Assembly: GCF_012910905.1 (NCBI RefSeq)
Contig: NZ_WTVN01000001.1
Coordinates: 310,001 to 374,000, forward strand
Direction: 5' to 3'
Length of the DNA: 64,000 nucleotides
Origin: Aromatoleum toluvorans
GTDB lineage: Bacteria > Pseudomonadota > Gammaproteobacteria > Burkholderiales > Rhodocyclaceae
The first letter of the stretch is position 1; every line of letters begins with the position of its first letter. Of this stretch, positions 1 to 64,000 are shown in pieces. Below the pieces are notes generated by a model, which worked only from the letters and a program-made list of their open reading frames with translations, did no database searches and was not told where the DNA came from. A program made the position numbers and the translations under genes.

Positions 1-296
1 ACGCTGAGATGCGGAAGGATGTGAAAGGCCTGGAACACGAATCCGTAGCTGCGCCGGCGCAGCCGGGCGAAGGCGTCATCGTCGAGTCCGACGAGTTCCG
101 TGCCGTCCAGCCGGATGCTTCCGCCATCGGCCGGCTCCAGGCCCGCCATGCAGTTGAGCAGCGTGGACTTGCCGACCCCGGATTCGCCCATGATCGCGAC
201 GCACTCACCGCGCCGCAGCTGCAGCGACACCCCCTCGAACAACGGGCGGGCAGCTTCGGTGCCGAACCGTTTCTTCAAGCCGTCGATCTCGAACAT
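1..296 (-). CDS. ABC transporter ATP-binding protein (partial, N-terminal part)
   Basis: The gene reads leftward and runs off the window, leaving about 98 N-terminal residues. The translation starts MFEIDGLKKRFG and carries a clear Walker A, GESGVGKST, followed by a Q-loop region FVFQAFHILPHL. This is the pattern of the small LolD/MacB/FtsE-type ATPases that pair with FtsX-like permeases, but the signature motif and Walker B lie outside, so the subfamily is open. The ATG at 294-296 is preceded by an AGGA-type ribosome site about nine bases upstream. The gene is divergent from the binding-protein gene at 707. Whether the two belong to one transport system is not shown. Confidence 0.85.
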   Translation of the reverse strand, partial: MFEIDGLKKRFGTEAARPLFEGVSLQLRRGECVAIMGESGVGKSTLLNCMAGLEPADGGSIRLDGTELVGLDDDAFARLRRRSYGFVFQAFHILPHLS

Positions 297-706
297 TCCG
301 ATCACATCCTCATGTCGCGAATCGCGGGGTCCGGGACGAGCAGTCCGGGAGCGCCAGCGCCGTTGCAAAACTGCAACGCGGAACACCCCGAATCCGCCAC
401 GTCCTTCCCGCCGCGAGTGCGTGAAATTCCCCACCGGTAAAGGATGACATGAAGCTCCACGATAAATTCATGCCGCTTATGATGGGCAAATCCGGGATTG
501 ACTCGATCCGACTTAGATGGAAAGCTGACTCATTTCACAAGGTATATACCCGCGCGCAATGAGGATGACGACCAGCCTGGCCGGAATGCTCCCGCGCACA
601 GCCTCCGCGACGAGGACAGGCACACCGACCCGAAGCGAATCCTCTTGCAAGCATACGCCCCGGATCCCATTTTTTTGCACGACCATCGTCGCATGCCGCA
701 CGTGAC
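297..706. other. Divergent intergenic region
   Basis: About 410 bases separate the leftward ABC ATPase from the rightward binding-protein gene. Short open frames exist here but none has a credible ribosome site or a recognisable product. The only clear structure is the dyad at 361-378. Promoters for both flanking genes must lie here, but I could not pick a convincing -35/-10 pair. Confidence 0.6.
361..378. promoter_or_regulatory. Perfect inverted repeat, candidate operator
   Basis: Seven-base arms CGTTGCA and TGCAACG are separated by AAAC. The core TTGCA-N4-TGCAA has the size and spacing of a Crp/Fnr-family site but not the Fnr bases (TTGAT-N4-ATCAA). It lies 65 bases upstream of the ATPase start and about 330 upstream of the binding-protein start, so it most plausibly serves the leftward gene. 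Confidence 0.4.
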
Positions 707-1624
707 ATGCTGAACCAGTCGTTGCGCCTCCTTTTCGCTCTGGCGATATTCGCGCTGCTGGCGCGGCCGGCGTTCGCGCTCGAAGCGGCAGTGGTGCTTT
801 CCAAGCGCAGCCCGGTGCAGGAGGCATTTTCCGAGGCCCTTTTCCGCGCAGTGTCATCCTCGCCATCCGTGCGCCTGAGCAACGCGGGGAGCACGGAAGA
901 ATCCATCGACGAAGCGGCCCTGAAGCGCGCCGACCTCGTGATTGCGGTCGGTGCGGAGGCCGCCGACGCCATCGCGGGGCGCAGTACGGCGCCCATACTG
1001 GTCGCGCTGATCTCGACCCCAAACCTGCGCACGCTCCAGTCCCGGTATCCGCGTGCCAGGTTGGGCGGGATCGTGCTCGACCAGCCGCTCGCCCGGCACA
1101 TGCGCCTGATCCGTGCGACCAATCCGAAGACCACACGAGTGGGTGTACTGCTCGGTCCGCAGTCGGCGCCGATGCGCGGTGCGCTCGCCGAAGCGGGAAG
1201 CCGCCAGGGCCTGAACATGAGCTTCGAGGCCATCGAGGACACCGACGGGTTGCTGCCCGCGCTCGAACGCCTGCTCGAAACCTCGGACGCGATCCTCGCG
1301 GTGCCCGATCCGGTCGCATACAGTTCCAGCACGGCACGCCCCATCCTGCTGACCACCTATCGCTATCGCAAGCCGCTGTTCGGCTATTCGCAGGCCTACG
1401 TGACGGCCGGCGCGATCGCATCGGTCTATACCGCCCCCGAAGACGCTGCGCGCCAGGTGGCAGAATGGCTGGCCTCGCACCCGACCCCGGCGCACGTCGA
1501 GCTGCCGGTGGCGCCGAAGTATTTCAGTGTCGGGGTCAACCGCCACGTTGCGCGCTCGCTCCTGTACCCGGTTCCCGATGAGACGGCCCTCGCCGATGCG
1601 ATCGAGAAAAGGAGGCCGCATTGA
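707..1624 (+). CDS. Periplasmic substrate-binding protein (ABC_sub_bind-like)
   Basis: A 305-residue protein with an N-terminal signal peptide: hydrophobic stretch LRLLFALAIFALL, likely cleaved after AFA near residue 24. The rest reads like the uncharacterised ABC-type periplasmic binding family (PF04392-like): alternating GVLLGP, ILAVPDP and PILLTTYRY segments typical of a two-lobed binding fold. No permease gene is adjacent on this strand. Its stop overlaps the TTG start of the following diguanylate cyclase by four bases, so the pair should be translated together. I infer that the protein senses a ligand for the cyclase rather than feeding a transporter. No strong ribosome site precedes the chosen ATG, so the start could shift slightly. 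Confidence 0.75.
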   Translation: MLNQSLRLLFALAIFALLARPAFALEAAVVLSKRSPVQEAFSEALFRAVSSSPSVRLSNAGSTEESIDEAALKRADLVIAVGAEAADAIAGRSTAPILVALISTPNLRTLQSRYPRARLGGIVLDQPLARHMRLIRATNPKTTRVGVLLGPQSAPMRGALAEAGSRQGLNMSFEAIEDTDGLLPALERLLETSDAILAVPDPVAYSSSTARPILLTTYRYRKPLFGYSQAYVTAGAIASVYTAPEDAARQVAEWLASHPTPAHVELPVAPKYFSVGVNRHVARSLLYPVPDETALADAIEKRRPH

Positions 1625-2982
1625 AGCCGAGCCGCCTCTCCCTGCATGACCGGCTGCTGCTCGTCGCACTGCTGCCGGCGGCGCTGCTCGCCACGCTCGT
1701 GACGGCGCTGGTCCTCTATCGCGGTGCCCAGACCGTGGACCGCGCAGTTCACGATCACGGCACGGCCATCGTCAGCTTTCTCGCCCCGGCGGCCGAATAC
1801 GGCGTGATCTCCGGCAATCGTGCCACGCTTCAATCCCTGCTGCAGGCCGCGATGGCGCAACGCGAAGTGATCGCCGCAGGGGTCTACAACGACCAGGGGG
1901 AGCTGCTCGCGAGCAAGGGACGCATCGGCGTGCTGGACCCCGAGGTTCTGCGCGCGGCCGACGGCACGGCCACGCACACGGCCCCCGACATCCTCACCGT
2001 CATCGCGCCGATCGAATCGGCCGGCATCAACATCGACGACGAATATCTCGACGGCTGGCAGACGCGCGGCGTCGCACGCATGCGGACGATCGGCTGGGTC
2101 CACGTGGAGCTCGACACCCGTCCGTCGTCGCGCGAGAAATCCCTGATCGTATGGACTTCCTTCGCGATCGTCGCCCTCGGCCTGCTGCTCACGGCCGTGA
2201 TCGCGGTAAGGCTGGCGCGGTCGGTATCGCGCCCCGTCGCGGGCCTGGTCCGCGGCGTCAAGCAGATGGCCGCGGGCGCGCTCGACGTCGAAATTTCCGA
2301 GCAGGCGACGAGCCAGGAGCTGTCCGCGCTGGAGCGCGGCTTCAACACGATGGCGCGCGCGATCTCGGAGAACCATCGCACGCTGCAGTCGCGCATCGAC
2401 GACGCCACGGCGCTGCTCGCTTACCAGGCGCAACACGACCCCCTAACGGGCCTGCAGAACCGCCGCGTATTCGAGCAGAAACTGGAGGAGTGCGTCATCG
2501 CGTCGCGCCGCGCAGGCGACCATGGGGCGCTGTGCTTCATCGACCTCGACCGCTTCAAGATCGTGAACGACACCTGCGGCCATGCCGCCGGCGACGACCT
2601 GCTGATGCGCATCGCGCTGCTGATCCAGCAGCGGGTGCGCGAACAGGACATCATCTGCCGCATCGGCGGCGACGAGTTCGCGCTGATCCTGCGCGGCTGC
2701 AGCCCGGAGGACGCGCTCAACATCGCCAATGAACTGCGGGAGAGCATCTCCTCCTTCCGCTTCGACTGGCAGGGCCACACCTTCTCGGTCGGCGCCAGCA
2801 TCGGCATGGCCTGCATCGACGGCACGCACACCGATCCGTCGGACATCCTGATCGCGGCCGACGCCGCCTGTTACGACGCGAAGCGAAACGGCCGAAACTG
2901 CGTCATACAGTACCCGGCACAGGGTTGCGCACCCGACGCCGCCCCGGACGTGGCCACGTCAGGCGGCGAGAACACGGCCTGA
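1621..2982 (+). CDS. Membrane diguanylate cyclase (CHASE8-like sensor, HAMP, GGDEF)
   Basis: A 453-residue protein made of a membrane segment near residues 12-34, a periplasmic region to about 175, a second membrane segment at roughly 178-198, a HAMP linker, and a GGDEF domain from about residue 270. The active site reads RIGGDEFALIL and the metal-binding region FIDLDRFKIVND, so it should make cyclic di-GMP from two GTP. The periplasmic part (AEYGVISGNRATLQSLL) resembles the CHASE8 domain of the YfiN/DgcN cyclases, which are controlled by a periplasmic partner. Translation starts at TTG inside the stop of the binding-protein gene, which suggests the binding protein is that partner here. No RxxD inhibitory site is evident just before GGDEF. 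Confidence 0.88.
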   Translation: MKPSRLSLHDRLLLVALLPAALLATLVTALVLYRGAQTVDRAVHDHGTAIVSFLAPAAEYGVISGNRATLQSLLQAAMAQREVIAAGVYNDQGELLASKGRIGVLDPEVLRAADGTATHTAPDILTVIAPIESAGINIDDEYLDGWQTRGVARMRTIGWVHVELDTRPSSREKSLIVWTSFAIVALGLLLTAVIAVRLARSVSRPVAGLVRGVKQMAAGALDVEISEQATSQELSALERGFNTMARAISENHRTLQSRIDDATALLAYQAQHDPLTGLQNRRVFEQKLEECVIASRRAGDHGALCFIDLDRFKIVNDTCGHAAGDDLLMRIALLIQQRVREQDIICRIGGDEFALILRGCSPEDALNIANELRESISSFRFDWQGHTFSVGASIGMACIDGTHTDPSDILIAADAACYDAKRNGRNCVIQYPAQGCAPDAAPDVATSGGENTA

Positions 2983-3050
2983 CTGCTCCGTCGGGCCGTT
3001 TCGCATGCGGCATGCGGCGCCGCTTCGCGTATACTCGCGGCGCCCCGATC

Positions 3051-3884
3051 ATGCCCGTCGACCACTACGAAAACTTTCCTGTCGCCTCGCTCCTGCTTCC
3101 GGCGCGCCTGCGCGAGCCCGTGGAAGCAATCTATGCGTTCGCGCGCACAGCCGACGACATCGCCGACGAGGGCGACATGGCACCTGTCGCACGCCTGGCG
3201 CGGCTCAACGACTACCGCATCGAACTGAATGCGATCGCCACGGGCGACCCCCCGCGCGACGCCTCGCTCGCGCCGATGTTCGCGCGTCTCGGCGCGAACA
3301 TCCAGGCCCACAAGCTGCCGCTGCAGTACTTCCGCGACCTGCTCGACGCCTTCAGCCAGGACGTCGGCAAGACGCGCTATGCCGATTTCGCCGAGCTGCT
3401 CGACTACTGCCGCCGCTCGGCCAATCCCGTCGGGCGGCTGCTGCTGCACCTCTATGACGCGGCGACCCCGGACAACCTGCGGCGCTCGGATCTCATCTGC
3501 ACCAGCCTGCAGCTGATCAACTTCTGGCAGGACGTCGCCGTCGACTGGCGCAAGCAGCGCATCTACCTGCCGCTGGCCGACATGACGCGCTTCGGCATCG
3601 ACGAATCGCACATCGACAGCGGCCGCTGCGACGACGCGTGGCGCGCGCTGATGGACTTCGAGGTGCAACGTGCGCGCGCGATGATGCTGGAAGGCGCCCC
3701 GCTCGCGCGGCAACTGCCGGGACGCATCGGCTGGGAGCTGCGCCTGATGGTGCTGGGCGGCCTGCGCATCCTCGAACGCATCGAGGCGATCGATTACGAC
3801 GTGTTCCGCCGCCGGCCCACCCTCGCCCGCGGCGACTGGCCGCGACTCGCGTGGCGGGCCGTGCATTACCCGAGAAACCGATGA
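3051..3884 (+). CDS. hpnC: Hydroxysqualene synthase-type squalene synthase HpnC
   Basis: A 277-residue trans-isoprenyl diphosphate synthase of the squalene/phytoene family. Aspartate-rich motifs are visible: RTADDIADEGD near the N-terminus and QDVAVDWRKQRIYLP in the second half. HpnC is known to convert presqualene diphosphate to hydroxysqualene, the middle step of the three-enzyme bacterial squalene route. The open frame extends further upstream, but the ATG at 3051 gives the normal N-terminus (MPVDHYENFPVAS). Its stop overlaps the start of hpnD by four bases (ATGA), and hpnE follows, so the order is the classic hpnCDE. A TATACT hexamer at 3030-3035 might be a -10 box, but no good -35 partner was found. 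Confidence 0.93.
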   Translation: MPVDHYENFPVASLLLPARLREPVEAIYAFARTADDIADEGDMAPVARLARLNDYRIELNAIATGDPPRDASLAPMFARLGANIQAHKLPLQYFRDLLDAFSQDVGKTRYADFAELLDYCRRSANPVGRLLLHLYDAATPDNLRRSDLICTSLQLINFWQDVAVDWRKQRIYLPLADMTRFGIDESHIDSGRCDDAWRALMDFEVQRARAMMLEGAPLARQLPGRIGWELRLMVLGGLRILERIEAIDYDVFRRRPTLARGDWPRLAWRAVHYPRNR

Positions 3885-4714
3885 ATCCGCACGAATATTG
3901 TCACGACAAGGCTGCGAAAAGCGGCTCCAGCTTCTACTACAGCTTCATGTTCCTGCCGCCGGAGCGCCGCCAGGCCATCACGGCCCTGTATGCGTTCTGC
4001 CGCGAGGTGGACGACGTCGTCGACGAGTGCCATGACGTGCAGGTCGCGCAGACCAAGCTCGACTGGTGGCGCAAGGAAGTGTCGCGCGCCTATGGCGAGA
4101 CGCCCAGCCATCCGGTGGGCTTCGCGCTGAAGGATGTCGCCGGGCGCTTCAACCTGCCGCGCGAACAGCTTCTCGAGATCATCGACGGCATGGAGATGGA
4201 TCTCACGCAGAGCCGCTATCTCGACTTCAAGGGCCTGCAGCTCTACTGCTACCGCGTCGCCAGCGTCGTGGGGCTGCTCGCCGCCGAGATCTTCGGCTAC
4301 CGCGAACGGCAGACGCTGAAGTACGCCCACGACCTCGGCATGGCCTTCCAGCTCACCAACATCATCCGCGATGTCGGCGAGGACGCGCGCCGCGGACGCA
4401 TCTATCTGCCGATCGAGGACCTGCAGCGCTTCGAGGTCCCCGCGAGCCAGATCATGGAAGGACGCCACGACGACAACTTCCGCGCGCTGATGGCCTTCCA
4501 GGCCGAGCGCGCCGAGACGTTCTACGACCAGGCGCTCGCCCAGCTCCCCGCCGTCGACCGCAAGAGCCAGCGCCCCGGCCTCGTGATGGCGGCGATCTAC
4601 CGCACCCTGCTGCGCGAGATCGCCAGCGACGGCTTCCTCGTGCTCGACCGCCGCACCTCACTCACCCCGGTGCGCAAGCTATGGATCGCGGGCAAGACCT
4701 GGGTGCGCGCATGA
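3881..4714 (+). CDS. hpnD: Presqualene diphosphate synthase HpnD
   Basis: A 277-residue squalene/phytoene synthase homologue beginning MNPHEYCHDKAA. It carries both Mg-binding motifs, CREVDDVVDE and NIIRDVGEDARRGRIYLP, in the usual positions. HpnD joins two farnesyl diphosphates to presqualene diphosphate, the substrate of HpnC. The start overlaps the hpnC stop (ATGA), and hpnE begins 19 bases after its stop, so the three genes should be one operon. A longer in-frame extension upstream overlaps hpnC fully and is not credible. The product could serve hopanoid synthesis, but no squalene-hopene cyclase is within this window. Confidence 0.94.
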   Translation: MNPHEYCHDKAAKSGSSFYYSFMFLPPERRQAITALYAFCREVDDVVDECHDVQVAQTKLDWWRKEVSRAYGETPSHPVGFALKDVAGRFNLPREQLLEIIDGMEMDLTQSRYLDFKGLQLYCYRVASVVGLLAAEIFGYRERQTLKYAHDLGMAFQLTNIIRDVGEDARRGRIYLPIEDLQRFEVPASQIMEGRHDDNFRALMAFQAERAETFYDQALAQLPAVDRKSQRPGLVMAAIYRTLLREIASDGFLVLDRRTSLTPVRKLWIAGKTWVRA

Positions 4715-4733
4715 CGGCGGGACGCGGCCCGCG

Positions 4734-6044
4734 ATGACCCATCAGGTCGCGATCATCGGCGCCGGTTACGCCGGCCTCGCGTGCGCGGTCGAACTCGCGC
4801 GGCGCGGCGTGCAGGTGACCGTGTTCGAGCGCTCGCACACGCTCGGCGGGCGGGCGCGCGCGGTCGCGAAGGACGGGTGGCGCGTCGATAACGGCCAGCA
4901 CATCCTGCTCGGCGCGTACGCCGAACTGCTGCGCCTGCTCCGCATCACGGGCGGATCGCCGAAGGAACTCGCCCATCTGCCGCTCACCTTGCACATTCCC
5001 GGGCATCTGCACCTGCAGGCCGCCGGCCTGCCCGCCCCGTTGCATCTGGCGTTCGGCCTGCTGCGCACCAAGGGGCTGGGCTGGGGCGACCGCTTCGGGT
5101 TGCTGCGGCTGATGCGCACGCTGAAGAAGCGGCGCTTCCGCGTCGACTCCGACCTGAGCGTGGCCGCGCTGCTACGCGAGCTGCGCCAGTCCGAGCGCCT
5201 GATCCGGCTGGTGTGGGAACCGCTGTGCGTCGCGGCGCTGAACACCCCGATCGCCGAAGCCTCCGCGCAGGTGTTCGCGAACGTGCTGCGCGACAGCCTG
5301 GCGGCCGGCGCCGCGGCGAGCGAACTGCTGATCCCGCGCGTCGACCTGTCCGAACTCTTCCCCGTCCCGGCCGCGCGCTACCTCGCGGTGCGCCGCGGCA
5401 AGCTGCGCACGGGTACGGCGATCGAAGCGATCCACCACCTGCGGGAAGGTTTCCGACTGGAAGGCGACCCTTCGCCCCGGCAGGTTTATGCGCAGGTGGT
5501 GCTCGCGACCGCACCGCACCACGCGAGCGCGCTGCTCGATTCGGTGGGCAGCTGCGATCGCCTGTCGGCCATGATCGCCGCGCTGCCGAGCGAACCGATC
5601 ACGACCGTGTACCTCGCGCTCGGCGCGTCGATGCGCCTGCAGTACCCGATGATCGGCCTCACCCGCGGCCCCGCCCAGTGGGCCTTCGACCGCGGCCAGC
5701 TCGGCGGGCCGGAAGGGCTGCTGGCGTGCGTCATCAGCGCGCACGGCCCGCATGATGCGCTCTCGCGCGAGGATCTCCTGCTCGCCGTGCATGCCCAGCT
5801 CGAACAGGAGCTCGGCCAGCGCCTGCCGCCGCTGCAGTGGTCGCAGGTCATCACCGAGAAGCGGGCGACCTTCGCCTGCCGTCCGGGCGTATCGCGCCCC
5901 GGCGCCCAGACGCCCGTGCCGGGATTGTGGCTGGCCGGCGACTACCTCGAATCGGACTACCCCGCGACGCTGGAATCGGCCGTGCGCTCGGGGATCAACG
6001 CGGCCGCGCGCGTCCTGCGCCGCATCGCCAGCTCCGCGGCCTGA
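4734..6044 (+). CDS. hpnE: Hydroxysqualene dehydroxylase HpnE (FAD-dependent)
   Basis: A 436-residue FAD-dependent amine oxidase/desaturase-type protein. The N-terminus has the dinucleotide-binding motif GAGYAGLACAVELARRG followed by the ERSHTLGGRAR segment, and the C-terminus has the FAD-closing motif LWLAGDYLESDYPATLESA. HpnE reduces hydroxysqualene to squalene and finishes the HpnCDE route. It is the last gene of the operon and converges on ybbA, whose stop lies only five bases away, so transcription must end inside the opposing gene or by a mechanism I cannot see. Confidence 0.93.
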   Translation: MTHQVAIIGAGYAGLACAVELARRGVQVTVFERSHTLGGRARAVAKDGWRVDNGQHILLGAYAELLRLLRITGGSPKELAHLPLTLHIPGHLHLQAAGLPAPLHLAFGLLRTKGLGWGDRFGLLRLMRTLKKRRFRVDSDLSVAALLRELRQSERLIRLVWEPLCVAALNTPIAEASAQVFANVLRDSLAAGAAASELLIPRVDLSELFPVPAARYLAVRRGKLRTGTAIEAIHHLREGFRLEGDPSPRQVYAQVVLATAPHHASALLDSVGSCDRLSAMIAALPSEPITTVYLALGASMRLQYPMIGLTRGPAQWAFDRGQLGGPEGLLACVISAHGPHDALSREDLLLAVHAQLEQELGQRLPPLQWSQVITEKRATFACRPGVSRPGAQTPVPGLWLAGDYLESDYPATLESAVRSGINAAARVLRRIASSAA

Positions 6045-6049
6045 CCGCC

Positions 6050-6766
6050 TCAGGCGACGCGCGCGGCCGCTTCCGCCAGCCGCCCCGCCTGCATGTGCAG
6101 CACGCGGTCGCAGCGCCCGGCGAGCGATTCGTCGTGCGTGACGAGGATCAGCGTCGTGCCCGATTCGCGGTTCAACGCGAACATCAGCTCGATCACCGAT
6201 TCGCCCGTCGCCGCGTCGAGATTGCCCGTGGGCTCGTCCGCCAGCAGCAGGCGCGGGTTGGGCGCGAATGCCCGCGCCAGGGCCACGCGCTGCTGCTCGC
6301 CCCCCGAAAGATGCTTGGGATAATGGCGCAGGCGGCTGCCGAGGCCCACGCGCTCGAGCCACTGGCGCGCCGTGGCGGCCGCCTCGCGGGCACCCGCGAG
6401 CTCCAGCGGGAGCATGACGTTTTCGAGCGCGGTCAGCGCCGGCAGGAGCTGGAAGGCCTGGAAGACGAAGCCGATCGATTCGCCGCGCAAGGCCGCCCGG
6501 TCGTCCTCGCCGAGGGCGAACAGATCCCGGCCGAGAATCCGGACACCGCCGGCGCTGGGAACATCCAGGCCGGCGAGCAATCCCAGCAAGGTCGATTTGC
6601 CCGATCCGGAAGCGCCGACGATCGCGACCGACTCGCCGGCCGCGACGCTGAACGACACATCCTGCAAAATCCGGAGCGTGCCCTGGCCATCGGCCAGTTC
6701 GACATGCTTCGACAGGTTCGAGACCTGCATCACCGGGACGGAGAATTCAATGCCGCTGCGATCCAT
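6050..6766 (-). CDS. ybbA: YbbA-type ABC transporter ATP-binding protein
   Basis: A 238-residue ATPase of the MacB/LolD/YbbA family. Walker A (GASGSGKST), the ABC signature (LSGGEQQRVALARA) and Walker B (LLLADEPTGNLD) are intact, and a switch histidine follows in LVTHDES. ybbA and tesA are divergent neighbours in many proteobacteria, as here. The ATG at 6764-6766 has a good ribosome site (AAGAAGG) and lies inside tesA; a second in-frame ATG at 6730 has none. I chose 6766, which makes the two divergent genes overlap by 17 bases. The usual YbbP permease is not next to it here. Confidence 0.9.
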   Translation of the reverse strand: MDRSGIEFSVPVMQVSNLSKHVELADGQGTLRILQDVSFSVAAGESVAIVGASGSGKSTLLGLLAGLDVPSAGGVRILGRDLFALGEDDRAALRGESIGFVFQAFQLLPALTALENVMLPLELAGAREAAATARQWLERVGLGSRLRHYPKHLSGGEQQRVALARAFAPNPRLLLADEPTGNLDAATGESVIELMFALNRESGTTLILVTHDESLAGRCDRVLHMQAGRLAEAAARVA

Positions 6767-7361
6767 CGTGACCTTCTTGTTCGCAATCCTGTTGTCGGGC
6801 GCCGCCCAGGCGGCAACGATACTCGTGTGGGGAGACAGCCTGTCCGCCGGCTACGGCCTGCGCTCGAAACAAGACTGGCCCACCCTGTTGCAGACGCGAC
6901 TTGCACGCGAAGGGTTCCGTCATACCGTGGTCAACGGCTCCGTCAGCGGCGAAACCACGGCCGGCGGACGCTCGCGCCTTGGCACCGCGCTCGAGCGCCA
7001 CAAGCCGGACCTGCTGATCCTCGAACTCGGCGCCAACGACGGCCTGCGCGGCCTGCAGCCGGCGCTGATGGGCGAGAACCTCACCGCGATGATCCAGGCG
7101 GCACGCAGCAAGGGGGCACAGGTGCTGCTGGTGGGCATGGAGTTGCCGCCGAACTACGGGCCGGCCTACAACCGCCGCTTCCAGCAGGCCTTCGCCGAGG
7201 TTGCGCAGACCGAGCGGGCCCCCTTCGTCCCCTTCCTCCTCGACGGCTTCGCCGACAAACCGGAGATGTTCCAGTCCGACGGACTCCATCCGACCGCCGA
7301 GGCCCAGCCGCTGATGCTCGAGACGGTATGGAAGGTGCTGCGGGCGCTGCTCAAGAACTGA
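6750..7361 (+). CDS. tesA: Multifunctional acyl-CoA thioesterase/lysophospholipase TesA, periplasmic
   Basis: A 203-residue SGNH/GDSL hydrolase. A signal peptide ends near AAQA (residue 22), so the mature enzyme is periplasmic. The nucleophile motif GDSLSAGYG, the glycine/asparagine blocks (NGSVSGETT, ELGANDGLRG) and the catalytic Asp-His block SDGLHPT are all present. Family members hydrolyse acyl-CoA, lysophospholipids and small esters. The ATG at 6750 follows GGAG by six bases. The gene is divergent from ybbA with overlapping 5' ends and converges with selD. The open frame continues upstream on the same strand, but that part is only the antisense of ybbA. Confidence 0.93.
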   Translation: MPLRSIVTFLFAILLSGAAQAATILVWGDSLSAGYGLRSKQDWPTLLQTRLAREGFRHTVVNGSVSGETTAGGRSRLGTALERHKPDLLILELGANDGLRGLQPALMGENLTAMIQAARSKGAQVLLVGMELPPNYGPAYNRRFQQAFAEVAQTERAPFVPFLLDGFADKPEMFQSDGLHPTAEAQPLMLETVWKVLRALLKN

Positions 7362-7392
7362 GCGTCCATCGCAGGCGCAAGCGCGCGTCGGC

Positions 7393-8433
7393 TCATTCGA
7401 CGCGCAGCACCGCCTCGCCCGCCACCATGCGGCCGATGACATGGCCCTCGCTGCCCTGTTCGTCGCGGATCGCCGCGAGCACCGCATCGACGCCGGACGC
7501 GGCGCACGCGATCAGCAGGCCACCGCTGGTCTGCGGGTCGGTGACGAGCTTGCGCTGCCACTCGGGCGCATCGGCCGGCATCACCACATCCTGCCCGTAG
7601 CTCGCCCAGTTGCGGGTCGATGCGCCGGTGGCGATGCCGTCGCGCACGAGCTTCTCGGCGGCGGCGATCCTCGGCAGCGCGTCGAAGTTCACGGTCGCGC
7701 CCAGCTTTGAGCCGCGGCAGATCTCCAGCAGGTGGCCGGCGAGACCGAAGCCGGTGACGTCGGTGACGGCATGCACGCCGTTCATGCCTGCGAGGCGCGC
7801 GCCGACGCGATTGAGCAGCGTCGTCCAGCGCAGCATCTCGGCGTAATCACCGTCCGACAACAGCCCTTTCTTGAGCCCGGCCGAGAGGATGCCGATGCCG
7901 AGCGGCTTGGTGAGGATCAGCACGTCGCCGTCCTGCGCGCCGGCATTCTTCTTCACTTCGGCCGGATCGACCACGCCCAGGCCGACTAGGCCGTAGATCG
8001 GCTCCAGCACGTCGATCGAATGGCCGCCCGCGATCGGGATGCCCGCGTCGCGGCACACCGAGGCGCCGCCTTCGAGGATGCGGCCGATGACTTCCGGCGG
8101 CAGCTTGTCGAGCGGCATGCCGACGAGCGCGAGCGCCATGATCGGGCGCCCGCCCATCGCATACACGTCCGACAGCGCATTGGTCGCCGCGATGCGGCCG
8201 AAATCGAAGGGGTCATCGACGATGGGGGTGAAGAAATCGGTCGTCGCGACGATCGCCTGCCGCTCGTTCAGCTTGTAGACGGCCGCGTCGTCGGCGGTTT
8301 CGGTGCCGACGAGGAGCTCGGGCGGGACGATGCCGGCCGGCGCATGGGCGAGGAGTTTCGACAACACGGCGGGCGCGATTTTGCAGCCGCATCCACCGCC
8401 GTGGGAGAATTGCGTGAGTTTGATCTGATCCAT
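7393..8433 (-). CDS. selD: Selenide, water dikinase (selenophosphate synthetase) SelD
   Basis: A 346-residue enzyme making selenophosphate from selenide and ATP. The glycine-rich N-terminus reads GGGCGCKI, with Cys15 and Cys17; Cys17 matches the catalytic cysteine of the E. coli enzyme and is a true cysteine, not a UGA codon. Other family blocks are visible: ETADDAAVYKL, TTDFFTPIVDDP, TDVTGFGLAGHL and TDPQTSGGLL. The much longer open frame on this strand is an artefact that runs antisense through selU; the ATG at 8431-8433 gives the family N-terminus. It is divergent from selU, 54 bases apart, so both can share one control region. Confidence 0.95.
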   Translation of the reverse strand: MDQIKLTQFSHGGGCGCKIAPAVLSKLLAHAPAGIVPPELLVGTETADDAAVYKLNERQAIVATTDFFTPIVDDPFDFGRIAATNALSDVYAMGGRPIMALALVGMPLDKLPPEVIGRILEGGASVCRDAGIPIAGGHSIDVLEPIYGLVGLGVVDPAEVKKNAGAQDGDVLILTKPLGIGILSAGLKKGLLSDGDYAEMLRWTTLLNRVGARLAGMNGVHAVTDVTGFGLAGHLLEICRGSKLGATVNFDALPRIAAAEKLVRDGIATGASTRNWASYGQDVVMPADAPEWQRKLVTDPQTSGGLLIACAASGVDAVLAAIRDEQGSEGHVIGRMVAGEAVLRVE

Positions 8434-8487
8434 GGAATCCGAAGGGGAAAGGCGGCCGCCCGGCCAGCACCGGCGCCGCGACAAGGC

Positions 8488-9537
8488 ATGAAAAAAGGCA
8501 TCGCGACCGTAGCACAGCTGGACACCTTTGACGAGTTCATCGACGCCCGCAGCCCGGCGGAGTTCCAGGAAGACCACCTCCCCGGCGCGATCAGCTGCCC
8601 GGTGCTTGACAACGAGCAGCGCGCGATCGTCGGCACGATCTACAAGCAGCAGTCGGCTTTCGACGCGCGCCGCATCGGTGCCGCAATGGTCGCGGAGAAC
8701 ATCGCCCGCCACCTGCGCGAGCGCTTCCACGACAAGCCCAAGGACTGGCGTCCCCTCGTCTACTGCTGGCGCGGCGGCCAGCGCAGCGGCTCGTTCGTGA
8801 CCTGGCTGCGCCTGATCGGCTGGGACGCCTGCCAGCTCGAAGGCGGCTACAAGAACTGGCGCCGCATGGTGGTCGCCGAACTCGAGACCCTGCCGAAACG
8901 CTTCGACCTGCGCGTGATCTGCGGCGCCACCGGCAGCGGCAAGACGCGCGTGCTCGAGGAGCTCGCCGCGCTCGGCGCACAGGTGCTCGACCTGGAGGAC
9001 CTCGCGGCGCACAAGGGCTCGGTGCTGGGGGCGCTGCCCGACCGCGCGCAACCCACGCAGAAAGCGTTCGAATCCCGCCTGTACGAGAAGCTGCACGGCT
9101 TCGATCCCGCACGCCCGGTCTATGTCGAGGCCGAGAGCCGCAAGATCGGTCGCATCCATCTGCCCGAGGGATTGATCGCCCACATGCGCGCCAGCGCCTG
9201 CGTGGCGATCGACGCGACGCGCGACGCACGCATCGAATTCCTCGTGCGCGACTATGCCTACCTGGGCGACGACGTGCCCGACCTGCAGCACCGCATCGAC
9301 TTCCTGCGCGGACTGCAGAGCAACGAGGTCCTCGACCGCTGGAAGGATCTCGCCCGGCAGCGCGACCTGCACACGCTGTACGGGGAATTCATCGACCTGC
9401 ATTACGACCCGCTCTACCACCGCTCCCAGAACCACAACTTCGCGCGCTTCCCGGATGCGCCGAGCTTTTCCTGCGACGACCTGACCCCCGCGGGGGTCCG
9501 CGACCTGGCACAGCGGATCTTCTCGGCGCCGGCCTGA
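8488..9537 (+). CDS. selU: tRNA 2-selenouridine synthase SelU (MnmH)
   Basis: A 349-residue protein with an N-terminal rhodanese domain and a C-terminal P-loop domain. The rhodanese active site reads YCWRGGQRSGS, with the catalytic cysteine at residue 93, and the nucleotide-binding loop reads GATGSGKT near residue 150. SelU geranylates and then selenates 2-thiouridine at the wobble position of some tRNAs, using selenophosphate from SelD, which is encoded divergently next door. No selA/selB or selenoprotein gene is in this window, so only the tRNA use of selenium is supported here. It ends six bases short of the opposing regulator gene. Confidence 0.94.
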   Translation: MKKGIATVAQLDTFDEFIDARSPAEFQEDHLPGAISCPVLDNEQRAIVGTIYKQQSAFDARRIGAAMVAENIARHLRERFHDKPKDWRPLVYCWRGGQRSGSFVTWLRLIGWDACQLEGGYKNWRRMVVAELETLPKRFDLRVICGATGSGKTRVLEELAALGAQVLDLEDLAAHKGSVLGALPDRAQPTQKAFESRLYEKLHGFDPARPVYVEAESRKIGRIHLPEGLIAHMRASACVAIDATRDARIEFLVRDYAYLGDDVPDLQHRIDFLRGLQSNEVLDRWKDLARQRDLHTLYGEFIDLHYDPLYHRSQNHNFARFPDAPSFSCDDLTPAGVRDLAQRIFSAPA

Positions 9538-9543
9538 GGGCCG

Positions 9544-10956
<1,413 letters not shown>

Positions 10957-10989
10957 GTTCCCCTCCCACGCTATCCCTGTTCCGCCCCG

Positions 10990-12363
10990 TCACGCGCACG
11001 CCAGGACCAGCCGAACGGCGGTACCCTGACCCGGCGCGCTGTCGATTTCCAGCGCGCCGCCGTAGCGCTCGACGATGCGCCGCGCCAGCGCCAACCCGAC
11101 CCCCAGGCCCTGCGTCTTGGTCGTGTAGAACGGCTTGCCGGCACGCTGCAACTGCTCCGCGGTCATGCCGGGGCCGCTGTCGCGCACCGCGAGCACCACC
11201 TGCCGGCCGCCGCGCAGGCTCTCGCAGCCGATCTGCAGCTTGCCGTCCGCCTGGATCGCCTCGATCGCGTTCGCCACCACGCTGTGCAGCACCTGCGCCA
11301 GCAGCAGCGGATCGCCGCGAACCTCGGGGATCTGCTCGGGCATCTGCAGCGACGCCGTGATGCGCCGCCGATGCAGTTCGCGCCCGAATTCGTCGACGCA
11401 GCGCGACAGGATCGGCCTGAGCGACACGGCCGCGGCCTTCTCCTCCAGCGGCCGGGAATAGGACAGCAGCTCGCGCACCCAGGCTTCGAGCCGGTCCGAT
11501 TCGGAGATGATGTCGGCAGCCGCCTCGCGGCCCGTTTCCTCGTCCGTGACGAGGATCAGCTCGGCAGAACTGCGGATCGACGCCAGCGGATTGCGGATTC
11601 CGTGGGCGATGGCCGAACTCATTTCGCCCACCACGGCCAGCGTTTCGGCATCGACGAGGCGGCCCTGCTGTTGGGAAATCAGCAGATCGGCGCGCCGCAC
11701 CACGCCGAAAAGGGTCACGAACAGGAACAGGCCTGCGAGCGTGGCGCCGACCGCGATGCTGCGGTTGAGATACTGCAGCGCATTGAACAGCGCCACCGGA
11801 TTCTTGTAGAACTCGATCGCACCCAGCACCGTGCCATCGGTGTCACGCACCGGCAGATAGATCTCGACGAAGAAGTTCGCCGCACGCGCGAGGTGCAGAT
11901 GCTCGGCCTTTTCCTTGACCTCGTGGCGCTTGCCATGTGCCACGAGTTTCCCCGACAGCGCCTCGTCGAGTTCCTCGTTCGCACCGAACTGCTGCCCGAT
12001 CAGGTCCGCGTCGCTGGACCACAGGATCCGGCGCGACGTATCGTAAAGATTCGACCGCAGCACGCCGGGCATGCGCGCCAGATGCGCGAAGGCCCCGCCA
12101 GGTTCATCCACGCTCACCGGCACGCGCTCGACCAGCAGCGCGTGCATGGACTTCTCCGTCAGGACGAGATTCTCGACCATCTCCAGGGTAAGCTGCCCTT
12201 CCTGCCGAACCATGCGCTGGGTCACGAATTCCGAGATCAGGTAACCGGCGATTGCCGAGATCGACGCGATCGACAACAGTCCGATCAGCGCAAACCAGCG
12301 GCTCAGATTGAAGGGGCGAAGCACCATGGGCGCCGCACGCCGTTCGGGTTTGGTTCCGGCCAT
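10990..12363 (-). CDS. Membrane sensor histidine kinase (two-component partner)
   Basis: A 457-residue kinase. A membrane segment (WFALIGLLSIASISAIAG) is followed by a periplasmic sensor of about 140 residues, a second membrane segment (VGATLAGLFLFVTLFG), and a cytoplasmic HisKA/HATPase core. The phospho-accepting His sits in SAIAHGIRNPLAS; the ATP-binding boxes are VANAIEAIQ, DSGPGMT and GLGVGLALARRI. The ATG at 12361-12363 has the ribosome site GGAGGGGAG; an upstream TTG in frame is less likely. It lies 39 bases after the hydrolase gene and just before the regulator, so it should phosphorylate that protein. The ligand is unknown; the sensor looks like a single-Cache-type fold (SNLYDTSRRILWSSD, VLGAIEFYK). 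Confidence 0.9.
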   Translation of the reverse strand: MAGTKPERRAAPMVLRPFNLSRWFALIGLLSIASISAIAGYLISEFVTQRMVRQEGQLTLEMVENLVLTEKSMHALLVERVPVSVDEPGGAFAHLARMPGVLRSNLYDTSRRILWSSDADLIGQQFGANEELDEALSGKLVAHGKRHEVKEKAEHLHLARAANFFVEIYLPVRDTDGTVLGAIEFYKNPVALFNALQYLNRSIAVGATLAGLFLFVTLFGVVRRADLLISQQQGRLVDAETLAVVGEMSSAIAHGIRNPLASIRSSAELILVTDEETGREAAADIISESDRLEAWVRELLSYSRPLEEKAAAVSLRPILSRCVDEFGRELHRRRITASLQMPEQIPEVRGDPLLLAQVLHSVVANAIEAIQADGKLQIGCESLRGGRQVVLAVRDSGPGMTAEQLQRAGKPFYTTKTQGLGVGLALARRIVERYGGALEIDSAPGQGTAVRLVLACA

Positions 12364-12402
12364 CGCACTCCCCTCCAACTCCGGCAGCCTCCACCGCCTC
12401 GG

Positions 12403-13380
12403 TCACCATGCCACGCCCGCACGGGCGCTCCCGAACAGGTGGCTGAACACCCGCTCTCCCAGATTTCCCCGCCGCATGCTGCGCCGGAAGTTGTGCGGCG
12501 AGCGCGCGAGCGTCTCGAAACGCACCGGCCCCGCCTGCCCGCGCGCCGCCGCCGCGGCGTTGATCGCCTCGACCCAGCGCCGCCCGCGCTCCAGGCGCGA
12601 TTCCCCCTGATCGAGCGTCACCCGATCGGTCTTGCGCATGGCGGTCCCTTCATGGACGTCGCGCTCCCCCACCAGCACCCACCCCGGCACGGCAAGGAAG
12701 CGGTTCAGGTCGAACCCGCCCATCTGCAGGCGCCGGCTGTAGCGCAGGCCGTAGGGATAGCGCCGCTCCGCATCCGGAAACGTATACCAGCCGGCCGCAC
12801 CGACCACGTAAGCCGCCACCCGCTCGGGATGCGCCATCGCATAACGGTGCACGAACTGACCGCCCCCCGAGTAACCGAACAGGCGGAGCGGCGCGGCGAG
12901 GGCGCCGGTCGTGCGCGCCACTTCGGCCACGATCGCCTCCATGACGGCGACCGGGCTCTCGCCGCGGGCATTCGCGGAAAGGCGCTGATAGTCGGGGAAA
13001 CGCTCGCGCTCGTACAACGGCGCCACCACGACGACGCCCGCACGCTCGGCGAACGGGGCAAACAGCTTCACGTGCTCCAGCGCATTGCGCGAGATGCCAT
13101 GCACGCTGACCAGGATCGGCGCGTCGACGCCCCCCCGCGACGGTACGTAGACGACATACCTGAGGCTGGAGTCGGAACGCAGCGCCCGCTGCTCGACGCA
13201 CCCCGGCAGCGGCGGCAAATCCGTCGCCGCGCCTGCACGGTTCGTGTCGCCCACGGTCACCTCGTCCGCCGTCGCCGGCGCGGATGGGGCCCGGGCGCCG
13301 GCAGCAGTCCGGCACGCCGTCCAGGCGACGATCGCGGGCGGATCGGCCGGGGGCAGGATCTGGGGGGAACAAATCGGCAT
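12403..13380 (-). CDS. Alpha/beta hydrolase of unknown substrate
   Basis: A 325-residue protein with the alpha/beta-hydrolase nucleophile elbow GYSGGG and an oxyanion-type VSVHGISR segment about 60 residues earlier. A candidate catalytic Asp (VGERDVHEG) and His (RSPHNFRRS) follow in the right order. The first 60 residues are proline/alanine-rich and not part of the fold. It starts four bases after the ABC exporter stop, with GGGGTGAGG as ribosome site; in-frame starts slightly upstream are possible. It resembles poorly characterised PHB-depolymerase/esterase-like proteins, but I would not assign a substrate. Its place between an exporter and a two-component system suggests it acts on the exported or sensed compound. 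Confidence 0.7.
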   Translation of the reverse strand: MPICSPQILPPADPPAIVAWTACRTAAGARAPSAPATADEVTVGDTNRAGAATDLPPLPGCVEQRALRSDSSLRYVVYVPSRGGVDAPILVSVHGISRNALEHVKLFAPFAERAGVVVVAPLYERERFPDYQRLSANARGESPVAVMEAIVAEVARTTGALAAPLRLFGYSGGGQFVHRYAMAHPERVAAYVVGAAGWYTFPDAERRYPYGLRYSRRLQMGGFDLNRFLAVPGWVLVGERDVHEGTAMRKTDRVTLDQGESRLERGRRWVEAINAAAAARGQAGPVRFETLARSPHNFRRSMRRGNLGERVFSHLFGSARAGVAW

Positions 13381-13384
13381 GTCC

Positions 13385-15127
13385 TCACCCCGCTTCATTC
13401 GCTTCACGCTGGAACAGGCGCCGGGTGCGCCCCATCCTGCCCATGAGTTCGGCAGGCGCTCCGGATTCCAGCAGGCGCCCCGCCTCGACGTACCATACGA
13501 GATCGGCCTGCATCATCCGCGCATAGCTGTGCGTCACCATCAGCACGGTGCCGGTGAAACCGTCCAGGATCTGCCCGAGACCGTGCGCCGACGCCGGATC
13601 GAGGTTCGCGTCCGCCTCGTCGAGCAGCAGCACGGACGGGCTCCCGAGCAGCGCCCTCGCCCAGGCAATGCGCTGGCGCTGTCCGTAGGACAGATTCGCC
13701 CCCGCATCCGCCACCCGGGTTTGCGCGCCGTCGGGCAGGGTCGCCAGCAGCTCGTCCACGCCGCACAGGGCGGCCACGCGTGCGACCTCGGTGTCCGGGG
13801 CTCCGGGCCAGCGATAGCGCAGGTTGCGTTCGAGCGAGCCGCGCAGCAGGGGCAGGTCCGGCATCACGACGCCGAGCGCACGGCGCAGTTCCGACAGCCG
13901 ATAGCGCCCGATCGGCGCGCCGGCAATGCGGATCTCGCCGCCGTCGGGTTCGAGCAGGCGCGCCGCCATGGCCAGCAGGGTCGACTTGCCCGCACCGCTC
14001 GGTCCGACGATCGCCACCGTTGCGCCGGCCGGCGCGCACGCGCTGAAGGCCCGCAGCGCAGTGCCGCTCGACACGCCGCGGAACTCGATCTCGACGGCCC
14101 CGCAGGGCGCTGCGAGCGGCGCGGCGGAAGAATCGCCGTCGTCGTCCTGCGCGCATGTTGCCAGGCGCGGCGTCGCGAGGAAGGCGGCGATCTTCTCGAA
14201 CGAGACCCGCGCCGACCGCCAGTAGCCCAGCGCCTGGCCGAAGTCGCGGAAGGTGGGCGCGATCAGGCCGACGGCGGTGATCGCGCCGACGACCTGGGAC
14301 GCCTTCAGCTCGCCGCCAGCCACCTCGATCGCGCCCGCCAGCAGCACGCCGGCGGTCGCGAACGAAGAGCTGAACTCCGCCGCCGACTTCAGCAGCGCCA
14401 TGCCGCGAGTCTGCGCGACCATCGCATCGGCCAGCCCCGCGCCCTGCCGCTCGAGCAAGGCGCGCTCGCGGGCGACCTGATCGAACACCTGCACCACCGC
14501 GATGCCGCCGATTTTGTCATTCACGTTTGCAGCGAGGCGTGCCTGGCGTCGCCGCGCCTCGCGCACCGCGGGATCGACCCGATCGCTGAGCAACGCCAGC
14601 GCAACCGCCGCGCCGACGAAACCCCAGCTCGCGGCGAAGGCCATGGTGCCATTCACCAGGGCCAGCACGCAGAGCGCAATGGACGCGCTCAGTGCGCCGA
14701 CCGCAATTCGTGGCAAGCCAAGACTCATCCAGCGCCGGATCCCTTTTACATCGCCGACGAAGCGCAGGATCGTTGCGCCGCGGCTGCGTGCCTGCATTCG
14801 CCGCGGCGACTGCTCGGCCATGCTGTCGTACAGGGCGAGCCTCAGCTCCGCCGCGTAGTCCTGCCCCAGACGCTCCGCCTGCACGCGCTCCACCACGCGC
14901 AAGGCGGCGAGCAGCGCGCCCGCCCCCAGCATGGCGCCGATCAGCCCGAATGCCATCGCCGAGCCGCCCGTGCGGTGGTCGATCACCACCTCGAAGAAGC
15001 GATGCGTCAGCCAGGCGCAGGCCAGCGCCGCAACCGCCTGCGCGATGCCGTTGAGGGCCAGCCCCGTCAGCATGAAGCGCCGCGCACCGGCCCACATGCG
15101 CGGCACGGCCGACTCCGCCCGACGCAT
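13385..15127 (-). CDS. ABC exporter, fused membrane and ATPase domains
   Basis: A 580-residue half-transporter. The N-terminal ~310 residues are the membrane domain (hydrophobic blocks such as FMLTGLALNGIAQAVAALA and AVGALSASIALCVLALV). The C-terminal part is the ATPase: Walker A GPSGAGKST, signature LSYGQRQRIAWARALL, Walker B VLLLDEADANLD, and switch MVTHSYAR. The overall layout is like CydC/CydD or lipid/peptide exporters, which work as dimers. The ATG at 15125-15127 overlaps the DUF1611 stop by one base (TGATG), a sign of coupled translation; the long in-frame extension further upstream is antisense of that gene. Substrate unknown. Confidence 0.85.
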   Translation of the reverse strand: MRRAESAVPRMWAGARRFMLTGLALNGIAQAVAALACAWLTHRFFEVVIDHRTGGSAMAFGLIGAMLGAGALLAALRVVERVQAERLGQDYAAELRLALYDSMAEQSPRRMQARSRGATILRFVGDVKGIRRWMSLGLPRIAVGALSASIALCVLALVNGTMAFAASWGFVGAAVALALLSDRVDPAVREARRRQARLAANVNDKIGGIAVVQVFDQVARERALLERQGAGLADAMVAQTRGMALLKSAAEFSSSFATAGVLLAGAIEVAGGELKASQVVGAITAVGLIAPTFRDFGQALGYWRSARVSFEKIAAFLATPRLATCAQDDDGDSSAAPLAAPCGAVEIEFRGVSSGTALRAFSACAPAGATVAIVGPSGAGKSTLLAMAARLLEPDGGEIRIAGAPIGRYRLSELRRALGVVMPDLPLLRGSLERNLRYRWPGAPDTEVARVAALCGVDELLATLPDGAQTRVADAGANLSYGQRQRIAWARALLGSPSVLLLDEADANLDPASAHGLGQILDGFTGTVLMVTHSYARMMQADLVWYVEAGRLLESGAPAELMGRMGRTRRLFQREANEAG

Positions 15128-16200
15128 CACAGCGCTCCGACCGCGAGACCTTCCTCGGCCCGAAATCCAAGGTAGTCGAGGATGGTCGGGCTGCGCAGCG
15201 CGTCGAGGTCGAGCACGTCCAGTCCGGTCGCCTGCTCCGCCTCGCGCATCGCCAGCGGCGACGCTGTCAGCAGACCGCTCGCCGCGACCACGGGCAGCCC
15301 CATCGAACGCAGCGCATTGACGCCGCCCGCCGAGCCCATCGCATCCCCGGCCGCGAAGACGACCGCATCGACCGCCCGCGCGAACGCCGACGACTTCAGC
15401 AGCTCGGCCGTCTCGCGCTGGTACAGGCCGTCGGCGACTTCGAACACCACCACGTCGACACCGCTCGCATACAGCCGATCCAGCAAGGTGGCCATCACCT
15501 GCTCCACCTTCTCCGGCTCCACGAGATAGGTCGAGGGCAGCCCGGCATCGGTGAAGTCCAGCACCGTCTGCGCGCCGGCATCGACCATCATCCATATGTC
15601 GCAGCCCGCGCCCGTGCCGGTCACCTTGGCGGCCCCGACGCGCAGCCCCGCATTGGCGAAGCCGCGGATCAGGTTAGACGCCGTCTCGGTCTTGCCGGCG
15701 TTCATCGACGTCCCCACCACCGCCACCGTGAAGGCCCGGCGGCCGTCGCCGCGCGGCGCATCCAGCGCGAAGTCTGCGAGATTGAGCGGACGCCCGCTGC
15801 GGTCGCCCAGCAGCCCAAGCGGTTGCACCACCGTCGCGCCGCGCATCTTGTCGTGACGCGTGATCACCCGCGCCGCCACGCCGCCGCCGGCGACCATGTG
15901 ACAGAGTCCGAGATCCGGCGGGACCTCGGCCTCGAACTGGTCGGGCGCGTAGCGATTGCCATAGGCGAGGACGATCTCGTCGCCCTCGTACAGACGCGCC
16001 CGGCGCCCGCAAGCGAGCTCCAGATGGCGGTGCTGCCCGAGCTTGTCGACACGCGCCAGGATCAGATCGCCCACGCGCGGGACACGCGGGCCGCCGAGCA
16101 GCGTGACGAAGGCGGAAGCCGGGACGCGGCGGGTCGTGTAGGGTGTCTTGAGACGGGCGACACGATTGGCTTGGAGCAGGGTGACGTCAGGGGTATTCAT
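15127..16200 (-). CDS. DUF1611 family P-loop protein
   Basis: A 357-residue protein of the DUF1611 group. The second half has a P-loop-like GTSMNAGKTETA near residue 170, then VTGTGAGCD and FEVADGLYQRE, features shared with MobB/dethiobiotin-synthetase-like ATPases. The N-terminal half is a separate domain specific to this family. The family has no firmly assigned reaction that I know of; in other bacteria it can sit next to dipeptide epimerases, which are absent here. It is first in the run that continues with the exporter, hydrolase, kinase and regulator. A nested set of inverted repeats lies about 150-210 bases upstream. Confidence 0.75.
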   Translation of the reverse strand: MNTPDVTLLQANRVARLKTPYTTRRVPASAFVTLLGGPRVPRVGDLILARVDKLGQHRHLELACGRRARLYEGDEIVLAYGNRYAPDQFEAEVPPDLGLCHMVAGGGVAARVITRHDKMRGATVVQPLGLLGDRSGRPLNLADFALDAPRGDGRRAFTVAVVGTSMNAGKTETASNLIRGFANAGLRVGAAKVTGTGAGCDIWMMVDAGAQTVLDFTDAGLPSTYLVEPEKVEQVMATLLDRLYASGVDVVVFEVADGLYQRETAELLKSSAFARAVDAVVFAAGDAMGSAGGVNALRSMGLPVVAASGLLTASPLAMREAEQATGLDVLDLDALRSPTILDYLGFRAEEGLAVGAL

Positions 16201-16346
16201 TTCGGCCTCCGCTGAGCTGTTTATCCCGGACTAGTGGTGCCGGGTTGCCAATCCCCATGCACGCCGCGTGCCACAATTGGAAACATTCCCATTCCCAATC
16301 GCCACACCCGCTTCCCGCCGCTACAGCCGTTCCCGATGCCTACTTG

Positions 16347-16410
16347 AATACCGGTACTGGGGTATTTCCCCCAATTCTTAACCAAGAATTTGGGGTGAAC
16401 TCCCCAAATT
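16347..16410. repeat. Nested inverted repeats upstream of the DUF1611 operon
   Basis: Three dyads follow each other in 64 bases. AATACC/GGTATT pairs at 16347-16352 and 16361-16366. CCCCCAATTCTT (16368-16379) pairs with AAGAATTTGGGG (16384-16395) with one mismatch. AATTTGGGG (16387-16395) pairs perfectly with CCCCAAATT (16402-16410). The last two share an arm, so only one can form at a time. They lie between the methyltransferase stop and the DUF1611 start. They could be a terminator of the former (no good U-run), an attenuator, or an array of operator half-sites CCCCAAATT. Confidence 0.55.
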
Positions 16411-16424
16411 TGTCACGGACGCCT

Positions 16425-17003
16425 TCATTCTGTTGCAGCAATCGGCAGTTCGACCGAATCTGCCGCCCGCCTGACGGCACACACCCGCTGGACCACCGCC
16501 GCACGCGGGCGCGCCACGACACCCTGCTCGAAGGCGACGACCGTGAAGCCGGCGCCGATGCGTTCGAGCAGTTCGCCCGGACGCAACAGGAACTCGGGGC
16601 TCGACGGGCGCCCGAAACGCTCGTTGCCCAGCATGAACGTCTCGTAGATCAGCACCCCGCCGGGCGCGACGCAAGCGAGCAGGTCGCCGAAGCGCGGCCG
16701 GAACAGGTAGTTCGTGACCACCACCGCATCGAAGCACTGCCCCGCAAACGGCCAGGATGCCCCCTCCAGGTCCTCGCAGCGCGTCTCGACGCCCGGCACG
16801 CCCGCGAGCGCCGCCAGCGCGTCGGCACTGCGATCGACCGCCACGACGCGGAACCCCTGCGCCGCGAACAGCCGCGCATGACGTCCCCCGCCGCACGCAT
16901 GGTCGAGCACCGTGCCGCCCGGCGCCACCAGCGGCATGAAGCGCCGCACCCACGCCGAGGCTTCGGCGGGCAGGACGTGGGCCGTCGCGATGCCCTCGCT
17001 CAC
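16425..17003 (-). CDS. SAM-dependent methyltransferase (class I)
   Basis: A 192-residue methyltransferase. The SAM-binding motif I is VLDHACGGGRHARLFA, followed by VVAVDRSADAL (motif post I) and FDAVVVTNYLFRP. The GTG start overlaps the stop of the preceding dehydrogenase gene (GTGA), so the two genes are coupled. The size and motifs resemble the tellurite-resistance TehB-like / small-molecule methyltransferases; the substrate cannot be read from the sequence. The long open frame continuing upstream is antisense-frame noise inside gabD. Confidence 0.8.
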   Translation of the reverse strand: MSEGIATAHVLPAEASAWVRRFMPLVAPGGTVLDHACGGGRHARLFAAQGFRVVAVDRSADALAALAGVPGVETRCEDLEGASWPFAGQCFDAVVVTNYLFRPRFGDLLACVAPGGVLIYETFMLGNERFGRPSSPEFLLRPGELLERIGAGFTVVAFEQGVVARPRAAVVQRVCAVRRAADSVELPIAATE

Positions 17004-18460
17004 CGGTCCACGCCCGCGACGCAGATCGACTTGATCTCGAGGTACTCGTCGATGCCATACACCGAGCCCTCGCGGCCGAGGCCGGACTGCTTGATGCCGC
17101 CGAACGGCGACACCTCGTTCGACATCAGCCCGGTATTCACGCCGACCATGCCGTACTCCAGCTCCTCCGACACGCGGAAAATGCGCCCGACATCGCGCGA
17201 ATAGAAATACGCGGCGAGGCCGTACTCGGTGTCGTTCGCCATGCGGATCGCCTCCTCCTCGGTGTCGAAGCGGAACAGCGGCGCCACCGGACCGAAGGTC
17301 TCCTCGCGTGCGACGCGCATCGCCGGCGTCACGTCGGCCAGCACCGTCGGCTCGAAGAAGGAGCCGCCGAGCGCATGCCGCCGCCCGCCGGTCATCACCC
17401 GCGCGCCCTTCTGCAGCGCGTCGGCGATGTGGCTTTCGACCTTGGCGACCGCCGCCTCGTCGATCAGCGGCCCGACATGCACCCCGTCCGCCGTGCCGGG
17501 GCCGACCCGCAGTCCGCGCACAGCCTCGGCCAGGCGTTCGGCGAAGCGGTCGTAGATGCCCGACTGCACCAGCAGCCGGTTCGCGCACACGCAGGTCTGC
17601 CCGGCATTGCGGTACTTCGATCCCATCGCCCCTTCGACCGCCGCATCGAGGTCGGCATCGTCGAACACGATGAACGGCGCATTACCGCCCAGCTCCAGCG
17701 ACAGCTTCTTCAGCGTCGGCGCGCACTGCCCCATCAGCAGGCGGCCGACCTCGGTCGAGCCGGTGAAGGACAGTTTGCGCACGATCGGGCTGGAGGTCAG
17801 CGCGCCACCGATCGCGACCGGGTCGCCGGTGACGACGTTGAACACGCCCTTCGGGAAACCCGCCTGCTCCGCGAGCGCCATCAGCGCCAGCGCCGTCAGC
17901 GGCGTCTGCTCCGCGGGCTTCACGATCACCGTGCATCCCGCGGCAAACGCCGGCGCGACCTTGCGCGTGATCATCGCCGCCGGGAAATTCCACGGCGTGA
18001 TCGCGGCGCACACCCCCACCGGCTGGCGGATCACCAGCAGCCGGCGGTCCTGGCCCACGGTCGGGATCACGTCGCCCATCGTGCGCTTCGCCTCTTCGGC
18101 GAACCACTCGACGAAGGACGCCGCATACGTGACCTCGCCGCGCGCCTCCGCCAGCGGCTTGCCCTGCTCTGCAGTCATCAGCGCGGCCAGTTCGTCCGCC
18201 GCCTCGACGATCAGCGCGAACCAGCGCCGCAGCAGGGCCGCACGCTCCTTCGCCAGCGTGCGCCGCCATGCCGGCAGCGCCGCGTTGGCTGCCGCGATCG
18301 CGCGGGCGGTCTCTGCCGCACCCATGTCGGGCACGTGCGCGATCGTCTCGCCGGTGGCCGGGTTGCGCACGGCAAACGTCGCGCCGGAATCGGCGTCCGA
18401 CCAGGCGCCGTCGATGTATGCCTGCCGGCGGAAAATGGGGAATTCGGCGATGTTCTTCAT
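17000..18460 (-). CDS. gabD: NAD(P)-dependent succinate-semialdehyde dehydrogenase
   Basis: A 486-residue aldehyde dehydrogenase. The coenzyme and active-site blocks are intact: TPWNFPAAMI, FTGSTEVGR, the catalytic Glu in LELGGNAPFIVF, and the catalytic Cys in NAGQTCVCANR. The pattern (IPTVGQDRRLLV, GIKQSGLGREGS, ICVAG at the C-terminus) fits GabD-type enzymes that oxidise succinate semialdehyde, though close aldehyde dehydrogenases such as glutarate-semialdehyde enzymes cannot be excluded. The ATG at 18458-18460 gives the standard N-terminus; the upstream extension in the open frame is not conserved-looking. No GABA transaminase is adjacent. The downstream methyltransferase is translationally coupled. 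Confidence 0.88.
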   Translation of the reverse strand: MKNIAEFPIFRRQAYIDGAWSDADSGATFAVRNPATGETIAHVPDMGAAETARAIAAANAALPAWRRTLAKERAALLRRWFALIVEAADELAALMTAEQGKPLAEARGEVTYAASFVEWFAEEAKRTMGDVIPTVGQDRRLLVIRQPVGVCAAITPWNFPAAMITRKVAPAFAAGCTVIVKPAEQTPLTALALMALAEQAGFPKGVFNVVTGDPVAIGGALTSSPIVRKLSFTGSTEVGRLLMGQCAPTLKKLSLELGGNAPFIVFDDADLDAAVEGAMGSKYRNAGQTCVCANRLLVQSGIYDRFAERLAEAVRGLRVGPGTADGVHVGPLIDEAAVAKVESHIADALQKGARVMTGGRRHALGGSFFEPTVLADVTPAMRVAREETFGPVAPLFRFDTEEEAIRMANDTEYGLAAYFYSRDVGRIFRVSEELEYGMVGVNTGLMSNEVSPFGGIKQSGLGREGSVYGIDEYLEIKSICVAGVDR

Positions 18461-18777
18461 GATGGAAAATCTGCCTGTGTGGCGGGGAAAGCCCCGAAGA
18501 ACCACCAATTTTAGTCCGATGCCTAGCGGCACGCACGGAGCGGACACGAACCGGCGCCAGGCCTCACGGCCCGCGCGGCGGAACGGCCCTGCGGTTCGTA
18601 CTGATCGGCGATTCCTGGCGTTTATGTCACAATAAGAATGGTGCACTGCGGTAAACTTGAGTTTCGAACAGGGTATAACCAGACTGCAGCACCAGGAACA
18701 CGATTCACCCCGCATGCGCGGCAACGTGCCGCATCGGGTAATCCGAGGCCAGCGAACCGGGATCAAGGCGAACCAAC
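18461..18777. other. Divergent intergenic region gabD / Pat-like gene
   Basis: About 317 bases with promoters for both divergent genes. AT-rich patches occur around 18618-18640 and 18650-18680 (including TATAAC near 18675), but I could not set a -35/-10 pair with confidence. No small gene, RNA or strong hairpin was seen. Confidence 0.5.
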
Positions 18778-21471
18778 ATGAAAGAGAAGCATTACCTCAG
18801 CCCGCTGCTCGAACCGAAATCGGTCGGGGTCGTCGGCGCCAGCGAGCGGGAAAACTCGATCGGCCACGTGGTCGTCCGCAATATGCTCGCGGCAGGCTTC
18901 CGCGGGCGCCTGTTCGCCATCAATCCGAAGCACGAATCGGTGCTCGGGGTTCCGTGCCACAAGACCGTCGAGGACGTGCCGCATCGCCTCGACCTGGCCG
19001 TCGTCGCCGTGCCCGCGGAAAAGGTCCTCACGGTGGTCGAAGGCTGCGGGCGCGCCGGCGTCAAGGCGATCATCATCCTCTCGGCCGGCTTCTCCGAAAG
19101 CGGCCCGCGCGGCGCCACGCTCGAGCGCCACGTGGTCGAGGCCGCGCGCCGTTACCGCATCCGCCTGCTCGGCCCGAACTGCCTCGGCATCATGCGCCCC
19201 GAGCTCGGACTCAACGCCACCTTCGCGCACGTCAGCGCGACCAAGGGCACCATCGGCCTGATCTCGCAGTCGGGCGCGCTGGTCACCTCGGTCCTCGACT
19301 GGGCCAAACCCAACAACATCGGCTTCTCGACCGTCGTTTCGCTCGGCTCGTCGAGCGACATCGACTTCGGCGAAGTCCTCGAGTACATGATCTCGGACCC
19401 GCGCACCGAGAGCATCATCATGTACGTCGAAGGCATCCGCGACGCGCGCCGCTTCATGAGCGCACTGCGCGGCGCCGCGCGCGTCAAGCCCGTGCTGCTG
19501 ATCAAGGTCGGCCGCCACCCGCAGGGCGCCCGCGCGATCCGCTCGCACTCCGGCTCGGTGAGCGGCGACGACGCCGTGTTCGACGCCGCGCTGCGCCGCG
19601 CCGGCGTGATCCGCCTGTACAACATGGGCCAGCTCTTCGCCGCTGCCAACGCGCTGTTCTCGCACTTCCGGCCGCGCGGCAACCGCCTCGCGATCGTCAC
19701 CAACGGCGGCGGACCGGGCGTCATGGCGGCCGACCGCGCTGCCGACCTCGGCATCCCCCTGTCGGAGTTCTCCGAAGGGACGATGGAAAAGCTCAACGCC
19801 TCGCTGCCTCACGGCTGGTCGCGCGGCAACCCGATCGACATCCTCGGCGATGCCGACGTCGATCGCTACCGGAAGACCCTGCAGGCCGTCCTCGAAGGCC
19901 CCAACGTCGACGGCGTGCTGGTGATGCTGACGCCGCAGGCGATCACCGATCCCACCGCCGTGGCCGAGGCGATCGTCGAGATCGAGAAGACCGCCGACAA
20001 GCCGGTGGTGACGTGCTGGATGGGCGAAGACCTCGTGCGCAGCGGGCGCAAGGCCTTCGAGACGGCCGGCATCCCGACCTTCCGCACGCCCGAGCCGGCC
20101 GTCGAACTCTTCAGCCATCTGTCCGCGTACTACCGCAACCAGAAGCTGCTGATGCAGACGCCGGCCTCGCTGTCGCACCTGAAGCCGCCGTCGATCGAAA
20201 GCGCCCGCCTCGTCATCGAGACGGCGCTGGCCGAGCGCCGCAAGGTGCTCAACGAGATGGAATCGAAGGCGCTGCTGGCCGCCTTCCGCATCCCCATCGC
20301 GCAGACCGTCGTCGCCCGCTCGGCGACCGAGGCGATGGTGCTGGCCGAGGAAATCGGCCTGCCCGTCGTCATGAAAATCGACTCGCCGTCGATCATCCAC
20401 AAGGCCGACTCCGGCGGCGTGCGCCTCAACCTCGGCAGCCTCGCCGCGGTCCGCACCGCCTACCAGGAAATCCTCGAGGACGTCCGCCGCAACAAGCCCG
20501 ATGCCGCGATCAACGGCGTCGCGATCGAGCCCATGATCATGAAGCGCAACGGCCGCGAACTGGTCGTCGGCGTGCGCCGCGATCCCGTGTTCGGCCCCGT
20601 CATCACCTTCGGCGAGGGCGGCAACCGCGTCGAGGCGAACAAGGATCTCGCCGTCGCGCTGCCGCCGCTGAACAACTACCTCGTGCACGACCTCATCAGG
20701 TCGTCGCGCGTCGCCAGCCTGCTCGGCGAATTCCGCACCATGCCGCCGATCAACATGGAGTCGCTGGAATTCGTGCTGCTGCGCGTGTCGGAAATGGTCT
20801 GCGAGCTGCCGTGGATCACGACGATGGAGATCAACCCGCTGATCATCGACGAACACGGCGCCGTCGCCGTCGATGCGCGGGTCACGGTGGAAAACGTGTC
20901 GCCGTCGGTCGACCGCTACGCCCACATGGCGATCCACCCCTACCCGTCGCAGCTCACCAGCACCTGGACGCAGCCCGACGGCACCGACGTCACGATCCGC
21001 CCGATCAAGCCCGAGGACGCCGAACTCGAAGTCGAGTTCGTGCGCAAATTGTCGGCCGAGACCAAGTACTACCGCTTCATGAACACGATGCGCGAGCTGC
21101 CGCCGGCGATGGTGGCGCGCCTGACGCAGATCGACTACGACCGCGAGATGGCCTTCCTCGCAACGATCCCCGGCGAGGACGGAACGAGCGAGGTGGAGGT
21201 CGGCGTGTGCCGCTACGCGGTCAATCCCGACGGCGAATCGTGCGAATTCGCGGTCGTCGTCGCCGACGACTGGCAGCACCGCGGCCTCGCGCGCAAGCTG
21301 ATGGGCGTGCTCATCGAGACCGCGCGCAACAAGGGCCTGCTGTACATGAACGGCGTCTTCCTCGCCAACAACGAACGCATGCTCAAGTTCGTGCAGGGCC
21401 TGGGGTTCGTGCTGTCGAACGATCCCGAGGACAACACCGTCAAACTCGGTGTGCTTGCCCTGCAGGACTGA
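18778..21471 (+). CDS. Pat/Pka-type protein acyltransferase (acyl-CoA synthetase-like plus GNAT)
   Basis: An 897-residue multidomain protein. Residues 1-460 are the NDP-forming acyl-CoA synthetase-like CoA-binding and ligase parts (VGVVGASERENSIG, LLGPNCLGIMRP, ISQSGALVTS); the conserved His is in RSHSGSVSG. An ATP-grasp domain follows (VVMKIDSPSIIHK, GVRRDPVFGPVI, EINPLIID). The last ~160 residues are a GNAT domain with the acetyl-CoA loop VADDWQHRGLARKLM. Salmonella Pat and relatives acetylate lysines, for example in acetyl-CoA synthetase; direct ADP-forming synthetase activity remains possible because the His is present. It is followed after nine bases by the epimerase gene. Confidence 0.9.
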   Translation: MKEKHYLSPLLEPKSVGVVGASERENSIGHVVVRNMLAAGFRGRLFAINPKHESVLGVPCHKTVEDVPHRLDLAVVAVPAEKVLTVVEGCGRAGVKAIIILSAGFSESGPRGATLERHVVEAARRYRIRLLGPNCLGIMRPELGLNATFAHVSATKGTIGLISQSGALVTSVLDWAKPNNIGFSTVVSLGSSSDIDFGEVLEYMISDPRTESIIMYVEGIRDARRFMSALRGAARVKPVLLIKVGRHPQGARAIRSHSGSVSGDDAVFDAALRRAGVIRLYNMGQLFAAANALFSHFRPRGNRLAIVTNGGGPGVMAADRAADLGIPLSEFSEGTMEKLNASLPHGWSRGNPIDILGDADVDRYRKTLQAVLEGPNVDGVLVMLTPQAITDPTAVAEAIVEIEKTADKPVVTCWMGEDLVRSGRKAFETAGIPTFRTPEPAVELFSHLSAYYRNQKLLMQTPASLSHLKPPSIESARLVIETALAERRKVLNEMESKALLAAFRIPIAQTVVARSATEAMVLAEEIGLPVVMKIDSPSIIHKADSGGVRLNLGSLAAVRTAYQEILEDVRRNKPDAAINGVAIEPMIMKRNGRELVVGVRRDPVFGPVITFGEGGNRVEANKDLAVALPPLNNYLVHDLIRSSRVASLLGEFRTMPPINMESLEFVLLRVSEMVCELPWITTMEINPLIIDEHGAVAVDARVTVENVSPSVDRYAHMAIHPYPSQLTSTWTQPDGTDVTIRPIKPEDAELEVEFVRKLSAETKYYRFMNTMRELPPAMVARLTQIDYDREMAFLATIPGEDGTSEVEVGVCRYAVNPDGESCEFAVVVADDWQHRGLARKLMGVLIETARNKGLLYMNGVFLANNERMLKFVQGLGFVLSNDPEDNTVKLGVLALQD

Positions 21472-21480
21472 TCACCCCCG

Positions 21481-22329
21481 ATGCCCGCAACGATCGAAAC
21501 CATCGACTTCCACGGCCAGCCCGCGCTCGCCCTCACGACGCAGGCCGGCGCACGTGCCGTCGTATCGCTCTTCGGCGCCCAGGTCCTGTCCTGGATCCCC
21601 GCGGGCGGCCAGGAGCGCCTCTACCTCAGTCCGGCCGCCGTCTACGACGGCAGCACCGCAATCCGCGGCGGCATCCCGGTGTGCTTCCCGCAGTTCGCCG
21701 GGCTCGGCAAGCTCCCGAAGCACGGCATCCTGCGCACGCGCCCCTGGGTCGTGGATGAACAACGCACCGGCGACGACTACGCGCTCGTCACGCTGCGCTT
21801 CACCGAGACCGACGACAGCTGGGCGGTCTGGCCGCAGAACTTCGTCGCCGAACTCACCGTGGTCGTCGAGGGCGAGCGTCTCGACGTCGAACTCGAAGTC
21901 GAGAACACCGGCCACGCCCCGTTCGCCTTCACCGCCGCGCTGCACACCTACCTGCGCGTGAAGGAGGTCGAGACGGCCCGCCTCGAAGGCCTCTACGGCC
22001 ACGACTACCGCGACGCCGCCGACCACGACCGCATCAAGCGCGACTCCGGCGACGTGCTGGTGGTCGAGGACGAGACCGACCGCGTGTACCACGACGTCAA
22101 GCGCCCGCTGCTCCTGCGCGACGGCGCCCGCAGCCTCGGCATCAACACCGATGGCTTCCCCGACGTCGTCGTGTGGAACCCGTGGGAAGAACGCTGCGCC
22201 GCGCTCGCCGACATGCCGGCGAACGGCTTCCGCCACATGCTGTGCGTCGAGGCTGCCGCCGCGCGCCAGCGCATCGAACTCGATGCGGGCGAAAGCTGGG
22301 TCGGGCGCCAGAGCCTGATCGCGCTCTGA
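21481..22329 (+). CDS. D-hexose-6-phosphate mutarotase (YeaD-type aldose 1-epimerase)
   Basis: A 282-residue member of the aldose-epimerase-like YeaD family. The family hallmark [11 protein letters not shown] is present near residue 65, with HGILRTRPW and, later, AALHTYLRV carrying the expected histidines and arginine. YeaD-like enzymes interconvert alpha and beta anomers of glucose-6-phosphate and related hexose phosphates in the cytoplasm. No signal peptide. The gene begins nine bases after the Pat-like gene, probably co-transcribed, and tex follows after 124 bases. Confidence 0.9.
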
Positions 22330-22453
22330 TCCGTCATATTCTGCAACCGGGCTGCGCTTGCGTCGGCAGCCCCCCTGTTGCACCATCGCACCCCTCCCTT
22401 TCCAACAAGACGGCGCTACCCCACGCGTGTGGTCACCGCGCCCGCCACACTCC

Positions 22454-24778
<2,325 letters not shown>

Positions 24779-24782
24779 GACC

Positions 24783-25151
24783 ATGAGCACGACGATCTAC
24801 GGCATCAAGAACTGCGATACGATGAAGAAGGCCTTTGCCTGGCTCGACGCGCAGGGCATCGCCTACACTTTCCACGACTACCGCAAGTCCGGCATCTCCC
24901 CCGACACGCTCGCGCGCTGGTGCGACCGCCTCGGCTGGCAGGCGCTGGTCAACACGCGCGGCACCACCTGGCGCAAGCTCGATCCCGCACAGCAGGCGAT
25001 CGCCTCCGCCACGGACGCCATCGCGCTGATGGCCGCGCACACCAGCGTCATCCGCCGCCCCGTGATCGAGACGGCCGCGGGCGGGATCGTCGCCGGATTC
25101 GACACCGAACGCCTCACTGCGCTGTTCGCGCAGGACGGAGCCCACCGATGA
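24783..25151 (+). CDS. ArsC/Spx-family thioredoxin-fold protein (YffB-like)
   Basis: A 122-residue protein of the ArsC-like family. The N-terminal active-site region is [17 protein letters not shown] with a single Cys (CDTM), and the C-terminal part has SVIRRPVIE, the family's anion-binding segment. YffB is thought to be a glutathione-dependent thiol reductase; arsenate reduction is not supported because the extra cysteines of true ArsC are absent. Its stop overlaps the hslO start by four bases, and tex lies four bases upstream, so it sits inside a tight three-gene unit. Confidence 0.88.
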
Positions 25152-26032
25152 AGACCCGCAAGAGCTACGTACGCCGCTTCCTGCTCGAAGACCTCGACAT
25201 CCGCGGCGCCGTCGTGCGCCTGGACGACGTGTGGCAGGCACTGCAGAGGGGCCGCAACTACCCGCGCAACGTCGGCACCCTGCTCGGCGAGATGAGCGCC
25301 GTGTCGGCGCTGATCTCCGCGAACCTCAAGCAGGCCGGGCGCCTCACCTTCCAGGTGCAGGGCCACGGAGCGGTGCGCCTGCTCGTGGTCGACTGCGACG
25401 AGACCCTGAACCTGCGCGGCTTCGCGGCCTTCGACGACCCCGTGCCGGACGGCGACCAGCTCGCGCAGCTGGTCGGCGACGGCATCCTCCAGCTCACGCT
25501 GGACGTCGAAGGCATGGACCAGCCCTACCAGAGCCTCGTCCCGCTCGAAGGCAGCAGCATCGCCACGGTGTTCGAGCACTACCTGCAGCAGTCCGAGCAA
25601 CAGCCGGCCGGCCTGTGGCTCGCGTGCAGCAAGGACGCGGCGGCGGCGCTCTTCCTGCAGAAGCTCCCCGGCGCGGACGCGCGCGACGAGGATGGCTGGT
25701 CGCGCGCCCACCAGTTCGCGCAGACCGTCACGCGCGAAGAACTCCTCGCGCTCGACCCCGAGACCCTGCTCGGCCGTCTGTTCGCCGAGGAAACCGTGCG
25801 CCTCTACGACCCGCGCCCGGTGACCCACGACTTCCCGCCCGACCGCGACAAGATCGTCGCGATGCTGCGCGCGCTGGGCGAAGGCGAGGTGCGCCGCATC
25901 TACGCCGAGCACGGCGAGCTGGTCGTCCGCGACGACCTGTCGAACCACGAATACCGCTTCGAACCGGACGAGATCGACGAACTCTTCGAATCCCGTCCCG
26001 GCCCCGCCGAACCGCCTCCGACCCTGCACTGA
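25148..26032 (+). CDS. hslO: Hsp33-family chaperone HslO lacking the redox-switch cysteines
   Basis: A 294-residue Hsp33 homologue. The N-terminal substrate-binding domain is well kept ([38 protein letters not shown]). The C-terminal region that should hold the Zn-binding CxC...CxxC has none of the four cysteines: the first pair is replaced in [10 protein letters not shown] and the second in [13 protein letters not shown], while surrounding residues align well. Standard Hsp33 is switched on when those thiols are oxidised, so this one is probably not controlled that way. The ATG overlaps the stop of the YffB-like gene. The reading frame is intact, so decay is unlikely. Confidence 0.9.
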
Positions 26033-26135
26033 GCGCGGCTGCGGCCTTCCGGTGCATGACATCATGCACCGGAAGATCCTTGCCCGATTCCCCTGTCGTC
26101 ATTAGACTTTCAAGCTTTTCGGCCTCATCGTACCC

Positions 26136-26915
26136 ATGTCCGCTTCCAACGCCGCCCGCTCGATCGAGTTCCGTAATGCGACGCTCGGCGCCACCATAGC
26201 GGTCCTGCGCGAAACCGAACCGGCAAGGCTCGCCGACGCCTTGCATCTGATGCTCGGCGGCATGCCCGATTTCTTCAACGGCGAAGCGGCCGTGCTCGAC
26301 TTCGCCGACATCGCGGCCTACCCGGAACGCATCGACTGGGTCGGCCTCGCGAGCCTCTTCCGCCGCTATCGGCTGCAGCCCGTCGGCGTGCGCAACCTGC
26401 CGGAAGACCTTGCCGCAACGGCTCGCCAGGCGGGACTTGCGATCCTCGACGGTGCCGAGCTGCGCGACCGCCAGGGCGTGGCACCCGCAGCACCGCAACC
26501 GCGCCCGGAACCCGCCCCCGCCGCACAGCCTGCACCGGCTCCGGCCGCCGCACCGGCAGTCGCAGAGAACACTCTCTACATCGACCGCCCGCTGCGTTCC
26601 GGCCAGCAGGTGTATGCCCGCGGCGCCGACCTCGTGCTGCTCGCCGGCGTCAGCAACGGCTCGGAAGTCATCGCCGACGGCAGCATCCACTGCTACGGCC
26701 CGCTGCGCGGCCGCGCCCTCGCAGGCGCCCGGGGCAATACCGAAGCGCGCATCGTGACGACCAATTTCGGCCCCGAACTGGTGTCGATCGCCGGCATCTA
26801 TCGCACCTTCGAGCAGGGCATTCCCGCTTCGCTCGCCGGCCGTGCGGCGCTCGTGCGCCTCACGGACAGCGCCACCGACCAGAAACTTGCCATCGAATCG
26901 CTGCAGCTCGGCTGA
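26136..26915 (+). CDS. minC: Septum-site inhibitor MinC
   Basis: A 259-residue division inhibitor. The N-terminal FtsZ-binding domain occupies about residues 1-110, then a Pro/Ala/Gln-rich linker (about 115-145), then the C-terminal beta-helix that dimerises and binds MinD (YIDRPLRSGQQVYARGADL, GCS-like GSEVIADGSIHCYGPLRGRALAG). MinC blocks Z-ring formation away from midcell. It is first of minCDE, 32 bases before minD. The linker is rather long and low in complexity, as often seen in betaproteobacteria. Confidence 0.95.
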   Translation: MSASNAARSIEFRNATLGATIAVLRETEPARLADALHLMLGGMPDFFNGEAAVLDFADIAAYPERIDWVGLASLFRRYRLQPVGVRNLPEDLAATARQAGLAILDGAELRDRQGVAPAAPQPRPEPAPAAQPAPAPAAAPAVAENTLYIDRPLRSGQQVYARGADLVLLAGVSNGSEVIADGSIHCYGPLRGRALAGARGNTEARIVTTNFGPELVSIAGIYRTFEQGIPASLAGRAALVRLTDSATDQKLAIESLQLG

Positions 26916-26947
26916 GCGCAGCGCCAACTATCAGGAAAGGACATACC

Positions 26948-27763
26948 GTGACTCGTGTCGTCGTCGTAACTTCGGGCAAGGGTGGCGTGGGCAAGACCAC
27001 CACCAGCGCCGCCTTTTCCTCCGGCCTGGCCCTGCGGGGATTCAAGACGGCCGTCATCGACTTCGACGTCGGCCTGCGCAACCTCGACCTGATCATGGGC
27101 TGCGAGCGCCGCGTCGTGTATGACCTCATCAACGTCATCAACGGCGACGCCAAGCTCAACCAGGCGCTGATCAAGGACAGGCACTGCGACAACCTGTTCG
27201 TGCTGCCCGCCTCGCAGACGCGCGACAAGGACGCCCTGACCGAAGAAGGCGTCGAGAAGGTCATCCACGACCTCGAACACATGGGTTTCGACTACATCGT
27301 GTGCGACTCCCCCGCCGGCATCGAGCGCGGCGCGGTGCTCGCGCTGACCTTCGCCGACGAGGCGATCGTCACGACCAACCCCGAAGTTTCGTCCGTGCGC
27401 GACTCCGACCGCATCCTCGGCATCCTGCAGTCGAAATCCCGCCGCGCCGAGGAAGGCAAGGAGCCGGTCAAGGAACACCTGCTCGTCACCCGCTACTCGC
27501 CCAAGCGCGTCGAAGACGGCGAGATGCTGTCGTACAAGGACGTGCAGGAGCTGCTGCGCGTGCCGCTGATCGGCGTGATCCCCGAGTCGGAATCCGTGCT
27601 CCAGGCCTCCAACCAGGGCACGCCGGCGATCCACCTGAAAGGCACCGACGTCTCCGAAGCCTACACCGACGTCGTCGCGCGCTTCCTCGGTGAAAACCGC
27701 GAACTGCGTTTCGTGAACTACGAGAAACCCGGCCTGATCAAGCGCCTGTTCGGAGGCAAGTAA
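26948..27763 (+). CDS. minD: Septum-site ATPase MinD
   Basis: A 271-residue ParA-type ATPase. The deviant Walker A reads GKGGVGKTT near the N-terminus, with [13 protein letters not shown] and [12 protein letters not shown] as switch regions. The C-terminal amphipathic membrane-targeting helix [12 protein letters not shown] is present. MinD binds membrane with ATP, recruits MinC, and is released by MinE. The ribosome site AGGAAAGGA precedes the ATG-equivalent GTG start. minE begins one base after its stop. Confidence 0.97.
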
Positions 27764-27764
27764 G

Positions 27765-28025
27765 ATGTCCTTCCTTGCCCGCCTCTTCGGCGAAAAGAAG
27801 AAGACGGCGGAAATCGCCAAGAACCGCCTGTCGCTGCTGATCGCCCACGAGCGCAGCGGCGACGCGGCCAAGGCGGATTTCCTGCCGGCGCTGCAGCGCG
27901 AGCTGATCGAGGTGATCTCGAAGTACGTCTCGGTCAATCCGGACGACATCAAGGTGCACCTCGACAAGCAGGACAACTACGAGGTCCTGGAAGTCAAGAT
28001 CGAGCTGCCCGAACAGGCCCGCTGA
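27765..28025 (+). CDS. minE: Topological specificity factor MinE
   Basis: An 86-residue MinE. The N-terminal amphipathic and MinD-stimulating segment ([28 protein letters not shown]) and the C-terminal dimerisation part ([18 protein letters not shown]) are both recognisable. MinE drives MinD ATP hydrolysis and the pole-to-pole oscillation. It ends the minCDE operon and is followed by a strong hairpin. Confidence 0.96.
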
Positions 28026-28062
28026 TCCCCCCGCGACCTCGACTCCACGGCACATGCCGCAC

Positions 28063-28102
28063 GTCACCGGACGCCCCTCGCGGCGCCCGGTGACTTCCCC
28101 TT
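28063..28102. terminator. Hairpin terminator between convergent minE and chemoreceptor gene
   Basis: Arms GTCACCGG (28063-28070) and CCGGTGAC (28087-28094) pair perfectly and continue with four more pairs after one mismatch. The plus strand continues TTCCCCTTT. It is well placed to stop minCDE transcription. Confidence 0.65.
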
Positions 28103-29902
28103 TCAGCGTTCGGCGAGCAGCGCCTCCGCCGGCATGCCGACGCGCACGTTGCCCCACAGCCGGCCGCCGACCGTGATCGGCATCGACATGTCGCACAGGA
28201 TCTCGCCGGTGTCGCGCATGAAGGTCTGCAGCAGCAGCGGGTCGGTGTTCTTCGCCCCGCGCAGTTCCGCCGCCCCCTCGAACTTGCGGCAGGTGCGGTT
28301 GCCGACCAGGTCCGCCTCCCGATTCCCCGTCAGCGGCTTCGAATACTTGAGGTTGTGCCCCGACAGATAGCTGTCGACGTTCAAGCCCACGGCATAGGAG
28401 CAACCCGGAATGGACGCGAGACACTCGTCGAGGATCTTCTGGCAGCGCCGCGTGTATTCGTCGCCCCACGACACCTTGAACTTCTGCGGGAAGGTGTCGG
28501 GAATCGGCTGGTAGCGCTTGTCGAACACGTCGAAACGGTTGTTCCTCATCTCCTCGAGCTGGGCCTGCACGCGATCGCGGAAGATCCGCGCCTGCTCGAC
28601 GGCGTGATCGAACTCGCCCTTGCCGATCTTGAAGCGCGACACCAGCTCCTGCACCGACTCGGTCGCGCGCGCGAGCTTCACCGTGCAGTCCTCGGATTCT
28701 TCCATGTGCTTCGCCACCGTGCCCGACAGATCGTGGATCGTGGCCACGTTCTCGTGCACCTGCCCGTTGGTCGCCGAAAGCTGCTCCATCGCGGTTGCGA
28801 TCTGCAGCAGCTGCTCGCCGGTCGTCTCGAATTCGCCGACCATGAACTGGAACTGCGTCGCCGAGCGCGCGACCACTTCGCGCGCCTGCAGCACATCGAC
28901 GTTGATGACCTCGTTCTCCGCGCGGGTGTTCATCACGCGGCCGATCATCCCGTCGATGTTGCCGGTGATCTCCTCGGCCGCGGTATTCACACGCTCGGCG
29001 AGCTTGCGCACCTCGTCCGCGACGACCGCGAAGCCACGCCCCGCCTCGCCCGCACGGGCGGCCTCGATCGCGGCGTTGAGCGCGAGGAGGTTGGTCTGGT
29101 CGGCAATCTCGCGGATCAGCGACGCGATCTGCTTCACGCTCTCGGAGCGCTTCGACAGGTCGTCCACGGTCGCGTTGAAGTGCAGCACCTTCTCGCTCAC
29201 CGCGTTGATCTTCTCCGAGATGTCGCGCATTTCCCCCAGCGACGCGCGCGCGATCTCCAGGTTCTTGGTCGTCGATTCGGAAATCTGATGCGTGCTCTCC
29301 GACACGCTCTCGATGGCCGAGGTCGACTCGGTGCTCGCGCTGAACACGACCTCGGTGAGCTGGCCCTGCCGCCGCGCGTCGTTCGCCGCTCCCTGGACGC
29401 GCGACTTCACGATCACGGCGTCACGGGCGATGCTCACGGTCATCGTGCGCACGTCGCCGATGATCTGGCGCATCTTCTCGGCAAAATGGTTGTAGCTGAT
29501 CGCGAGGTCGCGCAGTTCGTCGTGCGTGACGAGCGGCAGGTTGCGCGAGAAGTCGCCCTCGCCGCGCGCGATCTCGTTGAAGATGTCGGTAATGATGCGC
29601 ACCGGCCGGACGATGAGGTGCCGGATGTAAAGGATCTGCCCGACGATGACCGCCAGTACCACGGCCGTCACGACCGCCATCAGGTACAGCCCGCTCTCGA
29701 GGGACGCGGAAACCTGCTGCACCAGCTCGGGCGAAACCTTTCCCGCCTCGAGCAGCGCCTGAACCGCCGTCTTCTGGTTCAGATAGATCCCCACATACGC
29801 CAGGTCGATGAAGAACAGCAGCAGGAAGCTGCACAGCTTCTTGGTGAGCGAATTCCAGAAGGTCTTCTCAATCGTTTCATACAGGCTTTCGGACGAGCCC
29901 AT
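28103..29902 (-). CDS. Methyl-accepting chemotaxis protein with C-terminal sensor-like domain
   Basis: A 599-residue chemoreceptor. Two membrane segments lie near residues 22-42 and 72-95 with only about 30 residues between them, so there is almost no periplasmic sensor. A HAMP region follows, then the signalling domain with the conserved hairpin tip [22 protein letters not shown]. The C-terminal 140 residues ([51 protein letters not shown]) look like a Cache-type sensor placed in the cytoplasm, after the signalling domain. The ligand is unknown. No pentapeptide for CheR docking is visible at the end. Starts at an ATG with TTTCT... context; the start is fixed by MGSSESLYE. Confidence 0.88.
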
Positions 29903-30084
29903 TTCTTTTCTCCCCGCCTAAGGTTTGCTACGGATATATCGCGACTATCGGCCGCGAAGGGCAACACTTTAGCGCTTCGACCGATTTTGTGCCCCGTCCC
30001 GGTGCGTGACGGCGAGCGGTGCGGATTTGCGGGGTATTCTCGGGCATGCCACAATTATCTTTTTAGCCGCAAGCCTGCCGATTC

Positions 30085-31593
30085 ATGAGCGACCAGAACA
30101 ACAGCGCCCCGACCGTAGCCGACGAGAACCACATCATCGCCGAGCGGCGTGAAAAACTGGCTGCGTGGCGCGCCACCGGCCGCGCCTTCCCGAACGACTT
30201 CGCACGCGAGAACACCGCGGGCAAGCTCGACGAGCTGTACGGCGACAAGGAACCCGAGGCCCTCGACGCCAACCCGGTCGAAGTGAAGGTCGCCGGCCGC
30301 GTGATGCTCAAGCGCGTCATGGGCAAGGCCAGCTTCATCACGATCCAGGACCTGTCGGGCCGCATCCAGCTGTACGTGACGCGCGACGCGGTGGGCGAGG
30401 ACGTCTACGCGGACTTCAAGCACTGGGACATCGGCGACATCGTCGGCGGCGTCGGTACCGTGTTCAAGACCCGCACCGGCGAACTCTCGGTCAAGGTGTC
30501 GGAAGTGCGTCTGCTCACGAAGAGCCTGCGCCCGCTGCCGGACAAGTTCCACGGCCTCACCGACGTCGAGCAGAAGTACCGCCAACGCTACGTCGACCTC
30601 ATCATGAACGAGCAGACGCGCTTCACCTTCGTCGCGCGCAGCCGCATGGTGCAGTCGATCCGCAACTACATGGTCAGCCACGGCTTCCTCGAAGTCGAAA
30701 CGCCGATGATGCACCCCATCCCCGGCGGCGCCGCGGCCAAGCCCTTCATCACCCACCACAACGCGCTGGACATGGAACTGTTCCTGCGCATCGCGCCGGA
30801 GCTCTACCTCAAGCGCCTCGTGGTGGGCGGCTTCGAGAAGGTCTTCGAGGTCAACCGCAACTTCCGCAACGAAGGCCTGAGCCCGCGCCACAACCCCGAA
30901 TTCACGATGATGGAGTTCTACGAGGCGTATGCGGACTACCGCAGCCTGATGAACTTCACCGAAGGCCTGCTGCGCCAGGCCGCGCGCGAGGCGCTCGGCA
31001 CCGAGGTGTTCGTGTACCAAGGCCGCGAGCTCGACCTGTCCAAGCCCTTCGCGCGCCTGACCATCGTCGAGGCGATCCGCAAGTATCACCCCGGCTACAC
31101 CGTCGAGCAGCTCAACGACGCCGCCTGGGTGCGCAACAAGCTCAAGGACCTGAAGGCCGAACCGCGCGACGGCGCCGGCCTCGGCACGCTGCAGCTGATG
31201 CTGTTCGAGGAGACCACCGAAGCCGAGCTGTGGGAGCCGACCTTCATCATCGACTACCCGGCCGAAGTGTCGCCGCTCGCGCGCCGCAACGACGCCAACC
31301 CGGACATCACCGAACGCTTCGAGCTCTTCATCGTCGGCCGCGAGATCGCCAACGGCTTCTCCGAGCTGAACGACCCCGAAGACCAGGCCGCGCGCTTCCT
31401 CGAGCAGGTGAAGGCGAAGGAAGCCGGCGACGAGGAGGCGATGTACTTCGACGCCGACTACATCCGTGCTCTCGAGTTCGGGCTGCCCCCGACAGGTGGC
31501 TGCGGCATCGGCATCGACCGCTTGGTGATGCTGCTCACCGACAGCCCCAGCATCCGCGACGTGATCCTCTTCCCGCAGATGCGGATGGAGTAA
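30085..31593 (+). CDS. lysS: Lysyl-tRNA synthetase, class II
   Basis: A 502-residue class II lysyl-tRNA synthetase. The anticodon-binding OB domain ([18 protein letters not shown]) is followed by the catalytic core with motif 2 ([20 protein letters not shown]) and motif 3 ([15 protein letters not shown]). It charges tRNA-Lys with lysine in the cytoplasm. Length and both halves match the family. It stands alone, with a terminator 40 bases after its stop, and is followed by a toxin-antitoxin pair. Confidence 0.97.
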
Positions 31594-31632
31594 TATTCGG
31601 GGCAGTTCGCAGCAGTTCGCGAAATTTCAGGA

Positions 31633-31667
31633 AACCCGCACAGCGAAAGGCTCTGCGGGTTTTTTAT
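31633..31667 (+). terminator. Rho-independent terminator of lysS
   Basis: Arms AACCCGCA (31633-31640) and TGCGGGTT (31654-31661) form a GC-rich stem, extended by two pairs past a mismatch, followed by a run of T. Confidence 0.85.
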
Positions 31668-31709
31668 TGTTCGGTACGGTTTGGGATAGTTCGCCTCCAG
31701 CCGCGTCAG

Positions 31710-31732
31710 GCACCGGTCAGATTGACCGGTGC
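31710..31732. promoter_or_regulatory. Inverted repeat upstream of the toxin-antitoxin pair
   Basis: Perfect ten-base arms GCACCGGTCA and TGACCGGTGC are separated by GAT. It lies about 70 bases before the toxin start. It could be an upstream operator or part of a promoter; there is no T-run, so it is not a normal terminator. Confidence 0.5.
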
Positions 31733-31775
31733 TTCCGAGATTTCGGTGGCGGATCGCGAGCCGCATTGCCCGTTC

Positions 31776-31791
31776 GTATCCAAATGGATAC
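31776..31791. promoter_or_regulatory. Candidate autoregulatory operator of the toxin-antitoxin pair
   Basis: Arms GTATCC and GGATAC flank AAAT, ending nine bases before the toxin ATG. Antitoxins with a helix-turn-helix usually repress their own operon from such a dyad overlapping the promoter. Confidence 0.5.
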
Positions 31792-31799
31792 ACTTGAGC

Positions 31800-32090
31800 A
31801 TGTACTCGATCCAGCAGACTGACACCTTCGCGAAGTGGCTTTCCGGCTTGCGGGACGCACGTGCCAAGGCGCGCATCGTTGCCCGCCTGCGCATGGCGGG
31901 TAACGGCAACCTCGGGGACGTGAAGAGCGTCGGCAACGGTGTGTCGGAGATGCGAATCGACGTCGGACCGGGATACCGGGTGTATTACACGCGCCGCGGC
32001 GAGATCGTCATCGTGCTCCTCGTGGGCGGCGACAAGTCCTCGCAGGCGCGCGACATTCAGCGCGCGCAGAAACTGGCGCAGGAGGTTTGA
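31800..32090 (+). CDS. RelE/ParE-superfamily toxin (HI1419-type)
   Basis: A 96-residue small basic protein. It matches the addiction-module killer family related to RelE: TFAKWLSGLRDARAKARI near the N-terminus, then GVSEMRIDVGPGYRVYYTRRG and the C-terminal LLVGGDKSSQARDI. Family members are ribosome-dependent mRNA nucleases or gyrase poisons; which applies here cannot be read. The toxin gene precedes the antitoxin gene, as in higBA-like systems, and the antitoxin start is two bases after its stop. The surrounding genes are housekeeping, so the pair is probably a local insertion between lysS and mnmC. Confidence 0.88.
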   Translation: MYSIQQTDTFAKWLSGLRDARAKARIVARLRMAGNGNLGDVKSVGNGVSEMRIDVGPGYRVYYTRRGEIVIVLLVGGDKSSQARDIQRAQKLAQEV

Positions 32091-32092
32091 AC

Positions 32093-32398
32093 ATGACTGA
32101 ACATCTCACCGATTTCGACGCCGCGGACTACCTCGATAGCGACGAGGCGATCGCCGAATACCTGACTGCGATCCTTGAACAGGACGACTCCGACCTCACC
32201 ATCAAGGCGCTGGGCGACGTGGCCAAGGCGCGCGGCATGGCCGAGATCGCGCGCGCCACGGGTCTGGGCCGCGAGAGCCTGTACAAGGCGTTCCGCCCCG
32301 GCGCCCATCCACGCTTCGACACTGTACTGAAAGTCATGAAAGCCCTCGGCGTGAAGATGACCGCCGTTCCGGCCGAACATGGGCCGCAACCAGGCTGA
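32093..32398 (+). CDS. Helix-turn-helix antitoxin (HI1420-type)
   Basis: A 101-residue partner of the toxin. The C-terminal half holds a helix-turn-helix, GMAEIARATGLGRESLYKAF, followed by DTVLKVMKALGVKM, the pattern of the addiction-module antidote family. The N-terminal half is acidic (DFDAADYLDSDEAIAEYL), suited to binding the basic toxin. The ribosome site GGAGG lies at the end of the toxin gene, so the antitoxin should be made efficiently. It likely represses the operon through the GTATCC-N4-GGATAC dyad. Confidence 0.88.
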   Translation: MTEHLTDFDAADYLDSDEAIAEYLTAILEQDDSDLTIKALGDVAKARGMAEIARATGLGRESLYKAFRPGAHPRFDTVLKVMKALGVKMTAVPAEHGPQPG

Positions 32399-32409
32399 AT
32401 CGCCCCTCT

Positions 32410-32432
32410 GCACCCTGCATTTTGTAGGGTGC
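32410..32432. terminator. Hairpin after the toxin-antitoxin pair
   Basis: Arms GCACCCTGCA and TGTAGGGTGC (one G-T pair) around TTT, 11 bases after the antitoxin stop. No T-run follows, so it may be a weak or Rho-assisted terminator. Confidence 0.4.
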
Positions 32433-32521
32433 CGCCCCGGAAATCGCCGCTAACTTGAGCCCAGGCTCCGACAATCAGCGTCGCGCCAACGTCGGTTCTC
32501 GCCTTCAGTACCTGAATCGCC

Positions 32522-34429
32522 ATGCCCATCGAACCCGCCCGCCTGAGCTTCACCGAAGAAGGCACGCCCTGCTCCACGGCCTTTGGCGACGTGTATCACT
32601 CGCGTGACGGCGGCCTGGAGCAGGCGCGGCACGTCTTCATCGCGGGCAACGAGCTGCCGGGGCGCTGGCAGCGGCGCGAGCGCTTCACGATCGTCGAAAC
32701 GGGTTTCGGCCTCGGGCTGAACTTCCTCGCCACCTGGGCGGCGTGGCGGGACGACCCGCGACGCTGCGGGCGGCTGCACTTCGTGTCGGTCGAGCGCCAC
32801 CCCTTCCGCCGTGAGGATCTGGCGACGCTGCACGCGCGCTGGCCGGAGCTCGCACCGCTGACGGCCGAGCTGCAGGCACAGTGGCCGGTGCTGATGCCGG
32901 GCCTGCATCGCCTCCACCTCGATGGCGGCCGCATCATCCTGACGCTGATGCTCGGCGACGCGCTCGAACTGCTCCCGCAACTGCAATGCCGCGCCGATGC
33001 GTTCTATCTGGACGGGTTTTCCCCCGCCGCCAACCCCGAACTGTGGTCCGCCGAGCTGCTGCACGAGCTGCCGCAGCTCGCCGCCCCCGGTGCGACGCTC
33101 GCGACCTGGTCGGTGACGGGCACGGTGCGCCGCGCGCTCGCGGAGACCGGGTTCCGCTGCGAGAAGGCCGAGGGTTTCGGCGGCAAGCGCGAGATGCTGC
33201 GCGCACAGTTCGACGCCCCCGCTTCGGCGCCCGTGGGGGACTCACCCCGGCACGCGCTGGTGCTCGGCGCCGGTCTTGCCGGCAGCAGCATCGCGAACCG
33301 CCTCGCCGAGCGCGGCTGGAGCGTGGAGGTGATCGACGCTGCCGCCGGCCCCGGTGCCGGCGCGTCGGGAAACCTGAGCGGGGTGCTGCGGCCGCTGCCG
33401 AGCCTCGACGACAACCGCCTCGCCCGCATCACCCGAGCCGGCGCGCTGTATGGCCTGCGCCACCTGCGGCGTCTGAGCGAACTCGGCCTCCCCGTGCGCT
33501 GGGACGCCTGCGGGGTGCTGCACCTCGCGCGCGATCCGGTGCACGAGGAGAAGCAGCGGCGCGTCGTGGAGGCCGCGCAGGCCCCCGACGATTTCCTGCG
33601 TTTCGTCGACCGCGAGCAGGCCGCGGAGCTCGCCGGCTGGCCGGTCGCGCAGGGCGGCTGGTGGTTCCCGGGGGGCGGCTGGGTAAATCCGCCCAGCCTG
33701 TGCGCGGCGAACCTGGCGGCCTTCCCGCAACACATCCGCTGTCATTACGACCGCAGCGTCGCTGCGCTGGAGCACGGCCCTTCGGGTTGGCGCGCACTCG
33801 ATGCGGCCGGGCAGACGATCGCCGCGGCGCCGGTCGCGATCCTCGCCAACGGCACCGGCATCGGGCAATTCCCGCAGGCGGCGGCCCTCCCCGTGCGCAG
33901 CGCGCGGGGCCAGGTGAGCCACCTGCCCGCCCTGCCGGGCAGCGCACCGCGCGTCGTCGTGTGCCGGCTCGGCTACGTCAGCCCGGAGATCGACGGCGTG
34001 CGCTGTGCCGGCGCCACCTTCTCGGTGGACGACGACGACCCGGAATTGCGCCTCGCCGATCACCGCGAAAACCTCGCGAAACTCAACTTCATCCTGCCGG
34101 ACTTTGCCTCCGGCCTGGACCCGGCGCAACTCGGCGGACGCGTCGGATTCCGGCCGGCCTCTCCGGATCGCCTGCCGATGATCGGCGCGATCCCGTCGAT
34201 TCTCCAGGCCGAGCGCAGCACGCCGCTGGCATCCATCCCGCGCCACCCGGGCCTGTATGCGGTGGAAGGATTCGGCGCGCGCGGACTCGTCTGGGCCGCG
34301 CTCGCGGCCGAACTGCTGGCGAGCGAGCTTGCCGGCGACGCCCTGCCACTCGAACGCGCCCTCGTCGACGCCCTCGACCCCGCCCGTTATCTCCTCCGCC
34401 CCCCGCGCCGCGCCGTCGCGGAGGAATGA
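32522..34429 (+). CDS. mnmC: Bifunctional tRNA mnm5U methyltransferase/oxidoreductase MnmC
   Basis: A 635-residue fusion. Residues 1-235 are the methyltransferase part (IVETGFGLGLNFLATWAAW, FYLDGFSPAANPELW) that methylates nm5s2U to mnm5s2U. The rest is the FAD-dependent part with the dinucleotide motif VLGAGLAGSSIANRLAERG and the C-terminal GVEGFGARGLVWA-like block, which removes the carboxymethyl group from cmnm5s2U. Both act on the wobble uridine of tRNAs, the same position modified by SelU elsewhere in this window. Start MPIEPARLSF is typical of betaproteobacterial MnmC; no strong ribosome site precedes it. Confidence 0.93.
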   Translation: MPIEPARLSFTEEGTPCSTAFGDVYHSRDGGLEQARHVFIAGNELPGRWQRRERFTIVETGFGLGLNFLATWAAWRDDPRRCGRLHFVSVERHPFRREDLATLHARWPELAPLTAELQAQWPVLMPGLHRLHLDGGRIILTLMLGDALELLPQLQCRADAFYLDGFSPAANPELWSAELLHELPQLAAPGATLATWSVTGTVRRALAETGFRCEKAEGFGGKREMLRAQFDAPASAPVGDSPRHALVLGAGLAGSSIANRLAERGWSVEVIDAAAGPGAGASGNLSGVLRPLPSLDDNRLARITRAGALYGLRHLRRLSELGLPVRWDACGVLHLARDPVHEEKQRRVVEAAQAPDDFLRFVDREQAAELAGWPVAQGGWWFPGGGWVNPPSLCAANLAAFPQHIRCHYDRSVAALEHGPSGWRALDAAGQTIAAAPVAILANGTGIGQFPQAAALPVRSARGQVSHLPALPGSAPRVVVCRLGYVSPEIDGVRCAGATFSVDDDDPELRLADHRENLAKLNFILPDFASGLDPAQLGGRVGFRPASPDRLPMIGAIPSILQAERSTPLASIPRHPGLYAVEGFGARGLVWAALAAELLASELAGDALPLERALVDALDPARYLLRPPRRAVAEE

Positions 34430-34808
34430 GGTGCGGCCGGCGGTGGAAACATCGCGTTACAGGCGGATTTCGGCTTCGTGGTATCTGTGGAGACACTTCT
34501 CCCGGTATGATCTTCTGCGTCGAGAACGGCCATCCACGCCAGTCTTACCCATGACGAAGAGGTGGATATCGATGCTTTGCGAATAAACCCGGGAACGCGT
34601 CGGGAGCATGGGCCTCACGGCTCGGGAAAACGCCTCGGCGGGCGAAATCGACGGGGACGTCCCTGCTCTGCTATCTAAAATGGAACAAAGAAGCTTGGAC
34701 TCCACTCTCCCTTTCGACCTTGACGCACCTGCATCGTCGCCTGCCGGCTCGGCAGGCACGAGAAGAAGGTGTGTGCCCGCCACGTCATCCGTTCCGCAGT
34801 GAGGTCTT
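34430..34808. other. Intergenic region upstream of the NarL-type two-component operon
   Basis: About 379 bases. A perfect dyad GCCTGCCG/CGGCAGGC around GCT lies at 34739-34757, about 50 bases before the kinase start; it has no T-run and could be an operator. A 64-residue open frame at 34608-34802 lacks a convincing ribosome site and resembles nothing; I do not call it a gene. Confidence 0.5.
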
Positions 34809-36368
34809 ATGCCCCGGGAGCTGGTGGATTATCGAGACAGTGAAGAAGCCCTGCGTGCCAGCGAAGCGCGGCTGCACGAGGCGCAGGCTGTCGGCCGCAT
34901 GGGCGACTGGGAGCTGGATCGCGATACCGGTTCGATGAGTTGGTCCCCGCAGCTTTTCCGCCTGTTCGAGCGTTCGAGCGCCCTGGGGACGCCTGACCTG
35001 AACGAGGCGCTCGGCTATTACTCGCTCGAATCCGTGGAGCTCACGCGGGCGGCATTCTGGGCAGCCATCGATACCGGGAACCGCCGCGAGCTGGAGCAGA
35101 CGGTGCTGCTGCCGTCGGGAGCGGAACGCTACCATGCCACGACCATCGTTCCCGTGAAGGACGGCAGCGGCAGGGTGTGCAAGCTGTACGGGACGACGCA
35201 GGACATCACCGAACGCAAGCTCGCGGAACAGGAACTGCGCCGCAAGACGTACGAGATCGAGGATCTGTATCAGAACGCGCCCTGCGGTTACTACTCGCTC
35301 GACGCGAACGGGCTGATCATCCGGATCAACGACACGCAGCTGCGCTGGCAGGGGTACGAGCGGGAGGAGGTCGTCGGCCGCATGCACGCCGCCGAGCTCT
35401 TCAGTCCCGCCAGTCGCGCCTTGTTCGGGCAGGTTTTCCGCACGTTCAAGAGAATGGGCGTCCTGCACAACATGGACATGGAACTGCTGCGCAAGGATGG
35501 CTCGATTCTGAATGTGCTCATGAGCTCGACGGCGATTTTCGATGCGCAGGGGAATTTCGTCGCCAGCCGCACGGTGCTGTCGGACAATACCGACCGCAAG
35601 CAGCTCGAACTCGAACGCACGGCCCACGCGACCCGCCTCGCGGATCTTTCGCGGCACATGGTCGACGTGCAGGAGAACGAACGCCGCAAGTTCGCCTCGG
35701 CGCTGCACGACCATACCAGCCCCAACCTGGCGGCCCTGCAGCTGACGCTGACCAACCTGGCGCGGGCACTGCCGCCTGCTGCGCTCCCGGGACTCCAGCC
35801 CCTGCTCGACGATGCGCAGGCACTGCTCCTCGACACGACCAGCGGCATCCGCGACATCTGCACCAATCTGCGCCCGGCGACGCTCGATTACGCCGGGTTG
35901 ATCCCTGCCGTGCAGGACTATGCACAGCAGTTCAGGCTCCGCACCGGTATCGAAGTGCACCTCGATACCGCCGACTTCACCATGCAGTTGCCCTCGAACG
36001 TCCAGTCGCTGCTCTTCCGCATCGCGCAGGAAGCCCTGACGAATTGCGCGAAGCACGCGCGCGCGCGGAACATCCGCATCCATCTGTCGAACCGCGACAC
36101 CCGCCTGGTGATGCGGATCGCCGACGACGGCGTCGGCTTCGATCCGCATCACCTGGGCGAGGCGGGCACGACGTCGCCGGGAATCGGTCTGATCACGATG
36201 AGGGAGCGGGCGGAATTTGCGGGCGGACGGTTCTCGCTGCGCTCGCACCCGCAATCGGGAACCGAAATCAAGGTGACGTTCGACGTCGGCAGGAGCGGGG
36301 TTCTGAGGCCGGCCCGCCGGGCCAGCGATTTCGCGAACGGCACCACGCTACCCACGGGAACGCAATGA
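34809..36368 (+). CDS. Cytoplasmic PAS-PAS sensor histidine kinase (NarX/HisKA_3 type)
   Basis: A 519-residue kinase with no membrane segment. Two PAS domains come first: residues about 20-140 (GDWELDRDTGSMSWS ... GTTQDITERK) and about 150-270 (APCGYYSLDANGLIIRINDT). The dimerisation/phospho-His helix reads FASALHDHTSPNLAALQ and the ATPase has ALTNCAKHARA and DDGVGFDPHHL. This is the NarX/UhpB class. The stop overlaps the start of the response regulator (ATGA), so the two form a pair. A signal such as redox state, or a cofactor bound in PAS, is possible but unproven. The ribosome site is GTGAGG just before the ATG. Confidence 0.88.
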   Translation: MPRELVDYRDSEEALRASEARLHEAQAVGRMGDWELDRDTGSMSWSPQLFRLFERSSALGTPDLNEALGYYSLESVELTRAAFWAAIDTGNRRELEQTVLLPSGAERYHATTIVPVKDGSGRVCKLYGTTQDITERKLAEQELRRKTYEIEDLYQNAPCGYYSLDANGLIIRINDTQLRWQGYEREEVVGRMHAAELFSPASRALFGQVFRTFKRMGVLHNMDMELLRKDGSILNVLMSSTAIFDAQGNFVASRTVLSDNTDRKQLELERTAHATRLADLSRHMVDVQENERRKFASALHDHTSPNLAALQLTLTNLARALPPAALPGLQPLLDDAQALLLDTTSGIRDICTNLRPATLDYAGLIPAVQDYAQQFRLRTGIEVHLDTADFTMQLPSNVQSLLFRIAQEALTNCAKHARARNIRIHLSNRDTRLVMRIADDGVGFDPHHLGEAGTTSPGIGLITMRERAEFAGGRFSLRSHPQSGTEIKVTFDVGRSGVLRPARRASDFANGTTLPTGTQ

Positions 36369-37021
36369 CTAACGCCAAGGTACATATCGCCCTCGCCGAC
36401 GATCACCGGATGTTCCTCCATGCCCTGCGCGCGCTGCTGGAGAAGGAGCCCGGCATCGACGTCGTCGGTGTCGCGGGCACCGGCGAGGAGTTGCTGGCGA
36501 TCGCCGCACACAAGCCGGTCGACATCGCCTGCATGGACATCGGAATGCCGGCGATGAACGGCATCGAGACGACGCGGCGCCTGCTCGCGCTGCGGCCGAA
36601 CATCAAGGTGATCGGCGTGTCGGCATTCTCCGACCGCCAGTTCGTGCTCGACCTGCTCAACGCCGGCGCGCGCGGCTACGTGACCAAGGCCGAAGCGGGC
36701 GAAGAGCTGTTGCGCGCAATCCATACGGTGCAGCTCGGCAAGACCTACCTGTGCCCCGACGTCGCCGCGACGGTGACGAATGCGCTGCTGGACAATGTGC
36801 CGCGCGACATCGCCACGCCGCGCATCACCGCGCGCGAACGCCAGGTGCTGCAGCTGATTGCGGAAGGGCACACCTCGGTACGCATCGCCGAGCGCCTGCA
36901 CCTCGCCGCCTCGACGGTCGAGGTGCACCGCCGCAACATCATGCGCAAGCTCGATCTGCACAGCGTCGCGGAGTTGACGAAATATGCGATCCGCAACGGC
37001 ATCACGACGATTTCCGGATGA
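36365..37021 (+). CDS. NarL/FixJ-family response regulator
   Basis: A 218-residue two-domain regulator. The receiver carries the acidic pocket ADDHR and phospho-acceptor Asp58 (ACMDIGMPAMNG); the switch Lys is in GARGYVTKAEAGEE. The C-terminal LuxR-type helix-turn-helix is TARERQVLQLIAEG ... TVEVHRRNIMRKLDLHS. Its ATG overlaps the kinase stop. The phasin gene follows 168 bases later on the same strand and may or may not be a target. Confidence 0.92.
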   Translation: MTNAKVHIALADDHRMFLHALRALLEKEPGIDVVGVAGTGEELLAIAAHKPVDIACMDIGMPAMNGIETTRRLLALRPNIKVIGVSAFSDRQFVLDLLNAGARGYVTKAEAGEELLRAIHTVQLGKTYLCPDVAATVTNALLDNVPRDIATPRITARERQVLQLIAEGHTSVRIAERLHLAASTVEVHRRNIMRKLDLHSVAELTKYAIRNGITTISG

Positions 37022-37189
37022 GCCGGGGCCCCGCGCCAGAATACCGGTAAACACGTACGTAAAACACGCAGAACGATGTATGTCAGACGCAATGTTTGCA
37101 ACGTAGCATTCGAGTTCCCCCACGCACCCTGCGCCCAGACGACAGAGATCCGACCGCGCGTGACCACACATAGCTGAGGAGAGCTCGAC

Positions 37190-37732
37190 ATGAACAACTA
37201 CGTATCCGCACAAAAGCTGGCAAAGGCCACGAACGGCAACATCGAGGCCTTCCAGTCCTTCGCCGAAATCATCTTCAGTGCGACCGAACGCCTGGTCGCC
37301 CTCAACATCAACGCAGCCCGCACGGCCTGCACCTGCGCCTCCCAGAGTGCCGCCCCGGTGGTCGAAGGGGATCTGCGCGGACAGTTCGCTTCCCGCATGA
37401 ACGCCCAGGGCAAATCGCTCGAGCAAGCCGCGGAATACTTCCGCTGCGTCAACGAACTGTTCCTCGAGACGCAGGGCGATATCGCAGCCTTCGGTACCCG
37501 GCAACTCAACGAGCTCACGAGCGGTTTCGGCGAGTTCATGGAGCAGGTCGCCCAGTCCGCGCCCGCCGGCAGCAGCGATTTCGTCGATGCGCTCAAGACG
37601 GCGATGACCAACGCCAGCACGGCGTATGAAAACTTCGTCAAGACCAGCCGCGACGTTGCCGAAACCAACCTCGCAGCCGCGAGCAGCGCACTTCAGCCGA
37701 TGCTGGCTGCGAAGAGCCGCAAGGCGGCCTGA
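37190..37732 (+). CDS. Phasin family protein (PHA granule-associated)
   Basis: A 180-residue, mostly helical protein of the phasin_2 type: SAQKLAKATNGNIEAFQSFAEIIFSATERLVALNINAA is split over several helices, with SLEQAAEYFRCVNE and NASTAYENFVKTSRDVAE later. Phasins coat polyhydroxyalkanoate granules and control their size. A good ribosome site (GAGGAG) precedes the ATG, and a strong terminator follows, so the gene is likely expressed alone. Two adjacent cysteine residues (ACTCAS) are a little unusual for a phasin. Confidence 0.85.
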   Translation: MNNYVSAQKLAKATNGNIEAFQSFAEIIFSATERLVALNINAARTACTCASQSAAPVVEGDLRGQFASRMNAQGKSLEQAAEYFRCVNELFLETQGDIAAFGTRQLNELTSGFGEFMEQVAQSAPAGSSDFVDALKTAMTNASTAYENFVKTSRDVAETNLAAASSALQPMLAAKSRKAA

Positions 37733-37766
37733 CCATAGGGGCGCCTCAGCGCCATCGAGCTGTCGC

Positions 37767-37796
37767 AAGGGGGCGGAAACGCCCCCTTTTCTTTTC
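37767..37796 (+). terminator. Rho-independent terminator after the phasin gene
   Basis: Stem GGGGGCG/CGCCCCC around the tetraloop GAAA (37769-37786), flanked by AA and TTTT and followed by CTTTTCTT. Confidence 0.93.
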
Positions 37797-38005
37797 TTCC
37801 GCCCTGGAACCGCAGTCAGCCCGGCCATAGCCCCTGCTGCTCGAGCTTCAGCGACTCGATGCGCATGCAGGCTCGTGCGGCGGGACATTGCATTCGACGA
37901 CCTCGGGCGAGCCGGGATATCCGGACGCGCGTTCGCCGCCCGCTTTGCTTGACTTCAAATCGTTTTACTTCCATTCTTGCGGCATTCCGCGGTCACTTCG
38001 GCAGA

Positions 38006-39247
38006 ATGCCCATGAAGACTCTCGACAGCCGGACTGCGCTGGCGCTTCTGGCGGGTTGCCTCGCTTCTGCCCAGGTCGGCAAGGTGCCGCCCGCCCTCGC
38101 AGCGATTCGCGAACAGCTCGGGGTGGGCCTCATCCACGCAGGCTGGATCGCAACGGCCATCAACGCCGCAGCTGCAATGCTCGGCGTGATCGTCGGCCTC
38201 GCGCTCGCGCGCCTGGGAGCCGAGCGCGGGCTGCTGGCGGGGTTGCTGCTGATGGGTACCGGTTCCGCGCTGGGAGCCGCCGCTCCGGACGGCATGACGC
38301 TGATCGCATCACGCGCGTGCGAGGGCGCGGGCTTCGTGCTGGTCGTCGTCGCGGCGCCTTCCCTCCTCGCCGCCGCCGCGGCCGATGACCCCGCGCGCAG
38401 GCGGCGTCTGCTGACCCTGTGGAGCTGCTACATGCCGACCGGCATGGGGCTGATGATGGCCGTGGCGCCGCTGCTCCTGCAGCGCTACGGGTGGCGCGGG
38501 CTGTGGACGGCGAATGCCGTGGCAGTCGCGGCCTGCCTCCTCGCGGCCGTGCTGCTGCACCGACGCCTCGCCGAACGCGCCGGCCCGCGCCCGCCGCCGC
38601 TGCAGATGTTCACACGTGCGCGTCTCACCCAGCCGGCCTTCTGGCTGATGGGCGTGTGCTTCGGGAGCTATGCCGCAACATGGTTCATGATCGCAACCTG
38701 GCTGCCCTCGTTTGCGGTCGAGCACATGGGTTACACGGCCGAACACGCGACCTGGCTCACCGCCGTGGCGGTCGGCGGCAACATTCTCGGCAACCTGACC
38801 ACCGGGCCCTTGCTCGCAAGAGGCGTTCCGCGCTGGACGCTGCTCGTGGGCGTCATGGTGATGATGGGCGGGCTGGGCTGGTTCGTGTTCACGGCGGGCT
38901 ACGATCCGGTGCTGCGGTCGGTCGCGGCGGTCGTCGCCTGCAGCGCCGGCGGCCTTCTGCCCGCAGCCGTCATGGGCGGCATTCCCCTGCATGCGCACTC
39001 GCCGGCGGACATCGCGATCGGCAACGGCATCCTGATGCAGTGTTCGAACCTCGGGACTTTCGTCGGCGTACCGGCAATTGCCGCGCTCGCGACCGCCCTC
39101 GGGGGATGGGATGGCGGCCGCTGGCTGATTCCCCTGCTCGCGGGCGTCGGCGTGGCCGCGGCCTGGACATTCCGCGGAATCGAACGCCGGCACGATGCGA
39201 ATTCGCTCACCGGGTCGCCTGCGGCGACACTGGTCGAGCAGACTTAG
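38006..39247 (+). CDS. MFS-type transporter
   Basis: A 413-residue polytopic membrane protein with about twelve hydrophobic helices, for example AAAMLGVIVGLALARLG, LLVGVMVMMGGLGWFVF and LIPLLAGVGVAAAWTF. Charged short loops such as RRRRLL and PRWT between helices 6-7 and 8-9 fit the major facilitator fold. The substrate is unknown; the CynX-like layout does not point to one. It sits next to the phenol regulator region but is on the other side of the small flavoprotein gene. In-frame ATGs at 38006 and 38012 are both possible; no good ribosome site favours either. Confidence 0.8.
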   Translation: MPMKTLDSRTALALLAGCLASAQVGKVPPALAAIREQLGVGLIHAGWIATAINAAAAMLGVIVGLALARLGAERGLLAGLLLMGTGSALGAAAPDGMTLIASRACEGAGFVLVVVAAPSLLAAAAADDPARRRRLLTLWSCYMPTGMGLMMAVAPLLLQRYGWRGLWTANAVAVAACLLAAVLLHRRLAERAGPRPPPLQMFTRARLTQPAFWLMGVCFGSYAATWFMIATWLPSFAVEHMGYTAEHATWLTAVAVGGNILGNLTTGPLLARGVPRWTLLVGVMVMMGGLGWFVFTAGYDPVLRSVAAVVACSAGGLLPAAVMGGIPLHAHSPADIAIGNGILMQCSNLGTFVGVPAIAALATALGGWDGGRWLIPLLAGVGVAAAWTFRGIERRHDANSLTGSPAATLVEQT

Positions 39248-39256
39248 AACCGTACC

Positions 39257-39724
39257 CTACGCCGGGGCGCTGCAGTCGACCGCTTCGCGGTGCCCGAATC
39301 CGGCCGAGTTGTCGATGAAATACAGGCGCTCGGGCTCGAAGCGGTACCAGCGCACCTTTGCGAACGCCTTCACGATGGCCGCGGGGGCCTGCGCGAGCTT
39401 GCCGACGACCGGGAATTTCGCGCCGTAGAGTTCGCGCGCCCGCCTTTCCTCCTCGCCGGCGATCTCGACGGCCCGCCCTTCGGCCTGGATGCCCTTGATC
39501 TGCGGCCAGTCTGCGCAATCCTCCTGGATCGTGACGGCGATCCGGGCGTCGTGCGCAATGTTGCGGCTGTGGCGCGTGGTCGGCGCGGAGAGGAAGTACA
39601 GCCGCAAGCCGTCGTTCACGTAGAAGACCGCGGCGGCCCACACCCCGTCCTCGCCAAGCGACGCGATGGTCATCGCATGCTGCGCCTGCAGGTAGGCGAG
39701 CACTTTCGCCCGCGCTTCGCTCAT
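39257..39724 (-). CDS. Pyridoxamine-5'-phosphate-oxidase-fold protein (FMN-binding type)
   Basis: A 155-residue split-barrel protein. Blocks TIASLGEDGVWAAAVFYVNDG, RHSRNIAHDARIAVTIQED and KVRWYRFEPERLYFIDNSA match the YhbP/PNPOx-like family, which bind FMN or F420; catalytic role unknown. Its ATG overlaps the stop of the pdeR-like gene by four bases (ATGA), so it should be made along with the regulator. It converges with the MFS gene, nine bases away. Confidence 0.82.
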   Translation of the reverse strand: MSEARAKVLAYLQAQHAMTIASLGEDGVWAAAVFYVNDGLRLYFLSAPTTRHSRNIAHDARIAVTIQEDCADWPQIKGIQAEGRAVEIAGEEERRARELYGAKFPVVGKLAQAPAAIVKAFAKVRWYRFEPERLYFIDNSAGFGHREAVDCSAPA

Positions 39725-41469
39725 GCCGACCCCAGGCCGCGCGTTTCCCGCTGCGTTTCGCCGGCGGCGCCGTCGCGCGGGGCGGGCTCCTCGTGCAGGC
39801 GCTTCAGGCGATAGGCGAGCTGCGGGCGCGTGATGCCGAGCATGCGTGCCGCCCACGAGAGGTTGCCGCGAGCCTTGTCCATCGCGGCTTCGAGCAGCAT
39901 CGCCTCGACCTCGTCGAGGGTCATCGCGCCGTCGCACACGGCCTCGCACAGCGCGCGGCCGGCGTTGGGGCCGTTGATGTCGAGCTTGCCGTCGGAGTCG
40001 AGGCCCAGTTCCTGCACCTCGTCGTCGCTGCGCGACAGGAAGAGGTGCTCGATCTCGATGCGGCCGCCGTTGGGCGCGAGGATCACGCCGCGTTCGATGG
40101 TGTTCTGCAGTTCACGGATGTTGCCCGGCCACGCGTAGCCCACGAGCGCCTTCTTCGCCTTGTCGGTGAAGCCGAGCAGCTTCTTGCCGTTGATCGCGGC
40201 GTACTTCTCGAGGAAGTGCTTGGCGAGCGGCGAGATGTCGTCGCGGCGTTCGCGCAGCGCGGGGATGTCGATCTGGAAGGCGTTGAGGCGGTAGTAGAGG
40301 TCGGCGCGGAAGCGCCCTTCCTTCACGAGCTGCGCGAGACCGGCGTTGGTCGCGGCAACGAGGCGGACGTTGATCTTGCGCACCTTGTCGTCGCCGAGCC
40401 GTTCGACTTCCCCTTCCTGCAACACGCGCAGCAACTTGCTCTGCGCCGTGAGCGGCAGGTCGCCGATCTCGTCGAGGAAGAGCGTACCGCCGTCGGCGCG
40501 CTCGAAGCGACCCGGGCGCGAGACCTGCGCGCCGGTGTAGGCCCCCTTCTCGACGCCGAAAAGTTCCGACTCGACGAGATCGTGCGGGATCGCCGCGCAG
40601 TTGATCGAGACCAGCGGCTTGTCGCGGCGGTTGCTCATCTCGTGCAGCGCACGCGCGAAGAGTTCCTTGCCGACCCCGGTCTCGCCCAGCAGCAGCACGG
40701 TGATCTGGCCGGCGGCGGCCTGCTTCAGGAGCTCCAGCGCGCGACGGAAGTCGTGCGAATTGCCGATCATGTCGGCCGGCAGATTCTCCTTCTCGGCGAT
40801 CGTCGAGCGCAGCTGCACGACCTGGGTCTGCAGGTCGATGAGCTGGTCGGCGATGGGATCGGGCGCGAAGTAGCGCATGTGCTCGTCGGCGTCCTCCCAT
40901 TCCTCGATCGGCTTGCCGACGATGCGACAGCTCTCGTTGCCCATGCCGGCGCATTCGACTTCCTTGTACAGGATCTGGCGCCCCATGAAGGCCGAGGAGT
41001 AGCCGCAGGCGTAACCGATCTGCGTCCAGCACACGGGCTCGTTGTGGATGCCGAACTGTCGCCGGTGCGACTGCCCCTCCCAGGAGTTGATCCAGCGGAA
41101 TTCACAATGGAAAGTCCCTGCCTCGCGATCGACTTCGACACGGATCGGGATCACGCCGACGATGCCTTCAAGCGAGTGCAGTTGCGGGCCGGTCATGAAG
41201 GCGTCGACCTCGCTGAGTTCGGGCATGCGCGTGCGCACGAGTTCGGCGTCGCGCACCCCGGAGGCGTAGCCCATGCGCAGCAGCAGGCCGCGCGCCCGGG
41301 TCATCCCGAGCGTGTCGATCAGTTCCTTGCGCAGCGAGGCCTGGGCCTCGGCGTGCACGAGCAGCATGCGGTGCTCGTGCAGCCAGATCTGGCCGGTTTC
41401 GGCGCAGAAATGGACTCGCGAGCGCAGGTCGTCCGCCGCGACGCGCGCCTTGGAATGGGCCCTGGTCAT
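39721..41469 (-). CDS. pdeR: Sigma-54-dependent phenol-type regulator (XylR/DmpR/PdeR-like)
   Basis: A 582-residue activator. The N-terminal ~210 residues are the XylR_N plus V4R sensor (HAEAQASLRKELIDTLG, GYACGYSSAFMGR, CRIVGKPIEEW), the module that binds phenols in DmpR/PoxR. The AAA+ domain has Walker A GETGVGKE, the sigma-54 contact motif GAYTGA, and GGTLFLDEIGDLP; a Fis-type helix-turn-helix closes it (NLSWAARMLGITRPQLAYR). It faces the phenol cluster across 450 bases that hold XylR-like sites and a sigma-54 promoter. The gene name follows the Aromatoleum/Thauera phenol regulator and is an inference from context and family. Confidence 0.9.
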   Translation of the reverse strand: MTRAHSKARVAADDLRSRVHFCAETGQIWLHEHRMLLVHAEAQASLRKELIDTLGMTRARGLLLRMGYASGVRDAELVRTRMPELSEVDAFMTGPQLHSLEGIVGVIPIRVEVDREAGTFHCEFRWINSWEGQSHRRQFGIHNEPVCWTQIGYACGYSSAFMGRQILYKEVECAGMGNESCRIVGKPIEEWEDADEHMRYFAPDPIADQLIDLQTQVVQLRSTIAEKENLPADMIGNSHDFRRALELLKQAAAGQITVLLLGETGVGKELFARALHEMSNRRDKPLVSINCAAIPHDLVESELFGVEKGAYTGAQVSRPGRFERADGGTLFLDEIGDLPLTAQSKLLRVLQEGEVERLGDDKVRKINVRLVAATNAGLAQLVKEGRFRADLYYRLNAFQIDIPALRERRDDISPLAKHFLEKYAAINGKKLLGFTDKAKKALVGYAWPGNIRELQNTIERGVILAPNGGRIEIEHLFLSRSDDEVQELGLDSDGKLDINGPNAGRALCEAVCDGAMTLDEVEAMLLEAAMDKARGNLSWAARMLGITRPQLAYRLKRLHEEPAPRDGAAGETQRETRGLGSA

Positions 41470-41539
41470 TGCCTGGTCCTCATGCTGTCTCCTCCTAGAC
41501 CGCTCGTTCTACGCGCCGTCCCTGACCGCCGTATTGACC

Positions 41540-41555
41540 CAAATCAAACGATTTG
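41540..41555. promoter_or_regulatory. Dyad near the regulator start
   Basis: CAAATC and GATTTG flank AAAC, about 70 bases upstream of the regulator ATG. Bases resemble part of the XylR-like sites nearby (TTTGA/TCAAA), so it might contribute to regulator autocontrol. Weaker than the two sites at 41599-41655. Confidence 0.35.
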
Positions 41556-41598
41556 AAGTCGCGCTTTTTGCTTGCAATTTCCCGCACTCGGGAGCCGG

Positions 41599-41655
41599 TT
41601 CACCAAATGATCAAACGGCCCGTCGACGCCCCCAAAAGCTTCATCAAATGATCAA
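41599..41655. promoter_or_regulatory. Two upstream activator sites for the XylR/DmpR-type regulator
   Basis: The 16-base sites are TTCACCAAATGATCAA (41599-41614) and TTCATCAAATGATCAA (41640-41655). Read on the minus strand they match the XylR palindrome TTGATCAATTGATCAA at 13 and 14 of 16 positions (known consensus from memory). Their centres are 41 bases apart, four helical turns, and lie about 210-250 bases before the predicted transcription start, a normal distance for a sigma-54 activator. Confidence 0.75.
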
Positions 41656-41828
41656 GCGCGGGCATTGCACGTGACCGCGCATCCCGTGCGTGGCAAGCGT
41701 TTTCGCCGGTCTCTGAAAGATTTTTTCCGCAGCTGCGTCATGCGCTCGACGGCCTTGTGCCGCGGTCTCCGCCGCGCCGCACAGCACCCTCCTGGCATGC
41801 AACGTTGCTGCATTGCGTCAGCGTCTGC

Positions 41829-41844
41829 TGGCACAGCGGTTGCG
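41829..41844 (+). promoter_or_regulatory. Sigma-54 (-24/-12) promoter of the phenol cluster
   Basis: TGGCAC-AGCGG-TTGC at 41829-41843 fits the sigma-54 consensus TGGCAC-N5-TTGC exactly. Transcription would begin near 41855, leaving a leader of about 65 bases before ppsA. Confidence 0.88.
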
Positions 41845-41919
41845 ATGGATGTTCCGCAACCGGTCGCAAAACGAGTCCGGCCAAATCCAAAAAACGACAC
41901 AGCACGAGGGGACACAAAC

Positions 41920-43755
41920 ATGAAGTTTCCTGTTCCACACGACGTGAAGGGCAAGACGATCCCGGGGACCGAAGGCTGGGAGCGGATGTATCCGTACCAG
42001 TACCAGTTCGTGACCGACGACGCCGAACGCAATCAGTACGAAAAGGAGACGTTCTGGTTCTACGACGGGCTGCATTACCCGGAACCGCTCTACCCCTTCG
42101 ACACGATCTGGGATGAGGCCTGGTACCTCGCGCTGTCGCAGTTCAACAACCGCATCTTCCAGGTGCCGCCGGTGCGCGGCGTCGACCACCGCATCATCAA
42201 CGGCTACGTCTATATCTCGCCGGTGCCGGTGAAGAACCCGGACGAGATCGGCCAGCGCGTGCCCAACTTCATGGAGCGCGCCGGTTACTACTACAAGAAC
42301 TGGGACGAACTCGAGGCGAAGTGGAAGACCAAGATGGAGGGCACGATCGCCGAGCTGGAGGCGCTGCAGATCCCGCGCCTGCCGGAGGTCGAGGACCTGA
42401 AGGTGGTGACCGACGGCGTCGGCGAGTCGACGGCCTACCACCTGCTGAAAAACTACGACGACCTCATCAACCTCGGCATCCGCTGCTGGCAGTACCACTT
42501 CGAGTTCCTGAACCTGGGCTACGCCGCCTACGTGTTCTTCATGGACTTCACGCAGAAGCTGTTCCCGAGCATCCCGCTGCAGCGCGTGACGCAGATGATC
42601 TCGGGCATCGACGTGATCATGTACAAGTCCGACGACGAGCTGAAGGCGCTGGCGAAGAAGGCCGTTGCGCTGGAAGTCGATGACGTCGTGACGGCGCACC
42701 GCGAATGGGCCGACGTGAAGGCGGCGCTCGCCGGCCGGCGTCATGGCGACGAGTGGCTCGCGGCCTTCGAGAAGGCGCGCTATCCGTGGTTCAACATCTC
42801 GTCCGGCACGGGCTGGTTCCACACCGACCGCAGCTGGAACGACAACCTGAACCTGCCGCTCGACGGCATCCAGACCTACATCAACAAGCTGCGTGATGGC
42901 CAGGAGATCGACCGTCCGATGGAGGCCGTGCGCGCCGAGCGCGACCGCGTCACCGCTGAGTACCGCGACCTGATCGACAACGACGAGGACCGCAAGCAGT
43001 TCGACGAGCTGCTGGGCTGCGCCCGGACGGTTTTCCCCTATGTCGAGAACCACCTGTTCTACGTCGAGCATTGGTTCCACTCGGTGTTCTGGAACAAGAT
43101 GCGCGAAGTCGCAGCGATCATGCAGGAACACGGCCTCATCGCCGAGATCGAGGACATCTGGCTGCTGCGCCGCGACGAGATCAAGCAGGCGCTGTGGGAC
43201 ATCGTTACCGCCTGGGCAACGGGCGTGACGCCGCGCGGCACGAAGACCTGGCCGGCCGAAATCGAGTGGCGCAAGGGCGTGATGCAGAAGTTCCGCGAGT
43301 TCGCGCCGCCGCCGGCAATCGGCATCGCGCCGGAAGTGATCCAGGAGCCCTTCACGATCGTGCTGTGGGGCGTGACGAACAGCTCGCTGTCGGCGTGGGC
43401 CTCGGTGCAGGAAGTCGCCGACCCCGACAGCATCACCGAGCTGAAGGGCTTCCCGGCGAGCCCTGGCATGGTCGAAGGCACGGCGCGCGTGTGCCGCAGC
43501 GCGGAGGAGATCCGCGACCTGAAGGAAGGCGAAATCCTTGTCGCGCCGACGACCTCGCCGTCGTGGGCGCCCGCGTTCGCGAAGATCAGGGCCTGCATCA
43601 CCGACGTCGGCGGCGTGATGAGCCACGCGGCGATCGTGTGCCGCGAATACGGCATGCCGGCGGTCGTCGGCACGGGCCATTCCACACGGGTGATCAAGAC
43701 CGGCATGACGCTGCGCGTCGATGGCTCGTCCGGCTTGGTGACCATTGTCCAGTGA
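41920..43755 (+). CDS. ppsA: Phenylphosphate synthase subunit A (phosphohistidine subunit)
   Basis: A 611-residue protein matching the large subunit of Thauera phenylphosphate synthase. The N-terminal two thirds have no simple family label; the C-terminal ~90 residues are the PEP-utilising mobile domain with GGVMSHAAIVCREYGMPAV. Its histidine is residue 569, the position I recall as the phosphorylated His of the Thauera enzyme. The enzyme transfers the beta-phosphate of ATP to phenol, giving phenylphosphate, AMP and phosphate. The ATG at 41920 has GAGGGG upstream and lies about 75 bases after the sigma-54 promoter; an in-frame extension to 41665 would cross the promoter and is rejected. ppsB starts 13 bases after its stop. 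Confidence 0.94.
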   Translation: MKFPVPHDVKGKTIPGTEGWERMYPYQYQFVTDDAERNQYEKETFWFYDGLHYPEPLYPFDTIWDEAWYLALSQFNNRIFQVPPVRGVDHRIINGYVYISPVPVKNPDEIGQRVPNFMERAGYYYKNWDELEAKWKTKMEGTIAELEALQIPRLPEVEDLKVVTDGVGESTAYHLLKNYDDLINLGIRCWQYHFEFLNLGYAAYVFFMDFTQKLFPSIPLQRVTQMISGIDVIMYKSDDELKALAKKAVALEVDDVVTAHREWADVKAALAGRRHGDEWLAAFEKARYPWFNISSGTGWFHTDRSWNDNLNLPLDGIQTYINKLRDGQEIDRPMEAVRAERDRVTAEYRDLIDNDEDRKQFDELLGCARTVFPYVENHLFYVEHWFHSVFWNKMREVAAIMQEHGLIAEIEDIWLLRRDEIKQALWDIVTAWATGVTPRGTKTWPAEIEWRKGVMQKFREFAPPPAIGIAPEVIQEPFTIVLWGVTNSSLSAWASVQEVADPDSITELKGFPASPGMVEGTARVCRSAEEIRDLKEGEILVAPTTSPSWAPAFAKIRACITDVGGVMSHAAIVCREYGMPAVVGTGHSTRVIKTGMTLRVDGSSGLVTIVQ

Positions 43756-43768
43756 AGAGGGAAACAGC

Positions 43769-44896
43769 ATGGGAAGCGCTCTGATGGCTGAAGAAGTGCG
43801 CCTCGCCTCCGGCATCGACAGCCGGGGGCCCAAGGTGTGCATGTTCGAGGAATGCAACAAGGACTCCGTCGCACTCGTCGGCGGCAAGTGTTCGTCGCTC
43901 GGCGAGCTGATCAATGCCGGCGTGCGGGTGCCGCCGGGCTTCGCGGTAACGACAGCGGGCTACGCGCAGTTCATGCGCGAGGCGGGCATCCAGGACGAGG
44001 TCGATGCCCTGCTGCAGGTGCTGGACCACGACGACATGGACCGCCTCGAAGAGGCATCGCGCCAGATCCGCGAGATGATCGAGTCGCGGCCGATCTCGAT
44101 CGAGCTGGAGGACCTGATCGCCGAGGCCTACCGCAAGCTGTCCGTGCGCTGCTACCTGCCGGCCGTGCCGGTCGCGGTGCGCTCCAGCGCGACGGCCGAG
44201 GACCTGCCGGGCGCGAGCTTCGCCGGCCAGCAGGACACCTACCTGTGGATCCGCGGCATCGACGAGGTCATCCACCACATCCGCCGCTGCTTCTCCAGCC
44301 TGTACACGGCGCGCGCCATCGCCTACCGCATCCGCATGGGCTTCCCGCACGAGCAGGTGGCAATCAGCGTGGGCGTGCAGAAGATGGCGAACGCCTACAC
44401 GGCGGGGGTGATGTTCACGCTGCATCCCTCGACCGGCGACCGCTCGGTGATCGTGATCGACTCGAACTTCGGCTTCGGCGAGTCGGTGGTGTCGGGCGAG
44501 GTGACGCCGGACAACTTCGTGGTGAACAAGGTCACGCTGGACATCATCGAGCGGACGATTTCCACGAAGGAGATCTGCTACACGGCCGACCTCAAGCTGC
44601 AGCGCTCGGTCGCGATGGAGGTGCCGGCCGAGCGCCAGAACATCCAGTCGCTGATCGACGACGAGATCACCGAACTCGCGTGGATGGCCAAGAAGATCGA
44701 GAAGCACTACGGCCGTCCGATGGACATCGAGTGGGCGATCGACAAGAACCTGCCGGTCGGCGGCAACGTGTTCGTGCTGCAGGCCCGCCCCGAGACGATC
44801 TGGAGCAACAAGCAGAAGGCGCCGGCGACGACCGGGGCAACGTCGGCGATGGACTACATCGTCTCGAACCTGCTCGTGGGGAAACGGCTGACGTAG
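43769..44896 (+). CDS. ppsB: Phenylphosphate synthase subunit B (ATP-binding subunit)
   Basis: A 375-residue protein homologous to the ATP-binding part of PEP synthase: SVALVGGKCSSLGELINAGVRVPPGF, VAVRSSATAEDLPGASFAGQQDTYLW, GVMFTLHPSTGDRS and PMDIEWAIDKNLPVGG. It is known to hydrolyse ATP and phosphorylate the histidine of PpsA. Start by ATG with a GAAGAGGGA ribosome site; slightly longer in-frame forms are less likely. Its stop codon lies inside the left arm of the repeat at 44892-44999, which separates it from ppsC. Confidence 0.94.
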   Translation: MGSALMAEEVRLASGIDSRGPKVCMFEECNKDSVALVGGKCSSLGELINAGVRVPPGFAVTTAGYAQFMREAGIQDEVDALLQVLDHDDMDRLEEASRQIREMIESRPISIELEDLIAEAYRKLSVRCYLPAVPVAVRSSATAEDLPGASFAGQQDTYLWIRGIDEVIHHIRRCFSSLYTARAIAYRIRMGFPHEQVAISVGVQKMANAYTAGVMFTLHPSTGDRSVIVIDSNFGFGESVVSGEVTPDNFVVNKVTLDIIERTISTKEICYTADLKLQRSVAMEVPAERQNIQSLIDDEITELAWMAKKIEKHYGRPMDIEWAIDKNLPVGGNVFVLQARPETIWSNKQKAPATTGATSAMDYIVSNLLVGKRLT

Positions 44897-44999
44897 GGCG
44901 GATGAGCCGAAGGCCGAATCTGCCAAATGAGCCGCCGAATGTGGGCCTCAATGGCTCGACCAGCATACGGCGGGAGGCGCTTCGCTTTTCCGCCCTACG
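44892..44999. repeat. REP-like palindromic element between ppsB and ppsC
   Basis: An element of about 108 bases with terminal inverted arms CGTAGGGCGGA (44892-44902) and TCCGCCCTACG (44989-44999). The right end contains its own smaller hairpin (GGCGGGA ... TTCCGCC around CGCTTCGC). Such GTAGGGCGGA-type repeats are common between genes in related betaproteobacteria. Here it supplies the stop codon of ppsB (TAG at 44894-44896) and splits a set of genes whose products must work together. Confidence 0.7.
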
Positions 45000-45019
45000 A
45001 AATGCCAAGGAGATTTCTG

Positions 45020-45688
45020 ATGATCGTACGCAACTGGATGCAAGCCAACCCCGCCGTGCTCGGCAGCGACACGCTGCTGTCGGAAGCAAAGCGGATCCTG
45101 TCCGAAACCAACCTGCATGCGCTGCCCGTCGTCGATGACGGTCGGCTGCGCGGGCTCGTCACGCGGGCCGGCTGCCTGCGCGCGGCGCACGCGGCGATCC
45201 GCAGCCAGAGCCCGGACGAGCTGAACTACTTCTCGAACCACGTGAAGGTGAAGGACGTGATGGTGCGCAACCCCGCCACCATCGACGCCAACGACACGAT
45301 GGAGCGCTGCCTGCAGGTCGGCCAGCAGGCGGGCGTCGGACAGCTGCCGGTGATGGACGACGGCCATGTCGTCGGGATGATCTCGGCGATCGAGATGTTC
45401 TCGCTCGCTGCGCACTTCCTCGGCGCGTGGGAGCGTCGCAGCGGCGTGACGCTCGCGCCGACGCGCATCGGCCCGGGGACGATCGGCCGCATCGCCGACA
45501 TCGTCGAGGGCACCGGCGCCGAGGTGCATGCGATCTACCCGATCAGCCTGGGCCCCAAGGGCGTCGCGAGCGGCGACCAGGAGCGCAAGGTCATCGTCCG
45601 CTTCCATCACGCCGACACCGTCGAGGTCACCCGCGCGCTCGCGGCCGCGGGCTACGAAGTCATCGAATCGGTACAGGCAATGCACTGA
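45020..45688 (+). CDS. ppsC: Phenylphosphate synthase subunit C (CBS-domain activator)
   Basis: A 222-residue protein with two CBS motifs (MQANPAVLGSDTLLSEAKRIL, VKVKDVMVRNPATIDANDTMER) and a C-terminal ACT-like part (AEVHAIYPISLGPKG ... VEVTRALAAAGYEV). The third protein of Thauera phenylphosphate synthase stimulates the reaction several-fold and is of this size; the nucleotide bound by its CBS domains is not read here. A ribosome site AAGGAG precedes the ATG. It lies right after the REP-like repeat and 47 bases before ppcB. Confidence 0.9.
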   Translation: MIVRNWMQANPAVLGSDTLLSEAKRILSETNLHALPVVDDGRLRGLVTRAGCLRAAHAAIRSQSPDELNYFSNHVKVKDVMVRNPATIDANDTMERCLQVGQQAGVGQLPVMDDGHVVGMISAIEMFSLAAHFLGAWERRSGVTLAPTRIGPGTIGRIADIVEGTGAEVHAIYPISLGPKGVASGDQERKVIVRFHHADTVEVTRALAAAGYEVIESVQAMH

Positions 45689-45735
45689 TTCCCATCACAC
45701 AACAACCCCAACTTTCCCGCCAAGGAGACATCCGA

Positions 45736-47157
45736 ATGGACCTGAGGTACTTCATCAACCAGTGCGCCGAAGCCCACGAACTGAAGCGCGTCACGACCGA
45801 GGTCGACTGGAATCTGGAGCTTTCGCACGTCTCGAAGCTCACCGAGGAGAAGAAAGGCCCGGCGCTGCTGTTCGAGAGCGTGAAGGGCTACGACACACCC
45901 GTCTTCACCGGCGCCTTCGCGACCACTAAGCGGCTCGCGATCATGCTCGGCCTGCCGCACGACCTGACGCTGTGCCAGTCGGCGCAGCAGTGGATGAAGA
46001 AGACGATCACGTCCGAAGGCCTGATCAAGGCCAAGGAAGTGAAGGACGGACCGGTGCTGGAAAACGTACTCACCGGCGATAAGGTCGATCTCAACATGTT
46101 CCCGGTGCCGAAGTTCTTCCCGCTCGACGGCGGACGCTACATCGGCACGATGGTGTCGGTGGTGCTGAAGGACCCGGAAACGGGCGAGGTGAACCTCGGC
46201 ACCTACCGCATGCAGATGCTCGACGACAAGCGCTGCGGCGTGCAGATCCTGCCGGGCAAGCGCGGCGAGCGGATCATGAAGAAGTACGCCAAGATGGGCA
46301 AGAAGATGCCCGCGGCGGCAATCATCGGCTGCGATCCGCTGATCTTCATGGCCGGCACGCTGATGCACAAGGGCGCGTCCGACTACGACATCACCGGCAC
46401 GGTGCGCGGCCAGCAAGCGGAATTCCTGATGGCGCCGCTGACGGGACTGCCGGTGCCGGCGGGCGCAGAGATCGTGCTCGAAGGCGAGATCGACCCGAAC
46501 AACTTCCTGCCCGAAGGCCCGTTCGCGGAATACACCGGCTATTACACCGACGAGCTGCACAAGCCGATCCCGAAGCCGGTGCTCGAAGTGCAGCAGATCC
46601 TGCACCGCAACAACCCGATCCTGTGGGCAACCGGCCAGGGCCGTCCGGTGACCGACGTGCATATGCTGCTCGCCTTCACGCGCACGGCGACCCTATGGAC
46701 CGAGCTCGAGCAGATGCGCATCCCGGGCGTGCAGTCGGTGTGCGTGCTGCCGGAGTCGGCGGGCCGCTTCTGGACCGTGGTGTCGGTGAAGCAAGCCTAC
46801 CCGGGGCATTCGCGCCAGGTGGCCGATGCGGTGATCGGCAGCAACACCGGCAACTACGGCATGAAGGGCGTCATCACGGTCGACGAGGACATCCAGGCCG
46901 ACGACCTGCAGCGCGTGTTCTGGGCACTGTCCTGCCGCTACGACCCGATGCGCGGCACGGAACTGATCAAGCGCGGCCGCTCGACGCCGCTCGATCCTGC
47001 GCTCGACCCCGACTCCGACAAGCTCATGACGTCACGCATCCTGATGGACGCCTGCATTCCGTACGAATGGAAGCAGAAGCCGGTGGAGGCGCGCATGGAC
47101 GAGGAGACGCTGGCGAAGATCAAGGCGCGCTGGCACGAGTACGGAATCGGGATCTAA
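45736..47157 (+). CDS. ppcB: Phenylphosphate carboxylase beta-type subunit (UbiD family)
   Basis: A 473-residue UbiD-family decarboxylase/carboxylase. The catalytic glutamate block reads EGPFAEYTGYY, with an earlier prFMN/metal-binding region (LGTYRMQMLDDKRCGVQ, HKGASDYDI). The calculated size (about 53 kDa) fits the beta subunit of Thauera phenylphosphate carboxylase. That enzyme carboxylates phenylphosphate para to oxygen, giving 4-hydroxybenzoate and phosphate, with K+ and Mn2+/Mg2+. A CAAGGAGACA ribosome site precedes the ATG. ppcD follows after 15 bases. Subunit letters follow the Thauera gene order from memory. Confidence 0.9.
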   Translation: MDLRYFINQCAEAHELKRVTTEVDWNLELSHVSKLTEEKKGPALLFESVKGYDTPVFTGAFATTKRLAIMLGLPHDLTLCQSAQQWMKKTITSEGLIKAKEVKDGPVLENVLTGDKVDLNMFPVPKFFPLDGGRYIGTMVSVVLKDPETGEVNLGTYRMQMLDDKRCGVQILPGKRGERIMKKYAKMGKKMPAAAIIGCDPLIFMAGTLMHKGASDYDITGTVRGQQAEFLMAPLTGLPVPAGAEIVLEGEIDPNNFLPEGPFAEYTGYYTDELHKPIPKPVLEVQQILHRNNPILWATGQGRPVTDVHMLLAFTRTATLWTELEQMRIPGVQSVCVLPESAGRFWTVVSVKQAYPGHSRQVADAVIGSNTGNYGMKGVITVDEDIQADDLQRVFWALSCRYDPMRGTELIKRGRSTPLDPALDPDSDKLMTSRILMDACIPYEWKQKPVEARMDEETLAKIKARWHEYGIGI

Positions 47158-47172
47158 GGAGGAGTCGGAGAC

Positions 47173-47682
47173 ATGGAAAAGGCCAAGAACATCAAGCTGG
47201 TGATCCTCGACGTCGACGGCGTCATGACCGACGGGCGCATCGTGATCAACGACGAGGGCGTCGAGTCGCGCAACTTCGACATCAAGGACGGCATGGGCGT
47301 CGTGGTGCTGCAGCTGTGCGGGGTCGAGGTCGCGATCATCACGTCGAAGAAGTCCGGCGCGGTGCGCCATCGCGCCGAGGAGCTGAAGATCAAGCGCTTC
47401 CACGAGGGCATCAAGAAGAAGACCGAGCCCTACGCGCAGATGCTGGAGGAGATGAACATCTCCGACGCCGAGGTCTGCTACGTCGGCGACGACCTGGTGG
47501 ACCTGTCGATGATGAAGCGCGTCGGTTTGCCGGTCGCGGTGGGCGATGCGGTGCCGGACGTCAAGGAAGCGGCGGCCTACGTGACGACGGCGCGCGGCGG
47601 GCACGGCGCGGTACGCGAGGTCGCGGAGCTGATCCTGAAAGCGCAGGGCAAGTGGGACGCGATGCTCTCGAAGATCCACTGA
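47173..47682 (+). CDS. ppcD: Phenylphosphate carboxylase delta subunit (HAD phosphatase)
   Basis: A 169-residue HAD-superfamily protein of the KdsC type. The nucleophile loop is ILDVDGVMTDG, with motif II in AIITSKKSG and motif IV in CYVGDDLVDLSMM. The 18-kDa delta subunit of phenylphosphate carboxylase belongs to this family and is needed for net turnover from phenylphosphate, presumably to remove the phosphate. It lies between the two UbiD-type subunit genes ppcB and ppcA. Confidence 0.9.
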   Translation: MEKAKNIKLVILDVDGVMTDGRIVINDEGVESRNFDIKDGMGVVVLQLCGVEVAIITSKKSGAVRHRAEELKIKRFHEGIKKKTEPYAQMLEEMNISDAEVCYVGDDLVDLSMMKRVGLPVAVGDAVPDVKEAAAYVTTARGGHGAVREVAELILKAQGKWDAMLSKIH

Positions 47683-47726
47683 TTCACACCGCAGCGAACG
47701 GCATATCCAATACCGAGGAGACAGAC

Positions 47727-49187
47727 GTGGGAAAGATTTCGGCACCCCGCAACAACCGTGAATTCGTCGAGGCGTGCGTCAAGTCCGGCGACGCGGTGCG
47801 CATCAAGCAGGAAGTGGATTGGGACAACGAAGCCGGTGCGATCGTGCGCCGCTGCTGCGAACTCGGCGAAGCCGCGCCCTTCATGGAAAGCATCAAGGAC
47901 TACCCCGGCTTCAGCTACTTCGGCGCGCCCTTGTCGACGTACCGGCGCATGGCGATCGCGCTGGGCATGGACCCGGCGTCGACCCTGCCGCAGATCGGCG
48001 CGGAATACCTCAAGCGCACCAACAGCGAGCCGATCGCGCCGGTCATCGTCGACAGGCGCGACGCGCCGTGCAAGGAGAACATCCTGCTCGGCGACGACGT
48101 CGACCTGTGCAAGCTGCCGGTGCCGCTGGTGCATGACGGCGACGGCGGGCGCTACGTCGGCACGTGGCACGGTGTCATCACCAAGCATCCGGTGCGCGGC
48201 GATGTGAACTGGGGCATGTACCGCCAGATGATGTGGGACGGCCGCACGATGAGCGGCGCGGTGTTCCCGTTTTCGGACCTCGGCAAGACGCTGACCGACT
48301 ACTACCTGCCGCGCGGCGAAGGCTGCCCGTTCGCGACCGCGATCGGCCTGTCGCCGCTCGCCGCGATGGCCGCGTGCGCGCCCTCGCCGATCCCCGAGCC
48401 CGAGTTGTGCGGCATGTTGTCGGGGGAAGCGGTGCGCCTCGTGAAGTGCGAGACGAACGACCTCGAAGTGCCGGCCGATGCCGAAATCATCATCGAGGGC
48501 ATGATCCTGCCCGACTACAAGGTCGAGGAAGGCCCGTTCGGCGAATACACCGGCTACCGCACCAGCCCGCGCGACTTCCGCGTGACTTTCCGCGTCGACG
48601 CGATCACCTATCGCAACAACGCGACGATGACGATCTCGAACATGGGCGTGCCGCAGGACGAAGGCCAGCTGCTGCGCTCGTTCTCGCTGGGGCTGGAGCT
48701 GGAGAAGCTCTTGAAGAGCCAGGGCATCCCGGTGACCGGCGTGTACATGCACCCGCGCTCGACGCACCACATGATGATCGTCGGCGTGAAGCCGACCTAC
48801 GCCGGCATCGCGATGCAGATCGCGCAGCTCGCCTTCGGCTCCAAGCTCGGGCCGTGGTTCCACATGGTGATGGTGGTCGACGACCAGACCGACATCTTCA
48901 ACTGGGACGAGGTCTATCACGCGTTCTGCACGCGCTGCAATCCGGAGCGCGGCATCCACGTCTTCAAGAACACGACCGGCACGGCGCTCTACCCGCACGC
49001 CACGCCGCACGACCGCAAGTACTCGATCGGCTCGCAGGTGCTGTTCGACTGCCTGTGGCCGGTCGATTGGGACAAGACCAACGACGTGCCGACGCTCGTC
49101 AGCTTCAAGAACGTCTATCCCAAGAACATCCAGGAGAAGGTCCTCAACAGCTGGGCCGATTACGGCTTCCGCGGCGCGAAGAAATAA
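47727..49187 (+). CDS. ppcA: Phenylphosphate carboxylase alpha-type subunit (UbiD family)
   Basis: A 486-residue UbiD-family protein beginning at GTG (MGKISAPRNNREF), with GAGGAG as ribosome site. The catalytic block is EEGPFGEYTGYR; the prFMN-binding region includes WGMYRQMMWDGRTM. About 54 kDa, fitting the alpha subunit. The N-terminal region is longer than in PpcB and the two share only the core. With PpcB and PpcC it makes the C-C bond-forming core that exchanges CO2 with 4-hydroxybenzoate. ppcC follows after nine bases. Confidence 0.9.
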   Translation: MGKISAPRNNREFVEACVKSGDAVRIKQEVDWDNEAGAIVRRCCELGEAAPFMESIKDYPGFSYFGAPLSTYRRMAIALGMDPASTLPQIGAEYLKRTNSEPIAPVIVDRRDAPCKENILLGDDVDLCKLPVPLVHDGDGGRYVGTWHGVITKHPVRGDVNWGMYRQMMWDGRTMSGAVFPFSDLGKTLTDYYLPRGEGCPFATAIGLSPLAAMAACAPSPIPEPELCGMLSGEAVRLVKCETNDLEVPADAEIIIEGMILPDYKVEEGPFGEYTGYRTSPRDFRVTFRVDAITYRNNATMTISNMGVPQDEGQLLRSFSLGLELEKLLKSQGIPVTGVYMHPRSTHHMMIVGVKPTYAGIAMQIAQLAFGSKLGPWFHMVMVVDDQTDIFNWDEVYHAFCTRCNPERGIHVFKNTTGTALYPHATPHDRKYSIGSQVLFDCLWPVDWDKTNDVPTLVSFKNVYPKNIQEKVLNSWADYGFRGAKK

Positions 49188-49196
49188 GGAGCGGTC

Positions 49197-49454
49197 ATGG
49201 CAAACAAGTGGGAAGTGTTCGTGATGGACCTCGCGGAACTGGCCGAGGGCAAGGAGCTGGAGCTGACGATCCGCACGCTCAACGACGGACTGCACAAGTA
49301 CACCTACCAGCGCGCCAAGGTGGAAGTGTCGAGCAAGCTCGACCAGTTCGCCGACAGCCTGCAGGTGCGGCTGGGACGCGGGCAACTGAGTGACCGGAAG
49401 TTCTCGATCCGCGTGATCGAGCGAGTGGAGCGCCTGCCGGAGCGGTATCGGTAA
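49197..49454 (+). CDS. ppcC: Phenylphosphate carboxylase gamma subunit
   Basis: An 85-residue basic protein of about 10 kDa (MANKWEVFVMDLAELAEG), matching the size and place of the gamma subunit, the small member of the core. No known catalytic motif. It starts nine bases after ppcA with AAGGAG upstream, so it should be translated with it. The identification rests on size and position, plus similarity to the Thauera protein as I recall it. Confidence 0.85.
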   Translation: MANKWEVFVMDLAELAEGKELELTIRTLNDGLHKYTYQRAKVEVSSKLDQFADSLQVRLGRGQLSDRKFSIRVIERVERLPERYR

Positions 49455-49522
49455 GCGGTGCGAACCGGGCAGGCCACGTGCCCGCCCGGCCCGATTCCCT
49501 CATTGAACGGAACAGCGAAACA

Positions 49523-50869
49523 ATGGCCTACCCCGACCTGCGCAGCTTCCTCGGCGACCTCGGTGACGATCTGCTGCATGTGCGCGACGAGTTCGACCCG
49601 AAGTTCGAGATCGCCGCCGTGCTGCGCAGCCTCCCTGCGGACGCACCGGCGACGCTGTTCGAGAACGTGCGCGGCTACCCCGGTGCGCGCGTGGCCGGCA
49701 ACCTGTTCGGTGCCCGCCGCCGTGTAGCACGCGCGTTCGGCACGACCGAGGAACGCCTCGCGCAGACCTGGCTGGACAACAAGCAGCGGGCAATTGCCCC
49801 GGTGTTTGCGAAGAACGCGCCGGCTCAGGAAGTCGTGCATGAATCCCCGGACGAGCTGCTCTCGCTGCTGCCCGTCCTGACGCACCACGAGAAGGACGGC
49901 GGCCCCTTCATCACAACCGGCGTGCTTCTCTGCACCGACCCCGCGACCGGGCGGCGCGGCATGGGCATCCACCGCATGATGGTGAAGGGCGGCAAACGGC
50001 TCGGCGTGCTGCTCGCGAATCCGCCGCTGTCGCAGTTCCATGCGAATGCGGAAGCGGCGGGACGTCCGCTGGAAGTCGCGATCGCGCTCGGACTGGAGCC
50101 CGCGACGCTGCTCGCGTCCGTCGTGCGCAGCGGCCCGCAGGGGCCGGACAAGATGTCCGTCGCCGGCGGGCTGCGCGGCGAACCGGTCGAGCTGGTGCGC
50201 GCACGCAGCGTGGACGTCGAAGTCCCGGCGCGCGCCGAGATCGTCATCGAAGGCCGCATCCTGCCAGGCGTGCGCGAGGAGGAAGGCCCGTTCGGCGAGA
50301 ACACCGGCTACTACTTCACCAACGTCAGCCCGGTGATCGAAGTCACCGCGGTCACGCACCGCGACAACTTCATCTACCCCGGCCTGTGCCCGTGGTCGGG
50401 CGACGTCGACACCCTGCTCTCGCTCGCCGCCGGCACCGAGCTGCTCGGCCAGCTGCAGACGATGGTCGCGGGCGTCGTCGACCTGGACCTCGTCGGCGGA
50501 ACGGCTGGCTTCTCCGCCGCGATCGCCGTCCGGAACTGCCCGCGCCACGAGGTGCGGCGGCTGATCATGCTCGCGCTGAATCTCGACAAGCGCCTCAAGA
50601 CCGTCACCGTCGTGGATGACGACGTGAATATCCGCGATCCGCGCGAAGTCGCGTGGGCGATGGCGACGCGCTACCTGCCCGAACGCGACACCGTGCTCAT
50701 CGGCGGCGCCGAAGGCTACGTCATCGACCCCTCTTCCGCCGGCAGCATTGCCGGCTCCAAGGCCGGCTTCGTCGCGACGCGCGGCGCCGGCCTCGAATTC
50801 GACCGCATCACCCTGCCCGCCGCAGCCCTGGCGAAGGCGCAGGCCCTGCTCGCAACGCTGCACAAATAA
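49523..50869 (+). CDS. Third UbiD-family decarboxylase in the phenol cluster
   Basis: A 448-residue UbiD homologue. The catalytic block EEGPFGENTGYYF and the prFMN-site RRGMGIHRMMVKGG are present, so it should be an active prFMN enzyme or a cofactor-binding partner. It is more like ordinary UbiD/aromatic decarboxylases than PpcA or PpcB. It is not one of the four described carboxylase subunits. It starts 68 bases after ppcC and ends 13 before the UbiX-type gene, the classical ubiD-ubiX neighbourhood. It could be a spare reversible hydroxybenzoate decarboxylase or help load cofactor. Confidence 0.85.
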   Translation: MAYPDLRSFLGDLGDDLLHVRDEFDPKFEIAAVLRSLPADAPATLFENVRGYPGARVAGNLFGARRRVARAFGTTEERLAQTWLDNKQRAIAPVFAKNAPAQEVVHESPDELLSLLPVLTHHEKDGGPFITTGVLLCTDPATGRRGMGIHRMMVKGGKRLGVLLANPPLSQFHANAEAAGRPLEVAIALGLEPATLLASVVRSGPQGPDKMSVAGGLRGEPVELVRARSVDVEVPARAEIVIEGRILPGVREEEGPFGENTGYYFTNVSPVIEVTAVTHRDNFIYPGLCPWSGDVDTLLSLAAGTELLGQLQTMVAGVVDLDLVGGTAGFSAAIAVRNCPRHEVRRLIMLALNLDKRLKTVTVVDDDVNIRDPREVAWAMATRYLPERDTVLIGGAEGYVIDPSSAGSIAGSKAGFVATRGAGLEFDRITLPAAALAKAQALLATLHK

Positions 50870-50882
50870 CGGAGACAGCACC

Positions 50883-51482
50883 ATGAGAATCGTCGTCGGC
50901 ATTTCCGGAGCAAGCGGTGCGATCTACGGCATCCGCATCCTCGAAGCGCTCAAGCACGCGGGGGTCGAGACCGACCTCGTGATGTCGGATTCGGCCAAGC
51001 GCACGATCGTCTACGAGACCGACTACTCGATCAACGACGTCAAGCGGCTCGCCTCCTGCGTGCATGACAACAACGACGTCGGCGCGTCGATCGCGAGCGG
51101 CTCCTTCAAGCACGCCGGCATGATCATCGCGCCCTGCTCGATCAAGACGCTTTCCGCTGTCGCGAACTGCTTCAACACCAACCTGCTGATCCGCGCCGCC
51201 GACGTGACGCTCAAGGAGCGACGCAAGCTCGTGCTGATGCTGCGCGAGACGCCGCTGCACCTCGGCCACCTGCGCCTGATGACCCAGGCCACCGAGACCG
51301 GCGCCGTGCTGGTGCCGCCGCTGCCCGCGTTCTACCACCGGCCCAAGACCATCGACGACATCATCAACCAGTCGGTGACGAAGGTTCTCGACCAGTTCGA
51401 CCTCGACGTCGACCTCTTCGGCCGCTGGACCGGCAACGAGGAACGCGAGCACGCGAAATCGCGGCCGGAGCAGCCGGCATGA
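50883..51482 (+). CDS. UbiX-type flavin prenyltransferase
   Basis: A 199-residue UbiX/Pad1 homologue. The FMN-binding loop GISGASGAIYG is at the N-terminus, followed by IIAPCSIKTLSAV and the catalytic region RAADVTLKERRKLVLMLRETPL. Such enzymes join dimethylallyl phosphate to FMN to make prenylated FMN, the cofactor of UbiD enzymes. Three UbiD-family proteins are encoded directly upstream, so this is the likely cofactor source. The stop overlaps the start of the DUF120 gene by four bases. The C-terminus is about ten residues longer than E. coli UbiX. Confidence 0.93.
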   Translation: MRIVVGISGASGAIYGIRILEALKHAGVETDLVMSDSAKRTIVYETDYSINDVKRLASCVHDNNDVGASIASGSFKHAGMIIAPCSIKTLSAVANCFNTNLLIRAADVTLKERRKLVLMLRETPLHLGHLRLMTQATETGAVLVPPLPAFYHRPKTIDDIINQSVTKVLDQFDLDVDLFGRWTGNEEREHAKSRPEQPA

Positions 51483-51916
51483 TGACCAGCACCACCAGCC
51501 TCGAACTCGAAGGCGAAGTCGCGCCCGGCCGTGGCGAAGGCTCACGCTTCACCGCGATCGACTGGGTGATCCACGAATTCCGCAACAAACTCGGCTTCAT
51601 CCCCTGGCCAGGCACCTTCAACCTGCGCATGGGTGGAACGGCGTGGGACTGGGCGCGCGAGCGTCTGCGGGCCGCGGCCGGCATCGTGATCACACCGCGC
51701 GACGGCTTCTGCGCGGCCAAATGCTTCGGCGTGAGTATCGCCGGCCACCTCACCGGCGCCGTCGTGTTCCCGGAGATGCCCGATTACCCCGACGACAAGT
51801 TCGAGATCGTGTCGCCGCTGCCGATCCGCGAGACGCTCGGCCTGCAGGACGGCGACCTCGTGAACCTGCGCCTCGACCTCTTCCCTTCCGTCCGCGGCGA
51901 CGCGGCGGCCGCTTGA
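51479..51916 (+). CDS. DUF120 family, archaeal-type CTP-dependent riboflavin kinase-like protein
   Basis: A 145-residue protein that lines up along its whole length with the DUF120 / RibK family of archaea: EGEVAPGRGEGSRF at the start, then KLGFIPWPGTFNLRM, in which the Thr and Asn of the GTxN motif are kept, and DKFEIVSPLPIRETLGLQDGDLV at the end. The Methanocaldococcus enzyme phosphorylates riboflavin with CTP to give FMN. The ATG overlaps the ubiX stop, and a Nudix gene follows after 19 bases. I infer that it makes FMN for prenylation by the UbiX next door. Bacteria normally use the unrelated RibF, so this is an odd extra kinase. Activity is unproven. Confidence 0.85.
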   Translation: MMTSTTSLELEGEVAPGRGEGSRFTAIDWVIHEFRNKLGFIPWPGTFNLRMGGTAWDWARERLRAAAGIVITPRDGFCAAKCFGVSIAGHLTGAVVFPEMPDYPDDKFEIVSPLPIRETLGLQDGDLVNLRLDLFPSVRGDAAAA

Positions 51917-51935
51917 GCCTTCAAGGAGAACCATC

Positions 51936-52472
51936 ATGGCCCACAAGTTCTGCCCGCAATGCAGCACGCCGCTGGTCCTGGCGAAGATCCACGGCCGCGA
52001 GCGCGAGACCTGTCCGGCCTGCGGCGAGACCGTCTTCCACAAGCCTTCGCCGGTCGTGCTGGCGGTGATCGAACACGCCGAGCAGCTGGTGCTGATCCGC
52101 CGCAACCTCGACCCGCTCGCCGGCTACTGGGCACCGCCGGGAGGCTATGTCGAACTGGGCGAGTCGCTCGAGGACGCCGTCGTGCGCGAGGCGCGCGAGG
52201 AGACCGGGCTGGAGGTCGCCGTCGATGGCCTGATCGGCGTGTATTCGCAGACCGGCGCGCGCGCCGTGATCCTCGCTTTCCGCGCGCACTCGGTCGCGGG
52301 CGAGCCGGTCGCGGGCGACGACGCAGGGGAGATCGCGCTCATCGCGCCGGGACAACTGCCGATGCAGCCCGCGCCCGAGGGCGCGCCGCTGCTCGACCGC
52401 TGGTTCTACGACGTAATCCACGAAGTCACTGCGCCCTGGAAATGGGGACGCCAGACCTTGCTGAGGAAATGA
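51936..52472 (+). CDS. Nudix hydrolase with N-terminal zinc ribbon
   Basis: A 178-residue protein: a Cys4 zinc ribbon (CPQC...CPAC, residues about 6-32) followed by a Nudix domain with the complete box (GGYVELGESLEDAVV-REAREETGLEV). Nudix enzymes split nucleoside or other diphosphates linked to X. Distant from NudC because the NADH motif SQPWPFP is missing. In this place it might turn dimethylallyl diphosphate into the monophosphate used by UbiX; that is an inference from neighbours only. RBS: AAGGAG upstream of the ATG. Confidence 0.85.
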   Translation: MAHKFCPQCSTPLVLAKIHGRERETCPACGETVFHKPSPVVLAVIEHAEQLVLIRRNLDPLAGYWAPPGGYVELGESLEDAVVREAREETGLEVAVDGLIGVYSQTGARAVILAFRAHSVAGEPVAGDDAGEIALIAPGQLPMQPAPEGAPLLDRWFYDVIHEVTAPWKWGRQTLLRK

Positions 52473-52545
52473 GCATGATCGCCGCGCTGCAACTGCACCT
52501 GCCCCGCGCGACGGCGATGCGCTTCCATGTGAATCGCGTTGCTGC

Positions 52546-53382
52546 ATGAAGCTGCGCTGGGCAGCCTGCCGCCCGCCGGAGGGCGAGCGTGCGCCGTCCG
52601 CGTGCACGCCGCCGGGGACCGTCGTGTATGCGATCGGCGACATCCACGGCCGTCTCGACCTGCTCGACGCGCTGCTGCAGGGCATCGCGCTGGATGCGCG
52701 CTTGCGGCCGGCGCAGCGTCGCGTGCTGGTGTATCTCGGCGATTATGTCAGCCGCGGCCCGGATTCGCGCGGCGTCGTCGATCGCGTCATCGACTGGCGC
52801 CCGGAGGGCTTCGAGGTGATCGCGCTGAAAGGCAACCACGAAGAGGTGATGCTGCGCTTTCTCGACGGCGAGCTCTTCGTCGGCGGGCACTGGATGGACT
52901 ACGGCGGGGCCGACACCCTCGCCCATTACGGCGTGGCGGTTGATGATCCGTCATGTCGCGACCCGGAAACGCTGGCGCACCTGTGTGCGCGCCTGCGCGG
53001 CAGCATCCCGCCGGCGCATCTCGCGCTTTTGCGCGGCCTCGCGCCCAGCCACCGCGAGGGTGGCTATCTCTTCGTGCACGCGGGGGTCCTCCCCGGAGTC
53101 CCGCTCGGCGAGCAGTCCGAGCGCGACTTCGTCTGGATCCGCAAGCGCTTCCTCGTTTCCGATCGCGACCACGGCGCGGTGGTCGTGCACGGCCATTGCA
53201 TTTCCGAGCAACCCGACGTGCGCCACAACCGCATCGGCATCGACACCGGTGCGTATCGCAGCGGCGTGCTCACCTGCCTGGTCCTCGACGGCACCGAGCG
53301 CAGCTTTCTGCAGACCACGACTGACTTCCGAAATGGCCCGGCCGAGGCCAGGGGCGAGGTTTGCCCTGATTCGTGCCAATGA
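52546..53382 (+). CDS. PPP-family metallophosphatase (serine/threonine phosphatase-like)
   Basis: A 278-residue protein with the three PPP motifs: GDIHGR, GDYVSRGPDS and KGNHEE, plus a later GHCISEQ histidine. The family includes bacterial serine/threonine phosphatases and the ApaH-type diadenosine-tetraphosphatases. No signal peptide. It sits in the phenol cluster, 73 bases after the Nudix gene, so it may act on a phosphorylated protein or metabolite of that pathway, but no substrate can be named. The first 25 residues are not family-like and the start may lie slightly later. Confidence 0.8.
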   Translation: MKLRWAACRPPEGERAPSACTPPGTVVYAIGDIHGRLDLLDALLQGIALDARLRPAQRRVLVYLGDYVSRGPDSRGVVDRVIDWRPEGFEVIALKGNHEEVMLRFLDGELFVGGHWMDYGGADTLAHYGVAVDDPSCRDPETLAHLCARLRGSIPPAHLALLRGLAPSHREGGYLFVHAGVLPGVPLGEQSERDFVWIRKRFLVSDRDHGAVVVHGHCISEQPDVRHNRIGIDTGAYRSGVLTCLVLDGTERSFLQTTTDFRNGPAEARGEVCPDSCQ

Positions 53383-53424
53383 AGGCATTGCATCAGCACA
53401 TCAAAACACCAAGGAGGAGGAAGC

Positions 53425-54354
53425 ATGAAACTGAAGCAGATCTGCGTGGCGATGGCCCTGTCCGGGCTGGTCGCGGGCGGTGCATTTGCGAAGGAAGGCG
53501 GCGATCAGTACCCCAACGGCGGCGAGAACTTCTACGCCGGCGCCCTGCCCCCGCCGGGCAACTACTTCCTCAACTACTTCGGTTATTACAACGCCAAGCT
53601 GCGCGACGGCGACGGCGACAAGGTGCAGGGCGCGTCGGTGCGCGCGTGGTTCGACGCATTGCGCTACGTGAAGGTCACCGATACGCAGATTCTCGGCGGA
53701 AGCTGGGCGATGCACGCGATTGTCCCGATCGTGCACCAGACCGTGAAGCTCGGCGGCACCAGCAAGACCGTGACCGGCATCGGCGACCTCGTGTTCTCGC
53801 CGCTGGTCGTCGCCTGGCACGCGGGCAGCCTGCACTGGGTGGCGGCACTGGACATCTATGCCCCCACCGGCGAATACAAGTCCGGCGACCCGCGCAAGAG
53901 CATCGGCGCCAACTACTGGAGCGTGGAGCCGGTGTTCGCGGCGACCTGGCTGGGCGAGGCCGGCTGGGAGGTGTCGGCCAAATTCATGTACAACTTCAAG
54001 GCGAAGAACAAGGATTTCCGACCTGCACCCGACGCGCCGAAGATGGATTACGAGTCGGGCGACGAATTCCACGTCGACTACTCCGCGTGCAAGCGCTTCG
54101 GGCCGTGGGCCGTCGGCCTCGCGGGCTACTACGTCAAGCAGACGACCAACGACAAGCTGGAAGGCGAGACGCTGTCGTCGGCCTTGGGCCCGTGGTCGTC
54201 GGGACGCAAGGGGGAGGCCTTCGCGATCGGCCCGAGCGTCAGCTACACGACGAAGACCGGCACCGCGCTGATGGCGGTGTGGCAGCACGAAACCCAAGCC
54301 GAAAACCGCTTCCGCGGTGACAAGGCGTGGATCAAGCTGGTGATGCCGTTCTGA
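53425..54354 (+). CDS. Outer-membrane channel-like protein (MetA-pathway phenol degradation family)
   Basis: A 309-residue protein with a signal peptide ending near AFA (residue 22). The remainder alternates short beta-strand-like segments (FLNYFGYYNAKL, WVAALDIYAPTGEY, WEVSAKFMYNF) and ends in an aromatic residue (LVMPF), as in outer-membrane beta barrels. It fits the Phenol_MetA_deg/SphA family found with aromatic degradation genes. It probably helps aromatic compounds cross the outer membrane. AGGAGGA precedes the ATG. It is the last plus-strand gene of the cluster, 42 bases after the phosphatase. Confidence 0.83.
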   Translation: MKLKQICVAMALSGLVAGGAFAKEGGDQYPNGGENFYAGALPPPGNYFLNYFGYYNAKLRDGDGDKVQGASVRAWFDALRYVKVTDTQILGGSWAMHAIVPIVHQTVKLGGTSKTVTGIGDLVFSPLVVAWHAGSLHWVAALDIYAPTGEYKSGDPRKSIGANYWSVEPVFAATWLGEAGWEVSAKFMYNFKAKNKDFRPAPDAPKMDYESGDEFHVDYSACKRFGPWAVGLAGYYVKQTTNDKLEGETLSSALGPWSSGRKGEAFAIGPSVSYTTKTGTALMAVWQHETQAENRFRGDKAWIKLVMPF

Positions 54355-54364
54355 CCAGCCCGCG

Positions 54365-54393
54365 CGCCGCTGCCTGCATCACGGGCGGCGGCG
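54365..54393. terminator. Hairpin at the end of the phenol cluster
   Basis: CGCCGCTGCC pairs with GGCGGCGGCG (one mismatch) between the convergent stops of the outer-membrane protein and the small gene at 54398. No T-run, so its role as terminator is uncertain. Confidence 0.35.
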
Positions 54394-54397
54394 TGCC

Positions 54398-54616
54398 TCA
54401 GAACGGCAGCCGGCGCTTCGGAGGCGGGGCCGGCTTCTTCTCCGCGGCCGGTGCTGCGGCCTTCACGGGTTTGCGCGGGCGATTCATCTCTTCGCGCGCA
54501 AAGCGCACCTTGCCCTCCAGCACGCAACCACGCATGCCCGGTTCGCACACCGCGCCCTGCACGCGCTGGCACACGCCGTCGAGATCGTGCGGACAACTCC
54601 ACGCACCGCTGCTCAT
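54398..54616 (-). CDS. Small cysteine-containing protein, unknown function
   Basis: A 72-residue protein. The N-terminal half has four cysteines in CPHDLDGVCQRVQGAVCEPG-like spacing plus one more in RGCVLEG; the C-terminal half is basic and Pro/Ala/Lys-rich (KAAAPAAEKKPAPPPKRR), probably disordered. A ribosome site GGAGGG precedes the ATG, which supports translation. I do not recognise a named family; the cysteines suggest metal binding. It converges with the outer-membrane protein gene. Confidence 0.6.
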   Translation of the reverse strand: MSSGAWSCPHDLDGVCQRVQGAVCEPGMRGCVLEGKVRFAREEMNRPRKPVKAAAPAAEKKPAPPPKRRLPF

Positions 54617-54735
54617 CCCGAAACCCTCCGCTTGCTTCCGAAACTCTGACCATAGCCCGGAACGGGGTCACCGGAAATGATCGATATCAAACTGCGCGAG
54701 CCACGCGGTTGCGCAGGGACGGCGCGCCCCGCATC

Positions 54736-55590
54736 ATGCCCCTACCCTTCACCACGTTCGCCCGCACCGCCATGTTCACTCCCGGATACCGTTCGCCCGC
54801 CCCGCCCGCCGCAGACGACCTGTGCTTCGTGTTCCGCAACAACAGCGTGCTGGTCTTCGCCACGGAGGGCGAGACGCGGGTTCCCGCACGCAACGAGCTG
54901 CGCGGGCTCGAACCTGCCGGGATGCACTACGTGGGCCTGCTCGCGGATCGGCACTGCTACGCGCTGACCGTCGGGACGGAGACGCCGGCCCCGGAAGGCA
55001 TGGAGTGGCGCGACCTGCGCAGCCTGTTCGGACGCATCGACGAGACGGTCTTCGGCGTCGCCGGGCGTGCGATCCAGATCGTGCAGTGGGACCTCACGCA
55101 CCGTTACTGCGGCCGCTGCGGCACAGCGACGGAGCCGCACGCGAGCGAGCGTTCGCGCGTGTGCCCCGGCTGTGGCATGGTCCATTACCCGCGCCTCGCC
55201 CCGGCAGTGATGGCGCTGGTGCGGCGCGGCGAGGAGTTGCTGCTCGCGCGCTCGCCGCACTTCCCCGAGGGCATGTTCAGCGCGCTGGCCGGTTTCGTCG
55301 AACCGGGCGAATCGCTGGAGCAGACGCTGGCGCGCGAGGTGCGCGAGGAAGTCGGCGTCGAGGTCGCCAATGTCCGCTACTTCGGCAGCCAGTCCTGGCC
55401 CTTCCCGCATTCGCTGATGATCGCCTTCGTCGCCGACTACGCGGGCGGCGAAATCGTCCTGCAGCCGGACGAGATCGAGGCAGCCGCCTGGTTCACGATC
55501 GACCGCCTGCCGCGCCTGCCGCACCGCTTCAGCATCGCGCGGCGGCTGATCGACGCGACCGTGAACGAGATCGCAGCGATGCGCGGCTGA
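54736..55590 (+). CDS. nudC: NAD(H) pyrophosphatase / NAD-decapping enzyme NudC
   Basis: A 284-residue NudC. The central Cys4 zinc finger is YCGRCGTATEP ... VCPGCGMVHYPRLAPAVM; the Nudix box is GFVEPGESLEQTLA-REVREEVG, and the NADH-specific block SQSWPFPHSLM follows. It hydrolyses NADH to NMNH and AMP and can remove NAD caps from RNA. The start is ATG at 54736; another in-frame ATG at 54772 is possible. The long upstream frame is not part of the gene. Confidence 0.93.
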   Translation: MPLPFTTFARTAMFTPGYRSPAPPAADDLCFVFRNNSVLVFATEGETRVPARNELRGLEPAGMHYVGLLADRHCYALTVGTETPAPEGMEWRDLRSLFGRIDETVFGVAGRAIQIVQWDLTHRYCGRCGTATEPHASERSRVCPGCGMVHYPRLAPAVMALVRRGEELLLARSPHFPEGMFSALAGFVEPGESLEQTLAREVREEVGVEVANVRYFGSQSWPFPHSLMIAFVADYAGGEIVLQPDEIEAAAWFTIDRLPRLPHRFSIARRLIDATVNEIAAMRG

Positions 55591-55598
55591 AACATTCG

Positions 55599-55635
55599 AT
55601 CGCAATCACCTATCGAGTTTATTTTTTAATTCAAT
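55599..55635 (+). promoter_or_regulatory. OxyR-like site upstream of ahpC
   Basis: Four tetrads at the OxyR spacing of seven bases: ATCG, CTAT, ATTT and CAAT starting at 55599, 55610, 55621 and 55632. They match the known ATAG-N7-CTAT-N7-ATAG-N7-CTAT pattern at 12 of 16 positions. It lies about 95 bases before the ahpC start in an AT-rich patch. Confidence 0.45.
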
Positions 55636-55727
55636 TGGAGCTATCGCACCCCGGTCGGTAAAGTGGCATCCATCGAGCAAGACATACCGCTCGGTCCTCT
55701 TACCCCACTACGACAAAGGAGTGCGAC

Positions 55728-56291
55728 ATGTCCCAAATCAACCAGCAAATCAAGTCCTTCAAGGCCACCGCTTTCCACAACGGAAAATTCGTTCCGGTTA
55801 GCGACGAGTCGCTCAAGGGCAAGTGGTCGGTCGTGTTCTTCTACCCGGCCGACTTCACCTTCGTGTGCCCGACCGAGCTCGGCGACCTCGCCGACAACTA
55901 CGCCGAGTTCCAGAAGCTGGGCGTCGAGATCTACAGCGTTTCGACCGACACCCACTTCACCCACAAGGCGTGGCACGACAGCTCGGAGACGATCGGCAAG
56001 ATCCGCTACCCGATGGTCGGCGACCCGACCGGCACGATCTCCCGCAACTTCGACGTGATGATCGAGGAAGAAGGCCTGGCCGACCGCGGCACCTTCGTGA
56101 TCGACCCGCAGGGCCGCATCCAGATCGTCGAGATCACCGCCGGCGGCATCGGCCGCGACGCGTCCGAATTGCTGCGCAAGGTCAAGGCCGCGCAATACGT
56201 CGCCAACCACCCGGGCGAAGTGTGCCCGGCGAAGTGGAAGGAAGGCGACGCGACGCTCGCTCCGTCGCTGGACCTCGTCGGCAAGATCTGA
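55728..56291 (+). CDS. ahpC: Alkyl hydroperoxide reductase subunit C (typical 2-Cys peroxiredoxin)
   Basis: A 187-residue peroxiredoxin. The peroxidatic Cys47 is in [11 protein letters not shown] and the resolving Cys near residue 165 in [11 protein letters not shown]. It reduces hydrogen peroxide and organic peroxides and is recycled by AhpF, whose gene follows after 97 bases. An AAGGAG ribosome site precedes the ATG. An OxyR-like site is upstream. Confidence 0.97.
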
Positions 56292-56388
56292 GCTCCGACG
56301 CTTCATCCCCGGGCCCGGCCCGGGGCACGGCGGTGCGCCACGAGCGCACCGCCCCCGATTTCCCCTGCATTTCACGGACGATCCCGCC

Positions 56389-57945
56389 ATGCTCGACGCG
56401 AACATCAAGAACCAGTTGAAGACCTACCTCGAACGAGTCACCCAGCCGATCGAAATCGTCGCCTCGCTGGACGACAGCGACAAGTCGCGCGAGATGCAGG
56501 CCCTGCTCGGCGACATCGTCGAACAGTCGAACCGCATCACCGTCATCGAGCGCCGCGACGACGCCGAGCGCAAGCCCTCTTTCGCGATCAACCGCGCCGG
56601 CGAAGACACCGGCGTGCGCTTCGCCGGCCTGCCGATGGGCCACGAATTCACGTCGCTGATCCTCGCGCTGCTGCAGGTCGGCGGCCATCCGCCCAAGGTC
56701 GAACAGGACGTCATCGAGCAGATCCGCGCGATCGAAGGCAGCTACGAGTTCGAGACCTTCATCTCGCTCTCGTGCCACAACTGCCCGGACGTCGTGCAGG
56801 CGCTCAACCTGATGGCGGTGATCAACCCGAACATTCGCCACACGATGATCGACGGCGCGCTGTTCCAGGACGAGGTCGATGAACGCCAGATCATGGCCGT
56901 GCCGACCGTGTTCCTGAATGGCAAGCACTTCGGCCAGGGCCGCATGGAGTTGGCCGAGATCGTCGCGAAGATCGATACCGGCGCCCAGGCGCGCGCGGCG
57001 GAGAAGATTTCGGCGAAGGGCGAGTTCGATGTGCTCGTCGTCGGCGGCGGACCGGCCGGCGCAGCGGCGGCGATCTACGCGGCACGCAAGGGCATCCGTA
57101 CCGGCGTCGTCGCCGAGCGCTTCGGCGGCCAGGTCATGGACACGCTCGCGATCGAGAACTTCATCTCCGTGACGGCGACCGAAGGGCCGAAGCTCGCGAT
57201 GGCGCTCGAGGAGCACGTCAGGGAATACGACGTCGACGTGATGAACCTGCAGCGCGCCGCGGCGGTGATCCCGCAGGAGCGCGGCTTCGAGGTGAAGCTC
57301 GAGAACGGCGCATCATTGAAGGCGCGCGCGGTGATCCTCGCGACCGGCGCGCGCTGGCGCGAGATGAACGTGCCGGGCGAACGCGAATTCCGCGGCAAGG
57401 GCGTGGCCTACTGCCCGCACTGCGACGGCCCGCTCTTCAAGGGCAAGCGCGTCGCGGTGATCGGCGGCGGCAACTCGGGCGTCGAGGCGGCGATCGACCT
57501 CGCGGGAATCGTCTCGCACGTCACGCTGCTCGAATTCGCCGACGCGCTGCGCGCCGACGCGGTGCTGCAGAAGAAGCTTGCGAGCCTCGCGAACGTCACG
57601 GTGATCACGAATGCGCAGACCACCGAGGTGACCGGCGACGCGAAGGTGAACGGCCTGGTCTACAAGGACCGCGTGTCGGGCGAAGCGCAGCGCATCGAAC
57701 TTGAAGGCATCTTCGTGCAGATCGGCCTGCTGCCGAACACGGACTTCGTGAAGGACAGGGTCGAGCGTACGCGCTTCGGCGAGATCGTCGTCGATGCGCG
57801 CGGCCAGACCTCGGTGCCGGGCCTCTTCGCGGCCGGCGACTGCACGACGGTGCCGTTCAAGCAGATCGTGATCGCGATGGGCGAAGGCGCGAAAGCGTCC
57901 CTCGCGGCCTTCGATCACCTGATCCGCGAGTCCGTCCCTGCATAA
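56389..57945 (+). CDS. ahpF: Alkyl hydroperoxide reductase subunit F
   Basis: A 518-residue NADH-dependent flavoprotein. The N-terminal double thioredoxin domain (residues 1-190) contains the CxxC SCHNCPD; the rest is thioredoxin reductase-like with FAD site [21 protein letters not shown] site [15 protein letters not shown], and active-site CPHCDG. It passes electrons from NADH to AhpC. It is followed by a bidirectional terminator. Confidence 0.97.
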
Positions 57946-57950
57946 CGAAA

Positions 57951-57981
57951 CGGGCGTGGTGCAGCCACTGCACCACGCCCG
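57951..57981. terminator. Bidirectional terminator hairpin after ahpF
   Basis: Perfect 13-base arms CGGGCGTGGTGCA and TGCACCACGCCCG around GCCAC, between convergent stops. No long T-run on either side, but the stem is strong. Confidence 0.6.
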
Positions 57982-57996
57982 GGGACTTGCCGGCGA

Positions 57997-58575
57997 TCAG
58001 GCCGCGGCGCGGCGATCCGGGAAGTCGATGACGGTTTCGCGCTGGCGGCGCTCGGCGTACAGCGAATCCTCGAGTCCGCTGCTGCGCCCGGCCGCAACGT
58101 AACCGGCCGGCACCTTGCCGGCGACCGCCGCGAGGCTGCCCTGCGACCCGGCCAGCAGTTCGTAGCACGACGCGGCAAGCGCCTCGATCCGGCGGGCGTT
58201 CTGGGCATGCAGCGGCGAGAAGGCGTCTTCGGTCGATGCGGCGGGATTCGACTGCTGCCGCAGCGCCAGTTCGGCTATCGCGATGTTCGCCGCCTCATTC
58301 TGGATCTGGTAAAGCCGCTCGCGCAGCGCGACGAGCACCGTGTTCATGCGTGCGATGGTGCGCATCGTCGGCAGGCGCCGCATCGCGCCCTCCTCGGCCC
58401 GATCCGTCCATTGCGCAAGGCCGTCATCGACGGTCGCACGCGCCAGCTGCCACGCCACCTCGGCATTCAGGCGCTGTTCCCAGGCCACGTCGCGTGCCTC
58501 GGTTTCGCCGATCGGGGGGATGAACTCGTTCTCGAGTTCGATTACGGAAAGTAGTTCGGTCGTTACTGTGGTCAT
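57997..58575 (-). CDS. Hypothetical helical protein
   Basis: A 192-residue protein that I do not recognise. It is rich in Ala, Glu, Arg and Leu and predicted by eye to be mostly alpha-helical, with possible coiled-coil segments (TMRTIARMNTVLVALRERL, NEAANIAIAELALRQQ). No signal peptide or membrane segment; one cysteine. Translation most likely starts at the ATG at 58573-58575, with AGAGGAG upstream. It converges with ahpF and is followed on the same strand only by intergenic DNA. Confidence 0.6.
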   Translation of the reverse strand: MTTVTTELLSVIELENEFIPPIGETEARDVAWEQRLNAEVAWQLARATVDDGLAQWTDRAEEGAMRRLPTMRTIARMNTVLVALRERLYQIQNEAANIAIAELALRQQSNPAASTEDAFSPLHAQNARRIEALAASCYELLAGSQGSLAAVAGKVPAGYVAAGRSSGLEDSLYAERRQRETVIDFPDRRAAA

Positions 58576-58810
58576 TGCTGTCTCCTCTACTGAAACCGGT
58601 CCGGACGCGGTCTTGCGCCGCTTCACCGATCGATACTAAAAGCCCCTCTTTGCAAAATTATTATCCAGATCAAAGACTTTTCAGATACCGCAACCCCGGT
58701 AGCGGTCCTACCCACATTCTGATCAGCCGCAGGATTCCAATCGAAATTCGAGTACGCCACATCGCAAAAGTTCGCGACGGATGCCGACACCCGACCCTGC
58801 GGCGAGGCTG

Positions 58811-60730
58811 CTAGCGCAGTGCCCGCGCGATGAAGTTGCGCGGCACGCGGGTGCGCGGGACGCGGTCGGCGAACCAGCTGCGCACGTCCTGCTCCAGGCC
58901 GATGCCGTGCATGTAGTTGTACAGCGCCTTGTTGAGGGCGACGCCGAGCGTGTCGTGATCGACGCCGGTCGGGTCGATGAAGCGCACGTCGTTCTTTGCG
59001 AAGGTGATGGGCGGCAGGGGCACGAGCTTCACGCCGAACGCGTCCGGGTCCTGGCCGACCGGCGAATGCACCGTGCACGCGAAACGGTGGAAGAAGCCGG
59101 ACTGGATGCAGCCGGATTCGAACAGCTGGCGCACGTATTCGAGCGCGTCGACGGTGTCCTGCACGGTCTGGGTGGGGAAGCCGTACATCAGGTAGGCATG
59201 CACGAGGATGCCGGCCTCGGTGAAGGCGTTGGTGACGCGCGCGACCTGGTCGACCGACACGCCCTTCTTCATCAGCTGCAGCAGGCGGTCGGACGCGACT
59301 TCCAGCCCGCCCGAGACCGCGATGCAGCCGCTCTCCGCGAGCAGGCGGCACAGCTCGGGGGTGAAGGACTTTTCGAAGCGGATGTTGCCCCACCACGAGA
59401 TCGCCACGCCGCGGTCGAGGAGTTCCTGCGCGAGCGCCTTCAGCGCCTTCGGCGGCGCGGCCTCATCGACGAAGTGGAAGCCGGTCTGCCCCGTCTCGGC
59501 GATGATCGCCTCGATGCGGTCGACCAGCGTCTTGGCGCTGGCGCCGTCGTAGCGCGAGATGTAGTCGAGGCTCACATCGCAGAAGCTGCACTTCTTCCAG
59601 TAGCAGCCGTGCGCGACGGTGAGCTTGTTCCAGCGCCCGTCCGACCACAGGCGGTGCATCGGGTTGAGCATGTCGAGCACCGACAGGTAGCGGTCGAGCG
59701 GCAGGCCGTCCCAGGTGGGGGTGCCGACTTCGGCGAAGGCGATGTCGGCCTCGCCGAGGTTCACGTAGCGCACTTCGCCGTTTTTGCCCTTGTCACCCTC
59801 GGCGTCACGAAAGAAGGTGCGCACCAGGCGCGAACGGCCGCGCCCGCCCTGCAGGTGGTCGAGCAGCGCGAGGATCGGGCGCTCGCCGTCGTCGAGCGTC
59901 ACGTAGTCGAAGTAGTCGAAGACGCGCGGCTCCTTCAGTTCGCGCAGTTCCGTGTTCACGAAGCCGCCGCCCAGCACCGTGACGATCCTCGGGTCCCGGG
60001 CCTTGATCGCCTGCGCGATGCGGAAGGCGCCGTACACCGCGCCGGGGAACGGGATCGAGAGCAGCACGACCTGCGGCGCATGGCGGGCGATCGCCGCGAG
60101 CGTGAGTGCACGCAGCGTTTCGTCGACGAGATTCAGGGGCTCGGCGAGCGCGGCGGCCAGCGGCTCGAAGCTCGCCTGGCTCTGCGCCAGCGATTCGGCG
60201 TAGCGCACGAATTCGAAGCGCGGATCGACCGCTTCGCGCAGCACGTCGGCGACGTCATTGAGGTACAGCGTCGCGAGGTGGCGCGCGCGGTCCTCCAGGC
60301 CCAGCGCGCCGAAGGCCCACGCGAGCGGATCGCCGCCTTCCGGGTCGATATACACGTCCAGCGATTCGAAGCGCGAGCCTTCGGGCAGGAAGCTGCGGCT
60401 GCAGATGCGGTGCGCGAGCGTCGGGTCGCGCCCTTGCAGGAAGGCGACGGCGGGCGCGATCGTCGTGCGATAGCGCTCGAACTGCGCGAGGAAGGCCTGC
60501 ACGCGGGGGCTGCGCTGACGCTCGGGCGTCGCCTCGATGCGGCTGCGAATCTCGACGAGCCCGTCGCGCGAGAAGAGGCGCAGCACGAGCGCCAGCGCGA
60601 GGTCCTCCTGCACCGCGTCGACACCGCGCGAGCGCAGGAAGCCGGTGAGATCGGCGGTGGACGGGTACGGCGTGTTGAGTTGCGTCATCGGCGGGATCAC
60701 CGACAGGACGCGCAGGGGAGTCTCTGGCAT
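58811..60730 (-). CDS. B12-binding-domain radical SAM protein, unknown reaction
   Basis: A 639-residue protein. An N-terminal region with a cobalamin-binding-like Rossmann segment (ALTLAAIARHAPQVVLLSIPFP, TVLGGGFVNTEL) precedes a radical SAM core with cluster motif HGCYWKKCSFCD (CX4CX2C, as often in this subclass) and the glycine-rich block GGLEVASDRLL. No DXHXXG cobalamin motif is obvious, so corrinoid use is open. Members are uncharacterised; they may act in tRNA, lipid or natural-product modification. A divergent MocR regulator with a short hydrophobic ORF lies upstream. Confidence 0.83.
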   Translation of the reverse strand: MPETPLRVLSVIPPMTQLNTPYPSTADLTGFLRSRGVDAVQEDLALALVLRLFSRDGLVEIRSRIEATPERQRSPRVQAFLAQFERYRTTIAPAVAFLQGRDPTLAHRICSRSFLPEGSRFESLDVYIDPEGGDPLAWAFGALGLEDRARHLATLYLNDVADVLREAVDPRFEFVRYAESLAQSQASFEPLAAALAEPLNLVDETLRALTLAAIARHAPQVVLLSIPFPGAVYGAFRIAQAIKARDPRIVTVLGGGFVNTELRELKEPRVFDYFDYVTLDDGERPILALLDHLQGGRGRSRLVRTFFRDAEGDKGKNGEVRYVNLGEADIAFAEVGTPTWDGLPLDRYLSVLDMLNPMHRLWSDGRWNKLTVAHGCYWKKCSFCDVSLDYISRYDGASAKTLVDRIEAIIAETGQTGFHFVDEAAPPKALKALAQELLDRGVAISWWGNIRFEKSFTPELCRLLAESGCIAVSGGLEVASDRLLQLMKKGVSVDQVARVTNAFTEAGILVHAYLMYGFPTQTVQDTVDALEYVRQLFESGCIQSGFFHRFACTVHSPVGQDPDAFGVKLVPLPPITFAKNDVRFIDPTGVDHDTLGVALNKALYNYMHGIGLEQDVRSWFADRVPRTRVPRNFIARALR

Positions 60731-60885
60731 GGCGGGCGGCAGCCGCGGAGGGCAGCCGCCTCGTGCAGGGGGCGGCGCTCCGCGGATACCGGATCGTTCC
60801 GGTAATGGAACGGCGAAGCATACGGCCTAATCCTCCGATCGCCAACGCCGGCGGGGCCCCGCAGGGCCCGGTCGCCGAAGACAAG
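60731..60885. other. Leader upstream of the radical SAM gene
   Basis: About 155 bases with a perfect dyad TACCGGA-TCGT-TCCGGTA at 60787-60804 and no coding content. It may hold an operator or a promoter of the radical SAM gene. Confidence 0.45.
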
Positions 60886-60963
60886 TCACCAGAAGAAGAA
60901 GCGCAGGAGTTCTCCGAAAAGTCCGAAGAAAAACAGCGCAGTCAGTGAAGTGTTGAGCGGCAT
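60886..60963 (-). CDS. Short hydrophobic peptide ORF (25 residues)
   Basis: The ORF MPLNTSLTALFFFGLFGEL-LRFFFW starts at the ATG at 60961-60963, with GGAGG five bases upstream, and stops at TGA. The sequence is very hydrophobic and Phe-rich, with one Glu and one Arg near the middle; it could be a single membrane helix. It lies between the divergent MocR gene and the radical SAM gene. It could be a real small membrane protein or a leader peptide controlling the downstream gene. No homologue recognised. Confidence 0.5.
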   Translation of the reverse strand: MPLNTSLTALFFFGLFGELLRFFFW

Positions 60964-61170
60964 GACGACCTCCATACAGGATGGCAGGTTGGGGAAAATG
61001 CACCGGTCCGGGCGGGGCCGCACGCAGGCCGGAGGGTCGTTCGCTTGCGGCCGGGTGAGTCCGCCGCCCTGGATCGGTGCGGCCATCGCGGGGTTGCCAA
61101 GGCGCAGGAAACCTCCGCGGTGTTGGCATGCCCAAGACACTATCGAAAACTTCCTGCCTCCACCCGGTAC

Positions 61171-61219
61171 AGTTGTCAGCCAGTTGACCGAATTGTCCGG
61201 TCGCAGCGTTGAGACAATT
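61171..61219. promoter_or_regulatory. Repeated nine-base motif, candidate MocR operator
   Basis: AGTTGTCAG (61171-61179), AGTTGACCG (61182-61190) and AATTGTCCG (61191-61199) are near-identical direct copies of ARTTGWCMG; GAGACAATT at 61211-61219 is an inverted copy. They lie just before the MocR-type start. MocR regulators bind direct repeats of this sort. Confidence 0.6.
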
Positions 61220-61250
61220 CCGCACCGGGAGCAGGACACGGCGGTTTGCC

Positions 61251-62681
61251 ATGCTGCAGCTCGTGCTCGATCCCACTTCAGCCCTGCCACTTTCCGAGCA
61301 GATCGTGATCGGCATCCGCGCGCGCATCGACGATCGGGTGCTGCGCGCCGGCATGCGTCTGCCGACCATCCGCGACTTTGCCGAACGCCACGGCGTCAGC
61401 CGCTACACCGTGGTCGAGGCGTATGACCGGCTGGTGGCGCTGGGTTACGCGCGTTCCCGGCGCGGCTCGGGCTTCTATGTCGAGGGCCGCCCGGCGCCCG
61501 CGGCGGGAACACCGGCGCGGGGGGAGCTCGCGCGCATTTTCGCCAGCGCCGGACTGCTGCACCGCAGCATGGACGAAGCCCCCAACCGCTTGAAGGTCGG
61601 CCTCGGCTGGCTGCCGGCGGAGTGGTACGACGAGGCGGGCGTGCGCCGCCATCTGCGCGCCCTGTCGCGGCAGCCGCGCGTCAAGCTCACCAGCTACGGC
61701 AGCCCGCAGGGCTACGCGCCGCTGCGCGAGCAGCTGTGCGTCAAGCTCGCGGAAGCCGCGATTCCCGCGTCGCCGGAACAGATCGTGCTGACCGGCGGCG
61801 CCACCCACGCGCTCGACATCATCGTCCGCCACCTGCTCAAACCCGGCGACTGCGTGTTCGTGGACGACCCCGGGCCGTGGAACCTGTTTGCCAACCTGCG
61901 CCTGTTCGGCGTCAACCTGATCGGCGTGCCGCGCCTGCAGCAGGGCCCCGATCCGGCGGTGCTCGAAGCCCTGCTCGGCGAACACCAGCCGAAGATGTTC
62001 TTCACCCAGTCCGTGCTGCAGAACCCCACCGCCTGCGACCTGTCGCCCGCGAGCGCCTTCCGCCTGCTGCAGCTCGCCGAGAAGCACGACTTCCTGGTCG
62101 TCGAGGACGACGTCTACGGCGACTTCCACCCGCGCCCGCCGACCCGCCTCGCCAGCCTCGACCAGCTGCGGCGCGTGATCTACGTCGGCAGCTTCTCGCA
62201 CACCCTGTCGGGCAACCTGCGCGTCGGCTTCGTCGCCTGCGAGCCCGAACTTGCCGCCAGGCTGACCGACGTGAAGATCGTCACCTGCCTGTGCAGTTCG
62301 GAGTTTGCCGAACAGCTGGTGTACCGGATGCTCACCGAGGGGCACTACCGCAACTACGTGCAGCGGCTGCGCGAACGCCTGCTCAAGGCCGGCGCGCGGA
62401 CACTGCAGATGCTCGAACGCAGCGGCTTCACGGAGTTCGCCGAGCCCGCGGGCGGCATGTTCGTCTGGGCGCGGGCAAAGGGGCGCGAGGACGTCGCCCA
62501 ACTCGCCAGCCAGGCCGCCGCCGAGGACATCATGCTCGCCCCCGGCCACGTCTTCCGGCCGCAGCTGCAACCCACCCCCTATCTGCGCTTCAACGTCGCC
62601 TACGCGCAGGATCCGCGGCTGGAGCGCTTTCTCAGTCGGGCAGGCGGGGCAACGCCGGTCGACGGCCGGCAGGATCGCTGA
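61251..62681 (+). CDS. MocR-type GntR/aminotransferase-fold regulator with altered PLP site
   Basis: A 476-residue MocR-type protein: a winged helix-turn-helix (MRLPTIRDFAERHGVSRYTVVEAYDRL) joined to an aminotransferase fold. The PLP-binding block reads GSFSHTLSGNLRVGF; the usual SFSKT lysine is histidine (codon CAC). The rest of the fold is well kept (VVEDDVYGDF, MFVWARA). MocR proteins use PLP to sense a metabolite; this one probably cannot form the Schiff base. Start at ATG 61251 is the canonical N-terminus; a TTG at 61209 is also in frame. It is divergent from the peptide ORF and the radical SAM gene. Confidence 0.88.
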   Translation: MLQLVLDPTSALPLSEQIVIGIRARIDDRVLRAGMRLPTIRDFAERHGVSRYTVVEAYDRLVALGYARSRRGSGFYVEGRPAPAAGTPARGELARIFASAGLLHRSMDEAPNRLKVGLGWLPAEWYDEAGVRRHLRALSRQPRVKLTSYGSPQGYAPLREQLCVKLAEAAIPASPEQIVLTGGATHALDIIVRHLLKPGDCVFVDDPGPWNLFANLRLFGVNLIGVPRLQQGPDPAVLEALLGEHQPKMFFTQSVLQNPTACDLSPASAFRLLQLAEKHDFLVVEDDVYGDFHPRPPTRLASLDQLRRVIYVGSFSHTLSGNLRVGFVACEPELAARLTDVKIVTCLCSSEFAEQLVYRMLTEGHYRNYVQRLRERLLKAGARTLQMLERSGFTEFAEPAGGMFVWARAKGREDVAQLASQAAAEDIMLAPGHVFRPQLQPTPYLRFNVAYAQDPRLERFLSRAGGATPVDGRQDR

Positions 62682-62702
62682 GTCCGGTCCGGCGCACCCG
62701 GC

Positions 62703-64000
62703 TCAGTGCAGCCGGCTCGTCGCCGGCAGGGGGATGTGCCCACCGTCCCGCACCAGGCTCGCGAAGGCGGCGGCCGGGATGGGCCGGCTGCAGAGGTAGC
62801 CCTGCATCTGGTCGCAATGGTAGCGCCGCAGGAAATCCAGCTGCGCGGCCGTTTCCACGCCCTCGGCGACGACGGTCTGGTTGAGGCTGTGGGCGAGCGA
62901 GATGACCATGCGCGCGATCGCGGCATCCTCGGACGAGGTCGTGAGGTCGGCGACGAAGGACTGGTCGATCTTGACGCTGTCGATGAGGAAGCGCTTGAGG
63001 TAGTTGAGGCTGGAATAGCCGGTGCCGAAATCGTCGAGCGACACGAGGACGCCGATTTCCTTCAGCGTGCGCAGCATCACGATGGTCCGCTCCGGATTGC
63101 TCATGACGCCGCTTTCGGTGACTTCGAGGTGCAGTTGCCTGGCGGGCACTTCGGTCGAACGCAGGGCCTCGTCCAGCACGCCGACGAGGTCGGCCTGCTG
63201 GAACTGCCGCGCCGACACATTGACCGCGACGCTGACGTCCGGCAGCCCCTCCTCGCGCCATGCCTGCAACTGCCGGCACGCGGTGTTGATGACCCACTCG
63301 CCGATCGGCACGATGAGTCCGGTTTCCTCGGCGACCGGGATGAAATCGGCCGGCGAGACCATGCCCAGCACCGGATGGCGCCAGCGGATCAGCGCCTCGG
63401 CGCCGACGACGCGCCCGTGGGCGAGCTCGACCTTGGGCTGGTAGTGCAGCTCGAGCTCGTCCTGCTCGAGCGCGCGGCGCAGGCCGTTTTCGAGTTCGAG
63501 CCGTTCGAGCATGCGCGCGTTCATCTCGGGCGCATAGAAGCGGAAGTCGTTGCGCCCCTGCTCCTTCGCGCGGTACATCGCGACGTCGGCATTCCTCACC
63601 AGCACGTCCGGCGACTCGCCGTCGCGCGGGTACAGGGCGACGCCGAGGCTGCCGGTGACGACCATCTCGTGGCATGCGAGCCTGATCGGCGCGGACACGG
63701 CCTGCAGCACCTTGGACGCGAGCGAGACGGCGTCGCGCTCGGTCGCGAGATGCGACATCACGATCATGAACTCGTCGCCGCCGAGCCGCGCCACCGTGTC
63801 GCCCTGGCGCACGCAGGCGGCCAGCCGCCGCCCCACCTCGCAGATCAGCTCGTCGCCGGCGTCATGGCCGAGGCTGTCGTTGATCAGCTTGAAGCGATCG
63901 AGGTCGAGCAGCATCACCGCCACCGCGCCGGTGTTGCGCTGCGCGTGGATCATCGCCTGCTGCAGGCGGTCGTTGAGCAGGTTGCGGTTGGCGAGCCCCG
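62703..64000 (-). CDS. GGDEF-EAL protein (partial, N-terminus outside the window)
   Basis: The C-terminal 432 residues of a longer protein read leftward. A GGDEF domain (LLDLDRFKLINDSLGHD, LGGDEF) is followed by an EAL domain (EALIRWRHP, VNVSARQF, LDDFGTGYSSLNYLKRF, DQSFV). Both have their motif residues, so it could make and break cyclic di-GMP; in this type the EAL often dominates. The first visible in-frame residues (GLANRNLLNDRLQQ) are the start of the GGDEF domain, so the sensory part lies to the right. It converges with the MocR gene. Confidence 0.9.
   Translation of the reverse strand, partial: GLANRNLLNDRLQQAMIHAQRNTGAVAVMLLDLDRFKLINDSLGHDAGDELICEVGRRLAACVRQGDTVARLGGDEFMIVMSHLATERDAVSLASKVLQAVSAPIRLACHEMVVTGSLGVALYPRDGESPDVLVRNADVAMYRAKEQGRNDFRFYAPEMNARMLERLELENGLRRALEQDELELHYQPKVELAHGRVVGAEALIRWRHPVLGMVSPADFIPVAEETGLIVPIGEWVINTACRQLQAWREEGLPDVSVAVNVSARQFQQADLVGVLDEALRSTEVPARQLHLEVTESGVMSNPERTIVMLRTLKEIGVLVSLDDFGTGYSSLNYLKRFLIDSVKIDQSFVADLTTSSEDAAIARMVISLAHSLNQTVVAEGVETAAQLDFLRRYHCDQMQGYLCSRPIPAAAFASLVRDGGHIPLPATSRLH

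Follow-up and report, generated by a model that had tools for sequence, protein, structure and literature searches.

A DUF120 protein of the riboflavin kinase fold paired with UbiX suggests a dedicated prenylated-FMN supply line in phenol-degrading bacteria

UbiX joins reduced FMN and dimethylallyl phosphate to form prenylated FMN, the supply of which limits the activity of many UbiD enzymes expressed heterologously. Bacterial RibF (PF01687) differs in fold from DUF120, depends on ATP and is bifunctional, leading on to FAD. The plant protein AtFMN/FHy joins a HAD phosphatase domain with a riboflavin kinase, which belongs to the RibF/RFK type and not to DUF120. The DUF120 family (PF01982), with the archaeal proteins RibK and RbkR (MJ0056, TA1064), is established as CTP-dependent riboflavin kinase in archaea, as stated in the available part of PMC8305020, which cites Ammelburg 2007. 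The described phenol cluster of Thauera aromatica contains pps-ppc genes, and its ORF8 is UbiX; the available part of PMC6114531 gives no function for ORF9.

The window analysed here is a stretch of 64,000 nucleotides from Aromatoleum toluvorans, whose genome measures 4.8 Mb. Profile searches identified in this window a complete anaerobic pps-ppc phenol cluster, closed by ubiX, a DUF120 gene and a Nudix gene. A minus-strand XylR-type activator stands at its head, followed by the phenylphosphate synthase genes, ppcB, ppcD, ppcA, ppcC, a third UbiD gene and the three closing genes:

39721-41469, minus strand: XylR/MobR-type sigma-54 activator, PheR-like (PF06505, PF02830, PF00158; MobR 625 bits, below the cut-off of 999)
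41665-43755 (start uncertain), plus strand: PEP-utilising enzyme, phenylphosphate synthase subunit (PF00391; PRK08296.1-4, 1292 bits)
43745-44896 (start uncertain), plus strand: PEP synthase N-terminal-like protein, phenylphosphate synthase subunit (PRK06464, E 6e-124, profile positions 6-366, below the full-length cut-off)
44927-45688, plus strand: CBS-domain protein, phenylphosphate synthase gamma-like (PF00571 twice; same position as the CBS gene of pAZKH)
45736-47157, plus strand: ppcB, phenylphosphate carboxylase beta (TIGR02724, 1103 bits; start by analogy with pAZKH)
47173-47682, plus strand: ppcD, phenylphosphate carboxylase delta, HAD family (TIGR02726, 371 bits, cut-off 282)
47727-49187, plus strand: ppcA, phenylphosphate carboxylase alpha (TIGR02723, 1150 bits; start by analogy with pAZKH)
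49197-49454, plus strand: ppcC, phenylphosphate carboxylase gamma (TIGR02725, 139 bits, cut-off 135.55; PF09662)
49523-50869, plus strand: third UbiD-family protein (TIGR00148, 303 bits, above the cut-off of 244.85; start by analogy with pAZKH)
50883-51482, plus strand: ubiX, flavin prenyltransferase (TIGR00421, E 3.1e-74; PRK06029, E 1.5e-78; PF02441)
51479-51916, plus strand: DUF120, putative RibK-like riboflavin kinase (PF01982, E 3.1e-29)
51936-52472, plus strand: Nudix hydrolase with N-terminal zinc ribbon (PF00293, E 3.6e-17; nearest PDB entries 2yyh and 3cng)

All four subunits of PpcABCD exceeded their equivalog cut-offs (TIGR02723, TIGR02724, TIGR02725, TIGR02726), and UbiX scored 248.6 against the TIGR00421 cut-off of 108.9. 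The third UbiD protein scored far under the PpcA and PpcB equivalog cut-offs. The reading frames and coordinates of the ubiX, DUF120 and Nudix trio were confirmed, as were the three UbiD genes upstream of ubiX, among which ppcD and ppcC are interspersed. The predicted 4-base overlap of ubiX and DUF120 is present and reads ATGA, and a gap of 19 bases separates DUF120 from the Nudix gene.

The gene order was identical to that annotated for the cluster of plasmid pAZKH from Azoarcus sp. KH32C; RefSeq calls the DUF120 gene there 'DUF120 domain-containing protein', a domain name only. By position only, ORF9 and ORF10 of T. aromatica should be DUF120 and Nudix. Near relatives carrying names were Aromatoleum species and Azoarcus sp. 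Aa7, among the matches listed by a contig scan. PF01982 was found in 17 of 17 genomes of the genus, one of them as a fragment at a contig end. The third UbiD, ubiX, DUF120 and Nudix genes are under purifying selection, with dN/dS values of 0.08, 0.04, 0.15 and 0.14, respectively (ratio of means, 45 pairs from 10 genus loci). Because of this presence in every genus genome and these low ratios, the arrangement goes beyond chance. One genus genome (G004) carries three DUF120 copies (L013, L018 and L019), and L018 follows a ppcA-ppcC pair with no UbiX between. A phage source for DUF120 is not supported, as no relative appeared in phage records and none was confirmed in viral contigs (202 pattern stretches); no PADLOC family matched.

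The original prediction had looked to other genomes for DUF120 accompanying ubiX, and this co-occurrence was found. Within the family of the window genome, PF01982 occurred in 28 of 249 genomes and ppcA (TIGR02723) in 23 of 249; all 23 ppcA genomes carried PF01982, against 5 of the 226 others (Fisher p 6e-28, uncorrected for kinship). One of these five, G053, carries part of ppcA where a contig ends (L064), and the remaining four belong to one genus and carry DUF120-HAD fusions. PF01982 is rare beyond this family: it was detected in 7 of 321 genomes of the class sample (6 over the cut-off) and in 2 of 349 genomes of the phylum sample, the window genome included in both. At the level of loci, UbiX and DUF120 were separated by no more than 2.5 kb in 50 of the 73 bacterial loci collected (window included; the flank is only 1.5 kb in many loci) and in 0 of 9 archaeal loci, and the two genes were on the same strand in 48 of the 50 linked bacterial loci. 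The count of 73 left out duplicates, L089-L113, L147 onward, the contig-end fragment L017 and the weak matches L044-L046; L033 is absent from it although UbiX adjoins DUF120 there, and L080, whose contig ends 108 bases past DUF120, was scored as lacking UbiX. The contig scan supplied 42 loci, at least that many, among the matches listed, and these are mostly from MAGs. No UbiX lay within 2.5 kb in 23 of the 73 bacterial loci, 13 of which are HAD fusions.

Since the locus collection leans towards close relatives, two phylum samples carry greater weight. In G915's phylum (NCBI label Chloroflexi), DUF120 was present in 8 of 221 genomes, with UbiX near in 3 of the 8; in the phylum of the Binatia genome G917 it was present in 8 of 118, with UbiX near in 4 of the 8. 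Leaving aside the two centre genomes, which had been picked for UbiX, UbiX lay within 2.5 kb in 5 of 14 DUF120 genomes of both phyla, as compared with about 0.002 per genome by chance. In G1158 and G1249, UbiX was found about 8 and about 11 kb from DUF120. DUF120 was carried by four of the five genomes of G917's phylum with ppcA over the cut-off, the exception being G1161. The phyla with UbiX-adjacent DUF120 thus include Chloroflexota, Binatia and a Nitrospinota-labelled phylum. Collectively, these counts describe a conserved pairing of two known families that extends past the single phenol cluster. The Binatia-type pair was seen in reversed order, DUF120-UbiX, in L077, L079 and L081; L077 and L081 have XdhC upstream of it and two PNPOx-like proteins downstream, and L079 has a CoxE-like gene upstream.

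In one locus (L070, from the Chloroflexi-labelled genome G915), UbiX and DUF120 form a single ORF of 344 aa; the stretch was identical in a second collection, but both derive from one assembly, and a frameshift error is possible. Riboflavin-synthesis genes also appeared beside the pair. Both of the two genomes examined from the phylum of G913 (NCBI label Nitrospinota) carry RibBA, UbiX and DUF120 in this order on one strand, with a RibBA-UbiX gap of 13 bases in G1255 by the starts called here. A further locus (L130, genome G964 of G915's phylum) brings RibBA and UbiX together with a HAD-DUF120 fusion inside 4 kb, not all on the same strand. This RibBA context is telling but rare: it was found near DUF120 in 2 of 146 loci searched, a set with duplicates and loci from other queries, plus L156, which was fetched apart. 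Among archaea, the RibK gene overlaps ribB in Natrinema, and ribB was also detected at L075 (E 7e-16). Fusions of HAD and DUF120 were found in both orders in several bacterial groups (L034, L035, L037, L039, L041, L042, L043, L066, L071-L074, L115/L130, L127 and L128), by Pfam for L066 only and by motif and by eye for the others. Such a fusion could join the kinase to a phosphatase acting on FMN or in the riboflavin pathway. It resembles the arrangement of AtFMN/FHy, from which it differs in that its kinase-like part is DUF120 and not of the RibF/RFK type.

The window DUF120 protein matched PF01982 with 101.8 bits (cut-off 25), and its relatives in the PDB by sequence were MJ0056 and the Thermoplasma riboflavin kinase (E 4.8e-11 to 1.9e-10). 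An AlphaFold model (mean pLDDT 91.3) was compared with solved structures using Foldseek, giving E 1.5e-10 and a TM-score of 0.80 to 5trd, and TM-scores of 0.69-0.72 to MJ0056 entries (query-normalised). At E < 0.001 the model matched archaeal riboflavin kinases only (7 chains), RbkR with CTP ranking top, followed by MJ0056 forms that include the CDP-bound and the CDP- and FMN-bound ones. The model thus has the cradle-loop barrel fold of MJ0056 and RbkR, and the window protein lacks the HTH domain of RbkR.

The GTxN motif reported in the original prediction is present (G45, T46, F47 and N48 in window numbering). We aligned 47 sequences, comprising 8 archaeal, 27 UbiX-linked and 12 HAD-fused ones; bacterial DUF120 proteins neither UbiX-linked nor HAD-fused were left out. 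G45, T46, N48, P98 and E109 were invariant in 47 of 47. Four further positions, R75, T76, G78 and R100, were invariant in the 8 archaeal rows and replaced in the bacterial rows. Position 78, Gly in the 8 archaeal rows, was Cys in 39 of 39 aligned bacterial rows, UbiX-linked or HAD-fused, and K107 is mostly new in bacteria (25 of 27 UbiX-linked rows). Bacterial forms therefore share with archaeal RibK/RbkR the fold, GTxN, the invariant Glu and, in some genomes, riboflavin-synthesis neighbours; unlike them, they carry Cys78, are without R75, T76, G78 and R100, and are often paired with UbiX. In a tree, 50 of 52 bacterial rows fell in one branch (support 98/88) apart from 9 archaeal outgroup rows, with the bootstrap not fully settled and 24 of 58 inner branches open. 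The archaeal RibK equivalog cut-offs were not reached by the window protein (NF040694, 63.3 against 168; NF010762, 88.1 against 279). To judge from these residues, riboflavin kinase chemistry is probably kept in bacterial DUF120, and the phosphate donor may differ. The CTP dependence known from archaea cannot be assumed here, because the four archaeal-invariant residues are replaced and the archaeal equivalogs score far below cut-off. C78 and C82 of the window protein form a GFCxAKC motif. Nine other bacterial DUF120 proteins, neither UbiX-linked nor HAD-fused, were inspected, and L121 is without the Cys motif. Two weak and divergent DUF120 matches were also noted: L044 precedes an in-frame glycosyltransferase-looking stretch (by eye), and L046 is a short protein.

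DUF120 as a stand-in for a missing RibF was considered and rejected, since PF01687 was present, as a separate gene, in 33 of 33 hand-chosen DUF120 genomes. A DUF120 kinase would therefore be extra, or redundant, for FMN. UbiX was found in 31 of 31 DUF120 genomes tested, also hand-chosen, and in 16 of the 31 the sole UbiX was the copy within 2.5 kb of DUF120. A second UbiX of the window genome lies elsewhere, on contig C41.

The fusion, the operons and the co-occurrence are most simply explained by a kinase that produces FMN at UbiX. We consider it likely, and the best reading available, that bacterial DUF120 of the RibK fold makes FMN for UbiX. DUF120 would be a stand-alone riboflavin kinase, a bacterial subfamily of the RibK fold, converting riboflavin to FMN next to UbiX, whose product, prenylated FMN, would go to the UbiD-type subunits of phenylphosphate carboxylase. 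The reaction would be the one catalysed by RibF, which the DUF120 kinase would supplement and not replace. RibF would hand FMN on to FAD, while the pool made by a monofunctional kinase would not be passed straight to FAD; strong induction of the UbiD-type subunits may call for such a separate FMN supply. We infer the substrate, the phosphate donor and the hand-over of FMN to UbiX from this context. The earlier proposal of a RibK-like protein feeding UbiX is well supported by its genomic setting, with co-occurrence, neighbouring genes across several phyla, a single fusion and RibBA operons, and by the predicted fold and the motif; its local FMN supply would be redundant with RibF.

Several observations count against this reading. 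FMN does not depend on DUF120 in the 33 genomes with RibF, 23 bacterial loci have no UbiX near, G1161 has ppcA without PF01982, RibBA is rare, the four residues invariant in archaea are replaced, and the single fusion may stem from a frameshift error. According to the available part of PMC6114531, the phenol cluster of Desulfatiglans anilini lacks relatives of ORF9 and ORF10 from T. aromatica, and a two-subunit UbiD-like carboxylase of this organism was reported, in the available part of PMC7500099, to be active with plain FMN.

In a rival reading, DUF120 is a kinase that keeps the fold but has a different substrate or phosphate donor, still partnered with UbiX; it might phosphorylate prenol to dimethylallyl phosphate or act on already prenylated riboflavin. 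Of the two phosphorylated substrates that UbiX needs, FMN already comes from RibF, and the replacement of R75, T76, G78 and R100 together with the invariant Cys78 would suit an altered specificity. We nevertheless regard such a kinase as unlikely: RibBA accompanies UbiX-DUF120 in three genomes of two phyla, which points to riboflavin, and the GTxN and Glu positions are unchanged. The same lost positions could indicate a non-catalytic protein, a flavin-binding chaperone or maturation factor for prenylated FMN comparable to LpdD and PhdC, which belong to other families; such helpers are described for UbiD systems in the available parts of PMC10865409 and PMC13040415. A mere chaperone would hardly need the five invariant positions, including GTxN and Glu109, that are kept in all 47 sequences, and we judge this role very improbable.

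DUF120 might also be a passive passenger, if the phenol cluster spreads as a single unit. The whole cluster is carried by the 738 kb plasmid pAZKH of Azoarcus sp. KH32C, which is typed as mobilizable, and most of the linked loci collected represent one cluster type. Counting against this explanation, UbiX-DUF120 pairs were also found in retrieved stretches that hold no ppc genes, namely in the Nitrospinota-labelled phylum, in Binatia and in Chloroflexota, and in both gene orders; the dN/dS of DUF120 (0.15) also speaks against a passenger, and we give the idea almost no credence.

FMN supply to UbiX by a DUF120 kinase therefore remains our preferred reading, and the adjacency and fusion of DUF120 with UbiX suggest a dedicated prenylated-FMN supply line in phenol-degrading bacteria. 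The locus resembles known UbiX/UbiD systems in holding UbiX and UbiD-family carboxylases in one cluster, and differs from them by an added putative flavin kinase beside or fused to UbiX, which is not named in the available parts of the literature examined. The original prediction took the module to be undescribed; the papers listed in literature searches, read by title and start of abstract and with subscription journals mostly outside the coverage, contained no such description, no link between a riboflavin kinase and UbiX and no treatment of bacterial DUF120. The module is a new combination of known families. With a slight lean in favour, we propose that several bacterial phyla share it: a cysteine-bearing subfamily of the archaeal riboflavin kinase fold would be a standing partner of UbiX, sometimes with RibBA or a HAD phosphatase, so that the cofactor would have its own line starting at riboflavin, separate from the route through RibF to FAD and perhaps relying on a different phosphate donor. 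If this is true, a phenol operon gene named in RefSeq by its domain only would gain a role and bacterial DUF120 a function, and UbiX would have a natural kinase partner ready to be co-expressed with it. It raises the question of what a cell that already has RibF gains from another riboflavin kinase serving a single cofactor.

The last gene of the trio had been predicted to be a zinc-ribbon Nudix hydrolase making dimethylallyl phosphate from the diphosphate (DMAPP). Its Nudix identity was borne out (PF00293, 63.1 bits against a cut-off of 21.1), while the ribbon profile PF14803 reached 22.1 bits, under its cut-off of 25.6, yet two CxxC pairs are visible. No NCBIfam equivalog was over cut-off for this protein; the best-scoring ones, of the NAD(+) diphosphatase and MutT types, stayed well short of theirs, and the nearest solved structures, 2yyh and 3cng, carry names other than DMAPP hydrolase. 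Among loci with at least 700 bases downstream, split by phylum from the locus table, a Nudix gene stood beside UbiX-DUF120 in 33 of 37 Pseudomonadota loci as against 0 of 10 others. A Nudix protein as cross-phylum partner of UbiX-DUF120 was accordingly rejected, and the gene belongs to the habit of the phenol cluster and not to the wider pair. The proposed reaction is chemically plausible, as E. coli NudJ is stated to make dimethylallyl phosphate from DMAPP in the available part of PMC12359138, which cites other work for it. It is no more than plausible for this gene because Nudix joins the pair in Pseudomonadota clusters only; the family is, besides, promiscuous. We therefore treat the gene as a possible but rather doubtful source of dimethylallyl phosphate. 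By a narrow preference, we take it not to be a DMAPP hydrolase but to release FMN from FAD or to clean up nucleotides. The NAD(+) diphosphatase and MutT types as its best, if distant, relatives and its absence beside the pair in all 10 loci outside Pseudomonadota agree with this, whereas activity on DMAPP is not rare in the superfamily, being stated for 4 of 11 E. coli Nudix enzymes in the same part of PMC12359138. The Nudix gene is followed in the window by a calcineurin-like phosphoesterase gene (52546-53382), relatives of which lie downstream in many clusters of the genome's family.
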